Assembly (NCBI RefSeq): GCF_900196725.1
Contig: NZ_FZMP01000124.1
Coordinates: 1-50,564, forward strand
Length of the DNA: 50,564 nt
DNA from: Candidatus Methanoperedens nitratireducens
GTDB lineage: Archaea > Halobacteriota > Methanosarcinia > Methanosarcinales > Methanoperedenaceae
Reading direction: 5' to 3'
Shown one piece after another: positions 1 to 50,564 of this stretch; within the stretch, counting starts at the first letter, position 1, and each line of letters starts with the position of its first letter. The translations under genes and the position numbers were made by a program. The notes below the pieces were generated by a model. It saw nothing but the letters and a program-made list of their open reading frames with translations, was not told where the DNA came from and made no database searches.

Positions 1-97
1 TTTTAATACACCATTGGGGGGTCCCGAATTTTCAATCGCTGCTAAGAATGCAAAGCGTTACAGCATTAATCTTTGCGATCCGGTGTTAAAAAGCTAG

Positions 98-180
98 AAA
101 TTATATAAACAACGAACTCGTACGAACTAATACCAACTCAAGCCCTTCAGAGTTCGTACGAGTTCGTATCAGTTCGTTGT
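98..180 (-). promoter_or_regulatory. Leftward promoter with a cluster of GTACGAAC-type elements
   Basis: On the minus strand a TATA-like box (GTTTATATAA, 101-110) sits directly downstream of inverted and direct copies of the AGTTCGTACGAGTTC type at about 111-180. GTACGAACTAA occurs at 120-130, and its partner in the opposite orientation lies near 151-160. The same 11-mer lies upstream of the mch TATA box and a near copy upstream of mcrD. A leftward transcript would start near 78. No ORF begins between there and position 1, so the gene it drives is either outside the window or an RNA. Confidence 0.5.
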
Positions 181-208
181 CAATTACATCCTATCAGTTG
201 CTATAAAA

Positions 209-234
209 AGAGCCGGGCTCAAAGCCCCGCTCTC
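209..234 (-). terminator. Hairpin terminator of the MTH865-like gene
   Basis: An 11-bp stem with one mismatch (AGAGCCGGGCT / AGCCCCGCTCT, loop CAA) covers the stop codon of the minus-strand gene and is followed on that strand by a short T run. This is an intrinsic-terminator-like arrangement. Confidence 0.5.
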
Positions 235-458
235 TCTACGATTACATCAGCTACCTGTTTTGCGCTCCTGAAAGGGAAGTCCCCTGCCTTGAGCAGTTTT
301 CCTGCCTCGCCTGCCGTCATTTCAACACCATCTGCCCTGCATGTGGTATTTGCGCCCTGCGGGAAGGCTGCCAGCAGTTCCTCCGGCGTCTTTATCGGGA
401 ACTTTGCGCCTGCAAGTGCTCCTGTAATCTGTGCATGTATCTCGTCACGGATTGCCAC
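219..458 (-). CDS. MTH865-like family protein
   Basis: A small acidic protein of about 79 residues that matches my memory of the archaeal MTH865-like family (PF07747): an N-terminal helix, then the signatures GALAGAKFPI, PEELLAAFPQG and DFPFRSA, ending in ERAGL. Family members occur in methanogens and their function is not established. A GTG at 465-467 is possible, but it lies inside the ribosome binding site GAGGTGA. The GTG at 456-458 sits 5-7 bases after that site and is the better start. The gene is divergent from mch and ends in a hairpin. Confidence 0.8.
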   Translation of the reverse strand: MAIRDEIHAQITGALAGAKFPIKTPEELLAAFPQGANTTCRADGVEMTAGEAGKLLKAGDFPFRSAKQVADVIVERAGL

Positions 459-524
459 TCGTATCACCTCATATTTCTATTGTGAGGTTGCAACCATATA
501 CTTAACCTTTATTAAACTGTACTA

Positions 525-556
525 AGAGCCTATCCACGCACAGCAGGATAGGCTCT
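525..556. repeat. Perfect 11-bp inverted repeat between divergent promoters
   Basis: AGAGCCTATCC (525-535) and GGATAGGCTCT (546-556) form a perfect stem with a 10-base loop. It lies between the divergent MTH865-like gene and mch and is not placed as a terminator of either. The rest of 468-818 holds the mch regulatory region and no gene. Confidence 0.5.
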
Positions 557-651
557 AAATCAAATTCCAATGTTCACTCCCCCTGTTGTTTTTCTGGCTA
601 AAATAATGATTGGGGGGGGTGAACACTAAAAATGTTGTATTCAGCTCTAAT

Positions 652-664
652 TGTAACTGTTACA
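652..664. promoter_or_regulatory. Palindrome TGTAACTGTTACA, possible operator
   Basis: Perfect palindrome TGTAAC-T-GTTACA. Two longer copies flank the small gene at 33179-33451 (33101-33115 and 33463-33477). Here it lies about 90 bases upstream of the GTACGAAC element of mch. It has the size of a dimeric regulator site; its function is inferred. Confidence 0.4.
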
Positions 665-743
665 TTGGTTTACTGCTGGCACGAAAAAGAGTTAAATTTA
701 AATGGCGAACCTATGAATTGGTAACTACATAAGCAAGAAATCT

Positions 744-783
744 GTACGAACTAAGACAGGATAAATTCAAAAACCTTATAAAT
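744..783 (+). promoter_or_regulatory. mch promoter: GTACGAACTAA element plus TATA box
   Basis: GTACGAACTAA (744-754) precedes a TATA-like box CCTTATAAAT (774-783) by about 20 bases. A start about 25 bases further on would give a short leader before the TTG start at 819, with the ribosome binding site GTGGTGAT at 806-813. The 11-mer is identical to the one at 120-130. Confidence 0.6.
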
Positions 784-818
784 GTATCCTGCCTTATGCG
801 TTTGCGTGGTGATTTATT

Positions 819-1769
819 TTGTTAAGCGTCAATGAAAAGGCAATGGAAATCGCGGAAGATATGATGGACTGGTCCGAGGAGCTAAAGGTAAAAACAATCG
901 AATTAAAGAACGGCTCCAAGGTAATAGACTGCGGGATAAACGTAGAAGGGGGTTACGAGGCAGGTCTTATGTTCACCGACATTTGCATGGGCGGTTTCGG
1001 AGCAAGCTCAATAACAGTACATAAAGTAAATGAGATACCCCTTGCTTTCATAGATATCACTACAGACCATCCTGCGATATCCTGCCTCGGCGCCCAGAAA
1101 GCCGGCTGGAGGATAAGCGTGGACAAGTATTTCGCGATGGGCTCAGGTCCTGCAAGGGCGCTTGCGCTCAAGCCAAAAAAGACCTACGAGCGCATCAAGT
1201 ATGAAGATGATTATAATTACGCTGTTATTGCCCTTGAATCAAACCAGTTCCCCGATGAGAAGGTCATGGAAACCATTGCCGAAGCAAGCCATGTCGAGCC
1301 TGCAAATGTGATAGCTCTTGTCGCACCCACAGCAAGCATCGTGGGCTCGGTGCAGGTCTCAGGACGCGTGGTTGAGACTGCGATATTCAAGCTTAACGAA
1401 CTGGGATACGATACTACAAGGATCGTAAGCGGCACAGGCTGCGCCCCGATAGCTCCTGTTGTCAAGGACGACCTGAAAGCCATGGGAAGCACGAATGATA
1501 GTGTGATATATTACGGCTCGGTGTTCCTGACCGTGAAGGGAATGGATGAAGAGAAATTCAAACAGGTGCCTTCGTCCACATCAAAGGACTACGGCAAACC
1601 GTTCTACAGGACTTTCAAGGATGCAGGGTATGATTTCTTCAAGATAGATGCTAACGTCTTCGCGCCAGCCGAGATAACGGTGAACGACCTTGAGACAGGC
1701 AAAACATACCACACGGGTCACCTGAACGGGGAAGTACTACTGGAATCATACGGGATAAGCGGGATTTAA
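819..1769 (+). CDS. mch: Methenyltetrahydromethanopterin cyclohydrolase
   Basis: Mch interconverts methenyl-H4MPT and formyl-H4MPT in the cytoplasm, a core step of methanogenesis from CO2 or of its reversal in methane and methyl oxidation. The 316-residue protein has the usual length and shows family segments such as [31 protein letters not shown] and [15 protein letters not shown], and the late segment [11 protein letters not shown]. The start is TTG, supported by GTGGTGAT 5-6 bases upstream and by the end of similarity. The gene is monocistronic as far as can be seen, with its own TATA box and an upstream GTACGAACTAA element shared with mcrD. Identification is firm from family memory. Confidence 0.95.
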
Positions 1770-1844
1770 GAGACTGTTTTCAGACTCAATCCCTGCCAAT
1801 CACAGCGAAAAATTTATTTTAAGTCACGATAATATATAATATTC

Positions 1845-1973
1845 ATGGAAGAAGTTAACCAGTCCGCAGCGTTCTTCAAATGCAATATTTGCGGTTTCGT
1901 GTTCGAGGCTGACCCCAACTTTATCCCGATACCCTGCCCGCAGTGCGGAAGCGAGGATACGGCGAGGACTTAG
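1845..1973 (+). CDS. 42-aa zinc-ribbon protein
   Basis: A short ORF with two CxxC knuckles: C13-N-I-C16 in the segment FKCNICGFVFEA and C31-P-Q-C34 near the end. This is the pattern of a rubredoxin-like or zinc-ribbon fold binding one Zn or Fe. A TATA-like sequence (AATATATAAT) lies 10-20 bases upstream, so the message may be nearly leaderless. It follows mch by about 75 bases and points towards the converging pilin gene. Family unknown; the metal site is inferred from the cysteines. Confidence 0.7.
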   Translation: MEEVNQSAAFFKCNICGFVFEADPNFIPIPCPQCGSEDTART

Positions 1974-1985
1974 GTGCAGTAAGGA

Positions 1986-2588
1986 TTATGCCTTCTTTAC
2001 TGTAGCTTGAGAGACCGCGATGATCTGATTTGTGGCAGTATCAATTACTGTAACCTCAACTATGGAACGATCCTCTAATTTCCATTTGCTATCTACAGTA
2101 TTATTTTGGATATCTGTTATTAAATTATTAATATTTTTACCATCGTAGCCAATAAGCCTTATGGTTTCACCAGCATCCCATGTAGTGCCATCCACAATTT
2201 CCCCAAGATTGCTCCCATCTTCCCCACCGTAATTATTTCCCGATAAATCCTTATAAGTAACCCTTATATCCTGAACCGATGACGGATGCGTATCGTGTCC
2301 GGTGTATGCATATCCTTTCCCTGCGATGATAATTTCAGTATTTTTCTTGATAAGCATATCGCCTCCCCTATGCTTTAGCACTATGACATTCTTATAGAGG
2401 GGTTTATCCGTATCCCCACTTGCCTCCACTACCAGGATCTTAGCCGCAGGAACAGGCTGTATCTCAAAAGCACCGTAAGCAAAAACCGATAGCGCAATGA
2501 CCGAAACCATAATCACTGTCATACCGACAAGCAGGACTACTCCTATCACCGATGAAGCTGCACTCCTGCACTCACTTAACTGCCTCAT
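1986..2588 (-). CDS. Archaeal type IV pilin-like protein
   Basis: About 200 residues from the ATG at 2586-2588. The N-terminus MRQLSECRSAASSVIGVVLL has the archaeal class III prepilin signature (short polar leader, then a hydrophobic helix of about 20 residues). It belongs to the Pilin_N/DUF1628 type that is processed by a prepilin peptidase and assembled or displayed at the envelope. The rest is a beta-rich extracellular domain. An upstream in-frame GTG at 2697-2699 exists, but the TATA box at about 2711-2720 would place transcription start downstream of it, so the inner ATG is preferred. It converges on the zinc-ribbon gene. Confidence 0.75.
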   Translation of the reverse strand: MRQLSECRSAASSVIGVVLLVGMTVIMVSVIALSVFAYGAFEIQPVPAAKILVVEASGDTDKPLYKNVIVLKHRGGDMLIKKNTEIIIAGKGYAYTGHDTHPSSVQDIRVTYKDLSGNNYGGEDGSNLGEIVDGTTWDAGETIRLIGYDGKNINNLITDIQNNTVDSKWKLEDRSIVEVTVIDTATNQIIAVSQATVKKA

Positions 2589-2810
2589 GGCTCGCAGGAT
2601 ATTTTTGGTATCCTTAACTTTTTCGATTTTGTTTTTAACTACAATTTTGTTTTTACTAAAATAATTATTAAAGCCACAGAATAAGATTGGGAATACCACA
2701 TCACTATGCTATATAAAAAGTCAGTAAAGCTGCTCTGCCGGAATCTGCCAGAGCAACTTTAGGTCACCGGACAAATGGAGAAAATCCTATTGATATTTTG
2801 TATGCTATCT

Positions 2811-3101
2811 TTAAGGAGATACTTTAGCTACTCTGCTCCTGCTTCTTCCTTCAAGCCAGTCCCCGATCCAGGTGCCTATGATAAAGAGCACTGTAAGGAT
2901 TACTACTTCAACGAATATAGCCACGCCGCTGAGCGTCATGATCGAGCCGCCCACAAATAATCCCAGTACTACGAGGATAATGGCAAGCACTATGCCGATC
3001 ATCAATCCTTTCCTGAGTAATGCACCGCGGTTTTCCCTTCCAGGGCTTACGTAGCCGTAGATTATTCCTAATACAAATGTTAGAGTTTCTAATAAAGCCA
3101 T
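2811..3101 (-). CDS. Small membrane protein, three predicted helices
   Basis: A 96-residue protein with hydrophobic segments at about 3-17, 33-57 and 60-82, a charged loop (PGRENRGALLRK) between the first two, and a basic C-terminal tail (EGRSRSRVAK). A strong ribosome binding site (GGGGGAAA on the minus strand) precedes the ATG. I do not recognise the family. The 340 bases upstream (3102-3438) contain no gene I can support. Confidence 0.6.
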   Translation of the reverse strand: MALLETLTFVLGIIYGYVSPGRENRGALLRKGLMIGIVLAIILVVLGLFVGGSIMTLSGVAIFVEVVILTVLFIIGTWIGDWLEGRSRSRVAKVSP

Positions 3102-3438
3102 ATTTTTTTCCCCCTTTCTAGCTTATTTACTGTACTCCATTAATAATGTTCTTCCTGTTACAATATATAGCTTTTGCCCGGTAATCAAAAAATTTCAATT
3201 CTGGCGTAGGCATTCTCACTTAAGGTTATTAAGGGCTTGGATGCTGAACGGTTAAAGAGCAAAAATCCTGGCGAAAGAAAATTACGTTTTGTCAAGCACA
3301 AACCACATAAAGAATAATTACAGTTAATCCGGTAGTGAGGATGTCAAGAAAATGTATTGAAATTCAAATCAAATAATCTAAATTGCATCTTTTTCAGAAT
3401 GGCTTAAATAGCAGAAAAGAGTCTGTGGGTTAGACTTT

Positions 3439-4581
3439 ATGACCGCGAAACGACTGCAAAATATCACAGAATCTGCAACGCTGCGGATATCAAATCTTGC
3501 TAGCGAATTAAAAAGCCAGGGCAAGGACATAATAAGCTTCAGCCTGGGTGAGCCTGATTTTACAACGCCTGGACATATCATCGATGCTGCAAAAGCATCT
3601 CTTGACAGGGGCGAGACGCACTACACGCCTTCGCCTGGAATCCCGGAACTCAGGCGCGCCATTGCCGAGAAATTAAAGAATGATAACAATATCGAGGCTA
3701 AGGCAGGCAATATTATAGTCACTCCCGGGGCAAAGCAGGCGATTTTTGAGGTCACCCTCTCCATACTCCAGGAGGGCGATGAAGCAATATTGTTCGATCC
3801 GGCATGGGTCTCGTATGACCCGTGCGTGAAACTTTCAGGTGCAAGGACCGTATGGGCAGCCACCGACAGGGACAATGGTTTCTCACCTTCCGGTCTTGCT
3901 GAGTACATAACAAAAAATACCAAGCTCATAGTTGTAAATAGCCCGTGCAATCCCACAGGCGGCGTATACGGCAAAGAGACGCTAAAAGAGATTGCAGACC
4001 TTGCGATCGATAATAATATTATGGTGCTTTCCGATGAGATTTACGAGAAGGTCATCTATGACAAGGAACACATAAGCATAGGGTCTTTTGACGGGATGCA
4101 GGAATTAACGATCACTGTCAACGGTTTCTCAAAAGCCTATGCAATGACTGGATGGCGGCTCGGGTACGTGAGCGCGCCAAAGAATATATACGAACAGATG
4201 CTAAAGCTGCATTCGCACTCCGTAAGCCAGGCGACCTCGTTCGTTCAGTATGCGGGGCTGGCTGCGCTCCAGGGCGACCAGACCTGTGTTGCCGACATGG
4301 TCCGGGAATTCAGGGAAAGAAGGGACCTCCTTATCAAAGGATTGAACGAACTTGATATCAGGTGCGCCAGTCCCGACGGCGCGTTCTATGCGTTTGCTGA
4401 TGTGAGCGAGTATGGGAATGGAGAAAAGGTTGCTGAGCTTTTGCTTAATAAGGCATTCGTTGCAGCTACTCCGGGCGCAGCTTTTGGTGAAGCAGGAAAT
4501 GATTTTATCAGGATATCCTACGCAACATCGCAGGAGCGCATCAGAGAGGCCCTGCGGAGAATGGAAGCCGTACTAAAATAA
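3439..4581 (+). CDS. Class I pyridoxal-phosphate aminotransferase (aspartate-aminotransferase type)
   Basis: A 380-residue cytosolic fold-type I aminotransferase of the I-gamma (AspC/AspB) group, transferring amino groups between aspartate or a similar amino acid and 2-oxoglutarate. Visible signatures are SLGEPDFTTPGHI near the N-terminus, the substrate loop HYTPSPG, NSPCNPTGG in the middle, DEIYEKVIYD, and the lysine that binds PLP at K232 in NGFSKAYAMTGWRLGY. The final third carries the arginine segment FIRISYATS, which binds substrate carboxylate. Length is normal. Exact substrate cannot be fixed from sequence alone; aromatic or broad specificity is possible. Confidence 0.88.
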   Translation: MTAKRLQNITESATLRISNLASELKSQGKDIISFSLGEPDFTTPGHIIDAAKASLDRGETHYTPSPGIPELRRAIAEKLKNDNNIEAKAGNIIVTPGAKQAIFEVTLSILQEGDEAILFDPAWVSYDPCVKLSGARTVWAATDRDNGFSPSGLAEYITKNTKLIVVNSPCNPTGGVYGKETLKEIADLAIDNNIMVLSDEIYEKVIYDKEHISIGSFDGMQELTITVNGFSKAYAMTGWRLGYVSAPKNIYEQMLKLHSHSVSQATSFVQYAGLAALQGDQTCVADMVREFRERRDLLIKGLNELDIRCASPDGAFYAFADVSEYGNGEKVAELLLNKAFVAATPGAAFGEAGNDFIRISYATSQERIREALRRMEAVLK

Positions 4582-4693
4582 CTATAGAGGATTTCGATTA
4601 AGTTATAATTTTTTCTGATTTTTGGTAATAGATGTATGTCTACGCCTATGTTTTCTATTTTTTGCTGTATCACAGAGATAGTAGTTGAAAGAT

Positions 4694-5308
4694 ATGAATG
4701 AAAGCGAGACCATATTCGATATAATTAAAAAGCGCCGCAGCGTCAGGCATTTCAACAGGGCTAAACTCCCGGATGAGCATATGCAGCAAATCCTTGAAGC
4801 AGGCAGGTGGGCACCCTCAGGCGCTAACGCCCAGCCGTGGCGCTTCGTTGTTGTGACGCAGAGGGAAACACTTGCAGCTTTAGCCGAATGCTGTTACTAT
4901 AAAATGTTCAAATCCCGCCATGTAGGAGAAGCTGGCGCTGTGGTGGTCATATGCGCCGACCCCGGGGCTGGGAGCCAGACGTATCAGATTGATGCTGCGA
5001 TTGCAGGGACGAATATGACCTTGATGGCGACGGCGCTGGGCATAGGCTCATGCTGGATCGGGGCTTTTGAGGAACAAACTATACGGAACATATTAAGGGT
5101 TCCTGAGAAATTAAAAATTATTGCGCTTATCGCCTTCGGATATGAGGTTGGGAAAGCCTCTGTCCCGCCGAGGCTGCCGCTTTCCAGCATCGTTCACAAT
5201 GAGATATATGATACTGCAGGCGAACCTGGAATAATAACTAAAAAGAAATACTCTGGCGCTCTCTCTGTATTTGGGAAGCTGATGCGTGTACTGTTCAATA
5301 AACGCTAG
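4694..5308 (+). CDS. Nitroreductase-family FMN oxidoreductase
   Basis: About 204 residues. The family signature KKRRSVRHF is followed by WAPSGANAQPWRFVVV, the flavin-binding N-terminal part, and the later segment ALGIGSCWIGAF closes the FMN site. Such enzymes reduce quinones, nitro compounds or other small substrates with NAD(P)H. The true substrate is unknown. A TTG three codons upstream (4685) could also start. The stop lies 7 bases before the next start (5316), so the two genes probably form an operon. Confidence 0.85.
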   Translation: MNESETIFDIIKKRRSVRHFNRAKLPDEHMQQILEAGRWAPSGANAQPWRFVVVTQRETLAALAECCYYKMFKSRHVGEAGAVVVICADPGAGSQTYQIDAAIAGTNMTLMATALGIGSCWIGAFEEQTIRNILRVPEKLKIIALIAFGYEVGKASVPPRLPLSSIVHNEIYDTAGEPGIITKKKYSGALSVFGKLMRVLFNKR

Positions 5309-5315
5309 AGGTGCC

Positions 5316-5741
5316 ATGGAACTAATCCGCTTGATTATCGTCGCTTTAATATCCGTTTCTCCTATTGGAGAGGAAATGATTGCCATCCCTGCCGGGGTGG
5401 CTATGGGTCTGCCCATTTTTATTGTGGCGCCGGTAGCCGCAGCCGCTAATTTCCTGCCAGTTCCTGTTATTTCTTTTATTTTTTATCAGGGGAATAAATA
5501 CACCCGTATCCATGGCTGGCTGTTGAGGCGCAGGAATGAAAAAGTAAAAAGATGGATGGATAAATATGGCATTGCAGGGCTTTTCCTCTTAACTCCATGG
5601 ATTGGTGTCTATGCTGCTACCATTACCTGCGAACTGTTAAGTATGCAAAGGGCGAAAATATATGCCGCCGTTGCAGCAAGCCTGGTATTTTATGCTGTTA
5701 TCGCCGCGTTAGTGATTACCCTTGGAATCCGGTTTATTTAA
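5316..5741 (+). CDS. Small multidrug-export family membrane protein
   Basis: A 141-residue integral membrane protein resembling the Sm_multidrug_ex family (PF06695): SPIGEEMIAIPAGVAMGLP opens the first membrane segments, a cytosolic basic loop (RRRNEKVKRWMDKYG) follows, and two C-terminal helices include LFLLTPWIGVYAAT. The ATG at 5316 is preceded by AGAGGTG. It is coupled to the nitroreductase. Transport activity is only a family label. Confidence 0.7.
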   Translation: MELIRLIIVALISVSPIGEEMIAIPAGVAMGLPIFIVAPVAAAANFLPVPVISFIFYQGNKYTRIHGWLLRRRNEKVKRWMDKYGIAGLFLLTPWIGVYAATITCELLSMQRAKIYAAVAASLVFYAVIAALVITLGIRFI

Positions 5742-6063
5742 TATTGTCGTTAATTGACTTGACATTATCAGATTGTCATTTTTGGTTATCATCATTGATT
5801 ACAGATTATACCATTTATTTACTCCAAGGAGAAGGGTGAAATGTAAATGATTTCGCACTCTTGACATTAATGCAACCGGGGAAGATATCGCTTTTTGGAT
5901 TGAAAAATGGTGCAAATCGAGTGAAATGAAGAAGTGGAGAAAATAAATGAAAATTATCTCGTTTGCCATGAAAAGCGTATCTTTTCCTCCAACATTGATT
6001 TTACAGGAGTCAGTTTCAGCCAGAGGAACCATTTGCTCGAACCAAAAAGGAGGTTTTATTGAC
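5742..6063. other. Intergenic region without a supported gene
   Basis: A 320-base gap. An open stretch at about 5842-5946 (plus strand) would encode roughly 30 residues ending FWIEKWCKSSEMKKWRK, but it has no start codon and looks like a C-terminal gene remnant. The ribosome binding site AAAGGAGG at about 6046-6053 belongs to the next gene. Confidence 0.35.
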
Positions 6064-6528
6064 ATGTACAAGTTAATTAAGAAATCAATTGAAAAAAGCA
6101 AAAGTTTGATCCTGATCGCTGTCGTTTCATCACTTATTGCCTCTGCAACCGCATTTGTGTACGGGATGATAAGGACCTTTGCGATTATACTAAACTTCGT
6201 GATAAGTTACGGCAAAGACCCATTAGGCGTGATAGCCCTTCTGGGACTCATGGATATGTTCCTTATAGCCACCGTTCTTTTCATCTTTGCGATGGGCATG
6301 TATGAGCTTTTCATTGATAATATCGTTTTGCCGGATTGGCTTATTATCAGGAACCTTCATGATCTCAAAACAAAGTTGAGCAGTGTTATAATCCTGGTTA
6401 TGGGTATTATATTTTTAGAACATCTGGTAGAATGGAGAGACCCGATCGGGACGGCTTTCTTTGGTATTTCAGTGGCAGTAGTTTCAGTTGCTCTTATAGC
6501 ATTCAGTTATTTTGGGCAAAAAGAATAA
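6064..6528 (+). CDS. UPF0114 (YqhA-like) membrane protein
   Basis: A 154-residue protein with four membrane helices. It opens MYKLIKKSIEKSKSLILIAV and carries the family segments MDMFLIATVLFIFAMGMYELF and LHDLKTKLSSVIILVMGIIFLE in the right order. YqhA-like proteins are widespread, with no settled role. The ATG at 6064 is chosen because an excellent ribosome binding site (AAGGAGG) lies just upstream. The frame is open further upstream, but those 39 residues do not look like family sequence. Confidence 0.8.
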   Translation: MYKLIKKSIEKSKSLILIAVVSSLIASATAFVYGMIRTFAIILNFVISYGKDPLGVIALLGLMDMFLIATVLFIFAMGMYELFIDNIVLPDWLIIRNLHDLKTKLSSVIILVMGIIFLEHLVEWRDPIGTAFFGISVAVVSVALIAFSYFGQKE

Positions 6529-6575
6529 CGTCAGCAGCGTTTATTCCCGCAGGTCAGGCGGCAGTAGAAATCTTT

Positions 6576-6602
6576 GCGACCTTGCGCGCTTTGCGGTAAG
6601 GT
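6576..6602 (+). repeat. Short interspersed repeat, copy 1
   Basis: The segment GACCTTGCGCGCTTTGCGG recurs in the intergenic region before mutS (9032-9054) with one inserted base, and it differs by one further base in the next few positions. Both copies are outside genes. Confidence 0.4.
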
Positions 6603-6740
6603 TCCCATGTCACTCAGCAGATCAATTGATGCCCTTGATAAGAAAACATCCATGCAAGATTATTAAAGTAATTGAAGACTAATTATAATTATTGCCTCTG
6701 ATATAACTGCAATATGAAAACAGAACAAGGCAAAAACAAA

Positions 6741-7140
6741 ATGAAGACCAAAAGTATAAAAATCGAAAGAAGTATAGAAGAAATTATCGAAATACTGAAG
6801 AACTTCGACTTTATCCACAGTATTCTTCTTTTTTGGCTCGCGCGCAAGAGGAAAAACCGGAAGAGATGTTGATATCTGCATCATCCCTTCAAGGGAACTC
6901 AGCCTGAGAGAGCGATTATCAATTGATTCCGCTGTACCCTCTGGTGTGGATATTTCAATATATTTCGATCTGCCTATCCATATCAGAAAGAGGATTTCCG
7001 AAGAAGGAAAGGTGCTTTATACAAAAGATATGTACCATTTGCTAACCCTCTTCAAAGAGAACGATTCAGAATACAGCGGCTATAAGCGGTACAGGGAATA
7101 TTACAACAAAGCGATCAGGGAGAGACTAAGGAAGAAATAA
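6741..7140 (+). pseudogene. MNT-type nucleotidyltransferase (MntA-like), frameshifted
   Basis: Two frames together give a complete small nucleotidyltransferase of about 132 residues. Frame one runs from the ATG at 6741 (MKTKSIKIERSIEEIIEIL) to a TGA at 6870-6872. Frame two carries the catalytic core LFGSRARGKTGRDVDICII and continues to the stop at 7138-7140. Removing one T from the T6 run at 6829-6834 joins them exactly inside the LLFGSRARG motif. MNT proteins usually act as antitoxins that AMPylate a HEPN partner; no HEPN gene is adjacent. The break could be real decay or a sequencing error. Confidence 0.8.
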
Positions 7141-7190
7141 GTAGAACCTCCGGTTAAATTAAAATATTAGTACAACCATACAGTACAACT

Positions 7191-7430
7191 ATGCCTTTAA
7201 CAAAAGTAAGCCATAAGTTCCAGGTCGTAATACCTAAAGATATCCGTGAGCTTCTTGGTATTTCAAAGGGCGATACATTGCAGGTTTATAAGAAGGATAA
7301 CGAAATCATAATGAAAAAAATCAAAACCGGAGAACCGCTATCTCTTAAAGATTTAAAGGGGCTTGGCAAGGAAATATGGAAAGATGTTAATGTTGAAGAG
7401 TATATCAAAAAGGAGCGGGATAGTTGGTAA
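7191..7430 (+). CDS. AbrB/MazE-type antitoxin
   Basis: A 79-residue swapped-hairpin AbrB-fold DNA-binding protein: the N-terminal half KVSHKFQVVIPKDIRELLGI then GDTLQVYKKDNEIIMKK is the canonical SpoVT/AbrB pattern. The C-terminal 30 residues (LGKEIWKDVNVEEYIKKE) are the usual toxin-binding tail. It overlaps the PIN gene by 7 bases, the standard order antitoxin-toxin, and it likely represses its own promoter (TATA-like AAATTAAAATATT about 35 bases upstream). Identity is firm; the cognate pair is inferred from the overlap. Confidence 0.88.
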   Translation: MPLTKVSHKFQVVIPKDIRELLGISKGDTLQVYKKDNEIIMKKIKTGEPLSLKDLKGLGKEIWKDVNVEEYIKKERDSW

Positions 7431-7846
7431 AATACAGGCGTATCGGGCTTGATACCAATGTGCTGATATATTATATCGAGGAGCATCCTTTTTTCCTGGG
7501 TAAAGTTGAGCCCTTGGTAGACAGGATTGTCAAAGGGGAAGCAATCGGGATAACCTCTTATGTGACGCTTCTTGAATTGCTTGTAAAACCTCTTAAAGAG
7601 AAAAGATTCGATCTGGTTGAACAGTATAAAACAATATTGACTAACCGGCTTGAAATGGTGCCTCTTGAGGAAACAGTATCCTTAAAAGCGGCAGAACTGC
7701 GGGCAAAATACGGAATAAGAACACCTGATGCGATACAATTGGCATCTGTGATATCCAAAAATGGGGATGTCTTTGTAACCAACGATGAGAGGCTGGATAA
7801 GATTGATGAAATTAAGGTTTTGATTTTAAGCGATCTCCCGGAATGA
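7424..7846 (+). CDS. PIN-domain ribonuclease toxin (VapC-like)
   Basis: A 140-residue PIN domain. The acidic metal-binding residues are visible in order: D in GLDTNVLIYYI, E in TLLELLVKP, D in TPDAIQLASV and D in FVTNDERLD. VapC-type toxins cleave tRNA or rRNA. The TTG start overlaps the AbrB stop and is preceded by AAGGAG inside the antitoxin gene. All catalytic acids are present, so the enzyme should be active. Confidence 0.88.
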   Translation: MVKYRRIGLDTNVLIYYIEEHPFFLGKVEPLVDRIVKGEAIGITSYVTLLELLVKPLKEKRFDLVEQYKTILTNRLEMVPLEETVSLKAAELRAKYGIRTPDAIQLASVISKNGDVFVTNDERLDKIDEIKVLILSDLPE

Positions 7847-7885
7847 GTAAACATTATAAACTCTTCGAATTTCATCCTATGAATC

Positions 7886-9031
7886 TTAGAGCTTGTCTGA
7901 ATATTTTTTATGAGCTGAAAGCTGTGAACTGTTCTGTTTTTAATATATAGGTAAGCATTAAATATTAACGATGTGTTTTGAAATATTATCAAATGAGACA
8001 ATTTTACATGCCAAGAAAAGCTAAAGAATCCAAGGACTTCGAAGAAATTACACTTGCAATAGCATTATTAGGCGGAATAATTGTAGTTTTATTGAAAGTT
8101 ATTGATTATTCCAATAGTGAAGCTTTGGAATTGAATTTTAGTTCAAAGCCCTTGATATATGGTTTGATAGAGTTTTTATTAATAGAACTATTAATAATTT
8201 TCTTCTTTTTTATTTTCAAAGGGATATCGGTATATACAGATGAAAGAAAAGTGGAATTTGAGCGGATTGCAAGAAAGTTATTTATATACAGCTTTATATT
8301 TGCTTTTGGTTGGTTTATTGCCTCAATCGTAATAGTTTCTATTAAATTATATAATTTAATAGAAGGTTGGATTTGGTATGTTGTTGTTATTCTATTAATT
8401 TATGCTCTCATAGCAGTTTGGTATTCAAGTTTAATAAAATTATCAATTCTTAACAAAACCGCGGTTATTATTTTGTTTATATTATTGTTATCATTTATGA
8501 TATCTTTGAAATTAGTACCCGTCTACTTGTTAACAGGCTCTAATACAATAGAAGAATTTTCACCATCGATTGATAATCCTGATATGCTAACCTTTACTAT
8601 GAAAGAAAAAGGTGTTTATTACAATTTAACTGAAGTATGGTTATACGAACTAAACACTTCCAAACTCAACAATTCAAATAAATCTAACTTAAATAAGACT
8701 GACTATATCAAAATACCTAGAAACGAAAGTAATGCGAGTTGGTCAGATAATAAATATATTTGGGGACAGCAAGACAATACGGTATGGTACATAAATATAA
8801 TCAATATCTCTAATTTGCCATCTGGAACTTATCTGTTACGAGCCTCAAGTAAGAGGTGATGCAGATAACAATTCTGGATTTGGAGAGTCAAAAAGACGAG
8901 CTGAAAAACTGTTCTATATTCCTCCAAAGAAAACAAATTACTCCTTTAACTGTACGCAAACATCATAACGATTCTGGTTAGTTATAATAGGTCTCTATCT
9001 ACTATACATCAAATTTTCAGACAGGCTCTTA
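7886..9031. mobile_element. Putative non-autonomous element with inverted ends and TTA duplication
   Basis: The left end GAGCTTGTCTGAATATTTT (889-907 of the 7000 block, i.e. 7889-7907) is matched by an inverted copy at 9011-9028, GAGCCTGTCTGAAAATTT on the minus strand, with two mismatches. TTA stands immediately outside both ends (7886-7888 and 9029-9031), as a target duplication would. The interior is clearly AT-richer than its surroundings and holds one membrane-protein gene and no transposase. Only one copy is present in the window, so mobility is inference. Confidence 0.45.
7993..8859 (+). CDS. Hypothetical AT-rich membrane protein
   Basis: About 288 residues with five hydrophobic segments (roughly residues 19-38, 53-75, 95-120, 122-142 and 150-175), then an extracytoplasmic domain rich in Asn and Ser. 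I recognise no family. A TTG at 7978 is an alternative start. The C-terminus may be cut by a frameshift: after the TGA a different frame (from about 8850) reads on as PQVRGDADNNSGFGESKRR and stays open for about 40 residues to a TAA near 8965. Base composition is much poorer in GC than mutS downstream, and the gene lies inside inverted repeats. Confidence 0.55.
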   Translation: MRQFYMPRKAKESKDFEEITLAIALLGGIIVVLLKVIDYSNSEALELNFSSKPLIYGLIEFLLIELLIIFFFFIFKGISVYTDERKVEFERIARKLFIYSFIFAFGWFIASIVIVSIKLYNLIEGWIWYVVVILLIYALIAVWYSSLIKLSILNKTAVIILFILLLSFMISLKLVPVYLLTGSNTIEEFSPSIDNPDMLTFTMKEKGVYYNLTEVWLYELNTSKLNNSNKSNLNKTDYIKIPRNESNASWSDNKYIWGQQDNTVWYINIINISNLPSGTYLLRASSKR

Positions 9032-9056
9032 GACCTTCGCGCGCTTTGCGGTGAGA
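9032..9056 (+). repeat. Short interspersed repeat, copy 2
   Basis: GACCTTCGCGCGCTTTGCGG matches the copy at 6576-6602 except for one inserted C. It begins right after the right end of the putative element, so it may mark a shared older intergenic unit. Confidence 0.4.
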
Positions 9057-9162
9057 TTTGTATCCCACCCCAACAAGCTATCCGATATAAACTTCAGCAT
9101 CATTATGCAAAAACAAAAATAGGACGAAATGCATATCACATCAAGACGCGGAGAAAGCCATA

Positions 9163-11772
9163 ATGGACAAAATGACACCTGCCATGCGCCAGTATTACGA
9201 GGCTAAAGAAAAACATAAAGATGCCCTGATATTCTTCAGGATGGGCGATTTTTACGAATCCTTCGGCGAGGATGCAAAGGTAATCGCAAAAGAGCTTGAT
9301 ATCACACTTACCACAAGAGGGAGGGATAAAGAAGGCGAAGATATGCCCCTTGCGGGAATCCCGTATCATGCCGTGGACTCATACCTTCCGCGCCTCATCA
9401 AAAAAGGATACAAAGTCGCAATATGTGAGCAGCTGGAAGACCCGAAGCAGGCAAAAGGAGTTGTGAAAAGAGGGGTTATAAGGGTTATCACACCGGGTAC
9501 TGCTATTGATTCATCTCTGGTCACAGACCAGTCAAATAATTATCTGATGTCGGTTTCGGGAGAAGGACTCGTGTTCGGGGTATCGTTCCTGGATGTTAGC
9601 ACCGGGGAACTCATAACCACGCAGTTCACAGATAATGAGAATTATGACAGGGTGATGAGCGAGGCTGCTCGGATGCGCCCGGCTGAATGCATTCTCCCGC
9701 CTGCGCTTTATGAGAATCAAAAGCTCACCGAACGCCTGAGAAGCCCGTGTATAACTCTTAACAAATACGAGGCTGAAGCGTTCGAAAATAAAAATTCATA
9801 TGAGAACCTTAAAAAACATTTCGGCGTCATGACGCTTGAGGGAATGGGATGCGAGCAGCTCCCTTGCGCAATATCTTCTGCCGGCGCTGCCCTCATGTAC
9901 GCAAAAACCACACAGATGAGAGACCTGGCTCACATACAGTCAATACGAACTTATTTTGAGAGCGAGTTCATGGTACTGGATTCGATAACGCTGCGGAACC
10001 TTGAGATCGTCCAGAGCGTACGCGGCGAATCACAGGGCTCATCCCTGCTCGGTGTGCTTGACCGCACAAAAACGCCAATGGGAGGGCGGATGCTTCGGAA
10101 AATGGTACTTGCGCCGCTTATCTCTGTCGATATAATAACCGAAAGGCTTGATGCAGTGGACGATATCGTGAAAAAGACGCTGCTCCGGTATGACCTGCGC
10201 TCCTGGCTTTCCGGGATCCGCGATATAGAGCGCCTCATAGGGCGCATCGTTTACGGGAATTCAAACGCCCGTGACCTGTTAGCGCTGAAGTTATCCCTCG
10301 TTCCCATCCCGGAGATCACAAAATCGCTTAAAGAGAATATTATAAAACCCGGGCTCTTATCTGACATTATCCGTAGATTCGGGGATTTCAGTGATATTGT
10401 CGCCCTGCTTGAGCGCGCGCTCATGGACGACCCGCCTGTGAGCGTTCGCGAAGGAGGGATGATAAAAGACGGATATAACGAAAAACTGGATGAGCTTAAA
10501 AAATTATCTCTCCACGGCAAGGACTGGATCGCAGAACTGCAGCAGCAGGAGCGCAATAGAACAGGCATAAAATCCCTTAAGGTCGGCTATAACTCCGTGT
10601 TCGGGTATTACATCGAGGTTACAAAAGCCAATCTCCCGCAGGTTCCTTCCGATTATATCCGGAAGCAGACAACCGCTAACGGGGAACGCTTCTATACACC
10701 GGCGCTCAAGGAAAAGGAAATGATGATCCTTTCCGCGGATGAAAAAAAGATGGCGCTTGAATTTGAACTATTTACTGAGATCAATTCCCTCATCGCGGCG
10801 CGGTCAAAGGAACTGCAGGCTACGGCTGCGGCGCTGGGAGAACTGGATGTCGTTGCAACCCTTGCGGAAGTTGCGGTGAATAACAGGTACGTAAGACCCG
10901 AAGTGAACGGGAGCTGCAGCATACTTATCCGCGACGGAAGGCATCCTGTTGTGGAAAGGTCGCTTACAGGCTTTGTACCTAACGATACACACATGGACTG
11001 CGAGGAGAACCAGTTCCTGCTCATAACAGGTCCCAACATGGCAGGAAAATCGACCTATATGAGGCAGACCGCGTTGATAGTAATCATGGCGCAGATCGGC
11101 AGTTTCGTGCCTGCGTCATATGCATCCGTGGGGCTCGTGGACAGGATATTCACGCGTGTTGGGGCTTTTGACGACCTTGCAAGCGGGCAAAGCACGTTCA
11201 TGATAGAGATGGTGGAACTTGCTAATATCCTGAACAACGCAACTCCTAAGAGCCTTGTACTGCTTGATGAGATAGGCAGGGGCACAAGTACATACGACGG
11301 GTACAGCATAGCCAAAGCCGTTGTCGAGTTCATCCACAGTAAAGACCGCGTCGGCGTGCGCTCGCTTTTCGCCACGCATTACCACCAGCTTACCGCGCTT
11401 GAAGGTGCCCTGCGGCGTATGAAGAATTACCATATCGCGGTAAAAGAAGAGGGGAACGATCTTGTGTTCCTCCGGAAAATAGTTCCGGGCGCGACAGACA
11501 GGAGCTACGGAATCCATGTGGCAAGATTAGCAGGCGTGCCTCTGAAAGTGACGCAAAGAGCCAGGGAAATCTTAAAAGAGGTAGAGGACGGAAGCGCTAT
11601 CCGCAGGGGTAAGGACAGTTCAAGATATACCCAGTTGATGCTTTTTGGCTCTGAGGAAGCAAAAGAATCGCCAGTGGTCGAGGAGTTAAAAAACCTTAAC
11701 GTGGACGCTATGACGCCGCTTGAGGCGCTCAATGCACTGGCTGCACTTAAAAAGAAAGCGAACGGAGGATGA
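9163..11772 (+). CDS. mutS: DNA mismatch repair protein MutS
   Basis: A full-length 869-residue MutS1. The N-terminal mismatch-binding motif FFRMGDFYESF has the Phe30 and Glu32 that contact the mismatch. The connector, lever and clamp regions follow. The ATPase has Walker A GPNMAGKST near residue 623, then the ABC-type signature (DLASGQSTFMIEM) and LDEIGRGTSTYDG. The C-terminal 100 residues end without the long dimer tail of some bacteria. This is the bacterial-type protein also known in Methanosarcinales, probably acquired early by transfer. No mutL is visible in the window. The ATG follows GGAGAAAG. Confidence 0.95.
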   Translation: MDKMTPAMRQYYEAKEKHKDALIFFRMGDFYESFGEDAKVIAKELDITLTTRGRDKEGEDMPLAGIPYHAVDSYLPRLIKKGYKVAICEQLEDPKQAKGVVKRGVIRVITPGTAIDSSLVTDQSNNYLMSVSGEGLVFGVSFLDVSTGELITTQFTDNENYDRVMSEAARMRPAECILPPALYENQKLTERLRSPCITLNKYEAEAFENKNSYENLKKHFGVMTLEGMGCEQLPCAISSAGAALMYAKTTQMRDLAHIQSIRTYFESEFMVLDSITLRNLEIVQSVRGESQGSSLLGVLDRTKTPMGGRMLRKMVLAPLISVDIITERLDAVDDIVKKTLLRYDLRSWLSGIRDIERLIGRIVYGNSNARDLLALKLSLVPIPEITKSLKENIIKPGLLSDIIRRFGDFSDIVALLERALMDDPPVSVREGGMIKDGYNEKLDELKKLSLHGKDWIAELQQQERNRTGIKSLKVGYNSVFGYYIEVTKANLPQVPSDYIRKQTTANGERFYTPALKEKEMMILSADEKKMALEFELFTEINSLIAARSKELQATAAALGELDVVATLAEVAVNNRYVRPEVNGSCSILIRDGRHPVVERSLTGFVPNDTHMDCEENQFLLITGPNMAGKSTYMRQTALIVIMAQIGSFVPASYASVGLVDRIFTRVGAFDDLASGQSTFMIEMVELANILNNATPKSLVLLDEIGRGTSTYDGYSIAKAVVEFIHSKDRVGVRSLFATHYHQLTALEGALRRMKNYHIAVKEEGNDLVFLRKIVPGATDRSYGIHVARLAGVPLKVTQRAREILKEVEDGSAIRRGKDSSRYTQLMLFGSEEAKESPVVEELKNLNVDAMTPLEALNALAALKKKANGG

Positions 11773-11801
11773 ACTGAGAATTTGTCCGTTAACCGCGCTC
11801 C

Positions 11802-13202
11802 TTATTTTACGCTTATAGCCTCGTGTATGGTTTTTAGCAAGCTCTCGGCGGTATAGGGCTTCTGCAAAAAGGCGTGTATATGAGTATCACCGGTTCTTGC
11901 AAACTCATCTTTCTCTATTAATCCGCTGACAGCAATAATTTTGATATCGGGGTTAATTCTGTGAATCGCCTGGATGCTGCTGTGACCATCCATAACCGGC
12001 ATCATCATGTCCATCAGAACAGCTTTGATACTGTCTTTATTTTGGGCATATAATGCTACTGCCTCTGCGCCGTCATCTGCCATATGCACTTTATACCCGT
12101 ACTTTTTCAGCGTCGCAATAGTGACCTCGCGAATCGAGGCTTCATCTTCAGCAACAAGTATTGATTCCCCGTGCCCCATGAGTAAATCAGGCTGCTGAAC
12201 CTCTCCTGCTTTTTGTAATTCGGTTTTAACAGCAGGTAAATAGACTTTGAATGTCGTCCCCTCCCCAACTGCGCTATGCACATCTATAAACCCGCCGTGA
12301 CTTCTCACGATAGCAAGAGCGGTCGAAAGACCAAGACCTGTGCCTTTGCCATGCTCTTTTGTCGTGAAAAACGGGTCAAATATCCTGTCAACTGTTTTAG
12401 GAGGTATACCAGTCCCGGTATCAGAGACGGAAATGATAATGTATGGACCGGCTTTTGCCTCAGAGTTCATATGTACGTAGCTTTCATCCACCAGAAAATT
12501 CTCAATACAGATGCTCAGGATACCACCATCAGGCATGGCATCGCGGGCATTCACGCACAGGTTCATCACAACCTGGTGCAGCTGCGTGGCATCTCCGGAA
12601 ATCATCCAGAGAGCCGCAGGGATATCCTTTCGGATTTCGATATTCCTTGGAAATACCTCTTTGATGGTTCTCTCGGTTTCGGATACAAGGTTTGTTACCT
12701 CAAGAGGATTGCGTTCACCTTCAACGCCCCGTGCAAAGGACAGGACTTGCTTTATTAAATCAGCTCCGCGCTGGGAGTTCCTTTCCAGGATAGTAAGCAA
12801 CCTCTGGCTCTGTTCATCTTTGAATTTTTGTTTTAATATTTGCAGCAATAGCATAATCGGCGTCAGGATATTGTTGAGGTCGTGTGCAATGCCTCCGGCA
12901 AGCGTGCCTATGCTCTCCATCCGCTGCGCGCGTAGCAATTGTGATTCAAGCTTTTTCTTCTCAGTAACATCCGTGTTAATGATAAGTATCGATTTTGGTT
13001 TTCCTTCATTATCACGAACCAGGGTCCAGCGGCCCTCTACAGTGATCTCCCTGCCGTTCTTTGTTATCTGGCGTAATTCACCTTCCCACTCACCTTTCTC
13101 GACAATGCTCTTTTTGGCTTCGATAAGCGTGGGTAGTTCCTCTTTGTAGACAAGGCTGTCAGCATTTTTGCCTGTGGCTTCATCTGCGGTCCAGCCATAC
13201 AT
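11802..13202 (-). CDS. Hybrid PAS-histidine kinase-receiver protein, N-terminally truncated
   Basis: Order from the ATG at 13200-13202: the rest of a PAS domain (about 1-80), HisKA with the phospho-accepting H107 in LAGGIAHDLNNIL, HATPase with GTGIPPKTVDRIF and GKGTGLGLS near 285-292, and a receiver domain (about 345-466) with acidic pair ED at 352-353 and phospho-acceptor D398 in LMDMMMP. It is cytosolic, with no membrane segment. The frame stays open 19 codons upstream and encodes the start of the PAS core (TWNKGAERMYGW), but there is no start codon before a TGA. The sensor therefore appears cut at its 5' end. It lies 70 bases after kaiB in the same direction, so it could read out the KaiBC state. 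Confidence 0.85.
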   Translation of the reverse strand: MYGWTADEATGKNADSLVYKEELPTLIEAKKSIVEKGEWEGELRQITKNGREITVEGRWTLVRDNEGKPKSILIINTDVTEKKKLESQLLRAQRMESIGTLAGGIAHDLNNILTPIMLLLQILKQKFKDEQSQRLLTILERNSQRGADLIKQVLSFARGVEGERNPLEVTNLVSETERTIKEVFPRNIEIRKDIPAALWMISGDATQLHQVVMNLCVNARDAMPDGGILSICIENFLVDESYVHMNSEAKAGPYIIISVSDTGTGIPPKTVDRIFDPFFTTKEHGKGTGLGLSTALAIVRSHGGFIDVHSAVGEGTTFKVYLPAVKTELQKAGEVQQPDLLMGHGESILVAEDEASIREVTIATLKKYGYKVHMADDGAEAVALYAQNKDSIKAVLMDMMMPVMDGHSSIQAIHRINPDIKIIAVSGLIEKDEFARTGDTHIHAFLQKPYTAESLLKTIHEAISVK

Positions 13203-13272
13203 GCGCTCTGCGCCTTTATTCCATGTGATTTTTCTATTTAGAGCCTCGCATGAAAAATGTCAGCTGCTGAAA

Positions 13273-13611
13273 TCACTTACGCCTCAGATCAAGCCCCACA
13301 AGGACCTTTTCTTCATTAGACATATCGCCTATGATCCTGCGCAACGGAAGAGGAAGTTTCTTGATCAGCGTAGGTGCGGCGATTATCTGCTCCATTTTGG
13401 CAAACTCGGGCTGCTGGTATACATCGATTACTTCAAGCTCATATCTGCCTTTAAGATTCTCTTCGCATATTTTCTTGATATTCTGGATAGCCATCGTTGA
13501 CTTCGGCGTTAAGCCGGTAACGTATAAACGCAACACATATATCTCTGTCCCGGATTTCTGGATCGCCTGTTCAAATTTCTTTTCAGTATCTTCTATTCCT
13601 TCTTCCCTCAT
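13273..13611 (-). CDS. kaiB: KaiB-domain protein, second copy
   Basis: A 112-residue protein with a thioredoxin-like KaiB domain: YVLRLYVTGLTPKS opens the first strand, then IKKICEENLKGRYELEVIDVY, and the C-terminal half holds PTLIKKLPLPLRRIIGDMS, where cyanobacterial KaiB changes fold on binding KaiC. The N-terminal 25 residues are acidic. It is the third gene of a minus-strand cluster, 45 bases after the first kaiB. Timing function is not implied: non-cyanobacterial KaiBs often serve stress or unknown roles. Confidence 0.9.
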   Translation of the reverse strand: MREEGIEDTEKKFEQAIQKSGTEIYVLRLYVTGLTPKSTMAIQNIKKICEENLKGRYELEVIDVYQQPEFAKMEQIIAAPTLIKKLPLPLRRIIGDMSNEEKVLVGLDLRRK

Positions 13612-13656
13612 GGCTATACCACCCTCTCATATTAACTTTATGAAGTTTTCCCATAT

Positions 13657-13989
13657 TTATTCCTTTGCAGGGCGCAAATCAAGCCCTACAAGAACGCGCT
13701 CGGTATTGGAGAGATCCCCGATGATTTTCCTCAATGGCTGAGGAAGTTTTCGTACTAATGTCGGGATGGCAAATATCTGGTCTCCCTTGGCAAGCTGCGG
13801 ATTTTTAAGGAGGTCGATAACCTCAATCCTGTATTTGCCAGCCAGGTGCTCTTCGCAGATCTTCTTAAGATTGTTAAATGCTGCTATTGATTTCGGTGTC
13901 TGTCCTGCAACATATAGCCGCAGTTCATACTTATCTGACCCTGTCTTTGAGCTTTCTAATTCTTCTATAGTTTCTGCATCATCATTCAT
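13657..13989 (-). CDS. kaiB: KaiB-domain protein, first copy
   Basis: A 110-residue paralogue of its neighbour ([13 protein letters not shown], then [19 protein letters not shown], ending GLDLRPAKE). The ATG overlaps the kaiC stop as ATGA, so translation is coupled to kaiC. Two tandem KaiBs with different acidic N-termini could compete for the same KaiC or bind its two states. That is inference from the duplication. Confidence 0.92.
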
Positions 13990-15737
13990 TTAAGATTCCC
14001 CCTAACTTTTTTCCCGGATTGGTGTTTTGCCTCCGGAACTTCCGCTTTGCGCAGATGTCTCATCTCAGCGCGAGCCTCTTTCTGAGCTTCTCCACGGCGT
14101 TCTTCTTGCTGGATAAGCTTCTTCAATTCTTCTTCCCTGGCTTCAAAATCAGCGCGTATGGCAGCGATCTGAGCCTCTATCGCTTTGCGCTGGCGCTCAA
14201 CATCATGCCTTCGCCGCTCTACCTCCTCTTTGCGCTCTGCTTCCTGCTCCCTTTCTTTCGCCTCCTGCGCAGTACGGGCAGTGCCAGTTAGCACGCCTTC
14301 AGGGCCAAGGTAAGCGTCGATTATATCTATGCCCTTTCCAGTCAGCCGGAACTCGCGTATCTGGTTGGAGTGTGCCATGCCGCGCGATTTCAGTATGTAT
14401 ATGCCGCGATTGCGCTCGCCGCCTATCTCGATATCGCGAAGCAATATCCACGTATCTATCAGGGATGATATGCCCATTTCTGTTGCCTCAAGAGATTCTC
14501 CCCCGCCTGATAAATATGTAAGCATAGCTGTGATTTGTTCTGTTTTTAACATATCAATAAGCCTTGTTAGCATTGATTTGACTTCTTCTTCGCTGCCAAC
14601 AGTGACCAGGTTTGAGACCGGGTCAACGATAACTACGGACGGATTGAATTCGTTTATCAGTTTATGCATAGTTACAAGATGCATCTCAAGACCTGAGACC
14701 GTGGAGCGCGAAGCATGGATCTTCAAAAGACCTTTTTCCACCCACGGTTCAAGGTCAATACCTATTGAGTGCATATTGCGGATTATCTGCTTCGGTGAAT
14801 CCTCAAATGCAAAATAGAGGCATCTCTCGCCGCGCTCACAGTTGACATTGGCAAAGCTGGATGAAAGACTGGTTTTGCCCGTCCCTGCCGTGCCCGATAT
14901 AAGGATGCTGCTTCCCCGGTAGAATCCACCTTCCAGCATGGTATCGAGGCGGGGAACGCCGCTTGATATCCTCTCGGCAGATACGTCATGCTCAAGCCGG
15001 AGCGAAGTTATGGGCAGCACCGAGATGCCGTGCTCGTCCATAAGGAACGGATACTCGTTCGTGCCGTGTGTAGAGCCGCGGTATTTGACGACGCGCAAAC
15101 GCCGTGTCAAGACCTGCCCCTCCACCCTGTGATCAAGAGTGATAACGCAGTCTGAGACGTATTCCTCAAGCCCGCGTCGCGTCAGTGTGCCTTCGCCCCG
15201 CTCTCCTGTGATGACGGCTGTAACTCCTTTTTCTTTCAGCCAGCTAAACAGCCTTCGGAGTTCTGCGCGCAGAATGCCTTCATTTGACAATCCTCCAAAG
15301 AGCGATTCTATGGTATCCAGTACAACCCTCTTTGCACCTATAGAATCGATAGCGTAGTTGAGGCGGATAAATAACCCCTCAAGGTCGTATTCTCCCGTCT
15401 CTTCAATTTCGCTCCGCTCGATGTAAACGTGATCGAGAGCCAATTTTTTGCTGTCTTCCGGGTTCTTTAAATTCCAGCCCAGGGATGCAAAATTCTTGAC
15501 CAGGTCTCCGGTACTCTCTTCAAACGACATAAAGATGCCTGGCTCGTTATATTGTGTTGCCCCTCTTACGAGAAACTCCATGGCAATCATGGTTTTGCCG
15601 CTTCCGGCTCCTCCTGCCACCAGCGTCGGGCGTCCTCTCGGCAATCCTCCATCCAGTATATCGTCCAGTCCCCGGATGCCTGCCGGGCACTTCTCGAGAG
15701 CGGGCGGGGACTCGTTAGTATTCTCTTCTCTTGTCAT
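13986..15737 (-). CDS. kaiC: KaiC-family double-ATPase with C-terminal coiled coil
   Basis: A 583-residue RecA-type tandem ATPase that would form hexamers. CI: Walker A GGAGSGKT at 42-49 and catalytic pair E73-E74. CII: Walker A GTAGTGKT at 282-289 and E312-D313, where cyanobacterial KaiC has two glutamates. The CII phosphorylation region keeps T419, S424 and S425 at the positions of T426, S431 and T432, so autophosphorylation is possible. The tail from about 487 to 565 is a charged Glu/Arg coiled coil absent from cyanobacterial KaiC. It heads the kaiC-kaiB-kaiB-kinase cluster. It is clearly KaiC-like; subgroup and partner specificity are uncertain. Confidence 0.92.
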
Positions 15738-15899
15738 TGCTTACGCCTATCTTGTTTCTTCTATATATTATATTATTTACCCTTTGAGCCCCTCTAAAGC
15801 ATTGCAGCCCTATTACCCACCTCTATTTTCCGAACAGGTTCTTATATGCAAATCTATAACGGTAAGTTAATATATAACCATGTCATTATGATGATATAG

Positions 15900-18800
15900 A
15901 TGAGGAGGAAGAGAGACTTAAAGAACGGGCATACTTCTGAAAACGCAGCCGTGAACAGATGTATAGAAAAAAATGCTTGTGTCATTCTTTTTTTAATTAT
16001 TCTGCTTGCTCTTGTTTTCAGGTCTTTTGCATTTGATAAGATATTTGTTGATGGCGACGTCCTTTTCCAGGGTTATGATGAATATTACCACATGCGGCTC
16101 ATCACATATTCGGTGCATAACTTTCCAGGATATATGTGGTTTGACTCCTACGTGGATTATCCTGACGGTATCAATGTGGGCTGGATGCCCCTTTATGACC
16201 TGGCAACAGCTTTTATAATCCTCATGCTCGGCTCCGGCTCACCGTCCGCTCACACAATCGAAACAGTTGCAGCCGTATTCCCGGTTATACTGGGGGCATT
16301 AACTGTGATCCCCATCTTTTTAATTGGCAAAGAACTGCTTGATAAAAAGCTCGGTCTCCTTGGTGCTTTCCTGTTCGCCATCATGCCTTCCCATATACTG
16401 GTCTCCCGTCTGGGGGCTGTTGATCACCACGTAGCTGAAACCTTATTGTTCGCATTGATACTTCTTTTGATCATCCTGTCCCTTAAAAAGCAAAAAAATG
16501 ATGAGGCTTCACAAAGTGTAAAACCGAAAAAAAACGGAGGATTATCCGGAAGGATTTTCACGGGAAAGAGCCTTGCTGCGCTGGTCGGCGTTACTACAGG
16601 TGCACTGATATTCACCTGGAGCGCGGCTCCTATCTATATCGCCATATTCAGTATGTATTTTATTATCCAGTACGGAGTGAACCTGTACAGGAAACAGGCA
16701 TCAAATGGTATTATGCTGATAGGAGGGATTGCGGCATTTACTGCGATTGCCATATCCGTATTCCTGTACATTTTCCACTGGATCCCGCTTTACCAGGTAG
16801 CAGGTGCAGCAGTGTTTTTCATATCAGTGATTTTTTGTGGGTTTGTTTCAAACACGATGCTTAAGAGAAAAATGCACTGGACATTGTATCCGGCTGCCGT
16901 AGTCTCTTTGCTGCTGATAATATATGCGGCAATTATGAGCTTCCCCGCACTTGGACTCTTATTTAACAGCCTGATGCAATTTCTAGGGCGTGAAAATATT
17001 ACAGGTACTATCGCAGAAGCCCAGCCTTTTGCGTCGGATTTCTTTTCATTTTTCATAGGTCTTTACTTCTCAAACCCCTACGGTTCAACCCTTGTTTTTG
17101 CATTCTTTGGGGTCATAATGTTCCTGTTATACGAACTTCGCTCCGGGTTCGTTCCTGAAAAACTGCTGTTCGTGGTCTGCGGGTTCGCAGTAACCATCCT
17201 GGCATTCCAGCAGGTGCGTTTTGCCTACCTTATGGCAATATTTGTGGCGGTTTTCTGTGCATATTTTATTTACAGGGGTTTTTTCTACAGGAAAATTGTC
17301 AATTACAACACTGTTGTAGGGATAATCCTCCTGGTAATAATTATAACCCTGACGGCATACCAGGGATACTCCACGGCAAACGAGGAACCGGCGATAACAG
17401 GGGACTGGCAGGAATCACTTCTCTGGATGCAGAATAACACGCCAGCTACGAGTTTTTACGATAACCCGAAAGAACAGCCTGAGTATAGCGTGATGTCCAT
17501 GTGGGATTACGGTAACTGGATCGAATATGAAGCCCGCCGTCCCGTGGTTGCCAATAATTTCCAGGCAGGCGCCGAGGCAGCAGACCGGTTTTTAACGGCA
17601 GATACCGAAGAGGCAGCGAACGCGATACTTGATCAGAGGAAAACGAGATACATCGTTCTTGATAATGCCACGGGATTCGGATATAAAGATAATGTTCGAG
17701 GGAAATACGGAAGTGTCCTTAAAGTTGCAGGTAAAAACGAATCGGATTATTACTATTCTTTTGAAGTCCCGGTTACCGACTATACTGCTACTGTTTACCT
17801 GTTGAACGATAACTACTATAATACCGTCTTTGCAAGGTTGTACCTGATGGACGGTTCAGCCGTTGAGAATCCCTTAAAAACCGATGCTAAGGCGCTGTCC
17901 CGTTACCGCCTCATCTATGAATCGGACAGTACCTGGCTGAATAAGACCGGAGTAAAGACTATAAAGCTCTTCGAATATGTTCCCGGCGCAAGGATAAAGG
18001 GTAGGACGCTGCCGAATGCGAGTATCAGCTTATCGATCCCGGTAACCACCAACAGGAACAGGACTTTTAATTATACGAATAAAGTAACGGCGGATGCCAG
18101 AGGCAATTTTACTCTCGTAGTTCCTTACGCTTCCGAAGGTACACCCTATGGAACGCGCCCGACCGGGGGTTATACGCTCTCGGTAAACGGGTTTGCTATT
18201 AAAAACATCAGCGTCGGTAATCAACAGGTCGTTGCCGGTTCATCTATAGATTCAGGATACCTGGAGAGCATGGGAAAACAATCCGATACATCCGGATTCC
18301 CAAATAAACCGCGTCGAATGCCGCAGACGATGAACATAACATGGAAGTACGAGCTTGGGGAACAGATATCCGATATGGCAATCAAAGATAAATTCATCTA
18401 TGCTGTTTCCGGTAAAAAGGTCTATGCAGTAGATACCAATGAACAGTCACTTGCCTGGAAGCAGGAATTCCCGGGAAAGCTTATGTCGCTTGAGATCTCA
18501 GGTGACAAACTGTATACAACAACCCGCCAGGGCTTATCTGCCGGAATATATTCCCTCGATACAAAAGACGGCAGCATCTCCGGGATGTCGGTTCCGGGTG
18601 AGCTTTCAGAAACTGCGCCTCATCTGCCTGTCCTTGTGGATGGCAGTACTCTCTATATCGGAATACACAAAGTAGTGAACGCTGTTGATATCTCAGGCAA
18701 AGCCTTGAAATGGAAATTCACTGCTGATGACCCGATACTGACCAGGCCCACCAGCACGGATAACAGGCTAATTGTCATCTCTTATAATTCCTCTTACAAC

Positions 18801-19343
18801 AGCACAATATATTCGCTGGATAAAAATGACGGCACCCTGAGATGGAAGAAGGTATGGAACGACATAATCTGGTCTTCACCTATGGTAGCAGGTGACGCTA
18901 TCTATTTCGGGGACAGGAACGGCGCTATCAGCGCCTTTGATATCTCAACCGGGGAAGAAAAGTGGAAATACATGACCGGTTATTCCGTTGATGCCGTGCC
19001 GGTATTCGCGGATGATACAGTTTATACGGCTTCCTACGATGGCAAGGTTTATGCCCTGAATGCCAGCACGGGTGAAACTGTATGGAAATCAGAAGAGCTT
19101 TTCCCCATGTCTGTCTCGCCGTTCATCGAAGGGAGATCGATCTTTGCAGGAGCCCTGGACGGCAGTATCTACAGGCTGAACAAGACCGATGGCAGGGTGG
19201 ATGGCATATGTGCCGCTAACGGTACCATCAGGGCTTCTCCCGCAGTGCTGGACGGGGTAGTTTATGTGGGGACCCAGGAAGGAATCTTATATGCATGCAG
19301 CTTTAATAATGCTGCCGGTTTGCCAGTATTCACCAGTTCTTAA
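15900..19343 (+). CDS. aglB: AglB/STT3 oligosaccharyltransferase fused to a PQQ-type beta-propeller
   Basis: A 1147-residue membrane enzyme that moves a lipid-linked glycan onto Asn of secreted proteins on the outer face. The first helix is followed by the external acidic motif GYDEYYHMR (about 60-68). LVSRLGAVDHHVAE carries the second acidic motif, and MWDYGNWIEYEARRP near 535 is the WWDYG-type sequon-binding motif with M for the first W. Membrane helices fill 25-500. From about 813 to the end come repeated blades (KVYAVDTNEQSLAWK, GAISAFDISTGEEKWK, KVYALNASTGETVWK) typical of PQQ-binding-like propellers. That fusion is unusual for AglB. TATA-like AATATATAA lies upstream. No partner subunit is needed in archaea. 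Confidence 0.92.
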   Translation: MRRKRDLKNGHTSENAAVNRCIEKNACVILFLIILLALVFRSFAFDKIFVDGDVLFQGYDEYYHMRLITYSVHNFPGYMWFDSYVDYPDGINVGWMPLYDLATAFIILMLGSGSPSAHTIETVAAVFPVILGALTVIPIFLIGKELLDKKLGLLGAFLFAIMPSHILVSRLGAVDHHVAETLLFALILLLIILSLKKQKNDEASQSVKPKKNGGLSGRIFTGKSLAALVGVTTGALIFTWSAAPIYIAIFSMYFIIQYGVNLYRKQASNGIMLIGGIAAFTAIAISVFLYIFHWIPLYQVAGAAVFFISVIFCGFVSNTMLKRKMHWTLYPAAVVSLLLIIYAAIMSFPALGLLFNSLMQFLGRENITGTIAEAQPFASDFFSFFIGLYFSNPYGSTLVFAFFGVIMFLLYELRSGFVPEKLLFVVCGFAVTILAFQQVRFAYLMAIFVAVFCAYFIYRGFFYRKIVNYNTVVGIILLVIIITLTAYQGYSTANEEPAITGDWQESLLWMQNNTPATSFYDNPKEQPEYSVMSMWDYGNWIEYEARRPVVANNFQAGAEAADRFLTADTEEAANAILDQRKTRYIVLDNATGFGYKDNVRGKYGSVLKVAGKNESDYYYSFEVPVTDYTATVYLLNDNYYNTVFARLYLMDGSAVENPLKTDAKALSRYRLIYESDSTWLNKTGVKTIKLFEYVPGARIKGRTLPNASISLSIPVTTNRNRTFNYTNKVTADARGNFTLVVPYASEGTPYGTRPTGGYTLSVNGFAIKNISVGNQQVVAGSSIDSGYLESMGKQSDTSGFPNKPRRMPQTMNITWKYELGEQISDMAIKDKFIYAVSGKKVYAVDTNEQSLAWKQEFPGKLMSLEISGDKLYTTTRQGLSAGIYSLDTKDGSISGMSVPGELSETAPHLPVLVDGSTLYIGIHKVVNAVDISGKALKWKFTADDPILTRPTSTDNRLIVISYNSSYNSTIYSLDKNDGTLRWKKVWNDIIWSSPMVAGDAIYFGDRNGAISAFDISTGEEKWKYMTGYSVDAVPVFADDTVYTASYDGKVYALNASTGETVWKSEELFPMSVSPFIEGRSIFAGALDGSIYRLNKTDGRVDGICAANGTIRASPAVLDGVVYVGTQEGILYACSFNNAAGLPVFTSS

Positions 19344-19449
19344 GGCTGATTCTCACGACCTGTTTTTAGGTGTGTTTTTGCAAAAAATATACATGTAAGT
19401 TAGTTGTATTAGCCAAAAATAATTGAATAAATACAGGAGAAACACAATC

Positions 19450-20595
19450 ATGAATCTTGAAAATACCCTAATTATGATACCCGGACCCGTTCCCGTCGCC
19501 CCACGGATACTGCGTGCCATGGCAAAACCCATAATCGGGCACCGTGGCAAGGAATTCGGGGATATGTACAACGATTGCAGGACTACCCTGCAGGAGCTTT
19601 TCGGGACAAAAAACGACATGTACATCATCAGCGGCTCAGGCAGTTGCGCAATGGAAGCTGCTGTTGGGAACGTCATCGGGGAGAACGATACCCTCGTTAC
19701 GATAGAGAACGGGAAGTTCGGGGAGCGCTTCAGGGAAATAGGGGAGCGCTATGGGAAAGTCAGGGCAGTTAAATTTGACTGGACAAAAGGCGAGTCCATA
19801 GAGCTTGATAAGGTCGAAAGCGCGCTTGCAGAAGGCGCGAAGGCTGTTACACTTGTGCATAACGATACTTCCGTCGGTATCAAGAACCCTGCAAAAGAGG
19901 TCGGGGAACTTGCGAAAAAATACGGGGCTCTGTTCATCATGGACGGCGTGACCACCATCGGAGGGGATGAGGTACTCGTGGATAAATGGGGCGTGGATAT
20001 CGCGGTCGTTGGCAGTCAAAAGTGTATCGGCGCACCTCCCGGATTATCCGCAATCTCCGTGAGCAAGAAAGCATGGGACTCCATGGTCGAGAAGCCGCCT
20101 TATTACATGGATCTGAAGGCGTACAAGAAATCAGCCAACAAAGAGACCGCGCAGACACCTTACACGCCAGCCGTGCCGCTGTTCTTCGCGTTGCACGAAG
20201 CATTGAAAATAGTAAAGGAAGAAGGGCTTGAGGAGCGCATCAAACGACATGCCAGGTATGCAGAAGCCATACGAGCAGCAGCCGATGCGATGGATGTGGA
20301 GATGTTCCCGCAGTTGAACAAGTACAGCAAATACTCAAACACGGTCACTGCCATGAAGATACCCACAGGTATCGATGATAAGAAACTTCGCAACGGGATA
20401 AAGGAGTTAGGTGTCCAGGTCTCAGGCGGACAGGGCTCTCTTGAAGGCAAGATATTCAGGATCGGCAGCATGGGCAACATAAGCAAGCTTGATATCCTGA
20501 GCACGATCCAGGTTGTGGAGATAGTGCTTCACAGGAACGATGTCGTTAAGAAGATGGGACCCGGCGTTGAGGCTGCAAGTAACGTGTTGAAGTAG
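19450..20595 (+). CDS. Class V aminotransferase (alanine-glyoxylate / serine-pyruvate type)
   Basis: A 381-residue PLP enzyme of the small-subunit class V group. It begins MNLENTLIMIPGPVPVAPRI, with the G-x-G substrate loop SGSGSCAMEAA (about 60-70), D in FIMDGVTTIGG, and the PLP lysine at K191 in GSQKCIGAPPG. Such archaeal enzymes interconvert serine or alanine with pyruvate or glyoxylate, or act as phosphoserine aminotransferase, so the substrate is not fixed. ATG at 19450 follows CAGGAGA. An in-frame extension upstream lacks a better site. The gene follows aglB in the same direction after 106 bases. Confidence 0.85.
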   Translation: MNLENTLIMIPGPVPVAPRILRAMAKPIIGHRGKEFGDMYNDCRTTLQELFGTKNDMYIISGSGSCAMEAAVGNVIGENDTLVTIENGKFGERFREIGERYGKVRAVKFDWTKGESIELDKVESALAEGAKAVTLVHNDTSVGIKNPAKEVGELAKKYGALFIMDGVTTIGGDEVLVDKWGVDIAVVGSQKCIGAPPGLSAISVSKKAWDSMVEKPPYYMDLKAYKKSANKETAQTPYTPAVPLFFALHEALKIVKEEGLEERIKRHARYAEAIRAAADAMDVEMFPQLNKYSKYSNTVTAMKIPTGIDDKKLRNGIKELGVQVSGGQGSLEGKIFRIGSMGNISKLDILSTIQVVEIVLHRNDVVKKMGPGVEAASNVLK

Positions 20596-20617
20596 ATCCA
20601 ATAATTAACCTGTTATG

Positions 20618-21373
20618 CTATGATAATAGAATATCCGCAAGCTGTGCAAACTCTTCTGCCGAAAGGGTCTCAGGCCTTCGCTCAAGCATCTCACGCGGAA
20701 GTTTTTCCACAGCCTCTTTTGCATCATTAATCCCAAGCAGACCGGCGTTATTGATTATCGCATTCCGCAGCTTCTTGCGCCTCTGGGAAAAAGCAGCGGT
20801 GATGAATTTCATGAAAAATTCCTCATCTTTCACTTTATACGGCGGAGGTCGCGGGGTCAGCTTTACTATGGCGGAGCGAACCTGCGGCTGTGTGCTGAAA
20901 GCGCTCTTCGGCACGGTCTCCAGCATCTCAACGCCGGCGTAATACCGGACTGTTATCGAAAGCCTGCCGTAATCCTCACTACCCGGTAAAGCCGCCATCC
21001 TTTTTGCGAACTCATACTGGTACATCAGTATCCCGAAATCGAATTTGTGCTGCAATAGTTTAAATGTGACAGGAGATGAGATAGAATATGGAAGGTTGGA
21101 GATGACTTTATTAAAAGGAGGGAACTCTATCTTGAGAGCATCCCCGGTCAAGACCTCAACATTTTCCCACCTGTTCAGGGATGCTGCAAGTTCGGGGTCA
21201 GCTTCTATAGCTATTACCTTTCCGGCTTTCCCTGCAAGCTCGCCGGTGAGGTTACCGTAGCCCGCCCCGATCTCAAGCACAGTATCCGAGCTGTTTAATT
21301 TGCCGTATTCAACTATCCTGCCAAGGATACGTTTATCAATCAAAAAATGCTGGTCTCGCTTATACAGTTTCAT
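20618..21373 (-). CDS. ksgA: 16S rRNA A1518/A1519 dimethyltransferase
   Basis: A 251-residue SAM-dependent methyltransferase of the KsgA/Dim1 family that dimethylates two adenines near the 3' end of 16S rRNA. The SAM motif is LEIGAGYGNLTGEL (about 35-48), the catalytic motif is NLPYSISSPVT (about 92-102), and a helical C-terminal RNA-binding domain follows (FSQRRKKLRNAI). It is the last gene of the pus10-rpl21e-rpoF-DUF655-ksgA operon. Its ATG overlaps the DUF655 stop by 4 bases. Confidence 0.95.
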   Translation of the reverse strand: MKLYKRDQHFLIDKRILGRIVEYGKLNSSDTVLEIGAGYGNLTGELAGKAGKVIAIEADPELAASLNRWENVEVLTGDALKIEFPPFNKVISNLPYSISSPVTFKLLQHKFDFGILMYQYEFAKRMAALPGSEDYGRLSITVRYYAGVEMLETVPKSAFSTQPQVRSAIVKLTPRPPPYKVKDEEFFMKFITAAFSQRRKKLRNAIINNAGLLGINDAKEAVEKLPREMLERRPETLSAEEFAQLADILLS

Positions 21374-21960
21374 CTTTTGGGCGGCATAGGGGTTGTGAAA
21401 ATACGGTATTTTATATTATCGTCCTTTAACTCGTCCATAACCCTGTTCGTGATAAGTTTCTCAGGCGCATGCAGCCCTTTCACCTTGTTAACCAGATCCT
21501 TAAAGCTCTCAAATTTTCCCTTTTTCCTCTCGTCGATTATCGCCCACATGAGCTTCTTACCTATGCCGGGCAGCAACTCAAGCATGTGCAGCCTGGTCGT
21601 TATGGGATAAGCCTCGTTAAAGAAAGACAGGAAACGTTTCTCATCCGAAAGGATTATTTTCTCGACCACGATAGGAAGCTCCATCTGGGCGCCGTGGGTG
21701 AGTTCATTGTACGTGATCCGCCTCTTGACATGGTCTATTACGGGGCGGTCACCTTCGCCGATATATACCATGTCGCCGGGTTTAGGAGAAACGTTCTCTT
21801 TCGGTATCATCTCCATAAGGACAAAATGTTTCTCTCCGACCCCCTGAACAAGTGGTTTTTTCTGATACATCGGGCGGGGGTCGTCCGAACGTCCATAGGG
21901 TAAATAATCCAGAATGTACGCTACTTCCTCTTTCTCCGCCTTTTTCTCTAAACCTATCAT
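21370..21960 (-). CDS. DUF655 helix-hairpin-helix protein
   Basis: A 196-residue archaeal protein that almost always sits beside rpoF and ksgA. The first half is an OB-like beta domain (GVGEKHFVLMEM, PGDMVYIGEGDRPVIDHVKRR). The second half contains a helix-hairpin-helix (RLHMLELLPGIGKKLMWAII), which implies nucleic-acid binding. Its biochemical role is not established. The overlap with ksgA indicates translational coupling. Confidence 0.88.
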   Translation of the reverse strand: MIGLEKKAEKEEVAYILDYLPYGRSDDPRPMYQKKPLVQGVGEKHFVLMEMIPKENVSPKPGDMVYIGEGDRPVIDHVKRRITYNELTHGAQMELPIVVEKIILSDEKRFLSFFNEAYPITTRLHMLELLPGIGKKLMWAIIDERKKGKFESFKDLVNKVKGLHAPEKLITNRVMDELKDDNIKYRIFTTPMPPKR

Positions 21961-22047
21961 CAGATACCACTCTCTATTAATGTCTCCTTGCTTAAAGTAT
22001 CATTAATATAATTAGAATATATGCTTATATAGTTTTACAATCGGTGT

Positions 22048-22398
22048 TCAGGTGAACTTTATTACCAGGTCGAGGATTTGCTTAAGTTCGCTCTCGGTCA
22101 GTGTGTAACGTTCTTTTGCATATATCGATCTTATCTCATCATTGGACAGTGGAAGAATATCTGCGATGCGGATAGCTATTTCGGGCTTCATCTTCTCAAG
22201 CTTCATCAACTCGTTTGCAAGTTCCCTTGATTTTTCAGGCGAAAGCCTGGAAAACATCTCTGCATGAGCTATTGCTTTGCGCAGTTCGTAGCCAAGTTCC
22301 TTCCCCTCGTTTTCTCTCTCCTTCCTTATCCCGGTGAGCTCTTCCTTAACCTCAGGAAGAGTCAGCAGCTCATCGCGGATGACCTGTTTTACAATCAT
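22048..22398 (-). CDS. rpoF: DNA-directed RNA polymerase subunit F (Rpo4)
   Basis: A 116-residue protein that is the Rpb4 homologue and pairs with subunit E to form the polymerase stalk. It opens MIVKQVIRDELLTLPEVKEE and contains the HRDC-like helical part (FSRLSPEKSRELANELMKL, ADILPLSNDEIRSIYAKE). The message around its start can fold into a hairpin (22397-22418) whose loop is the ribosome binding site AGGTGT and whose stem includes the first two bases of the start codon. This could limit translation. Confidence 0.92.
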   Translation of the reverse strand: MIVKQVIRDELLTLPEVKEELTGIRKERENEGKELGYELRKAIAHAEMFSRLSPEKSRELANELMKLEKMKPEIAIRIADILPLSNDEIRSIYAKERYTLTESELKQILDLVIKFT

Positions 22399-22418
22399 AA
22401 AGCGACACCTCGCTTTAT
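22397..22418 (-). promoter_or_regulatory. Hairpin sequestering the rpoF ribosome binding site
   Basis: On the minus strand ATAAAGCG, then loop AGGTGT, then CGCTTTAT form a perfect 8-bp stem, followed immediately by the G that completes the ATG of rpoF. The loop is the Shine-Dalgarno sequence. Just upstream in the message (22427-22449) lies a second, 10-bp stem. Confidence 0.5.
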
Positions 22419-22426
22419 CCGGTGTC

Positions 22427-22449
22427 CACGTATGGCTTCGCCATACGTG
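22427..22449. repeat. Perfect 10-bp hairpin between rpl21e and rpoF
   Basis: CACGTATGGC and GCCATACGTG with the 3-base loop TTC. It stands in the 85-base gap of an otherwise tight operon and could be a processing site or an attenuator. No T run follows. Confidence 0.5.
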
Positions 22450-22483
22450 TCGTATTTAATAAACTTTCTCATCATTTCACCGA

Positions 22484-22774
22484 CTATTTCTGGGGAGTCA
22501 GATGTTCAGGAAGTATGATGACCTCTTTCATGAGCCCGCCATCGCGCACTTCGACAATATAGGCTCTGCCGCGCTGTCCCGTGACTCTTCCTGTCCTTCC
22601 ATGGAACTTGGGATGCGGCATTCCGTTCTGGATACCGGGATCAAGATCGATGTTCACTAAATCCCCTTGCGCGAACTCCTGTATCGCCCGGCTTATCGGA
22701 GATAATCCTTTTTCTCTTACTGTTTTTTTAAGTTTATACCTTGATTTCCTTCTTGTTCCGTGGGTCTTTGCCAT
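22484..22774 (-). CDS. rpl21e: Ribosomal protein L21e
   Basis: A 96-residue large-subunit protein found in archaea and eukaryotes. The N-terminus [17 protein letters not shown] is basic and typical. The beta-barrel part [25 protein letters not shown] is nearly invariant in the family. The ATG follows GGAGGAAT. It lies between pus10 and rpoF, the conserved archaeal order. Confidence 0.95.
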
Positions 22775-22815
22775 GATATTCCTCCGAATTAGTCCCCGTA
22801 TTTAAATACGGGGTC

Positions 22816-24051
22816 TTATCCTACTTTTATTACTTCAAGTTCTATAACCTTTGCCTCACTTTCTGTCAGCGACGCAATGCTGGGTACAGTGCGTCCGCCG
22901 TCGCCTGAGACCAGTTCCTTGACATATAGCCCTCCTTCGCAGTGTATAATGAGGACGGCTGTGTCTATATCAAACGATTCAAGCTCGATTGAGTGAACCT
23001 TTCGTGTCCTTTCCAGGTCGGCGCGCCGGTGAAGCACTCTTGTGGGAGTTTTCTGTCTTATGAAGGCTCCGCTTATTATGTTAATGGATGATTTAAGTTT
23101 TTCCTCTGTTGTATTGTGTTCTATCATGGCACGGTATATCTTATCGGCTTTCATTGATTTGAGCTGCTCAACTGCCTCGCTTTCAACGAATTTTAGCTCC
23201 TGTACCTCGATTTTCCCATCAGATTTTGTGTTTATTTCCGACTCAAGCGCCCTCAGGTCGACGTGCCTTTTATGGGGCTTCTTTGCCTCAACTATGAAGG
23301 GGCGCCCTTCTCCAAGCATCAGGGCATCGATATCCTCGCGCCCTGCACCGTGGAATGCCGTATCTTCGCACTGTGCCGCAGCCAGAACATGGGGCTTGAT
23401 AAGGTCATCAACAGACTCCTGGTACATCCTCCCCGTGCCGCCGCAGCGCTCGCACCCTTTACCCCCGCATTCCCTGCAGGGCCACCTGGTCTGGGGTATC
23501 CCGCGGACAAGCTTCCTGTACCTTCCGTATATGTATAACGAATTTACACCAAGTTCCACAGCATCACTTTCAATATCAAGCAACACCGCTATCTGGGGTT
23601 TTTTGAGGTTGGCCCTCTTCCCTGTTAGCTTCTCGATCCTTTTCCCGACCTCGCGGTTGAGTTCTGTTTTAAGGGGCTCGGCAAATGTTGTCCCGCTCTC
23701 TGCCCAGGCAAGCTCCTCGTTCTCTGCAAGAAGACCTGTTACCTTCGTCCCGACAAGGAAATTGTCATATTCATAATCCGAGAGCGCAAGAATTGCCTTT
23801 TGCGCCCATGAATCAAGATGTGTGAACAGGTTATTGCACACCCAGCATTTACCCTCTTCGCTCTTTTTAAGCTCCTTCGGCAGTTCATTATCCTCATCTG
23901 CGCCTGCCTGCATAGCCAGGACGAGTTTTATGGCTTTTCCGCGCTGGTCGTTGGACAACCCTGTTGAGAGCTTTGCGAACTGCCTTCCAAGGCAGTGGTC
24001 ACAGATAGGGCCTTCATGCAGGAGTTTGCGGGCCGTGTCAAGGATTGTCAT
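22816..24051 (-). CDS. pus10: tRNA pseudouridine synthase Pus10
   Basis: A 411-residue enzyme that makes pseudouridine at tRNA position 54 and often 55. The N-terminal THUMP-type accessory part has zinc pairs C17/C20 and C69/C72. A second cysteine set (C192, C195, C200, C203 in CRECGGKGCERCGG) lies before the catalytic domain. The catalytic aspartate is D240 in AGREDIDALMLG. Length is normal. It heads the information operon, and trmY, whose product methylates the same residue, is 540 bases upstream. Confidence 0.95.
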   Translation of the reverse strand: MTILDTARKLLHEGPICDHCLGRQFAKLSTGLSNDQRGKAIKLVLAMQAGADEDNELPKELKKSEEGKCWVCNNLFTHLDSWAQKAILALSDYEYDNFLVGTKVTGLLAENEELAWAESGTTFAEPLKTELNREVGKRIEKLTGKRANLKKPQIAVLLDIESDAVELGVNSLYIYGRYRKLVRGIPQTRWPCRECGGKGCERCGGTGRMYQESVDDLIKPHVLAAAQCEDTAFHGAGREDIDALMLGEGRPFIVEAKKPHKRHVDLRALESEINTKSDGKIEVQELKFVESEAVEQLKSMKADKIYRAMIEHNTTEEKLKSSINIISGAFIRQKTPTRVLHRRADLERTRKVHSIELESFDIDTAVLIIHCEGGLYVKELVSGDGGRTVPSIASLTESEAKVIELEVIKVG

Positions 24052-24139
24052 CTGGCTCTGGATATACGATATATTCTAAATACGTTTCTATTGCTATTAG
24101 CCGAAATTTTTAACACAACAAACAGCATGAAGTAGTTGT

Positions 24140-24373
24140 ATGAAAGTATTAAGTTATAGAATTCTGCTTAGAAAGGAGCCTGAGGGAGGCTATACGGTAA
24201 TAGTTCCATCCCTTCCCGGCTGCGTTACATACGGAGATACCATAGAGGAAGCAATAGAAATGGCAAAGGAGGCTATTGAGTTATATATCGAGAGCCTGAA
24301 AGAGCATGGTGAGGAGATACCAACAGAGGAAGGAACTCTGGAATATTCTATAGCGGTAGAAGCGTATGCCTAA
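24140..24373 (+). CDS. hicB: HicB-type antitoxin
   Basis: A 77-residue HicB-fold protein: YRILLRKEPEGGYTVIVPSLPGCVTYGDT has the typical PSLPGCVTYGDT turn, followed by the helix EEAIEMAKEAIELYIESLKE. There is no C-terminal DNA-binding extension, as in short HicB variants. TATA-like sequence lies upstream, and the start is ATG at 24140. It overlaps the broken hicA by 8 bases. Since the toxin lacks its core, this antitoxin now seems solitary. Confidence 0.88.
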   Translation: MKVLSYRILLRKEPEGGYTVIVPSLPGCVTYGDTIEEAIEMAKEAIELYIESLKEHGEEIPTEEGTLEYSIAVEAYA

Positions 24374-24525
24374 ACTTCCCTCTCTTACTCCTCAGAAAAT
24401 TATTAAAGTGCTTGAAAAGAAAGGTTATAGTTCCTCTTCATAAAAAAGATTTACCAAAGGGAACTTTAATTGAAATTTTAAAACAGGCGGGTATAAGTAG
24501 AGAGGAGTTAAGAGACTTACGGTGA
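24366..24525 (+). pseudogene. hicA: hicA toxin remnant with internal deletion
   Basis: The first 20 codons (MPKLPSLTPQKIIKVLEKKG) and the last 31 (VPLHKKDLPKGTLIEILKQA and onward, ending LRDLR) are both good HicA sequence. They are joined near 24426-24432 with loss of the middle and in different frames. The missing part normally holds the catalytic histidine in the GSH motif of the dsRBD-like RNase fold. The first frame ends at a TAA after four extra codons. The toxin is therefore inactive. Confidence 0.85.
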
Positions 24526-24594
24526 GCGAAAAGTTATACTCAAAACATCTATACTTCTGCAATTTTGTTCACATCTGAGATTAATTGAATCGGT

Positions 24595-25176
24595 TTAAGC
24601 ATTCTCTTGCCTGTCCATCTCGTTATGCAACAGGACAATACAGTGGTCGGCATGCAGAGAGAGGGGTCCCACGCTCACTACCTCATTCTCATATTTCTCG
24701 ATTGACTTCTCTTCATCATCTGTTACGCCAAGATGATCTCCAAGAACGAACAGCGGCTCTTCGAAGCTCCTTCCCCGCACATCCCCACCATCTTCCCTCA
24801 GATAGGTTATTTTCCTGTTCAATTCGCTCAAAAGGTCGCCAAGCCCCCCTTTCCTGACGCTCACTCCTGGCGTGGATTCAGTCCAGAACCCCTGCGCATT
24901 TTTCTCAAGTGCTTTACGTATAAGCGAAGCTGCGCTACGCTCGTCCGGATTTAAGTATCTTACCCCGCTGCCGTCAAAACATATGAGCTTTGGCGGCGCT
25001 GGCTCCCCTTTCAGGACAAGGTACACGCGGACATCCCTCCGCAGGTCATGCGAGAGAAAGAGCGCGGCATTGACGCACCTGCAAAGGATATCCATCCTGC
25101 CTGCTGCGCCCGGCAGGTCGTTCAGGGAGAAGGGCGCAGTTGCAGCTTTGTGACCGATTATGATGAAGGATTTCAT
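24595..25176 (-). CDS. trmY: tRNA pseudouridine(54) N1-methyltransferase
   Basis: A 193-residue SPOUT methyltransferase of the TrmY (DUF358) type. It methylates N1 of pseudouridine 54 in archaeal tRNA, using the product of Pus10. It opens MKSFIIIGHKAATAPFSLND, with GAAGRMDILCRCVNAALFLSHD near 23-44. The SAM-binding trefoil knot lies in the C-terminal third (EEPLFVLGDHLGVTDDEE, then SVGPLSLHADHCIVLLHNE). It sits 540 bases upstream of pus10 in the same direction, separated by the hicBA remnant on the other strand. Confidence 0.93.
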   Translation of the reverse strand: MKSFIIIGHKAATAPFSLNDLPGAAGRMDILCRCVNAALFLSHDLRRDVRVYLVLKGEPAPPKLICFDGSGVRYLNPDERSAASLIRKALEKNAQGFWTESTPGVSVRKGGLGDLLSELNRKITYLREDGGDVRGRSFEEPLFVLGDHLGVTDDEEKSIEKYENEVVSVGPLSLHADHCIVLLHNEMDRQENA

Positions 25177-25329
25177 GGTCTAAAAACCAGCAAACCAGGT
25201 AATAAGCGTGCTGATTAATAAGAAGGTTTATTCATCTTTATTCAATAGTGCTGATAAAGGGTTTAAATACTGCCGAAGATAAAATGAAGCTAAAAAAGCA
25301 TTATCTTTGTATTTCAGGAGATTCCATCC

Positions 25330-26445
25330 TTGAAAATATTACAAACCCCGGTGAGGTTTTATCCTTTTGTTGGCGGAGTGGAGAATTATGTATATCACCT
25401 TTCCCGGGAACTTGTTAAAGCAGGGCATGATGTCAGGGTAATATGCGCCAAGGAGCCGGAAACAACCATCGAAGGGATCGACGGGATTAAAATAGAAAGA
25501 TTGGAATACGCCGGGAAAATTGCTAACACCAACATTACCCCCTCTCTACCTCTTCACATTTTAAAAGACGATTTCGATCTGGTACATACCCACCTGCCCA
25601 CTCCCTGGAGTTCGGATTGGAGCGCATTTGTTTCCAAAGTAAAGAAAAAGCCCCTGGTCATGACGTACCATAACGACATCGTCGGTTCTGGCGCTGCAGG
25701 TCATATTGCAAATGCCTATAACAAAACCGCCCTCCGGCTGCTTTTAAAAAGAGCCGGGAAGATCATTGTGACCCATCCTGACTATCTGGAGTTTTCCCAG
25801 CACCTGCAGGGCTACAGGGAGAAGACCGAGGTTGTTCCGGTGGGTGTAGATATCGAGAAATTCCACCCCGAGGACTCCCGGGCAGAAAATACCATTTTTT
25901 TCTTAAGCCTGCTGGATGAATTCCACAGGTATAAAGGTCTTGATTATCTGCTGGAAGCCGTGAAGCTTGCAAAAAAAGAGATCCCGCAGATAAAATTAAA
26001 AATAGGCGGTAGCGGGAGACTCCTTGAGTATTATCAAATGAAGGCAGCTGCTCTGGGTCTGGGAGAGAATACAGATTTCCTCGGATATGTGCCTGATAAG
26101 ATGATCCCGTGGCACTACAGAAACTGTTCATTATTTGTACTGCCTTCCATATCTGCGTACCAGGAGGGTTTCGGCATGGTACTGCTTGAGGCACTTTCCT
26201 CCGGAAAGCCGGTCATTGGCACTGATATAGTCGGCCTGTCTGGTGATATTGAAAAATATAAAACCGGGATAGTAGTAAAGCCGAAAGATACAGAGGCACT
26301 GGCAGGGGCTATAATAAGGGTCCTGCAGGATAAGGAGGGGGCGAAAAGGATGGGAAAGAATGGAAGAGATCTCGTAGAGACAAAATATTCCTGGAAGGAA
26401 ATCGCAAGGCGCATAGGAAGGATTTACAATTCACTGGAGGTATAG
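25330..26445 (+). CDS. GT4-family glycosyltransferase
   Basis: A 371-residue GT-B glycosyltransferase. The N-domain begins LKILQTPVRFYPFVGGVENY, with the glycine loop for the acceptor side. The C-domain has the EGFGMVLLEALSSGKPVIGTD motif, with the two glutamates 7 residues apart (E-x7-E) that bind the nucleotide sugar. The start is TTG at 25330 behind CAGGAGA. It likely adds a sugar to a lipid-linked glycan on the cytosolic side. The TAG stop lies in frame with the next transferase, 3 bases before that gene's apparent ATT start. Confidence 0.88.
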   Translation: MKILQTPVRFYPFVGGVENYVYHLSRELVKAGHDVRVICAKEPETTIEGIDGIKIERLEYAGKIANTNITPSLPLHILKDDFDLVHTHLPTPWSSDWSAFVSKVKKKPLVMTYHNDIVGSGAAGHIANAYNKTALRLLLKRAGKIIVTHPDYLEFSQHLQGYREKTEVVPVGVDIEKFHPEDSRAENTIFFLSLLDEFHRYKGLDYLLEAVKLAKKEIPQIKLKIGGSGRLLEYYQMKAAALGLGENTDFLGYVPDKMIPWHYRNCSLFVLPSISAYQEGFGMVLLEALSSGKPVIGTDIVGLSGDIEKYKTGIVVKPKDTEALAGAIIRVLQDKEGAKRMGKNGRDLVETKYSWKEIARRIGRIYNSLEV

Positions 26446-26448
26446 GAT

Positions 26449-27546
26449 ATTAAAGACCGGATTCTCATAGTAACCCCCTTATACCCTCCTTATACAGGGG
26501 GGGCAGCGATCCATTTTTCCAGTCTTGTACGGTGTCTGAAGGCGAAATTGGATATAATCGTGCTGACAACGTACAACCGTGATCATGTAGAACCGGAATA
26601 CAATGTTAAGATCCTTCGTACCATCCCGAATCTCTTAGAATCTTACGTCCCGGATAATGCGGCATATAAGGTACTCAGATATCTTATCCTGCCTGCAACG
26701 ACTTTTATAAGTACCTTTTTTATCTGCCTGCGATACAGACCAAAACTGATGCATGTGCACTCAAGTACAAGTATTACTTCGGGCGCCTGTCTCTTTAGCT
26801 TATTGTTTCGCATCCCTGTCTTTGTTGATGTTCAAGACATGTTTCCCGGAGAATTTCCATTAAACCGAATAATAAAAATCGGCTGCATGCCCCGCTACAT
26901 TGCTCTTGGAAAAAAGGTAGAGAAGATGCTGGTTTCAATTAATATCCCCAACAAGAATATTCTAACACTACCGATTGCACGTCTTCCTATCGAAAGAAAA
27001 ATTATGGAAACTTCAAAAAGAAAAATGAATGATAGGGAGATAAACATATTATTCGTTGGAGAATTAACCAAAATTAAGGGAATTGATATTCTTTTAGAAT
27101 CCTTCAAAATCGCTTCAAATCAATCCATAAACCTGTTTCTGAAAATAATTGGCGATGGCCCGCTGCACGCATATTGTAAAGAGTTCATCTGTAATAACAA
27201 TTTGAATATAAAATTGCTTGGGAGACTAAATCACGATAAAACCATGGAAGAAATATCCATCTCAGATATCATTGTCCTGCCGTCAAGAACGGAAAGTTTT
27301 GGTCGAGTGATATTGGAAGCTTTTGAATTTGAAAAGCCTGTAATAGCTACCGATGTGGGAGGAATTCCGGAACTTTTAAAAAACGGAGAAAATGGAGTCC
27401 TTGTTAATCCCTGTGATCCCAAAGGACTGGCGGATGCGATGCTAAAACTTGGTAAAGATAACATATTAAGAGAAAAACTTGGTAAGAGCGGAAAGCAATC
27501 GCTGGAGGGAATGCTATCTTTTGAGGATTTAGCAAAAAAATTATAG
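26449..27546 (+). CDS. GT4-family glycosyltransferase with apparent ATT start
   Basis: A 365-residue GT-B enzyme. The frame opens at the TAG of the preceding gene, and the first residues, KDRILIVTPLYPPYTGGAA, are the canonical GT4 N-terminus. The only codon at the right place is ATT at 26449-26451, 7 bases after a full GGAGGT site (26436-26441). The next usual start is TTG at 26548, which would delete the N-terminal strand and the substrate-binding GG loop. The C-domain has RTESFGRVILEAFEFEKPVIATD. Either ATT is used or a point change has damaged the start. Confidence 0.8.
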   Translation: MKDRILIVTPLYPPYTGGAAIHFSSLVRCLKAKLDIIVLTTYNRDHVEPEYNVKILRTIPNLLESYVPDNAAYKVLRYLILPATTFISTFFICLRYRPKLMHVHSSTSITSGACLFSLLFRIPVFVDVQDMFPGEFPLNRIIKIGCMPRYIALGKKVEKMLVSINIPNKNILTLPIARLPIERKIMETSKRKMNDREINILFVGELTKIKGIDILLESFKIASNQSINLFLKIIGDGPLHAYCKEFICNNNLNIKLLGRLNHDKTMEEISISDIIVLPSRTESFGRVILEAFEFEKPVIATDVGGIPELLKNGENGVLVNPCDPKGLADAMLKLGKDNILREKLGKSGKQSLEGMLSFEDLAKKL

Positions 27547-27550
27547 GGTT

Positions 27551-28957
27551 TTATAGATTGTAAATCAGCTTCAGGTCTTCCTTTGAAAAACCTTTTACCA
27601 GATACAGTACTGTCATGTAGAATGATCCTGCAAGGGGGACGAGGACAAAAATGTTAAGGTCATTCATAAAAAATAAAACAACCCCCATTGCCAGACTTGC
27701 GATAACAGGTCTGTTTATGGCTCTATAGATGGAGACCCTGCACACGTATTTTGATACAAAATAGAAGTTCAGGAAGAAAAAGACGATATAAGTTATTATC
27801 TTCGCAATGCCAGCCCCTATTAGACTGAATGGAGGTATCAGGATAAGGTTCAGAGTAATATTCAGGACGGCACATGTCCCGGTTGTGAGAATGTTCACTC
27901 TCTGTTTGTTGATAGATGATAAGGTTATATAAAGAAGATATCCAAGAAATTCAAAGACCGTGAGCCATATTAAAATCTGAAGGATGGTGATGGAATTTTC
28001 ATATCCCCTGCCATATAAGATAAATATTATTTTGTCTGATAAAAGGGTAATGCCTGCCACCACCGGGATAATTAGCATTGATAAGAACCTGAATGTCTTT
28101 TCGTATGCGAGGGTTAGTTCCTCTCTTGAGTTCCCGAGCCTGGAGAACATGGGGAAAATAGACTCCATCATGGCATAGGAAATAAGGGATATTGCCAGAG
28201 GTATCTGGTACGCTGCGTTGTACCACCCCACAACAGCATCTCCTTTCAAGGAAGAGAGTATGACCGTATCTACCTTTATGTACACGTTTATGAAAATGAA
28301 CGCGATGCCGAATGGAAGTCCCTCCCCTATCAGATACTTCCAGAGCTCCCGGTCCGCCTCAAGTTTCGCAACTGCAAACTTTCTTTTTGTCAGGTGAAAA
28401 CTCAGTAAGACATTGACCGCACCTGCTATCAGGAATACTGAAACAACCTCGATCAATCCGTATCCAAGGACTAAAACCAGTATGCCCAGAGAAACGAATA
28501 TGAGCCTCTCCATTATATTCAGCAGCGCCTCGTACTCCATTTTTTCAAATGCCCTGAAGACCGATCTTGTGAGCTGTGAAAATGAGGTAATGATCGTGTA
28601 AATCCCGACTATGTATACTGCCATCCTTGTTTCAGCCGGGTAGCCCATCAGGTTGATCACGACTGCTATTAAAGAAAATGATATCAGCGATAGAAGACCC
28701 CTCAAAACGAGAACGTTGCCGATGTATCTCCCAACCAGTGTTTTCTCTCTCGCTATATCTCTTATAATAACTGTATTCATGCCAAGGTCTGTGACCACTA
28801 AGAAAAGACTGGTAAAAGCGAAAGCAAAAGAATACCTGCCGAACCCTGTCTCCCCTAAATACCTTGCCAGGTAGATTACAAGCACCAGACCCAAGGTCCT
28901 TGTGACTAACTCCCCCAATGCCAGAGCACTTATGTTTTTTATAATTTTTATGTTCAT
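27551..28957 (-). CDS. Polysaccharide flippase (MATE/Wzx-like)
   Basis: A 468-residue protein with about 12-14 membrane helices, of the RfbX/Wzx part of the MOP superfamily. The N-terminus carries ISALALGELVTRTLGLVLVIYLARYLGETGFGRY in pattern (opening residues 8-40), and later AYQIPLAISLISYAMMESIFP. Such proteins move lipid-linked oligosaccharides across the membrane. It converges on the GT4 gene and follows the large GT-C-like gene in the same direction with 17 bases between. It is intact, in contrast to the second flippase near 39 kb. Confidence 0.88.
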   Translation of the reverse strand: MNIKIIKNISALALGELVTRTLGLVLVIYLARYLGETGFGRYSFAFAFTSLFLVVTDLGMNTVIIRDIAREKTLVGRYIGNVLVLRGLLSLISFSLIAVVINLMGYPAETRMAVYIVGIYTIITSFSQLTRSVFRAFEKMEYEALLNIMERLIFVSLGILVLVLGYGLIEVVSVFLIAGAVNVLLSFHLTKRKFAVAKLEADRELWKYLIGEGLPFGIAFIFINVYIKVDTVILSSLKGDAVVGWYNAAYQIPLAISLISYAMMESIFPMFSRLGNSREELTLAYEKTFRFLSMLIIPVVAGITLLSDKIIFILYGRGYENSITILQILIWLTVFEFLGYLLYITLSSINKQRVNILTTGTCAVLNITLNLILIPPFSLIGAGIAKIITYIVFFFLNFYFVSKYVCRVSIYRAINRPVIASLAMGVVLFFMNDLNIFVLVPLAGSFYMTVLYLVKGFSKEDLKLIYNL

Positions 28958-28974
28958 CGGTCATGACCTTAGTT

Positions 28975-31005
28975 CTAAACCACTTTGTAAACCTTGAATA
29001 GCAATCTCTGATTCTCGCTTTGCCCTGTATGAATTAATTCTGTTCCATCTGGAGTCTGGTTTATATATTTTTGTAAATATGTATACGTTCCCGCATCAGA
29101 ATTTATGGTAAGGAGCGGATCTGTGAACAGAACTATATAATCTACCTCCTTATTTTTCATCCTTTCCAGAAGAAGTTCTTCATTAGAGGGCGGTGCATAG
29201 GTGGTCCTGTTAACATAGTAGCTCAAAAAAGTCGATTCCGGATAGCGCATCCCCGGTTTTGATTTGATATTTATGTCCAGCCAGAGCGGCAATTCCCATG
29301 TATTTGACTGGATTCTGGCATCCGGGGGGGTATTTTCAGATAACCATCCTCCGGCTTCTATTATTCCGCTCTTTGAACGATCCGGATACCCCTCCTGCAT
29401 ATTTATGAAAAAGATGGCGTTGAGAAGTGAGGAAACGATGACCAGAGAAATGATCAAATACATTATTTTATGCCATTTCCCTTCACCCCGGTTATAAACT
29501 ATCAAAAATATGACTATAAAAGCCGCACCAAACGTCAATACCCGGATCCATAGAGGTATATCCGGCATTATAAAATTCAAATGCGGAAACCTTGGGGCAT
29601 ATACGACCATTACAGCCAGGACCGCCAGATAGAGACTTAGTAAAATCCAGAAGACACTTCTGTTTGACCGCTCACGGTGCACGGTTCCATATGCTGCCAC
29701 TATTGATACTAAAGGTACCACTTCAAAGAAATTCCGGACCCCCATGCCAAAATCTTTATTCGCGAGGGAGATGAGCAAAATATAAATTGCCACCGGCATT
29801 AGCAGAAACAATTTTTTATAGAATGGCTCTTTTAAAGTTGCTGCTATACCTAAGAAAAATAGTACGACAAAGGGCATTGAGTATAGATCGGGACTTAAAA
29901 ATGTTATGTACATTTTATACCCAACCCAGATGATATCGGTTCTTACATCAGTTATTACTATTGAAAAAAGCCATTGCAGCCTGGAGTATAAATTGCCATG
30001 TGCATCTTCCCAGACTTTTGAAAATAAAACCAGCGCGCCAATGAGAATAAGCAGGAATATTACATTTTTCTTAAAATTTTTAAAATTTAAGGTTAATAAC
30101 ATATATAAAGCGCCTATCCCAAGGAAAATAAAACCATGCAGCTTAACGAAGGCGGCAATTAAGAGAAACATAAAGCTAATAAAAAAATCTATTTTATTTT
30201 TACCTGCATACCACTTATAAAAAAAATATAGGAATGATATTATAAGAAATATCAATGGTATGTCCGACAGTAACCTGATCGAGTAGAAAATGAAAGATGG
30301 ATTTAACGCTAGAAATAAAGCTGAAACATACCCGATTTCCTTATTGAACAATTCCTTCCCGAGAAGATAAGTGGGAATTAAAGACAATGCCATAAAAAAC
30401 AATGAAATTATCTCCGCGGATCTGAAAGTGGGTGCTGCGAAACTTATTATTGCAGAGTATGAATAGAAGAAAAAATACCTTTCCTCAGCGTAATAACTGA
30501 TGTATCCTCCGGAAGAAATACCCCCGATTTTGTTCAGGTACATATATTCGTCAGGAAACCTGAAATCAGCGTGTCTTAATACCACTGAAACAAAAAAGAA
30601 AAGGATGACAATGACCCAGGGGATTATATCCTCCCTGTTAAAATTATATCCCTTAAAATCACTTGTTTTCCGCCTGATGAAAGAGATAGCGAGGAACAGT
30701 AAAAAAAGTAACAATAAAATCTCTTTGAACAACTGTATTCTATTTGAATAAACTAAAGATGCTATCAGAAGGTTTACAGTTAAAAGCCCGATGCCAATGC
30801 TTGCTATGATATGTTCTGTGATTGAATAGTTCTGGGGCTTGATAAAATTCGTATGGACAATAAATCCAAAAGATAACAGGATTATAATCCCAAGAAAAAC
30901 ATTCGGAGAATATAATGTGATGAAAAATGAAAAAAGAAATAATGCGCTGCATATAAGCAGGTCAGGGAATTTCGTGTTTTTTATTGAAAATTGCAGGTTA
31001 TTCAT
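28975..31005 (-). CDS. Large GT-C-type membrane glycosyltransferase candidate
   Basis: About 676 residues from the ATG at 31003-31005. Roughly 12 membrane helices fill the first 530 residues, with an external loop after an early helix containing RHADFRFPDEYMYLNKIG (acidic pair DE), as in ArnT/PMT-like GT39 enzymes that use dolichyl-phosphate sugars. The C-terminal 120 residues form an outer domain. In-frame starts further upstream (31035 ATG, 31059 TTG) lack good ribosome binding sites. The family is suggested by topology; the substrate is unknown. Confidence 0.7.
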   Translation of the reverse strand: MNNLQFSIKNTKFPDLLICSALFLFSFFITLYSPNVFLGIIILLSFGFIVHTNFIKPQNYSITEHIIASIGIGLLTVNLLIASLVYSNRIQLFKEILLLLFLLFLAISFIRRKTSDFKGYNFNREDIIPWVIVILFFFVSVVLRHADFRFPDEYMYLNKIGGISSGGYISYYAEERYFFFYSYSAIISFAAPTFRSAEIISLFFMALSLIPTYLLGKELFNKEIGYVSALFLALNPSFIFYSIRLLSDIPLIFLIISFLYFFYKWYAGKNKIDFFISFMFLLIAAFVKLHGFIFLGIGALYMLLTLNFKNFKKNVIFLLILIGALVLFSKVWEDAHGNLYSRLQWLFSIVITDVRTDIIWVGYKMYITFLSPDLYSMPFVVLFFLGIAATLKEPFYKKLFLLMPVAIYILLISLANKDFGMGVRNFFEVVPLVSIVAAYGTVHRERSNRSVFWILLSLYLAVLAVMVVYAPRFPHLNFIMPDIPLWIRVLTFGAAFIVIFLIVYNRGEGKWHKIMYLIISLVIVSSLLNAIFFINMQEGYPDRSKSGIIEAGGWLSENTPPDARIQSNTWELPLWLDINIKSKPGMRYPESTFLSYYVNRTTYAPPSNEELLLERMKNKEVDYIVLFTDPLLTINSDAGTYTYLQKYINQTPDGTELIHTGQSENQRLLFKVYKVV

Positions 31006-31073
31006 TGTAGTTAATTCCTGACAGAGTATATTCATTTTAAAACTTCTCACCGATCTCAATCAGGGAGGATGAC

Positions 31074-32072
31074 CTAAGGATGATAAAATGAATATAGCGT
31101 ATATAGAGCAATAACCGCCTGGAAAAATAGCACTACTGATACAACTTCGTATTCATATGCTTTGCCTTTTATTTTTCTTAATAATAGAATCGTGATGTGT
31201 GGGATGCTATATACTTTATCTCTGACCGCAAGCGAACCGTCGTCCAATAATTTAGATGTCCATTTAGGATTGAGTTTTCCTCTTGCTTTTAACAGGAACT
31301 CGATATAATACAGGAAAAACAGCATCGCAGCGGATTTTTCCATGTTGCCGATAATCGCAACTATTGCCACAATCGCCCCTATAGGATACGTCAATGTATC
31401 GCCCGGAAATACCTTCGCCGGGTATTTATTATAGTAAAGTAAGGCTACCAGAGCAGAGATTGTTGTTACCGCAATCACTGTAGCTACTGTATTTTCAGTG
31501 CTGTAAGCTATTAAGCCAAGAGTGGAAAGTGTTATTATCCCCATCCCGGCTTCTAATCCATTATAACCGGCCAGCATGTTGAAAGCATTGGAGGCACCTA
31601 TCATACCAACTGGCACTATCAGCAGAGGATAGAGCAGTCCTATACTCAGAGTGCCAAGGAAAGGAAAGGTCATTTCGCTCTCTCCTGCATTTATTACAGC
31701 CAGGGGCAGGGGTATCAGGAAGGTAAGCAATACTTTTTCTCTCTGCCTGAGCCCGATCCTCCATCCCAGCATGTCATCCGTCATACCAATTATGGTTGCG
31801 ATCAATATACTTGCTACAACAGCAAGGACTTCTGTTATTGAATTACTGTTGGAGTAATAAAAAGTATCAAAGGCAATATAGACCAGGATTGCTAAAACAG
31901 CACTGAAGATTACTACTATCCCACCCATCTCAGCTACTTCTCTCTGGTCTTTCTTATGAAGGTCTCTGCCTACGAAGCGTCTGGTTTCAGCTCTGCGAAT
32001 CCAGCCTGGAAGGATTAGAAAGCAGGTTGTGAAGCTTATTAAAGATAGAAGGATGAAAAGTTTGAAGGGCAT
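31074..32072 (-). CDS. Polyprenyl-phosphate GlcNAc-1-phosphate transferase (MraY/AglH-like)
   Basis: A 332-residue membrane enzyme of the MraY/WecA/Alg7 family, which starts lipid-linked glycans by moving a sugar-1-phosphate from a UDP-sugar to dolichyl phosphate. Diagnostic segments are HKKDQREVAEMGGI (about 39-52), GMTDDMLGWR with the Mg-binding aspartates, NAFNMLAGYNGLEAG, and VFPGDTLTYPIGA. About ten helices. In archaeal N-glycosylation this role belongs to AglH-type proteins, and it fits with aglB and the transferases here. Confidence 0.88.
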   Translation of the reverse strand: MPFKLFILLSLISFTTCFLILPGWIRRAETRRFVGRDLHKKDQREVAEMGGIVVIFSAVLAILVYIAFDTFYYSNSNSITEVLAVVASILIATIIGMTDDMLGWRIGLRQREKVLLTFLIPLPLAVINAGESEMTFPFLGTLSIGLLYPLLIVPVGMIGASNAFNMLAGYNGLEAGMGIITLSTLGLIAYSTENTVATVIAVTTISALVALLYYNKYPAKVFPGDTLTYPIGAIVAIVAIIGNMEKSAAMLFFLYYIEFLLKARGKLNPKWTSKLLDDGSLAVRDKVYSIPHITILLLRKIKGKAYEYEVVSVVLFFQAVIALYTLYSFYHP

Positions 32073-32175
32073 GGTCTTTGGTAAAGCTGTATGAGTATAA
32101 AATAATTATGATTTCTTAAAAGTAAATATTGTGTATTTATGTTTCTTGGAATAACCGTATTATACATGTTAGCTT

Positions 32176-33003
32176 TCACTTCCTAAAATATCTGTAAAAT
32201 AGTTTAGATAAAGGTTCGGGTGCGGTCTTTACGATAAAGGGGATGATCAAATATAAAAAAGCATGAGGAGGTAGATGCATATTTTTAATAAAAGAATATT
32301 TAATTTTTGCATTTAAGATAGCTTTTTTGAATCCACTTCTCCTTTTATAGAAATTCTTGTCTACCCTGAACATATATAAAAATTCAGGTAAATTTTCCGC
32401 GTAAACTCCTTTGTAGAGCATCCTGCACCACAATTCATAGTCTTCCATGTATCGATAAACAGGATTGTAAGGACCAACCTTTTCAAAGAAAGCCCGCCTG
32501 AACATTAAAGTGGGATGAATAAATGGATTCCGTATAAGAAAATTTCTTTTTATTTCCTCGTAAGAAATTGGCATGCTATTTTCAAATATTATTTGATCAG
32601 CTTCATCTATTTCATATGCAAATGTTCCCAATGTATCTATTTCTTTATTTTCCTCTAAGAATTTTACTTGTTTTTCTATTCGATTTGGCAGAGAAATATC
32701 ATCCGAGTCCATTCTTGCAATATAGTCACCTGTACTTTTTTCGATCGCTTTGTTCAAACAGGCTACGAACCCTTCTTCTTTACTGTTCTCCAGCAATATC
32801 AGTTTTTTTTCGAAACCTTTATCAGAAAAATAAACACATTCTTTGATGTCCTCCCTTTTCACATCATCCAGAACTATAATAACCTCAATATTTTTAAAAG
32901 TTTGATTAAAAATAGAATCCATCGCCTTGTATAAAAATCTAATATCAATTCCATCGTACACACTCATTATGATTGAAACTTTAGGTATTCGGTATTCGGT
33001 CAT
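32176..33003 (-). CDS. GT2-family glycosyltransferase
   Basis: About 275 residues. The GT-A domain opens PKVSIIMSVYDG and contains the metal-binding DXD-like motif YIARMDSDDISLP (about 90), then the acceptor part (RYMEDYELWCRMLYKG) with the usual ED. It is cytosolic, with a weak C-terminal hydrophobic stretch. The ATG at 33001-33003 is preferred; one nine codons upstream is also open. AT-rich composition marks the start of the island-like part of the locus. Confidence 0.85.
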   Translation of the reverse strand: MTEYRIPKVSIIMSVYDGIDIRFLYKAMDSIFNQTFKNIEVIIVLDDVKREDIKECVYFSDKGFEKKLILLENSKEEGFVACLNKAIEKSTGDYIARMDSDDISLPNRIEKQVKFLEENKEIDTLGTFAYEIDEADQIIFENSMPISYEEIKRNFLIRNPFIHPTLMFRRAFFEKVGPYNPVYRYMEDYELWCRMLYKGVYAENLPEFLYMFRVDKNFYKRRSGFKKAILNAKIKYSFIKNMHLPPHAFLYLIIPFIVKTAPEPLSKLFYRYFRK

Positions 33004-33100
33004 ATTCACTATATCCCATATTCCGCACATAAATTTGCATAACTTTTAATTTTCAATATAAACTACCGATGCATAATTTTATTTAATGAAATTAATTATA

Positions 33101-33115
33101 GTGTAACTGTTACAC
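33101..33115. promoter_or_regulatory. Palindrome GTGTAACTGTTACAC upstream of small gene
   Basis: A perfect 15-base palindrome (7+1+7), 63 bases before the start of the gene at 33179. A near-perfect copy lies just after the same gene, and a shorter one upstream of mch. It is a candidate operator or recombination site. Confidence 0.5.
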
Positions 33116-33178
33116 TGTGAAATGAAAGAAAATAGGTTTCCAAATACTTAAGCTGTTGTAATAAATTACAACTGGATT

Positions 33179-33451
33179 ATGGCAAAGGAATTCATACGGG
33201 AAATCAAGGGTCATAAGTACAAATATCTCACATATTGGGACAAAGCAGAAAAGATATCAAAACAAAAGTATTTAGGAATAGTTAATGTTGAAAAAACAAA
33301 AAATGTGAAGACGCCTACTGAAAAGGAAATTGCAGAGGTCCTAATGAAGATCGAAGGAGGTCTAATAGAACGGAAACATCTTGAAAAATGGGTCAAACGA
33401 TTGAAAAATCAAGAGAACATGAATATGCTAAAGAATCTGTTTGTTGAATAA
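33179..33451 (+). CDS. Small basic protein, 90 aa, flanked by palindromes
   Basis: A Lys-rich protein of 90 residues on the opposite strand from all its neighbours. The N-terminal part (FIREIKGHKYKYLTYWDKAE then KQKYLG) resembles the beta-hairpin start of some IS-element transposases, and the second half is helical (TEKEIAEVLMKIEGGLIERK). It could be a remnant or a stand-alone DNA-binding protein. No family is assigned. Both flanks carry the GTGTAAC palindrome at distances of 63 and 11 bases. Confidence 0.6.
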   Translation: MAKEFIREIKGHKYKYLTYWDKAEKISKQKYLGIVNVEKTKNVKTPTEKEIAEVLMKIEGGLIERKHLEKWVKRLKNQENMNMLKNLFVE

Positions 33452-33462
33452 CGAAATTAGCA

Positions 33463-33477
33463 GTGTAACAGTTACAA
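33463..33477. promoter_or_regulatory. Palindrome GTGTAACAGTTACAA downstream of small gene
   Basis: Matches the upstream palindrome apart from the centre base and the last base. With 33101-33115 it brackets the 90-aa gene. Confidence 0.45.
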
Positions 33478-33528
33478 TGTGTGGAAAGTAGGCTATATAC
33501 ATATAATTAAAACTTACAGATGGAAGAT

Positions 33529-34998
33529 TTAGGGTAGAAGTTTTCTATATAACCCTTTTAAGCTGGTATAAAAATCCCCATAGGTCTGAAATTTAGTTAT
33601 ATTACGAATAATGAACTTTGGACTTAGATAAAATTTAAGATTTCCTATAAAAACTGCTTTTTCCATTTCCTCCTTACTAAGGTTCGGAAAACTGGTAATT
33701 GCTCTCTTTTGCACATCAACTGACTTATAATCCCCATCTATAAACCAATCATTATCTCTAACTATATTATAAAATTCTGTTCCAGGGAACGGGCTGACAA
33801 TATTGAACATAACCTGGTCCGCATCGAGTTCTCGAATCATTTTATAAGTGTTATCAATAGTTTCTTTAGTTTCAAGCGGGCTTGTTCCGAAAAGCACATT
33901 AATTTTAGCCGCTATTCCATACTTTTTCAATAATTTTATCGCTTTAACATTGGTTTCAACCGTAGTTCCTTTTTTAACATAATCTAGAATTTTTTGATCA
34001 AAAGATTCAACACCAATATCAACATACTTACAACCTGAATCAGCCATTGTTTTTACAATCTCTTCATCTAGTTTATCTGCTCTTGATTGACAGCCCCATA
34101 CGAAATCAAGCTCTTTTAAAGCTGAACAAATTTTTTTAGTCCGTTCTTTCGATTGGATAAATAAATCATCCTGAAAACTTATTGATTTATATCCCTGTTC
34201 TTTCAATATTTTGAGTTCTTCGATTACATTTTCCGCTGACCTCAAACGAACTGGCGGTTTTCTGCCATGATCTCTCTTAAATTCAATTTCTCTAGCAAAC
34301 GTAAGAGAAGATGGAACACAATAAATGCACTGATGCGGGCAATTTCTGGATGTTACAACTGGGGTATAAGGAGAATTTTTAAGCTTGGGATTGTGATATT
34401 TATTTTTGTTTATTAAATGCCTTGCAGGAAAGGGCAACGAATCTAAATTAGATATTGGTTCTCTTGAAGGGCTATTTATCACCTTTCCATCCTTTTTAAA
34501 AGAAATACCTTTAATGTTAGATACGTCTAAGTTTCGAGAGAATCCCTGGATTAACTCCAATGTAGTATATTCAGGCTCCCCACGAACAATATAAGTACTC
34601 TCATCTGGCAAAAACTCGTCTATGAAAAATGTCGGCGCAGGTCCCATAAAAATGATGGGTATCGTTGGCTTCAGTTTTCTTATAATAGAGTGGGCTACAA
34701 GATCATTTTCTTTGCTTAAATTTACTGCCCAAATAGAATAAATGTTACTTTGATCTTTTTTGATAAAATCAACAAAATCTTTTTCTTTCCAATTGTTTAA
34801 TACCGAATCTACATAATCTACTTCAAAACCATTTTTTTCGATTACCGTAACAACTGTCAATTCATAAATATTTGGAACTGGATAAATAGTATAAGTACAG
34901 CCAGAAACTCTTTCGGCAGCTCTCTTTCCGATCAACACGGATGGTATGATAAATGTAATTTTGAAACTTTTTTTGAGTTGATTCTCTTGGATATCCAT
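33529..34998 (-). CDS. B12-binding-domain radical SAM protein
   Basis: A 489-residue protein. An N-terminal Rossmann-like cobalamin-type domain (about 1-190, with WAVNLSKEND and IIFMGPAPTFF) precedes a radical SAM barrel with the cluster motif CPHQCIYC (C-x3-C-x2-C, near 218). The segment DIGVESFDQKILDYVKKGTT is typical of the BchE/class B methylase group. The typical cobalamin-binding DxHxxG motif is not visible. In this context it may modify a sugar or lipid of the glycan. The reaction is unknown. Confidence 0.85.
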   Translation of the reverse strand: MDIQENQLKKSFKITFIIPSVLIGKRAAERVSGCTYTIYPVPNIYELTVVTVIEKNGFEVDYVDSVLNNWKEKDFVDFIKKDQSNIYSIWAVNLSKENDLVAHSIIRKLKPTIPIIFMGPAPTFFIDEFLPDESTYIVRGEPEYTTLELIQGFSRNLDVSNIKGISFKKDGKVINSPSREPISNLDSLPFPARHLINKNKYHNPKLKNSPYTPVVTSRNCPHQCIYCVPSSLTFAREIEFKRDHGRKPPVRLRSAENVIEELKILKEQGYKSISFQDDLFIQSKERTKKICSALKELDFVWGCQSRADKLDEEIVKTMADSGCKYVDIGVESFDQKILDYVKKGTTVETNVKAIKLLKKYGIAAKINVLFGTSPLETKETIDNTYKMIRELDADQVMFNIVSPFPGTEFYNIVRDNDWFIDGDYKSVDVQKRAITSFPNLSKEEMEKAVFIGNLKFYLSPKFIIRNITKFQTYGDFYTSLKGLYRKLLP

Positions 34999-35025
34999 GT
35001 TATACAGTAACTCCTAAGTAACTAT

Positions 35026-36126
35026 TTAGAAATGATTAGTATTCAACACTTTCAAAAATTCATTTTTAGATTTAGCCCAAGAAAAAGATTTAGCTGTTTC
35101 TAAGGCATTTAAAAATAAATGGGTTCTTAATTCCTTATTATGTATAAGTAACATTAATTTTTCTTTTAATTCACTAGTTTTTCGGGGTTCGTACATTAAA
35201 CAATTTATATTTGGAGCCGCATATTCATTTACTCCTCCAGCATTTGTCAATATTACTGCACAACCGCATGCCATAGCTTCTAGTGGCGGTAAACCAAACC
35301 CTTCCCACCAAGACGTTGAAATAAAGATATGAGATTTATTATAAATCTCAGCGATTTCATTATCGTTACTTGATTTTATAAGTGTATAGTCGGATATATC
35401 AAATCCTGATAAATCATCATTTGATATAATATATATATTATTTATTTTGTTAGATTTATCTTTTTTAAGCTCGGCCCATACTTTAATAAAATCAGCAAAA
35501 CCTTTCCAAGGGTGTTTTCTTGCTACAAGACAAATATTAAGTTCATCATCTTTTCTTATATTTTTATTGAAAAAAATGCTAAGATTAATACCTGGATGAA
35601 CTAAATTAAAATTAACATCTTTTCTTTTTGAAATTTTAATAAAGGAATCGCAAACAAATTTTGAATTGAAAACATAATTAACAAATCTATAACCATACGA
35701 AATCTTTGTGAATTTTTTATATATATGCAAAACAAACTTATTTTTTAATAGAAAGAGGTCATCAAAAATTATGTAATCATCAGCTTGCATAAACCTATGG
35801 ACATCTAAGCCTTTCAATAAAAAGCTGAAAATTGCCATTATAGGATCAGAAACGATAACTATTTTATCTTTTCTGTTATTTTTTACAAACCATAGTGTTT
35901 GCAATAAGTTGAAAAGTTTTTTCAACTTATTATCTTTAAAGTTACTAATTTTTAATGTTTTGACGTCCTTATTTAAGTTAAAAGTAGAAGCCTCTTTTGA
36001 GTTGTTTGGATAAATAATCTCAGCATCATATCCATCTCTTACTAACTCGTTAGCCAACTCTACAAAAACTCTGTTACCACCACCTATCTTAAGGCTAGGA
36101 GTCAAAAATACTATACCCTTCTCCAT
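35026..36126 (-). CDS. GT4-family glycosyltransferase
   Basis: A 366-residue GT-B enzyme: the N-terminal loop IGGGNRVFVELANELVRDGY and the C-terminal WWEGFGLPPLEAMACGCAVIL with E-x7-E. The start overlaps the end of the polymerase gene by 16 bases, so they are co-transcribed. Strongly AT-rich with many Asn and Lys, unlike the core genes. Confidence 0.87.
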   Translation of the reverse strand: MEKGIVFLTPSLKIGGGNRVFVELANELVRDGYDAEIIYPNNSKEASTFNLNKDVKTLKISNFKDNKLKKLFNLLQTLWFVKNNRKDKIVIVSDPIMAIFSFLLKGLDVHRFMQADDYIIFDDLFLLKNKFVLHIYKKFTKISYGYRFVNYVFNSKFVCDSFIKISKRKDVNFNLVHPGINLSIFFNKNIRKDDELNICLVARKHPWKGFADFIKVWAELKKDKSNKINNIYIISNDDLSGFDISDYTLIKSSNDNEIAEIYNKSHIFISTSWWEGFGLPPLEAMACGCAVILTNAGGVNEYAAPNINCLMYEPRKTSELKEKLMLLIHNKELRTHLFLNALETAKSFSWAKSKNEFLKVLNTNHF

Positions 36127-36884
36127 ACGTCAACCAATCTATATAAGTATAATGATAAAGCAATAATATACATTCCAAACGGATATTGATGTAATGGAGC
36201 AAACATTGACATAGTTAAGAAGATTGTAAATATTATGATAGAATACTTAATAAAAACAGATCTTGTCTTTATATACCTAGCAATTGAGTTTAAATAATAA
36301 TATAATATCAAAAGCAGAAAAGCTAAAAATCCGAAGAATCCAAATATATGTAGAATCATGAAAAACAGATTAAACGATTTTGCACCGACTGCAGTTCCTG
36401 TATCTGTACTCATGCTCGTATCCCAATAAAAACCTTGACCAAAAATAGGATTTACCATTACATCTTCTATTGACATATAAAAAGCATCTATTCTTCCAAG
36501 TCCCGAGGCATCTTTTAAATAGAATTTGTCAATTGTAAGTTCAATATAAGGCATAACATACTCTTTTAAACTGATAAAACTTAAAACGATGAAAACTACT
36601 ATTAAAACAGTATATTTATTTATATACATCTTTATATTTATTTTTTGATTTGCGAATATGAACAGCAGACTGAGTACTAAATAAACAAGCAATCCAAGAT
36701 ATGAATTTCTCGTTGCAGATAGTATAATACCTAGGATAAATAGAGGTAATACCAGAAAAAGTTTATAATTCTTTGATATTATAACTCTTAGCATGATTAG
36801 AATTAAACCAAACACCAAATACTCCGAATACCATGTAGTTTCAGAAAAAAAGGCAGATGGTCTTGTATTATAATCATCGTACAT
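36111..36884 (-). CDS. O-antigen polymerase/ligase-like protein, C-terminal part (frameshifted)
   Basis: A 257-residue frame with six or so membrane helices. It contains the Wzy_C-type segment ILSATRNSYLGLLVYLVLSL and a large external loop (FYLKDASGLGRIDAFYMSIE). It is open upstream of its first ATG and joins the preceding gene if one T is removed from the T10 run (36909-36918). Together they give one polymerase of about 450 residues, joining glycan repeat units at the outer face. Alone, neither half is likely to work. Confidence 0.75.
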   Translation of the reverse strand: MYDDYNTRPSAFFSETTWYSEYLVFGLILIMLRVIISKNYKLFLVLPLFILGIILSATRNSYLGLLVYLVLSLLFIFANQKINIKMYINKYTVLIVVFIVLSFISLKEYVMPYIELTIDKFYLKDASGLGRIDAFYMSIEDVMVNPIFGQGFYWDTSMSTDTGTAVGAKSFNLFFMILHIFGFFGFLAFLLLILYYYLNSIARYIKTRSVFIKYSIIIFTIFLTMSMFAPLHQYPFGMYIIALSLYLYRLVDVWRRV

Positions 36885-36906
36885 GTAATTAGGTATGCCG
36901 TTAATA

Positions 36907-37464
36907 TTAAAAAAAAAACTGTATCAGCCCCCATATACACACAAATACAAAAATTGAAATTAAATAATCTAATAGTCTAACATAATTACGCTCAAAGGTT
37001 TTAAAAGAATTAAACAAAACTATTATAAGACCAACACTAAACAGCCAGTACTTAATAATATGCAATTTAAATTCCGTTGTTTCAAAGATAAAATAAATAA
37101 AAGAATATGCCAGTAATAGCAATACTACGCTATAAATAAAAACAGAATTTTTTTTTAACTTTATTTTTGAATCATTCCTCATTAGATATTCAGCTATTTG
37201 TAAAAACATTACAATTAGTAGAAGAGGATACCAGATCCTAAACTTAAAGGAAGTGAACGAGAAAAAAGCTGAATCAAAAACTAAAAGATACACTATGGAT
37301 AAAGACAAAGAATTTTTTAATCCTACATATTTGAAATTATAGGCTATTATGAATATAGTGATGGCAATCAAGACATAGAGTGAAGCCTCAAAGCCCCAAA
37401 GAGAGAGCGCTATAAAGTATAGGATAATATTTAATGCTATAAAAAGCGCTGGTCTATTTATCAC
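36907..37464 (-). CDS. O-antigen polymerase-like protein, N-terminal part (frameshifted)
   Basis: A 185-residue frame with five to six membrane helices, starting MINRPALFIALNIILYFIAL and ending at a TAA created by the T10 run at 36909-36918. With nine Ts the frame would read through LIQFFFNINGIPNYMYDDY into the C-terminal part. Its ATG overlaps the GT2 gene upstream by 11 bases. A long homopolymer makes slippage, phase variation or a read error all possible. Confidence 0.75.
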   Translation of the reverse strand: MINRPALFIALNIILYFIALSLWGFEASLYVLIAITIFIIAYNFKYVGLKNSLSLSIVYLLVFDSAFFSFTSFKFRIWYPLLLIVMFLQIAEYLMRNDSKIKLKKNSVFIYSVVLLLLAYSFIYFIFETTEFKLHIIKYWLFSVGLIIVLFNSFKTFERNYVRLLDYLISIFVFVCIWGLIQFFF

Positions 37465-38305
37465 TGTATTTCCTCGAGTGGTAAAAGTATATTTTAAGTA
37501 ACCTCAGCGTATATATAATATAATCAAAGGGTATCTTGTAAAACTCCCCATTTATCAGCCTAAAATCTATTCTAGCTCTCATCTCATCACTGATAGAAGC
37601 ATAGAAGTTGGATGATAAATTGTTACCATCTAATCTGAAACACGTTATATGCTCGTTTACAAAATGCGGGTCTCCCAGGATACGCCAAGCATTCAGAAAG
37701 AACATATAGTCCATTGCATATTTGTATTTTTCATCAAATTGAACTTCTTCAAAAATATTTCTTGGAAGCAGAGTAGTTTGATGCCTTATTATATTTCTTA
37801 GTACCATATCAAAATAAGTGTATTTTCTGAATTTATCTATTTTTATTTCTACGGTTCTTGAGTTAATATACTTGTAAAAACCTGTAACCCATTTTTTATC
37901 AGATGATTTTAATTCATTATATAGTAAACATAAAGATTCATTTTTGCAAAAAATATCATCCGAATGTAAATGTAAAATAAGTTTACCTGTGCTATGGCGG
38001 ACACCTTTATTCATCGCATCCGAGATGCCTCTATCTTGCTCACTTACCCAATAATCAATATACTCCTCGTATTTTTTAATAATATCTAAAGTTCCATCGG
38101 TTGATCCACCATCTATGATAATATATTCTACATTGTCATAAGTTTGATTTATTACACTTTTTATAGTCTCTTCTAAATATTTTTGACCATTTCTAACAAC
38201 TGTGATGATACTGATTAGTGGACGGTCAGGCCAGCTCTTTTTATGGGAGAGCCCTTTGGTACGCAATCCACCTTCTAGCTTAGTTTTTGTTTCCTTCAAG
38301 TCCAT
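37454..38305 (-). CDS. GT2-family glycosyltransferase (WcaA-like)
   Basis: A 283-residue GT-A enzyme. PLISIITVVRNGQKYLEETI opens the domain, YIIIDGGSTDGTLDI follows, and HLHSDDIFCKNE supplies the metal-binding acidic motif near residue 115. Its usual role is to transfer one sugar to the growing repeat unit. The 30 N-terminal residues before the fold are charged. It overlaps the polymerase gene. Confidence 0.87.
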   Translation of the reverse strand: MDLKETKTKLEGGLRTKGLSHKKSWPDRPLISIITVVRNGQKYLEETIKSVINQTYDNVEYIIIDGGSTDGTLDIIKKYEEYIDYWVSEQDRGISDAMNKGVRHSTGKLILHLHSDDIFCKNESLCLLYNELKSSDKKWVTGFYKYINSRTVEIKIDKFRKYTYFDMVLRNIIRHQTTLLPRNIFEEVQFDEKYKYAMDYMFFLNAWRILGDPHFVNEHITCFRLDGNNLSSNFYASISDEMRARIDFRLINGEFYKIPFDYIIYTLRLLKIYFYHSRKYSDK

Positions 38306-38322
38306 TCATCCCTAATATTCAA

Positions 38323-38853
38323 TTACAATCCTTCTTGCTGCTTCTTAAACAATTCAAAAGTAACCCATCCTATCAACCTTTTTCGCATTGGATGTAGCCA
38401 AATGGGAATGACTAGAATTAATAGAAATATTATAAAAAGAGTTATAGCCCCTATCAAAGGAGTTAATTTATCAAATAATTGATAATACAACAATAAAGAA
38501 GTAGATATTCCAATTATGCTCGCAAACGCAACGAATGCACTTTCTTTTGGTAATAACTCGGCTCTGGAAATATTGTGCCTATGATGATACGATATAGGAA
38601 TAATAGAGCTACCTATAATCAAAGAAAATACCCAAGCTGCTACTACTGCTTTGCCCCCATAGATACTGCCAAGTAGTAACCCTAACCCTAAATTTAATGC
38701 AGCTATTACTATGTGTGCTACTGTATTCCAACGAAGTTCGCCAATGCCCAGATTTGCAAAGTAGGCTGGTGCCGATAATGTGTTTAAAAACCAACCAACA
38801 CTGAGCAGGATGGAAAAAAGAACAAAAGTTGCCTCATAATATCCAATCCACAC
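38323..38853 (-). CDS. Polysaccharide flippase, C-terminal part (frameshifted)
   Basis: A 176-residue frame with about five membrane helices. The frame is open upstream of this ATG and encodes IIQKVYSDSYRLLLYIALPL, the expected continuation of the N-terminal half. The join needs one extra base at the A6 run (minus strand) at 38960-38965. With the other half it makes one Wzx-like flippase of about 500 residues. Confidence 0.72.
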   Translation of the reverse strand: MWIGYYEATFVLFSILLSVGWFLNTLSAPAYFANLGIGELRWNTVAHIVIAALNLGLGLLLGSIYGGKAVVAAWVFSLIIGSSIIPISYHHRHNISRAELLPKESAFVAFASIIGISTSLLLYYQLFDKLTPLIGAITLFIIFLLILVIPIWLHPMRKRLIGWVTFELFKKQQEGL

Positions 38854-38882
38854 TTGAGAAATAATTGGTGTAAATGTAATAG

Positions 38883-39833
38883 TTAAAGAAAAAAGTGGTA
38901 ATGCAATATATAAAAGTAAACGATAAGAGTCGCTGTAGACTTTCTGGATGATTTCGGGGTTTTTTCCTTTAAATCCGCTATAGTGGGAACGAGTACCTGA
39001 TTGGTAGTGACAAGTAATGCTCTAAACTGCAAAATCATTCGATTTGCCATTTCATAAAAACCTGTCATAGCAAGGCCACCAAATTTAGTCAGCAGTGCTT
39101 TTGTAATAGGGTCGTATAGCATTTGACTGATGGAAATTACTTGAAAACTAAGCCCATAACCAATCATTTCATCAAACAATTTTCTGTTCCACTTATATGG
39201 AAATATTGGTAATGTTCGCACATACCACTTAAGTAAAAGCCAACTTCCAATAAGAATAATAAAGGCTTGAATTACCTGCGCATAAGCTAATCCTATTAAT
39301 CCATAAAGTGGAACCATCAAAAAACATAACATGAGGTAAAATAACCAACTTGCTATAAGAATACTGCTTTTCAGGTCAACCCGCTGATAACCATCGAGGC
39401 TAGACTGAAATACATTGGCAATAACCATAATCCATAAAGATAATAATGCATACGGGAGAATAGAGATAGCATCTTTCAGATTAACAACTGGAATTATCAA
39501 GCCAAGAAACCTGTTGATAAAGGGGTAGGCAGCCAATAGAATAAAGCCAACGAGTATGCCAATGGAAATGACAGATGTCTGTATTACGCTGGAAACAATT
39601 TTGTCTTCGCTTCGTGCTACATATTTTGCGACAAACTTTACAACACTGGCAGAAAGACCAAAGTTAGCAATCGAGCCAAAAGAGACAGATGCTAGCACAA
39701 CAGACCAAACTCCCAGCTGTTCAATACCTAAGGTATTTAGTAGAAACCGATACTGTATAAAAAGGACTCCACCAATTACTATAATCTGTGCTACAGACAT
39801 GATTGCGTTGATAAGCACTTGCCGCTTCTGCAT
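38883..39833 (-). CDS. Polysaccharide flippase, N-terminal part (frameshifted)
   Basis: A 316-residue frame with eight or nine membrane helices of the Wzx/MATE type (FGLSASVVKFVAKYVARSED, then GYGLSFQVISISQMLYDPI). After PTIADLKEK the frame turns into unrelated sequence ending HYHFFL, which marks a single-base deletion at 38960-38965. It is a second flippase, distinct from the one at 27.5-29 kb, probably dedicated to the repeat unit of this locus. Confidence 0.75.
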   Translation of the reverse strand: MQKRQVLINAIMSVAQIIVIGGVLFIQYRFLLNTLGIEQLGVWSVVLASVSFGSIANFGLSASVVKFVAKYVARSEDKIVSSVIQTSVISIGILVGFILLAAYPFINRFLGLIIPVVNLKDAISILPYALLSLWIMVIANVFQSSLDGYQRVDLKSSILIASWLFYLMLCFLMVPLYGLIGLAYAQVIQAFIILIGSWLLLKWYVRTLPIFPYKWNRKLFDEMIGYGLSFQVISISQMLYDPITKALLTKFGGLAMTGFYEMANRMILQFRALLVTTNQVLVPTIADLKEKTPKSSRKSTATLIVYFYILHYHFFL

Positions 39834-39847
39834 ATAATATTGACCTT

Positions 39848-40739
39848 TTACTTATTAGCTAAAAATAGAAGATTACAATATTCGTATCGTTCACGTACAA
39901 TATGCGAGACAATTTCGCCATTGTGAATCTCATAAGGTGAATAATTCATTTGTTCCAACCAGGTAATTATTTCTTTTGATTTAGGAACTCCATGAACTTC
40001 AAAATCACCCACTTCTATGATGATATTAGGTTTGTAATTTTTTAATGTTTCTATCATGCCTTTCAAAACATGAATTTCGGATGATTCAGCATCTATTTTT
40101 ATAAAATTTAAGTTTTTGAACTTTTTTCCTTTTAAAACATCGTCTATTTTTCTAGCTTTCACAGTAATTTCGTTTTTTATTATCGAAGATCTGTCCGTTT
40201 TTCTTAATCCAAATATCGAATTATAAGCAGAGTTTACTAATCCACAATCAAAAAACTTTATTTCAGTTTCTTTGCTAAAGGCTGCACAATTATAAATTTC
40301 AATATTGAAATTATTTGAATAACAAACAATATTTTTTTTTAGCTGCTGATACGTTGTTGGGGTAGGTTCAAATGCTAAAACTTTTCCAGACTTGCCAACT
40401 AGATAACTCCCAAGTAATGTAAAAAAGCCAAAATGAGCCCCTATATCAATAAAAGTCATTCCTTCGGTAAGAAACCTTAACATATACCGAACAACATCCT
40501 CTTCAAAATAACCATATCGCCAAATACTTACAGACACATCTTCAGGGAGTACAACACTCATTTCTCCACCCCAAAAAGTCGGAACTTTAACTTCGATATT
40601 TTTTTGATAATCTTCATTATCTTTGGATATAGCATTTTCCAAGGATTGTTTGCGACGCGTATTATACGACTTTTTTTGATAAGTTTGATGCAAAAGACAA
40701 ATTTTCAAGTAGTTGCTCAGCTGCGAAATTTGTGTTCAT
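39848..40739 (-). CDS. FkbM-family methyltransferase with two frameshifts near its 5' end
   Basis: The intact part (from about 40600 down) has the SAM motif FIDIGAHFGFFTLLGSYLVG, then VLAFEPTPTTYQQLKKNI, and IKIDAESSEIHVLKGM, typical FkbM O-methyltransferase features. Upstream the real N-terminus is spread over three frames: ATG at 40737-40739 gives MNTNFAAEQLLENLSFASNL, a second frame gives RIIRVANNPWKMLYPKIMK, and a third leads into VKVPTFWGGEMS. The shifts fall at two 7-base runs (40671-40677 and 40599-40605), each fixed by one added base. A TTG at 40708 is the apparent start if no frameshift is assumed. Predicted role: methylation of a glycan sugar. Confidence 0.8.
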
Positions 40740-40754
40740 AATAAATTTACCCTG

Positions 40755-41474
40755 TTATTTTAGAAATAAAGCATCAATAAATACAACATGGCCGTCATTA
40801 TCATATGTTTGTTCAATATTTCCAGTGTAATGATACCCTAGATAGTCAAGAGATAGCAAAATATCTTTAAAGCTAGCTTGATTTTCATATAAAGAACCTA
40901 TGTTAACTTCTAATATACATGCCCTTGCCCTACGAAATGTTTCAGCGCCCCCCCTTATAACACGATCTTCATATCCCTGTACATCGAGCTTAATAAGAAT
41001 ATCTGGAATGGGAGGTTCGGATAAATTTCCCATTAGTTTATCTAAAGTCGCTAATTTAACTGAAATTGGCGTTTGTTTTTGTATAAACGGATAAAGTTCT
41101 TTGCAAATTTCTGTTGATTTAAGGAGAGAAGAGGAAGGACTATGCTCTGAATGATAAAACATCTGCATATCGCCCTCACTATCCCCTATGGCTATATTTG
41201 ATACATTTACTCTTCCACTTTGAAATTCTGCCCATTTACTTAATTTCTTAAAAGGATCAAGCAAAGGCTCAAAGCAGTAGATATTTGCTTTAGGAAAAAC
41301 TTCTGATATCATTCTTGCAAATTGACCTTCATTTGCTCCTACATCGATAACTGAACAAATAGGCAAATGACGTAATCCTAAAAGAGTATATTTAGGATTA
41401 TCAGATAGGTGGGTAATATCAAAGCCAATATTATTAAATAACTTCTTAACTATTCTTTTCATGACGTATTCCAT
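40755..41474 (-). CDS. FkbM-family methyltransferase
   Basis: A 239-residue SAM enzyme: CSVIDVGANEGQFARMISEV (motif I), IYCFEPLLDPFKKLSKW, then LIKLDVQGYEDRVIRGG and a C-terminal segment with CILEVNIGSLYENQ. It is intact, unlike its neighbour. FkbM enzymes methylate hydroxyls of sugars or polyketides. The two tandem copies are different from each other (not recent duplicates). ATG choices 41474 and 41462 are both open. Confidence 0.87.
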   Translation of the reverse strand: MEYVMKRIVKKLFNNIGFDITHLSDNPKYTLLGLRHLPICSVIDVGANEGQFARMISEVFPKANIYCFEPLLDPFKKLSKWAEFQSGRVNVSNIAIGDSEGDMQMFYHSEHSPSSSLLKSTEICKELYPFIQKQTPISVKLATLDKLMGNLSEPPIPDILIKLDVQGYEDRVIRGGAETFRRARACILEVNIGSLYENQASFKDILLSLDYLGYHYTGNIEQTYDNDGHVVFIDALFLK

Positions 41475-41488
41475 TTTCTTATGGGATT

Positions 41489-41689
41489 TTACGACTTATA
41501 TTTTCCATACCGTTCTATAGTTTTTCTTAAACCCTCCTCAAAAGGGATTTCCGCCTTGAACCCGAATTCTTTCTCAGCCCTGCATATATCCAAGAGCTTT
41601 CTCGGCTGCTCATTAGGCTTCGTCGTATTCCAAATAATTTCCCCCTTAAAGCCGGTTAACTTAGTAATCAACCCGACTAAGTTCGATTT
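41489..41689 (-). pseudogene. C-terminal remnant of an NDP-sugar epimerase/reductase
   Basis: About 66 codons, opening with KSNLVGLITKLTGFKGEIIW and containing PNEQPRKLLDICRAEKEFGF. This is the tail of a GDP-L-fucose synthase-like SDR. A TAG at 41690-41692 stops the frame upstream and no NAD-binding domain is found. It suggests that a sugar-nucleotide gene was lost here. Confidence 0.65.
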
Positions 41690-41722
41690 CTATTACCATC
41701 TCGCTATTCTCCATATATCATC

Positions 41723-41869
41723 CTACCATCTTCCTACCTTCTCCTTTATATCTTTATCTGGCTTCCAATCCCGGCGATTTTTCACCCTCTCAATACATTC
41801 AAAATGCACCCATCCCATACTCTTAAGGTCCTCTCTTATACACTCAACCTTCGAATCGTTTGCTGAATC
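41723..41869 (-). pseudogene. Fragment of an unknown gene
   Basis: A minus-strand open stretch of 48 codons (KVECIREDLKSMGWVHFECI near its start, ending KEKVGRW) has protein-like composition but lacks a start. It continues upstream past a TGA as EDYKIVYLI in the same frame. No family recognised. The surrounding 41.7-42.06 kb is otherwise non-coding and contains a GC-rich hairpin (CTGGGGC / GCCCCAG, 41928-41943). Confidence 0.35.
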
Positions 41870-42062
41870 TCAAATAAGGTACACAATCTTGTAATCCTCC
41901 GCCCGCAGGGCGGCGCCTCCTTGGGGTCTGGGGCTTGCCCCAGCGCGTGCTATAAAAATCTTTATTGTTTTGACTTAGTTCTTTATGGTTCACAGCTACA
42001 GCAACAGCTATCCGCACCACCCCTCTTATCACTTACGTTAGCGCATCAATTCAGAGATGGTA

Positions 42063-42407
42063 CTATAGTGCTCCTTTAATCATTTGCTCGGATAATCCTG
42101 AATATTTTTTTACTACATTAACAAAAAACTGTTCCTGCATGAACGATGACATGGAGAAAGCATCATCAAAACCCTCAAGTTCCTCCATATCCTTTGCGAT
42201 CAAACGGATCTGGACTTTTGTAACAGGAAGAGCCGAGAGAATATTCATGTAGTAACCAAGGGGCCTTGCCCTGTCAGAGGATATGTTCTTGACTGTTCCG
42301 CACAGGATACAGTAGGGATGGGATTTTAATCCTTTCATGAGCCCCCTGTTTTCAAAAGGAAGCCATACTTTCTGGATATTTCCACATATCTTATGACTAC
42401 AAGTCAT
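42063..42407 (-). CDS. Hypothetical cysteine-rich protein, 114 aa
   Basis: N-terminal C3 and C8 (TCSHKIC) and a C-x2-C pair (CILCG, about 33-36) could bind zinc. The C-terminal half is helical (LIAKDMEELEGFDDAF). Not a family I recognise. It lies between a gene graveyard and the VanZ-like gene and is read in the same direction as both. Confidence 0.6.
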   Translation of the reverse strand: MTCSHKICGNIQKVWLPFENRGLMKGLKSHPYCILCGTVKNISSDRARPLGYYMNILSALPVTKVQIRLIAKDMEELEGFDDAFSMSSFMQEQFFVNVVKKYSGLSEQMIKGAL

Positions 42408-42474
42408 CTAGCTCCTCCTTGTTTTTGAAACCCATCCATCGGAATTTCTACTTCGACTGGCACCTATAACACTT

Positions 42475-42795
42475 TTATATGTACTTATACCTTCTGCCAT
42501 AAATATAACCCGGTATCAAAATTCCCACCGCATCAGCCAGCCAGTCCATGATACTTGCATCTCTTCCCGGAACAAAACTCTGATGCACCTCATCCGAGGC
42601 TGCATACGCCAGGGAAAAACCCACGCCTGCCAGAAAGCCGGCAGGGGTTGCAGGCGTGAATGCTTTCAGGCTGAACCACCCGAAAGGAGCGTACTCTGCA
42701 AGGTGTACCACTTTATCCTGATTCGCAAATAGCTGCGGCGCAGGTATTGTTTCCTGACTTGAAAGATAAAAGATCAAAGCCGCATAAATTATCAA
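42475..42795 (-). CDS. VanZ-like membrane protein
   Basis: About 106 residues. The family signature is QDKVVHLAEYAPFGW, with the conserved lysine-histidine, and later AASDEVHQSFVPGRDASIMDWLADAVG. Three to four membrane helices. In bacteria and archaea VanZ-like proteins often accompany exopolysaccharide and exosortase loci. The start is uncertain: TTG at 42793-42795 is the first usual codon, but the open frame extends some 17 codons upstream towards the end of the chain-length gene. Confidence 0.8.
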   Translation of the reverse strand: MIIYAALIFYLSSQETIPAPQLFANQDKVVHLAEYAPFGWFSLKAFTPATPAGFLAGVGFSLAYAASDEVHQSFVPGRDASIMDWLADAVGILIPGYIYGRRYKYI

Positions 42796-42818
42796 TCCTG
42801 CTACCCAGAAGAGCCTTG

Positions 42819-43748
42819 CTACCCTGAAGCAGATCCCTCCATGTAGTTTTTAAAGAAGGCAGCAAAGATGCCTATGAATAGCCCTAAAACGGCTGCAATT
42901 GCTATATTCAATGTTCTTCTCGGACCTGTTATCACGGGATCTGTGGGCGGAGATATTAGTTTTACCGTGGTTGTATCAAGATTCTCAAGTTCTAACTTCT
43001 TTGTCTCCAGGTCAACAAGCCTTGCATCTATTGAACTGAGCTTCGAGTTTAAAAGAGACAGCTCCGGGTCATCGCTTATCATTTGCTGCGCGGCACTTGA
43101 TGATGTTCTGCCATTTTTTATTTCTTTCAGGTCGCTTATCTTGAATGCTAAATCAAGTTGTCTATCCGTATCTCCGAGTCTTTCTGTAATACCGGTTAAA
43201 TTTTCCAGTCTCCTTAGTTCCAAATCCGCATCTTCAATCAGTTTCCTCTTCATTTCTGTACTGACTTCATTTCTCTGTTTCGTGTATACAGTGGATAGAT
43301 TTTCCAGCCGTGAGTAATCGCTTTGCGACTTCCCGGACGATATTCTATTAACCTCATTGATAGCCACATTAACATACTGCTCAAAATATCTCTTCATCGT
43401 GTCCGGGTTATTTCCTTTGAGCTGTATTAGAATCTTGTTTGTACTTTTGATATTTTCAACTTTCAGGTTACCAAGCATGGATAGTGCATCTCCCTGAGAG
43501 GCGCCGCCTTCCTGAGAAACAACTTTTTGGATGATTGTTTGTGACTGGAGCAATTCAACCGCATCAGTTAGAGGAATCTTATCGTTTGAAATATAGGATA
43601 ACTTCGCTTCTGATGAGTATTCGTTCGGAATTGAGAAAGAAAATATCGCTGCGGCGATAATCGCAACCAGGAATATGGAAGCTATTAATATTTTCTCCTT
43701 TCGTACAACCTTTATATAATCCCTCAGCGATATTTCATCTTCTTCCAT
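42819..43748 (-). CDS. Wzz-type polysaccharide chain-length/copolymerase protein
   Basis: About 309 residues. ISLRDYIKVVRKEKILIASI marks the N-terminal cytosolic stretch and the first membrane helix; a long helical external domain (coiled coil at about 135-245) follows, then PPTDPVITGPRRTLNIAIAA and the second helix. There is no tyrosine-kinase domain. The ATG at 43746-43748 is preferred to one six codons earlier, because the TATA box (TTTTATATAA, about 43778-43788) would start transcription near 43757. It sets glycan chain length with the polymerase. Confidence 0.87.
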   Translation of the reverse strand: MEEDEISLRDYIKVVRKEKILIASIFLVAIIAAAIFSFSIPNEYSSEAKLSYISNDKIPLTDAVELLQSQTIIQKVVSQEGGASQGDALSMLGNLKVENIKSTNKILIQLKGNNPDTMKRYFEQYVNVAINEVNRISSGKSQSDYSRLENLSTVYTKQRNEVSTEMKRKLIEDADLELRRLENLTGITERLGDTDRQLDLAFKISDLKEIKNGRTSSSAAQQMISDDPELSLLNSKLSSIDARLVDLETKKLELENLDTTTVKLISPPTDPVITGPRRTLNIAIAAVLGLFIGIFAAFFKNYMEGSASG

Positions 43749-43826
43749 GTCTAATCGATGGCACAATATGAGATATGCTTATATAAAAGCTTTTTATCCC
43801 AAATTTTTATTTTGTTCCCTGCCAGA

Positions 43827-44567
43827 CTATCCAATGGGATGATAATCCTGTATCAATTCCATATAAAAATGTGTTAATTCGCTGACCATCATATCCCAGT
43901 CATACGCCCGCGATGCGTCCAGAGCCGCTGACGACATCTTTTTGCGCAGGACACCATCTGTAATTATCGTGCGGATAGCATCGCTGAGTTCTCCGGCATC
44001 AGTACCCACAACAAAACCAGTCCCTTCACTAACAAGCATGGATGCGGCATTTCTCTGGTTTTTAACAGTTATGACGGGCACTCCGCACGCAAAAGCCTCA
44101 ATCACCACCATTCCGAACCCTTCGCGGGTGGACGGGAGCACAAGTACTTTCGAGGATTTCATACATGCGATTATTTCATCATATCCCATGAACCCGGAGA
44201 ACTTCACATTATCCAGAAGCCCGCGCTCGCAGGCAAGTCCGATAAGCCGTTCTTTCTCCGGTCCATCGCCTATTATATGGCACTTAATATCAGGGACTGT
44301 CTGCCGTAAGTGATTAACTGCTTCAAGCAGCATGTCCACATTTTTCTCTTTTATAAGCCTGCCTGCAAAAAGGATATCGCATCCATCGGAAGACGGGACT
44401 GTTTGCTCAATCCTTTCAATATCAATCCCATTTGGTATAATATGGATATTTTCACTTTCAACTCCTATCGATTCCAGGTTGTTTTTTGTCGCAGCCGATA
44501 CCGCGATCGAGTCGCACGATAGTTTTGAGACCAGGTGTTCTATCAGTTTCCCGAAAAACCGCGCCAT
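43827..44567 (-). CDS. GT4 glycosyltransferase, C-terminal part (frameshifted)
   Basis: A 246-residue frame with the nucleotide-sugar domain (DILFAGRLIKEKNVDMLLEA, then STREGFGMVVIEAFACGVPVI with E-x7-E). The N-terminal domain lies in the overlapping upstream frame. Adding one T at the 5-base run 44554-44558 (A on the plus strand) joins them smoothly as EYIGWRGFFGKLIEHL. Alone, this half could not bind the acceptor. Confidence 0.78.
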   Translation of the reverse strand: MARFFGKLIEHLVSKLSCDSIAVSAATKNNLESIGVESENIHIIPNGIDIERIEQTVPSSDGCDILFAGRLIKEKNVDMLLEAVNHLRQTVPDIKCHIIGDGPEKERLIGLACERGLLDNVKFSGFMGYDEIIACMKSSKVLVLPSTREGFGMVVIEAFACGVPVITVKNQRNAASMLVSEGTGFVVGTDAGELSDAIRTIITDGVLRKKMSSAALDASRAYDWDMMVSELTHFYMELIQDYHPIG

Positions 44568-44977
44568 CCGATATACTCGTACCAGTAATTACCCCATACT
44601 TCGTGCCATGTGACCACCAGCGGGATTTTTTTGATGATCGATATGAGCTTAACAGTGAAACATGGAAAATAAGGGAATGCGCTGGCATCGATTATGTCAA
44701 ATCTCTCCCCGGACAGATACGGAAGGAGTTTTAACGAGAAAATGACCGCCTCGGAGATTGACCTCCTGCCGTTAACATACAGCTCCACTGGCGCACACAC
44801 ACCATGCAATACCATGCCTTCATGCTCGATTATTTCACTGCCTTCCCACCACTTGACCCCGAAAACATGTACTTCATTCCCCTGCCATGCCAGTCTTCTT
44901 CCCAATTCATATATACGCTTCTCTGCCCCTCCTTTTACCCAGGGATAGACAGCATCGTACACGAATGCGATTTTCAT
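44543..44977 (-). CDS. GT4 glycosyltransferase, N-terminal part (frameshifted)
   Basis: A 144-residue frame: MKIAFVYDAVYPWVKGGAEK is a textbook GT4 acceptor-domain start, with VVTWHEVWGNYWYEYIG before the break. It ends GFSGN and a TGA because one base is missing from the run at 44554-44558. Its ATG overlaps the stop of the 28-residue gene upstream as ATGA. Confidence 0.78.
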   Translation of the reverse strand: MKIAFVYDAVYPWVKGGAEKRIYELGRRLAWQGNEVHVFGVKWWEGSEIIEHEGMVLHGVCAPVELYVNGRRSISEAVIFSLKLLPYLSGERFDIIDASAFPYFPCFTVKLISIIKKIPLVVTWHEVWGNYWYEYIGWRGFSGN

Positions 44978-45060
44978 TTGTTATCCTTTTTATCCAGTAT
45001 GAAAATGCTAATTATGAGCGCAAATAAGGTTATCTGGATGCCCACTGCTATTAGCACCAT
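44974..45060 (-). CDS. Candidate 28-aa single-helix membrane protein
   Basis: A short ORF opening MVLIAVGIQITLFALIISIF and ending DKKDNK: one membrane helix with a charged tail. Its start lies inside the end of the GT2 gene (10-base overlap), and its stop overlaps the next ATG by 4 bases, so it would be coupled on both sides. This arrangement favours a real gene. Confidence 0.5.
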   Translation of the reverse strand: MVLIAVGIQITLFALIISIFILDKKDNK

Positions 45061-46121
45061 GATATGACCGCTTCCCCTACTTCGGAAAGTGAGCCATATC
45101 CGGAAGATATCCATTTTAAAACAACATCAGAACCAAGAGTCATGCCCCCGATGAATAATAATATGCCTGTCAGCAGACCGAATTCAAGTGAATGGTAGTC
45201 CAGCAATTTGGCTGTCAAACCTTTTTTCTCTATTTTATTATTCAGTATCCCGTAGATTTTCATGTAGCTGCCGGTGGTGACCATTTGCGTTCCTATTATA
45301 GCCAGCATGCTTCCAAGGATGAACGAGTGCAGCCCTGTCGTTTCTACGTTGCCTCTCATCGCAAGGGTCAGCGTCATAAAAGCGCCGAGCGTAAATAATA
45401 GAAAACCCGGAATATAGAAAAAAGGCGTCGGGTTATAGAGCATCATGAACCGCAGATGCCGCCACCCATCGCCCCATGAGTGAAGTTTGGAAGGCGTCTG
45501 CCTGGGATAATAGGCGATCGGCACTTCTTTTATCCGGAGATTTTTCCTTGCAGCTTCGATTATCATTTCGCTTGCGAATTCCATTCCTTCGCTCCTCAAA
45601 CCCAGCTTTTCATATCCTTCCCTTGTTATCGCCCTCATGCCGCAGTGGGCATCGCTTATATTCGTTTTAAAAAGCCAGTTAAGTATTTTTGTTAGAACAG
45701 GGTTCCCGATGTACCTGTGCAGCCAGGGCATCGAGTCCTTTTTGATTTCGCCTCTTAACCTGCTACCGATAACGAAATCTGCTTCACGGGCAAGTAGAGG
45801 AGCTAAGAACCTGGGGGTCTCATTTAAATCATAAGTATCATCTGCATCCGCTAAAACAAAATATTTTCCCCGGGCATGTCGAAAACCCTCCAGGTAGGCG
45901 TTCCCGTATCCTTTTTTTTGCGGGATTATCAATGTCGCGCCCATACTTTTAGCGATAGCCCCGGAGCTATCGGTAGAGTTATCCGCAACTATTATTTCTC
46001 CCTCCAGGCATTCACGCTCCAACGCTTGCCGTGCTTTCCCGATACAGCTCCCAAGCGTTTTTTCCTCGTTCATACAGGGAATTACAACAGATACCAAGGG
46101 CTGACCCATGATACCTAACAT
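45051..46121 (-). CDS. GT2 glycosyltransferase with membrane tail (dolichyl-phosphate sugar synthase-like)
   Basis: A 356-residue protein. The GT-A domain starts PLVSVVIPCMNEEKTLGSCI, with EIIVADNSTDSSG and the catalytic acidic motif LADADDTYDL (about 93). ISDAHCGMRAITREGYEKL is typical of the GtrB/DPM1 group. The last 120 residues hold four membrane helices. Such enzymes charge dolichyl phosphate with glucose or mannose for GT-C enzymes. ATG at 46109 is an alternative start. Confidence 0.87.
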   Translation of the reverse strand: MLGIMGQPLVSVVIPCMNEEKTLGSCIGKARQALERECLEGEIIVADNSTDSSGAIAKSMGATLIIPQKKGYGNAYLEGFRHARGKYFVLADADDTYDLNETPRFLAPLLAREADFVIGSRLRGEIKKDSMPWLHRYIGNPVLTKILNWLFKTNISDAHCGMRAITREGYEKLGLRSEGMEFASEMIIEAARKNLRIKEVPIAYYPRQTPSKLHSWGDGWRHLRFMMLYNPTPFFYIPGFLLFTLGAFMTLTLAMRGNVETTGLHSFILGSMLAIIGTQMVTTGSYMKIYGILNNKIEKKGLTAKLLDYHSLEFGLLTGILLFIGGMTLGSDVVLKWISSGYGSLSEVGEAVISWC

Positions 46122-46131
46122 ATCCTTAAGT

Positions 46132-46809
46132 CTAAAAAACTTTTTGTGCTACAACTGCCGTATGGTCCGAATGGAAAGGTTCCAGGCTTATTACCTGTTC
46201 AATGTTGAAGAACTCCCCTAATTTTTTTACTTCCCTGTCGATCACTTCGCCCGTCTTCTTTACGGAATCGATACTTCTTGATTTTATCATAAGTACCAGG
46301 AAACCGTCTTTTTTAAGGAACATCTTTGAGTTCTTTACGGCTATCAATGCCTGTTCACGCTGCGCCACGTCCTGATAGATAAAATCGACTTTTGAAACCA
46401 TATTTTTGTATGAGTCAGGCTGTTTTGCATCCGCAAGGATAGGGATAAGGTTCATCCTCGGACTGCTTACGCGTACGAGGTCATGCATTGCGCGGGGTGA
46501 GAACTCAACTGCGAAAACGGTACCCTCGGAGACTATATCAGAAACGAAGCTTACTGTGGTTCCATTCGCAGCGCCCAGATAAAGTACGGTGGAATCTTTT
46601 TTTATTGAGATGGAGAAGCCTTTTAATATTATGGCTGCAAGTTTGCTGTGATACGGGTCCCAGATGCGGTATTCGTTGTTCCCGATTGTTATGGTCTTTT
46701 CACCCTGTGCGCCGTGAACAAGAGCTTTTGTGGCTAATCTTTTTGAGCCGTCCTGAGCCTCAAAAATGAAGACATTATCCAGTCGGGTTTTATTTAACTC
46801 GATGTCCAT
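46132..46809 (-). CDS. flpA: Fibrillarin-like rRNA/tRNA 2'-O-methyltransferase
   Basis: A 225-residue SAM enzyme that is the catalytic subunit of C/D-box RNPs with Nop5 and L7Ae. Family segments: GNNEYRIWDPYHSKLAAIIL (about 43-62), the SAM motif YLGAANGTTVSFVSDI, FAVEFSPRAMHDLV, and VDFIYQDVAQREQALI. The usual S in GAASGTT is N here. The partner nop5, commonly adjacent in archaea, is not in the window. Confidence 0.95.
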   Translation of the reverse strand: MDIELNKTRLDNVFIFEAQDGSKRLATKALVHGAQGEKTITIGNNEYRIWDPYHSKLAAIILKGFSISIKKDSTVLYLGAANGTTVSFVSDIVSEGTVFAVEFSPRAMHDLVRVSSPRMNLIPILADAKQPDSYKNMVSKVDFIYQDVAQREQALIAVKNSKMFLKKDGFLVLMIKSRSIDSVKKTGEVIDREVKKLGEFFNIEQVISLEPFHSDHTAVVAQKVF

Positions 46810-46818
46810 CGTCTGAAC

Positions 46819-47946
46819 TTAGATTTCTTTAACCAATCGTGCAATATCGCTTCCGACATCCGAGGTCTTGCTTTCGCCTCCCATGTCGTATGTTTTTACT
46901 TCTCCGTTCACGATATTATGCTCGATCGCTTTTACTATCGCTGATGATGCGTCTTTTTCACCGAGCTGGTCAAGCAGCAGTGCCCCTGCCCATATGGTCG
47001 CTATCGGGTTCACCTTGTTCTGTCCTTTGTATTTTGGCGCGCTTCCGTGTATGGGCTCGAACATGCTTGTGCCCTCCGGGTTTATGTTCCCGCCCGGGGC
47101 AAGCCCCAGACCGCCCTGGATCATCGCGCCGAGGTCTGTAATGATATCGCCGAACATATTCGGAGCTACAACAATATCGAACCACTCAGGGTTCTTAACG
47201 AACCACATCGTTATGGCGTCCACAAAATTGAAGTCTGTTTTTACGTCAGGGTATTCGGCAGCAATTGAAGTGAATTCCTCGCGCCAGAAGCCGTAGATAT
47301 CTGAGAGGACATTTGCTTTATCCACTGAGGAGAGGTGCTTATTCCTGTCATTCGCAAGCTCAAAAGCATAACGGATGACCCTTCGCGTGCCTTCCTTGCT
47401 GATAAGACCGAGCTGGTAGCCTATCTCCTCGCTATCCGAATCGATATCAAGCCCGAATTTCACGCTATACATGTTTCGCATGACTTCGAGGGTTTTTTTG
47501 CTCTTTCCCTTTTTAGCGCGCCCGCCGATACCGATATAAAAGTCCTCGGTATTCTCCCGCACGACAACGAAATCGATGTCTCTGGCTGTCTTGTCCTTAA
47601 GAGGAGTCCAGACACCTTCCAGCAATTTCACGGGGCGCAGGTTGACATACTCATCAAAATAAAAACGGATGTTAAGGAGGATGCCCTTTTCAAGGATTCC
47701 TGGTTTGATCCTCTCATCGCCTATTGCGCCAAAATAAATGGCTTTGTACTGTGAAAGCTCCTTCAGGGTATCTTCTGATATGAGCTCTCCGGTCTTGAGG
47801 TAGTGGTCGGCGCCGTGCGGGTATTCTACCCATTCTATGTCGAAGCCGAACCGCTCGCCTGCTGTATCGAGTACCTTGCGTCCTTCTCTTATTATTTCAG
47901 GACCGATTCCATCACCCGGGATAACTGGGATTTTGTATTGGGTCAT
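46819..47946 (-). CDS. Isocitrate/isopropylmalate dehydrogenase family protein (LeuB-like)
   Basis: A 375-residue NAD(P)-dependent beta-decarboxylating dehydrogenase: [17 protein letters not shown] at the start, [16 protein letters not shown] in the middle, then the metal-binding [20 protein letters not shown] and the cofactor segment [12 protein letters not shown]. The segment [15 protein letters not shown] carries the substrate arginines. It most likely acts in leucine biosynthesis, but homoisocitrate (coenzyme B synthesis) or tartrate-type activity cannot be excluded. The gene is 9 bases upstream of fibrillarin. Confidence 0.88.
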
Positions 47947-48031
47947 ATGGTATTCCTCTTGTGCGTCCCTAAGAATTCCTGTGAGGATATTAAATTAACT
48001 AAATTGGGCTGATATTGTGAGCTAAAAATAA

Positions 48032-48066
48032 CCTGCTAAAATTCCCAATCCAACAATCTTAGCAGG
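48032..48066 (-). terminator. Hairpin after the repeat surface protein
   Basis: CCTGCTAA (48032-48039) and TTAGCAGG (48059-48066) form an 8-bp stem. On the minus strand the stem is followed by a T-rich stretch (TTATTTTT). It lies just past the 3' end of the minus-strand gene at 48105. Confidence 0.45.
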
Positions 48067-48104
48067 GATAATATTTTAAAGTGAGAAAGGGCGATTTTAT
48101 GATT

Positions 48105-49520
48105 TTAATGAGTTATCGCCATCGTCCCATCAGTATATCCAGTCTTCCGCGCCGCTACATTTATAGTGCTGGTGCCTGCCGCGTTAAGCTGCAATGTAAC
48201 CTGTCCTGCCGAATTCGTCATTCCGTCCGTGCTGATGCCGCCGCCTGAGATGCTGACCGTCGCGCCGCTGATTGCAGAGTTTCCGCTTTTTACAGTGAAG
48301 ACCACATACGTGGGAACGCCGTTAGTGACGTTAGAAGGACTTGCGCTAATGCTCAATGTAGGCTGACCTGCGGCACTGAACGTAGTGCTTGCGCTTGAGT
48401 AACCAGTTTTAGTTGTTGATGCTGTTATTGTGCCTGTGCCTGTTGAATTGACAAGCAGTATTGCCTGCCCGTTCTGGTTCGTAACCCCGTTCCCGCTTGC
48501 CGCACCGGTGAGAGTGATCGCAGCCCCCTCTATGGCGCTATTCCCGCTCGTCGCGGTGAACAGCACGTATGTCGGGACTCCTGCGGTTATAGTCGAAGGG
48601 CTCGTGGTTATGTACAGCGACTGCGTGCTTGCGGAAGTAACCGTTACCGAGCCTCCTGCAAAGCCTGTTTTGCTCGCTGATGCCGTTATCGTGCCTGTGG
48701 TGGAGGGTGTTACTTGGATAACAGTCCTGCCATCCTGGTTCGTGACGCCGCTGCCCGATGCTGCGCCGCTTAAGCTCACGATCGCATCATTCACTGCAGA
48801 GCCTCCGGCAGTTACTGTGAACGTAATATAGGCTGGCACATTGACAGTCACCGTATTCTGGCTTGATGAAACACCAAGCGTTTGCTGGCTGGCAGATGTC
48901 ATGGCATTTGAACCGTCAACATATCCGGACTTTTTTGCAGTTAAGGTTATCTGTCCGGTGCCTGGCGGGTTCACCTGCATGATTATCTGACCGTTTGAAC
49001 CGGTAACGCCATCAAGACCTATTCCTGAACCTGAAAGATTTACTGCCGCGCCTTCGACCGGTTTACCCATACCTGTCACCGAGAAGGTAACATACGTGGC
49101 TACACCTGAAGTTATCGACGCCGGAGAAGCGCCGATATCAAGGCCGGGGGTGGCTGAAATAACAAATGTCCCGTTCTCATGCCCCGGCTTTTCGGCATTT
49201 ACGTTAATACTGCCGTTCTTAGTGGCATTTACTGCCAGTACAAGCATCCCATCAGTATCTGTCATACCGTGCTCTGAGGCTGCACCAGAAAGGGTAACAT
49301 TTACGTTGCCGATTGCTGCGCCGTTGCTGAATGTTATAAATGTGACCTTGCTAATCTTACCTGCACCGATATCGCCGGGAATGGCTATCACATGCAATTC
49401 CTTTGAGTTTGACCAGACCGCGCCCAGCACAGTATTAAAAGCAAGCCCTGCAATAATTCCTCCGATCAATGCAACCAAAATAAAAATCCTTGTATTCCTA
49501 TCATCATCGTATCCGCGAAT
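48105..49520 (-). CDS. Secreted or anchored surface protein with five Ig/carboxypeptidase-like repeats
   Basis: A 457-residue span from TTG at 49476-49478, or about 471 from an ATT at 49518-49520. Upstream of the TTG the frame encodes RGYDDDRNTRIFIL, a natural cytosolic start before the helix (ALIGGIIAGLAFNTVL). It follows GGAGG by 8 bases only if ATT is used. The rest is five beta-sandwich repeats of about 85 residues (for example ISGATVSISGGGISTDGMTN, IEGAAITLTGAASGNGVTN), rich in Ser, Thr and Asn. It is probably an N-glycosylated cell-surface or adhesive protein with an N-terminal anchor. Confidence 0.75.
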   Translation of the reverse strand: MRGYDDDRNTRIFILVALIGGIIAGLAFNTVLGAVWSNSKELHVIAIPGDIGAGKISKVTFITFSNGAAIGNVNVTLSGAASEHGMTDTDGMLVLAVNATKNGSINVNAEKPGHENGTFVISATPGLDIGASPASITSGVATYVTFSVTGMGKPVEGAAVNLSGSGIGLDGVTGSNGQIIMQVNPPGTGQITLTAKKSGYVDGSNAMTSASQQTLGVSSSQNTVTVNVPAYITFTVTAGGSAVNDAIVSLSGAASGSGVTNQDGRTVIQVTPSTTGTITASASKTGFAGGSVTVTSASTQSLYITTSPSTITAGVPTYVLFTATSGNSAIEGAAITLTGAASGNGVTNQNGQAILLVNSTGTGTITASTTKTGYSSASTTFSAAGQPTLSISASPSNVTNGVPTYVVFTVKSGNSAISGATVSISGGGISTDGMTNSAGQVTLQLNAAGTSTINVAARKTGYTDGTMAITH

Positions 49521-49648
49521 AGTACCATCCTCCGAAGAATTCTGACTTTAATAGCAACAAAGGTAGATATAAAGATTCCCAGCTACCTTTTATGACCTTT
49601 TGCTACTACCGGCAGTATCTGTAACGATTAAATATTTCATTCGTATTT

Positions 49649-49674
49649 GTACGAACCAAAACATTTAATATCCC
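49649..49674 (+). promoter_or_regulatory. mcrD promoter: GTACGAACCAA element plus TATA box
   Basis: GTACGAACCAA (49649-49659) differs at one base from the element before mch. A TATA-like TTTAATATC (49664-49672) follows within five bases. A start about 25 bases later leaves a short leader with AGGAGA (49700-49704) before the ATG at 49711. Confidence 0.55.
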
Positions 49675-49710
49675 TCACATCGTTTAATTGTATAAAAGAA
49701 GGAGAATTGA

Positions 49711-50232
49711 ATGGACAAAGGTGCTTCACACACAGATAAACCCATCCAGGTAAGAATATTCCCGGCGCGGTTATTACAACCGGCGACCGCTGAAAAAGTA
49801 CTGAACGAAATTGACAACGTCGAAGGAGTAATTAGAATGCTCATCAACGGGAAAAACCTTCCCAGGAAGGTCACATGCGGACCCGGAACGGGCGCAGATG
49901 TGAACCATCCCGACAGGAAGATAATCCACGTGGGAGGCTGCGCATTCGAGCTGCATATAATTGTAGGGGAGATACTCGTAGAAGTCGAGGATGAAAAAGC
50001 TGTTGACTGCTTAAGAGATGCCTGTGAGCGGGCGCTTCCATTCCCGTTTGAATTCAAGAGAGGACATTTCATAAAGAGAAGACCAACTCTTACCGATTAC
50101 GGCAAGTACGGGTTCAAGAGCAAGACTGATGAAAGCATCAACCTTGAAGATGAACGAATGCTTGGCTTGACCGACCCTCATGCAAAAAAAGACAGCAACA
50201 TCTGCGTGATCGGAACAGAGCAAGAGAAATAG
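49711..50232 (+). CDS. mcrD: Methyl-coenzyme M reductase operon protein D
   Basis: A 173-residue McrD: PIQVRIFPARLLQPATAEKV starts the ferredoxin-like fold, then GVIRMLINGKNLPRKVTCGP, GGCAFELHIIVGEILVEVED, and PFPFEFKRGHFIKRRPTLTDYGKYG, which is nearly diagnostic. McrD interacts with methyl-CoM reductase and is thought to help its assembly or activation. In most methanogens it sits between mcrB and mcrC. Here there is no mcrB upstream, only a divergent surface protein, so mcrD stands apart, at least on its 5' side. The ATG follows AGGAGA. Confidence 0.95.
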   Translation: MDKGASHTDKPIQVRIFPARLLQPATAEKVLNEIDNVEGVIRMLINGKNLPRKVTCGPGTGADVNHPDRKIIHVGGCAFELHIIVGEILVEVEDEKAVDCLRDACERALPFPFEFKRGHFIKRRPTLTDYGKYGFKSKTDESINLEDERMLGLTDPHAKKDSNICVIGTEQEK

Positions 50233-50273
50233 AGATTGTACATTTATAAAAAACAATAGCTTTGGAGAGAATA

Positions 50274-50432
50274 ATGACAAGATACGCCAGAAGAAAAACA
50301 ACCGACAGGCTTCACTGTACCTACAGCGCAATAATTGATATTTTTGAGATGGAGAACAACAGGGAGCCTACAACTCAGGAAGTAAACAATATCATACTGA
50401 TAATAGGAGACCACGCAGCGATAGCTAAGTAA
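50274..50432 (+). CDS. Small basic protein, 52 aa, downstream of mcrD
   Basis: Starts MTRYARRKTTDRLHCTYSAI and ends IIGDHAAIAK. It has a strong ribosome binding site (GGAGAGA) and lies 41 bases after mcrD in the same direction, with no separate TATA box seen between them. Basic N-terminus, then two amphipathic helices. No family recognised. Confidence 0.5.
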   Translation: MTRYARRKTTDRLHCTYSAIIDIFEMENNREPTTQEVNNIILIIGDHAAIAK

Positions 50433-50564
50433 CATTATTAATAGTGATGCTGAAACGATAAAAACGAAATATTTAAAAACCAATCAATCCTTTAAATATT
50501 AAAAACGTTAGAAACCAAATAAACGTTGGGGTACAAACGAGTAACGTACAATCCTGTTATCAGT
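50433..50564 (+). promoter_or_regulatory. Right-edge non-coding region with promoter-like features
   Basis: Two AT-rich TATA-like boxes (around 50469-50475 and 50491-50500) are followed by repeated AACGTT/AACGTA-type words (about 50505-50550), including GTACAAACGAGTAACGTAC. The next gene is outside the window. It may be a promoter, but nothing coding is seen. Confidence 0.35.

Follow-up and report, generated by a model that had tools for sequence, protein, structure and literature searches.

The window, that is, the whole stretch of 50,564 nucleotides of Candidatus Methanoperedens nitratireducens DNA that was analyzed, holds at positions 15900-19343 of the plus strand a single unbroken reading frame with an ATG start, encoding a protein of 1147 aa plus stop. 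The domains follow the order STT3/AglB membrane part, AglB core, AglB_L1, a short linker and a complete beta-propeller with eight predicted blades. The multi-spanning membrane part (residues ~18-495, positions 15951-17384, plus strand) was delimited by the Pfam STT3 match (residues 32-272, 1.9e-21), hydropathy and motif alignment. It is followed on the same strand by Pfam matches to the AglB_core-like domain (residues 501-589, 17400-17666, 2e-23) and to the AglB_L1 peripheral domain (residues 696-783, 17985-18248, 1.5e-21). The STT3, AglB core and L1 profiles all exceeded their curated cut-offs, and the NCBIfam model of archaeal STT3 (TIGR04154) scored 595 bits vs. a cut-off of 450. A variable linker (residues ~784-807, 18249-18320, plus strand), recognized by its dN/dS and low model confidence, leads to the propeller (residues ~808-1135, 18321-19304, plus strand), which was delimited by Pfam, structure models and fold searches. 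A first-pass annotation had described the gene as an AglB fused to a propeller with the PQQ type of fold, and this was borne out by the single frame, by the Pfam and NCBIfam domains and by the finding of the fusion in six other genomes.

The immediate neighbors of the gene encode a class-V aminotransferase and a KaiC-like ATPase; MutS lies farther upstream, and no sugar genes are directly adjacent. A separate glycan locus (25330-46121, from gene annotation, no strand assigned), given here for context only, begins ~6 kb downstream and encodes glycosyltransferases, Wzx-like flippases, Wzy_C, Wzz and FkbM methyltransferases. The tRNA and Rfam scans across the window gave no matches.

Hydropathy analysis revealed no hydrophobic segment of membrane type after residue ~495 of the window protein, so the propeller is expected to hang on the external part of AglB. 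Its location outside the cell, also proposed by the first-pass annotation, is well supported by inference, since the core and L1 domains constitute the external AglB part and the stand-alone homologues of the propeller appear to be of the secretion type. The fusion protein stops right after the last blade, without a PGF-CTERM-type end (a C-terminal PGF, a hydrophobic stretch and a basic end); secretion signal and anchor are both absent from the fused form of the propeller. The last ~10 residues of the window protein have no equivalent in the other five aligned fusions.

Fold and family of the propeller

The propeller matched the Pfam PQQ_2/BamB-type profile (6.5e-32, 111.5 bits vs. a cut-off of 27.6) in three stretches, the best one covering residues 911-1024. 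It also matched Beta-prop_ACSF4 (1.2e-33), with 117 bits being below that profile's own cut-off of 133. A propeller-only model (residues 790-1147, four-sequence alignment) reached a pLDDT of 87 and a pTM of 0.85. From the strands of this model we read eight blades, the last one probably closed by the N-terminal strand at ~812-818. The limits first given for the propeller, residues 813-1147, proved nearly right: the closing strand starts at ~812, the final strand reaches to ~1134, and model confidence is low over the last ~12 residues. The full-length model (four sequences), a check that the first-pass annotation had put forward, was confident for the propeller and not for the remainder of the protein, and the linker had low confidence in both models.

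Foldseek returned as best matches the designed eight-bladed Cake8 and BamB (TM-score of 0.77 to 3prw), with tetrathionate hydrolase also among the matches. By VIA, Cake8 had a Z of 37.8, and several natural propellers were tied within 1 at Z values of 34.6-35.3; these were an E. coli BamB model (34.7), YxaL, Rsa4 and ODA16 of the WD40 type. The BamB equivalog (TIGR03300) scored 103.5 bits vs. a cut-off of 285.2, and the PQQ dehydrogenase model (TIGR03075) 47.8 bits vs. 480.05. With the PQQ enzyme models so far under their cut-offs, the profile scores indicate that "PQQ" is here the name of a fold only and not of the quinoprotein enzyme class, which was ruled out on these scores. The earlier label "PQQ-type" therefore holds for the fold, through the PQQ_2 profile, but not for the enzymes.

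Occurrence and descent of the fusion

Among 34 searched genomes of the family, a propeller query recovered a fused frame in G000, G027, G011, G022, G026 and G032, and an AglB query recovered the same frames. Identity to the window's propeller was 88% (G027), 64% (G011), 52% (G022), 51% (G026) and 34% (G032), with G027, G011 and G022 congeneric with the window and the G032 fusion representing a second genus within the family. A junction profile (residues 640-1147) matched 17 of the 185 genomes of the order at 1e-30, AglB_L1 and propeller being found together in 6/185. From the phylum, 392 genomes were drawn out of a larger group; 31 matched the profile and three spanned both parts (G000, G032 and G366). 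The last of these belongs to another class, where the fusion was found in 1/58 genomes, and its propeller is more distant from that of the window than the other five. The scans considered up to eight candidates per genome at 1e-30 (order) and up to four at 1e-33 (phylum), settings strict enough that weak or distant fusions could have escaped them. As AglB_L1 is present in 206 of the 237 genomes of the window's class and the fusion in few, the propeller is a rare addition to AglB. The homologue count proposed by the first-pass annotation thus gave a rare architecture, and a common AglB extension, the concern it had raised, was ruled out for the order.

Outside the family, five AglB_L1 frames of >1000 aa were among the matches listed. 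No propeller was found in L157 and L158, and the long frames of G085, G086 and G088, from the same order, were absent from the junction-profile matches of the order scan. A search of viral_contigs found no relatives, and all plasmid matches had <60% identity and covered less than 80% of the query; a viral or plasmid origin was ruled out on this basis.

In the AglB tree (53 rows of at least 600 aa, the shorter AglB of 566 aa from G025, L153, being left out), the seven fusions formed one clade (100/97) next to a clade of 19 propeller-less AglBs. The seven fused propellers likewise formed one clade (100/98) in a tree of 36 propellers, those with the start motif among 54 rows. The branching of the fusions was the same in both trees, with G366 outermost, then G032, then (G022, G026) vs. 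(G011, (G000, G027)). From this agreement, it is most likely that AglB and propeller were joined once and then inherited together, and that the fusion reached the two classes by descent or transfer. The trees were midpoint-rooted, so any "sister" status depends on the root. Long branches were flagged, L183 and L045 among them, and the long end branches of G366 and G032 make their placement less sure. Three aglB-adjacent propellers (L019, L021 and L022) were cut at an earlier motif and their ends differ slightly. The start strand of the fused propeller resembles that of the stand-alone ones (LELKWKY-like), and the ~6 kb fetched upstream of the short G025 AglB held no propeller.

The dN/dS of the propeller was 0.16-0.18 (four pairs) vs. 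0.10-0.16 for the membrane and core parts of AglB, which indicates that the propeller is under purifying selection. For the linker, we obtained 0.18 against the close relative L041. Two pairs involving L042 gave 0.41 and 0.70, values that are rough because dS is >1 in those more distant pairs. The AglB-propeller fusion is real. Its rarity, its single clade in both trees and the purifying selection argue against both an assembly error and a common extension. Although the genomes with the fusion are in draft state, at about 120-300 contigs, the identical join in seven of them, together with the congruent trees, rules out the gene-joining error that the first-pass annotation had envisaged.

Catalytic motifs and sequons

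The window protein carries a DXD-like motif at GYD60 (GYD60EYYH), DHH (D175) and TIAE (E373), and the acidic residues of both DXD-type motifs and of TIXE are aligned and kept in all seven fusions. At the DK/MI motif, the spacing departs from DXXKXXX(M/I). K602 of GKYGSVL, retained in six fusions, would be in our reading the lysine of this motif; in L183, no lysine was seen at the GK(Y/F) stretch.

The five-residue WWDYG motif contains the Trp-Trp-Asp that forms the Ser/Thr pocket (PMC3703281). The window protein has four of its five residues, as MWDYG (residues 534-538, 17499-17513, plus strand, first codon ATG). Trp-Trp-Asp is altered in four of the seven fusions, to MWD in the window protein, L041 and L042 and to WAD in L043; two fusions have the full WWDYG, and L183 retains WWD as WWDHG. 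WWD was altered in 0/76 non-fused rows with letters at this site (one more row was gapped) and the Tyr varied in four of the 76, all these counts coming from related, non-independent sequences in which kinship was handled only by the count of changes on the tree. That count gave two WWD changes on the 53-row tree, both inside the fusion clade, which makes up 19% of the tree length. The rough chance of such a concentration is 4%, and thus the pattern is suggestive only.

Sequon counts in the fused propellers were 6 (window, at N812, N963, N967, N1054, N1094 and N1107), 7 (L041), 7 (L042), 5 (L043), 6 (L044), 2 (L045) and 2 (L183), with 1.9-3.3 expected per propeller. An excess was present in four of them (6, 7, 7 and 6 vs. 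1.9-2.7 expected, P ≤0.03 each), absent in the other three (5, 2 and 2), and seen at P ≤0.03 in 0/29 stand-alone propellers, the sequences being again related and non-independent. Hence, some fused propellers are sequon-rich and may be acceptors rather than docking devices.

Gene contexts and possible roles of the propeller

In one AglB clade of the sister lineage, a stand-alone propeller gene lies upstream of the unfused aglB, on the same strand, in four of seven rows. The two genes truly abut in only two of the seven, with about 12 bp between them in L144 and about 17 bp shared by both in L145 (gene starts were chosen mechanically). The propeller lies 1.5 kb upstream in L146 and 2.7 kb upstream in L147, with opposite-strand frames between in both. 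In G023, of the same clade, the contig starts 1.35 kb upstream of aglB, and in G008 and G013 the retrieved upstream stretches, of 4.4 and 6 kb respectively, contained no propeller. A separate propeller gene adjoining or near aglB supports a functional link between the two. As we read them, these neighboring propellers have an N-terminus of the secretion type, and their C-termini are PGF-CTERM-like, as are those of many stand-alone relatives. In the propeller tree, they belong to another clade than the fused ones. The origin of the fusion by joining such a neighboring pair was ruled out by this difference and by the reverse gene order, the neighbors being upstream and the fused propeller C-terminal.

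After aglB, L144-L147 each encode three further proteins: one of the DUF11/CARDB type whose C-terminus is PGF-CTERM-like, a small one bearing 5-6 CxxCH motifs, and a short one resembling lipoproteins. Pfam covered the first two of these in L144, and the rest were assigned by likeness and order. The DUF11-type proteins of L144, L145 and L147 have 14, 14 and 16 sequons (shuffle means of 3.7, 4.0 and 5.3), while 2 were counted in the separate propeller of L144 and likewise in that of L147 (shuffle means of 5.5 and 5.7). These rich and poor sequon contents fit our reading of the sister loci, in which AglB would be the enzyme, the propeller its partner and the DUF11 protein the acceptor.

The fusions themselves have varied surroundings. 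In L044, the order is UDP-glucose dehydrogenase, the fusion, RmlA-, RmlC-, RmlB- and RmlD-type genes, and then ABC-2 and Wzt. A PAP2 gene lies directly upstream of the fusion in L041, a BacA-type gene lies upstream in L183 with one opposite-strand frame between, and the downstream protein in L042 scores just below the PMT_2 cut-off.

The reading that we favor, held tentatively and at somewhat less than an even chance, is that AglB-type catalysis has been combined with a tethered propeller serving as a built-in accessory module, which would recruit or orient acceptors. The protein would be a single-subunit oligosaccharyltransferase of the AglB type that gained an eight-bladed BamB-like propeller on its external part. 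Its membrane and core parts would move a lipid-linked glycan onto the sequon Asn, while the propeller, on its short variable linker outside the cell, might dock and orient acceptors near the active site. The architecture, the single fusion clade with congruent trees, the similar dN/dS of both halves and the propeller near aglB in the sister lineage are supportive of this explanation. We have counted in its favor the position of some fusions among sugar-route genes, the sequon contents of the sister loci and the further, propeller-less AglB of the window's genome, and against it the KaiC-like ATPase and class-V aminotransferase beside the window gene, with no sugar genes. Also counted against it are the small number of abutting pairs in the sister lineage, the different clade and upstream position of the neighboring propellers, and the sequon richness of some fused ones.

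It seems not very likely that the propeller is instead an anchor or spacer that fixes this AglB copy in the envelope by binding a surface glycan or the S-layer, with no role in acceptor choice. The PGF-CTERM-like ends of many stand-alone relatives suggest surface anchoring, BamB, a scaffold protein, is among the closest natural folds, and the linker is variable; however, the membrane part already holds AglB, so an additional anchor seems redundant. Altered or relaxed acceptor rules, arising from pocket changes plus recognition by the propeller, or from self-glycosylation of the fusion as a glycan-bearing surface protein, appear unlikely. The altered WWD of four fusions vs. none of the non-fused rows, both tree changes falling in the fusion clade, the WWDHG and unseen GK(Y/F) lysine of L183 and the sequon excess in four fused vs. 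no stand-alone propellers are compatible with such rules. Nevertheless, WWDYG is intact in two fusions and WWD in a third, the Tyr varies in non-fused rows too, the two changes retain a rough chance of 4%, three fused propellers have no sequon excess, and all seven fusions retain the acidic motifs of DXD-like and TIXE-like type. Parts of these ideas could be combined, with the fusion having evolved its own accessory subunit: the propeller would share acceptor recognition, freeing the WWD pocket and possibly allowing self-glycosylation, and the unfused relatives would use a separate propeller. This broader scenario we consider fairly improbable.

A quinoprotein-like redox cofactor domain coupling glycosylation to electron transfer is suggested by the domain name and by the presence, near unfused aglB, of genes for proteins bearing 5-6 CxxCH motifs. 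It is nonetheless very improbable given the TIGR03075 score (47.8 bits vs. a cut-off of 480) and the Foldseek results, led by designed propellers and BamB, even if tetrathionate hydrolase was also matched. We give hardly any credence to a mis-assembly or to a neutral passenger without function either: the draft state of the genomes would allow an artefact, but the same join occurs in seven genomes with congruent trees and purifying selection, and the propellers of five relatives are 34-88% identical to that of the window, with G366 more distant.

Accessory subunits of the eukaryotic oligosaccharyltransferase are non-catalytic parts that assist the STT3 subunit. The proposed propeller module would be analogous to them in its manner of working, with no homology claimed and with the difference of being covalently fused. 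BamB/PQQ_2 propellers have the eight-bladed fold in common with the window propeller, but BamB is part of the bacterial outer-membrane assembly machine and the window propeller falls under the BamB cut-off. The stand-alone PQQ-propeller proteins of Methanoperedens are homologous, with a similar starting strand and some beside aglB, yet they are separate genes of another clade with, as we read them, their own secretion-type N-terminus and anchoring-type C-terminus. With AglB-L/archaeal STT3 (Archaeoglobus fulgidus AglB, PDB 3waj and 5gmy), the window protein shares the membrane part, the core, the L1-type domain and the acidic motifs; it differs by the propeller added after L1 and by the Met replacing the first Trp of WWDYG. 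The units of the A. fulgidus AglB paralogues are named TM, CC, IS, P1 and P2, and the word "propeller" is absent from the main text of that paper (PMC3703281). In its Background section, archaeal oligosaccharyltransferases are described as single-subunit and the differing roles of AglB paralogues within one archaeon as little known (PMC3703281).

Our literature searches, which mostly did not cover subscription journals, found no papers pairing AglB with PQQ, or STT3 with PQQ and propeller, and no accessory factor of archaeal AglB. The natural fusion, of which sister species have an unfused version next to aglB, names a candidate for such a factor. Methane-oxidising archaea are thought to pass electrons through their surface, and the fusion may bear on the surface decoration of these organisms.

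Besides the fusion, the genome of the window encodes at C47 a propeller-less AglB frame (799 aa), along with two shorter AglB frames cut by contig ends. The fusion is thus an extra oligosaccharyltransferase and not the only one, and it may serve a glycosylation route distinct from that of the other AglB copies of the cell.

Genes downstream of the unfused aglB

The gene order downstream of aglB was conserved across the four loci of the sister lineage, where aglB is unfused (L144:459-2752, L145:7760-10062, L146:428-2752 and L147:544-2918). The first gene encodes a DUF11/CARDB-type protein with a PGF-CTERM-like C-terminus, the second a small protein bearing 5-6 CxxCH motifs and the third a short lipoprotein-like protein. 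Sequons (N-X-S/T) were abundant in the DUF11/CARDB-type protein of the aglB loci, with 14-16 in each of the three copies counted. The proteins encoded after the unfused aglB could possibly be dedicated acceptors of that AglB.

Surroundings of the fused aglB

Upstream of the fused aglB, we found a PAP2 gene in one genome (L041:13658-14233) and a BacA-type gene in another (L183:6437-7222), both possibly involved in lipid pyrophosphate carrier recycling. A third fusion locus holds a GyrB-like frame of 1201 aa, recognized by sequence reading (L044:1721-5323, minus strand). Several hundred additional residues within this frame resemble an intein.

Other features of the window and its genome

Two further AglB-like frames, of 393 aa (G000:C201, L007) and 455 aa (G000:C1, L004), are present in the window's own genome, each cut by a contig end. 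The window also carries a large polysaccharide locus of the Wzx/Wzy/Wzz type (25330-46121), containing glycosyltransferases and FkbM methyltransferases. A Wzz chain-length domain, unexpected for an archaeon, lies at 42819-43766.
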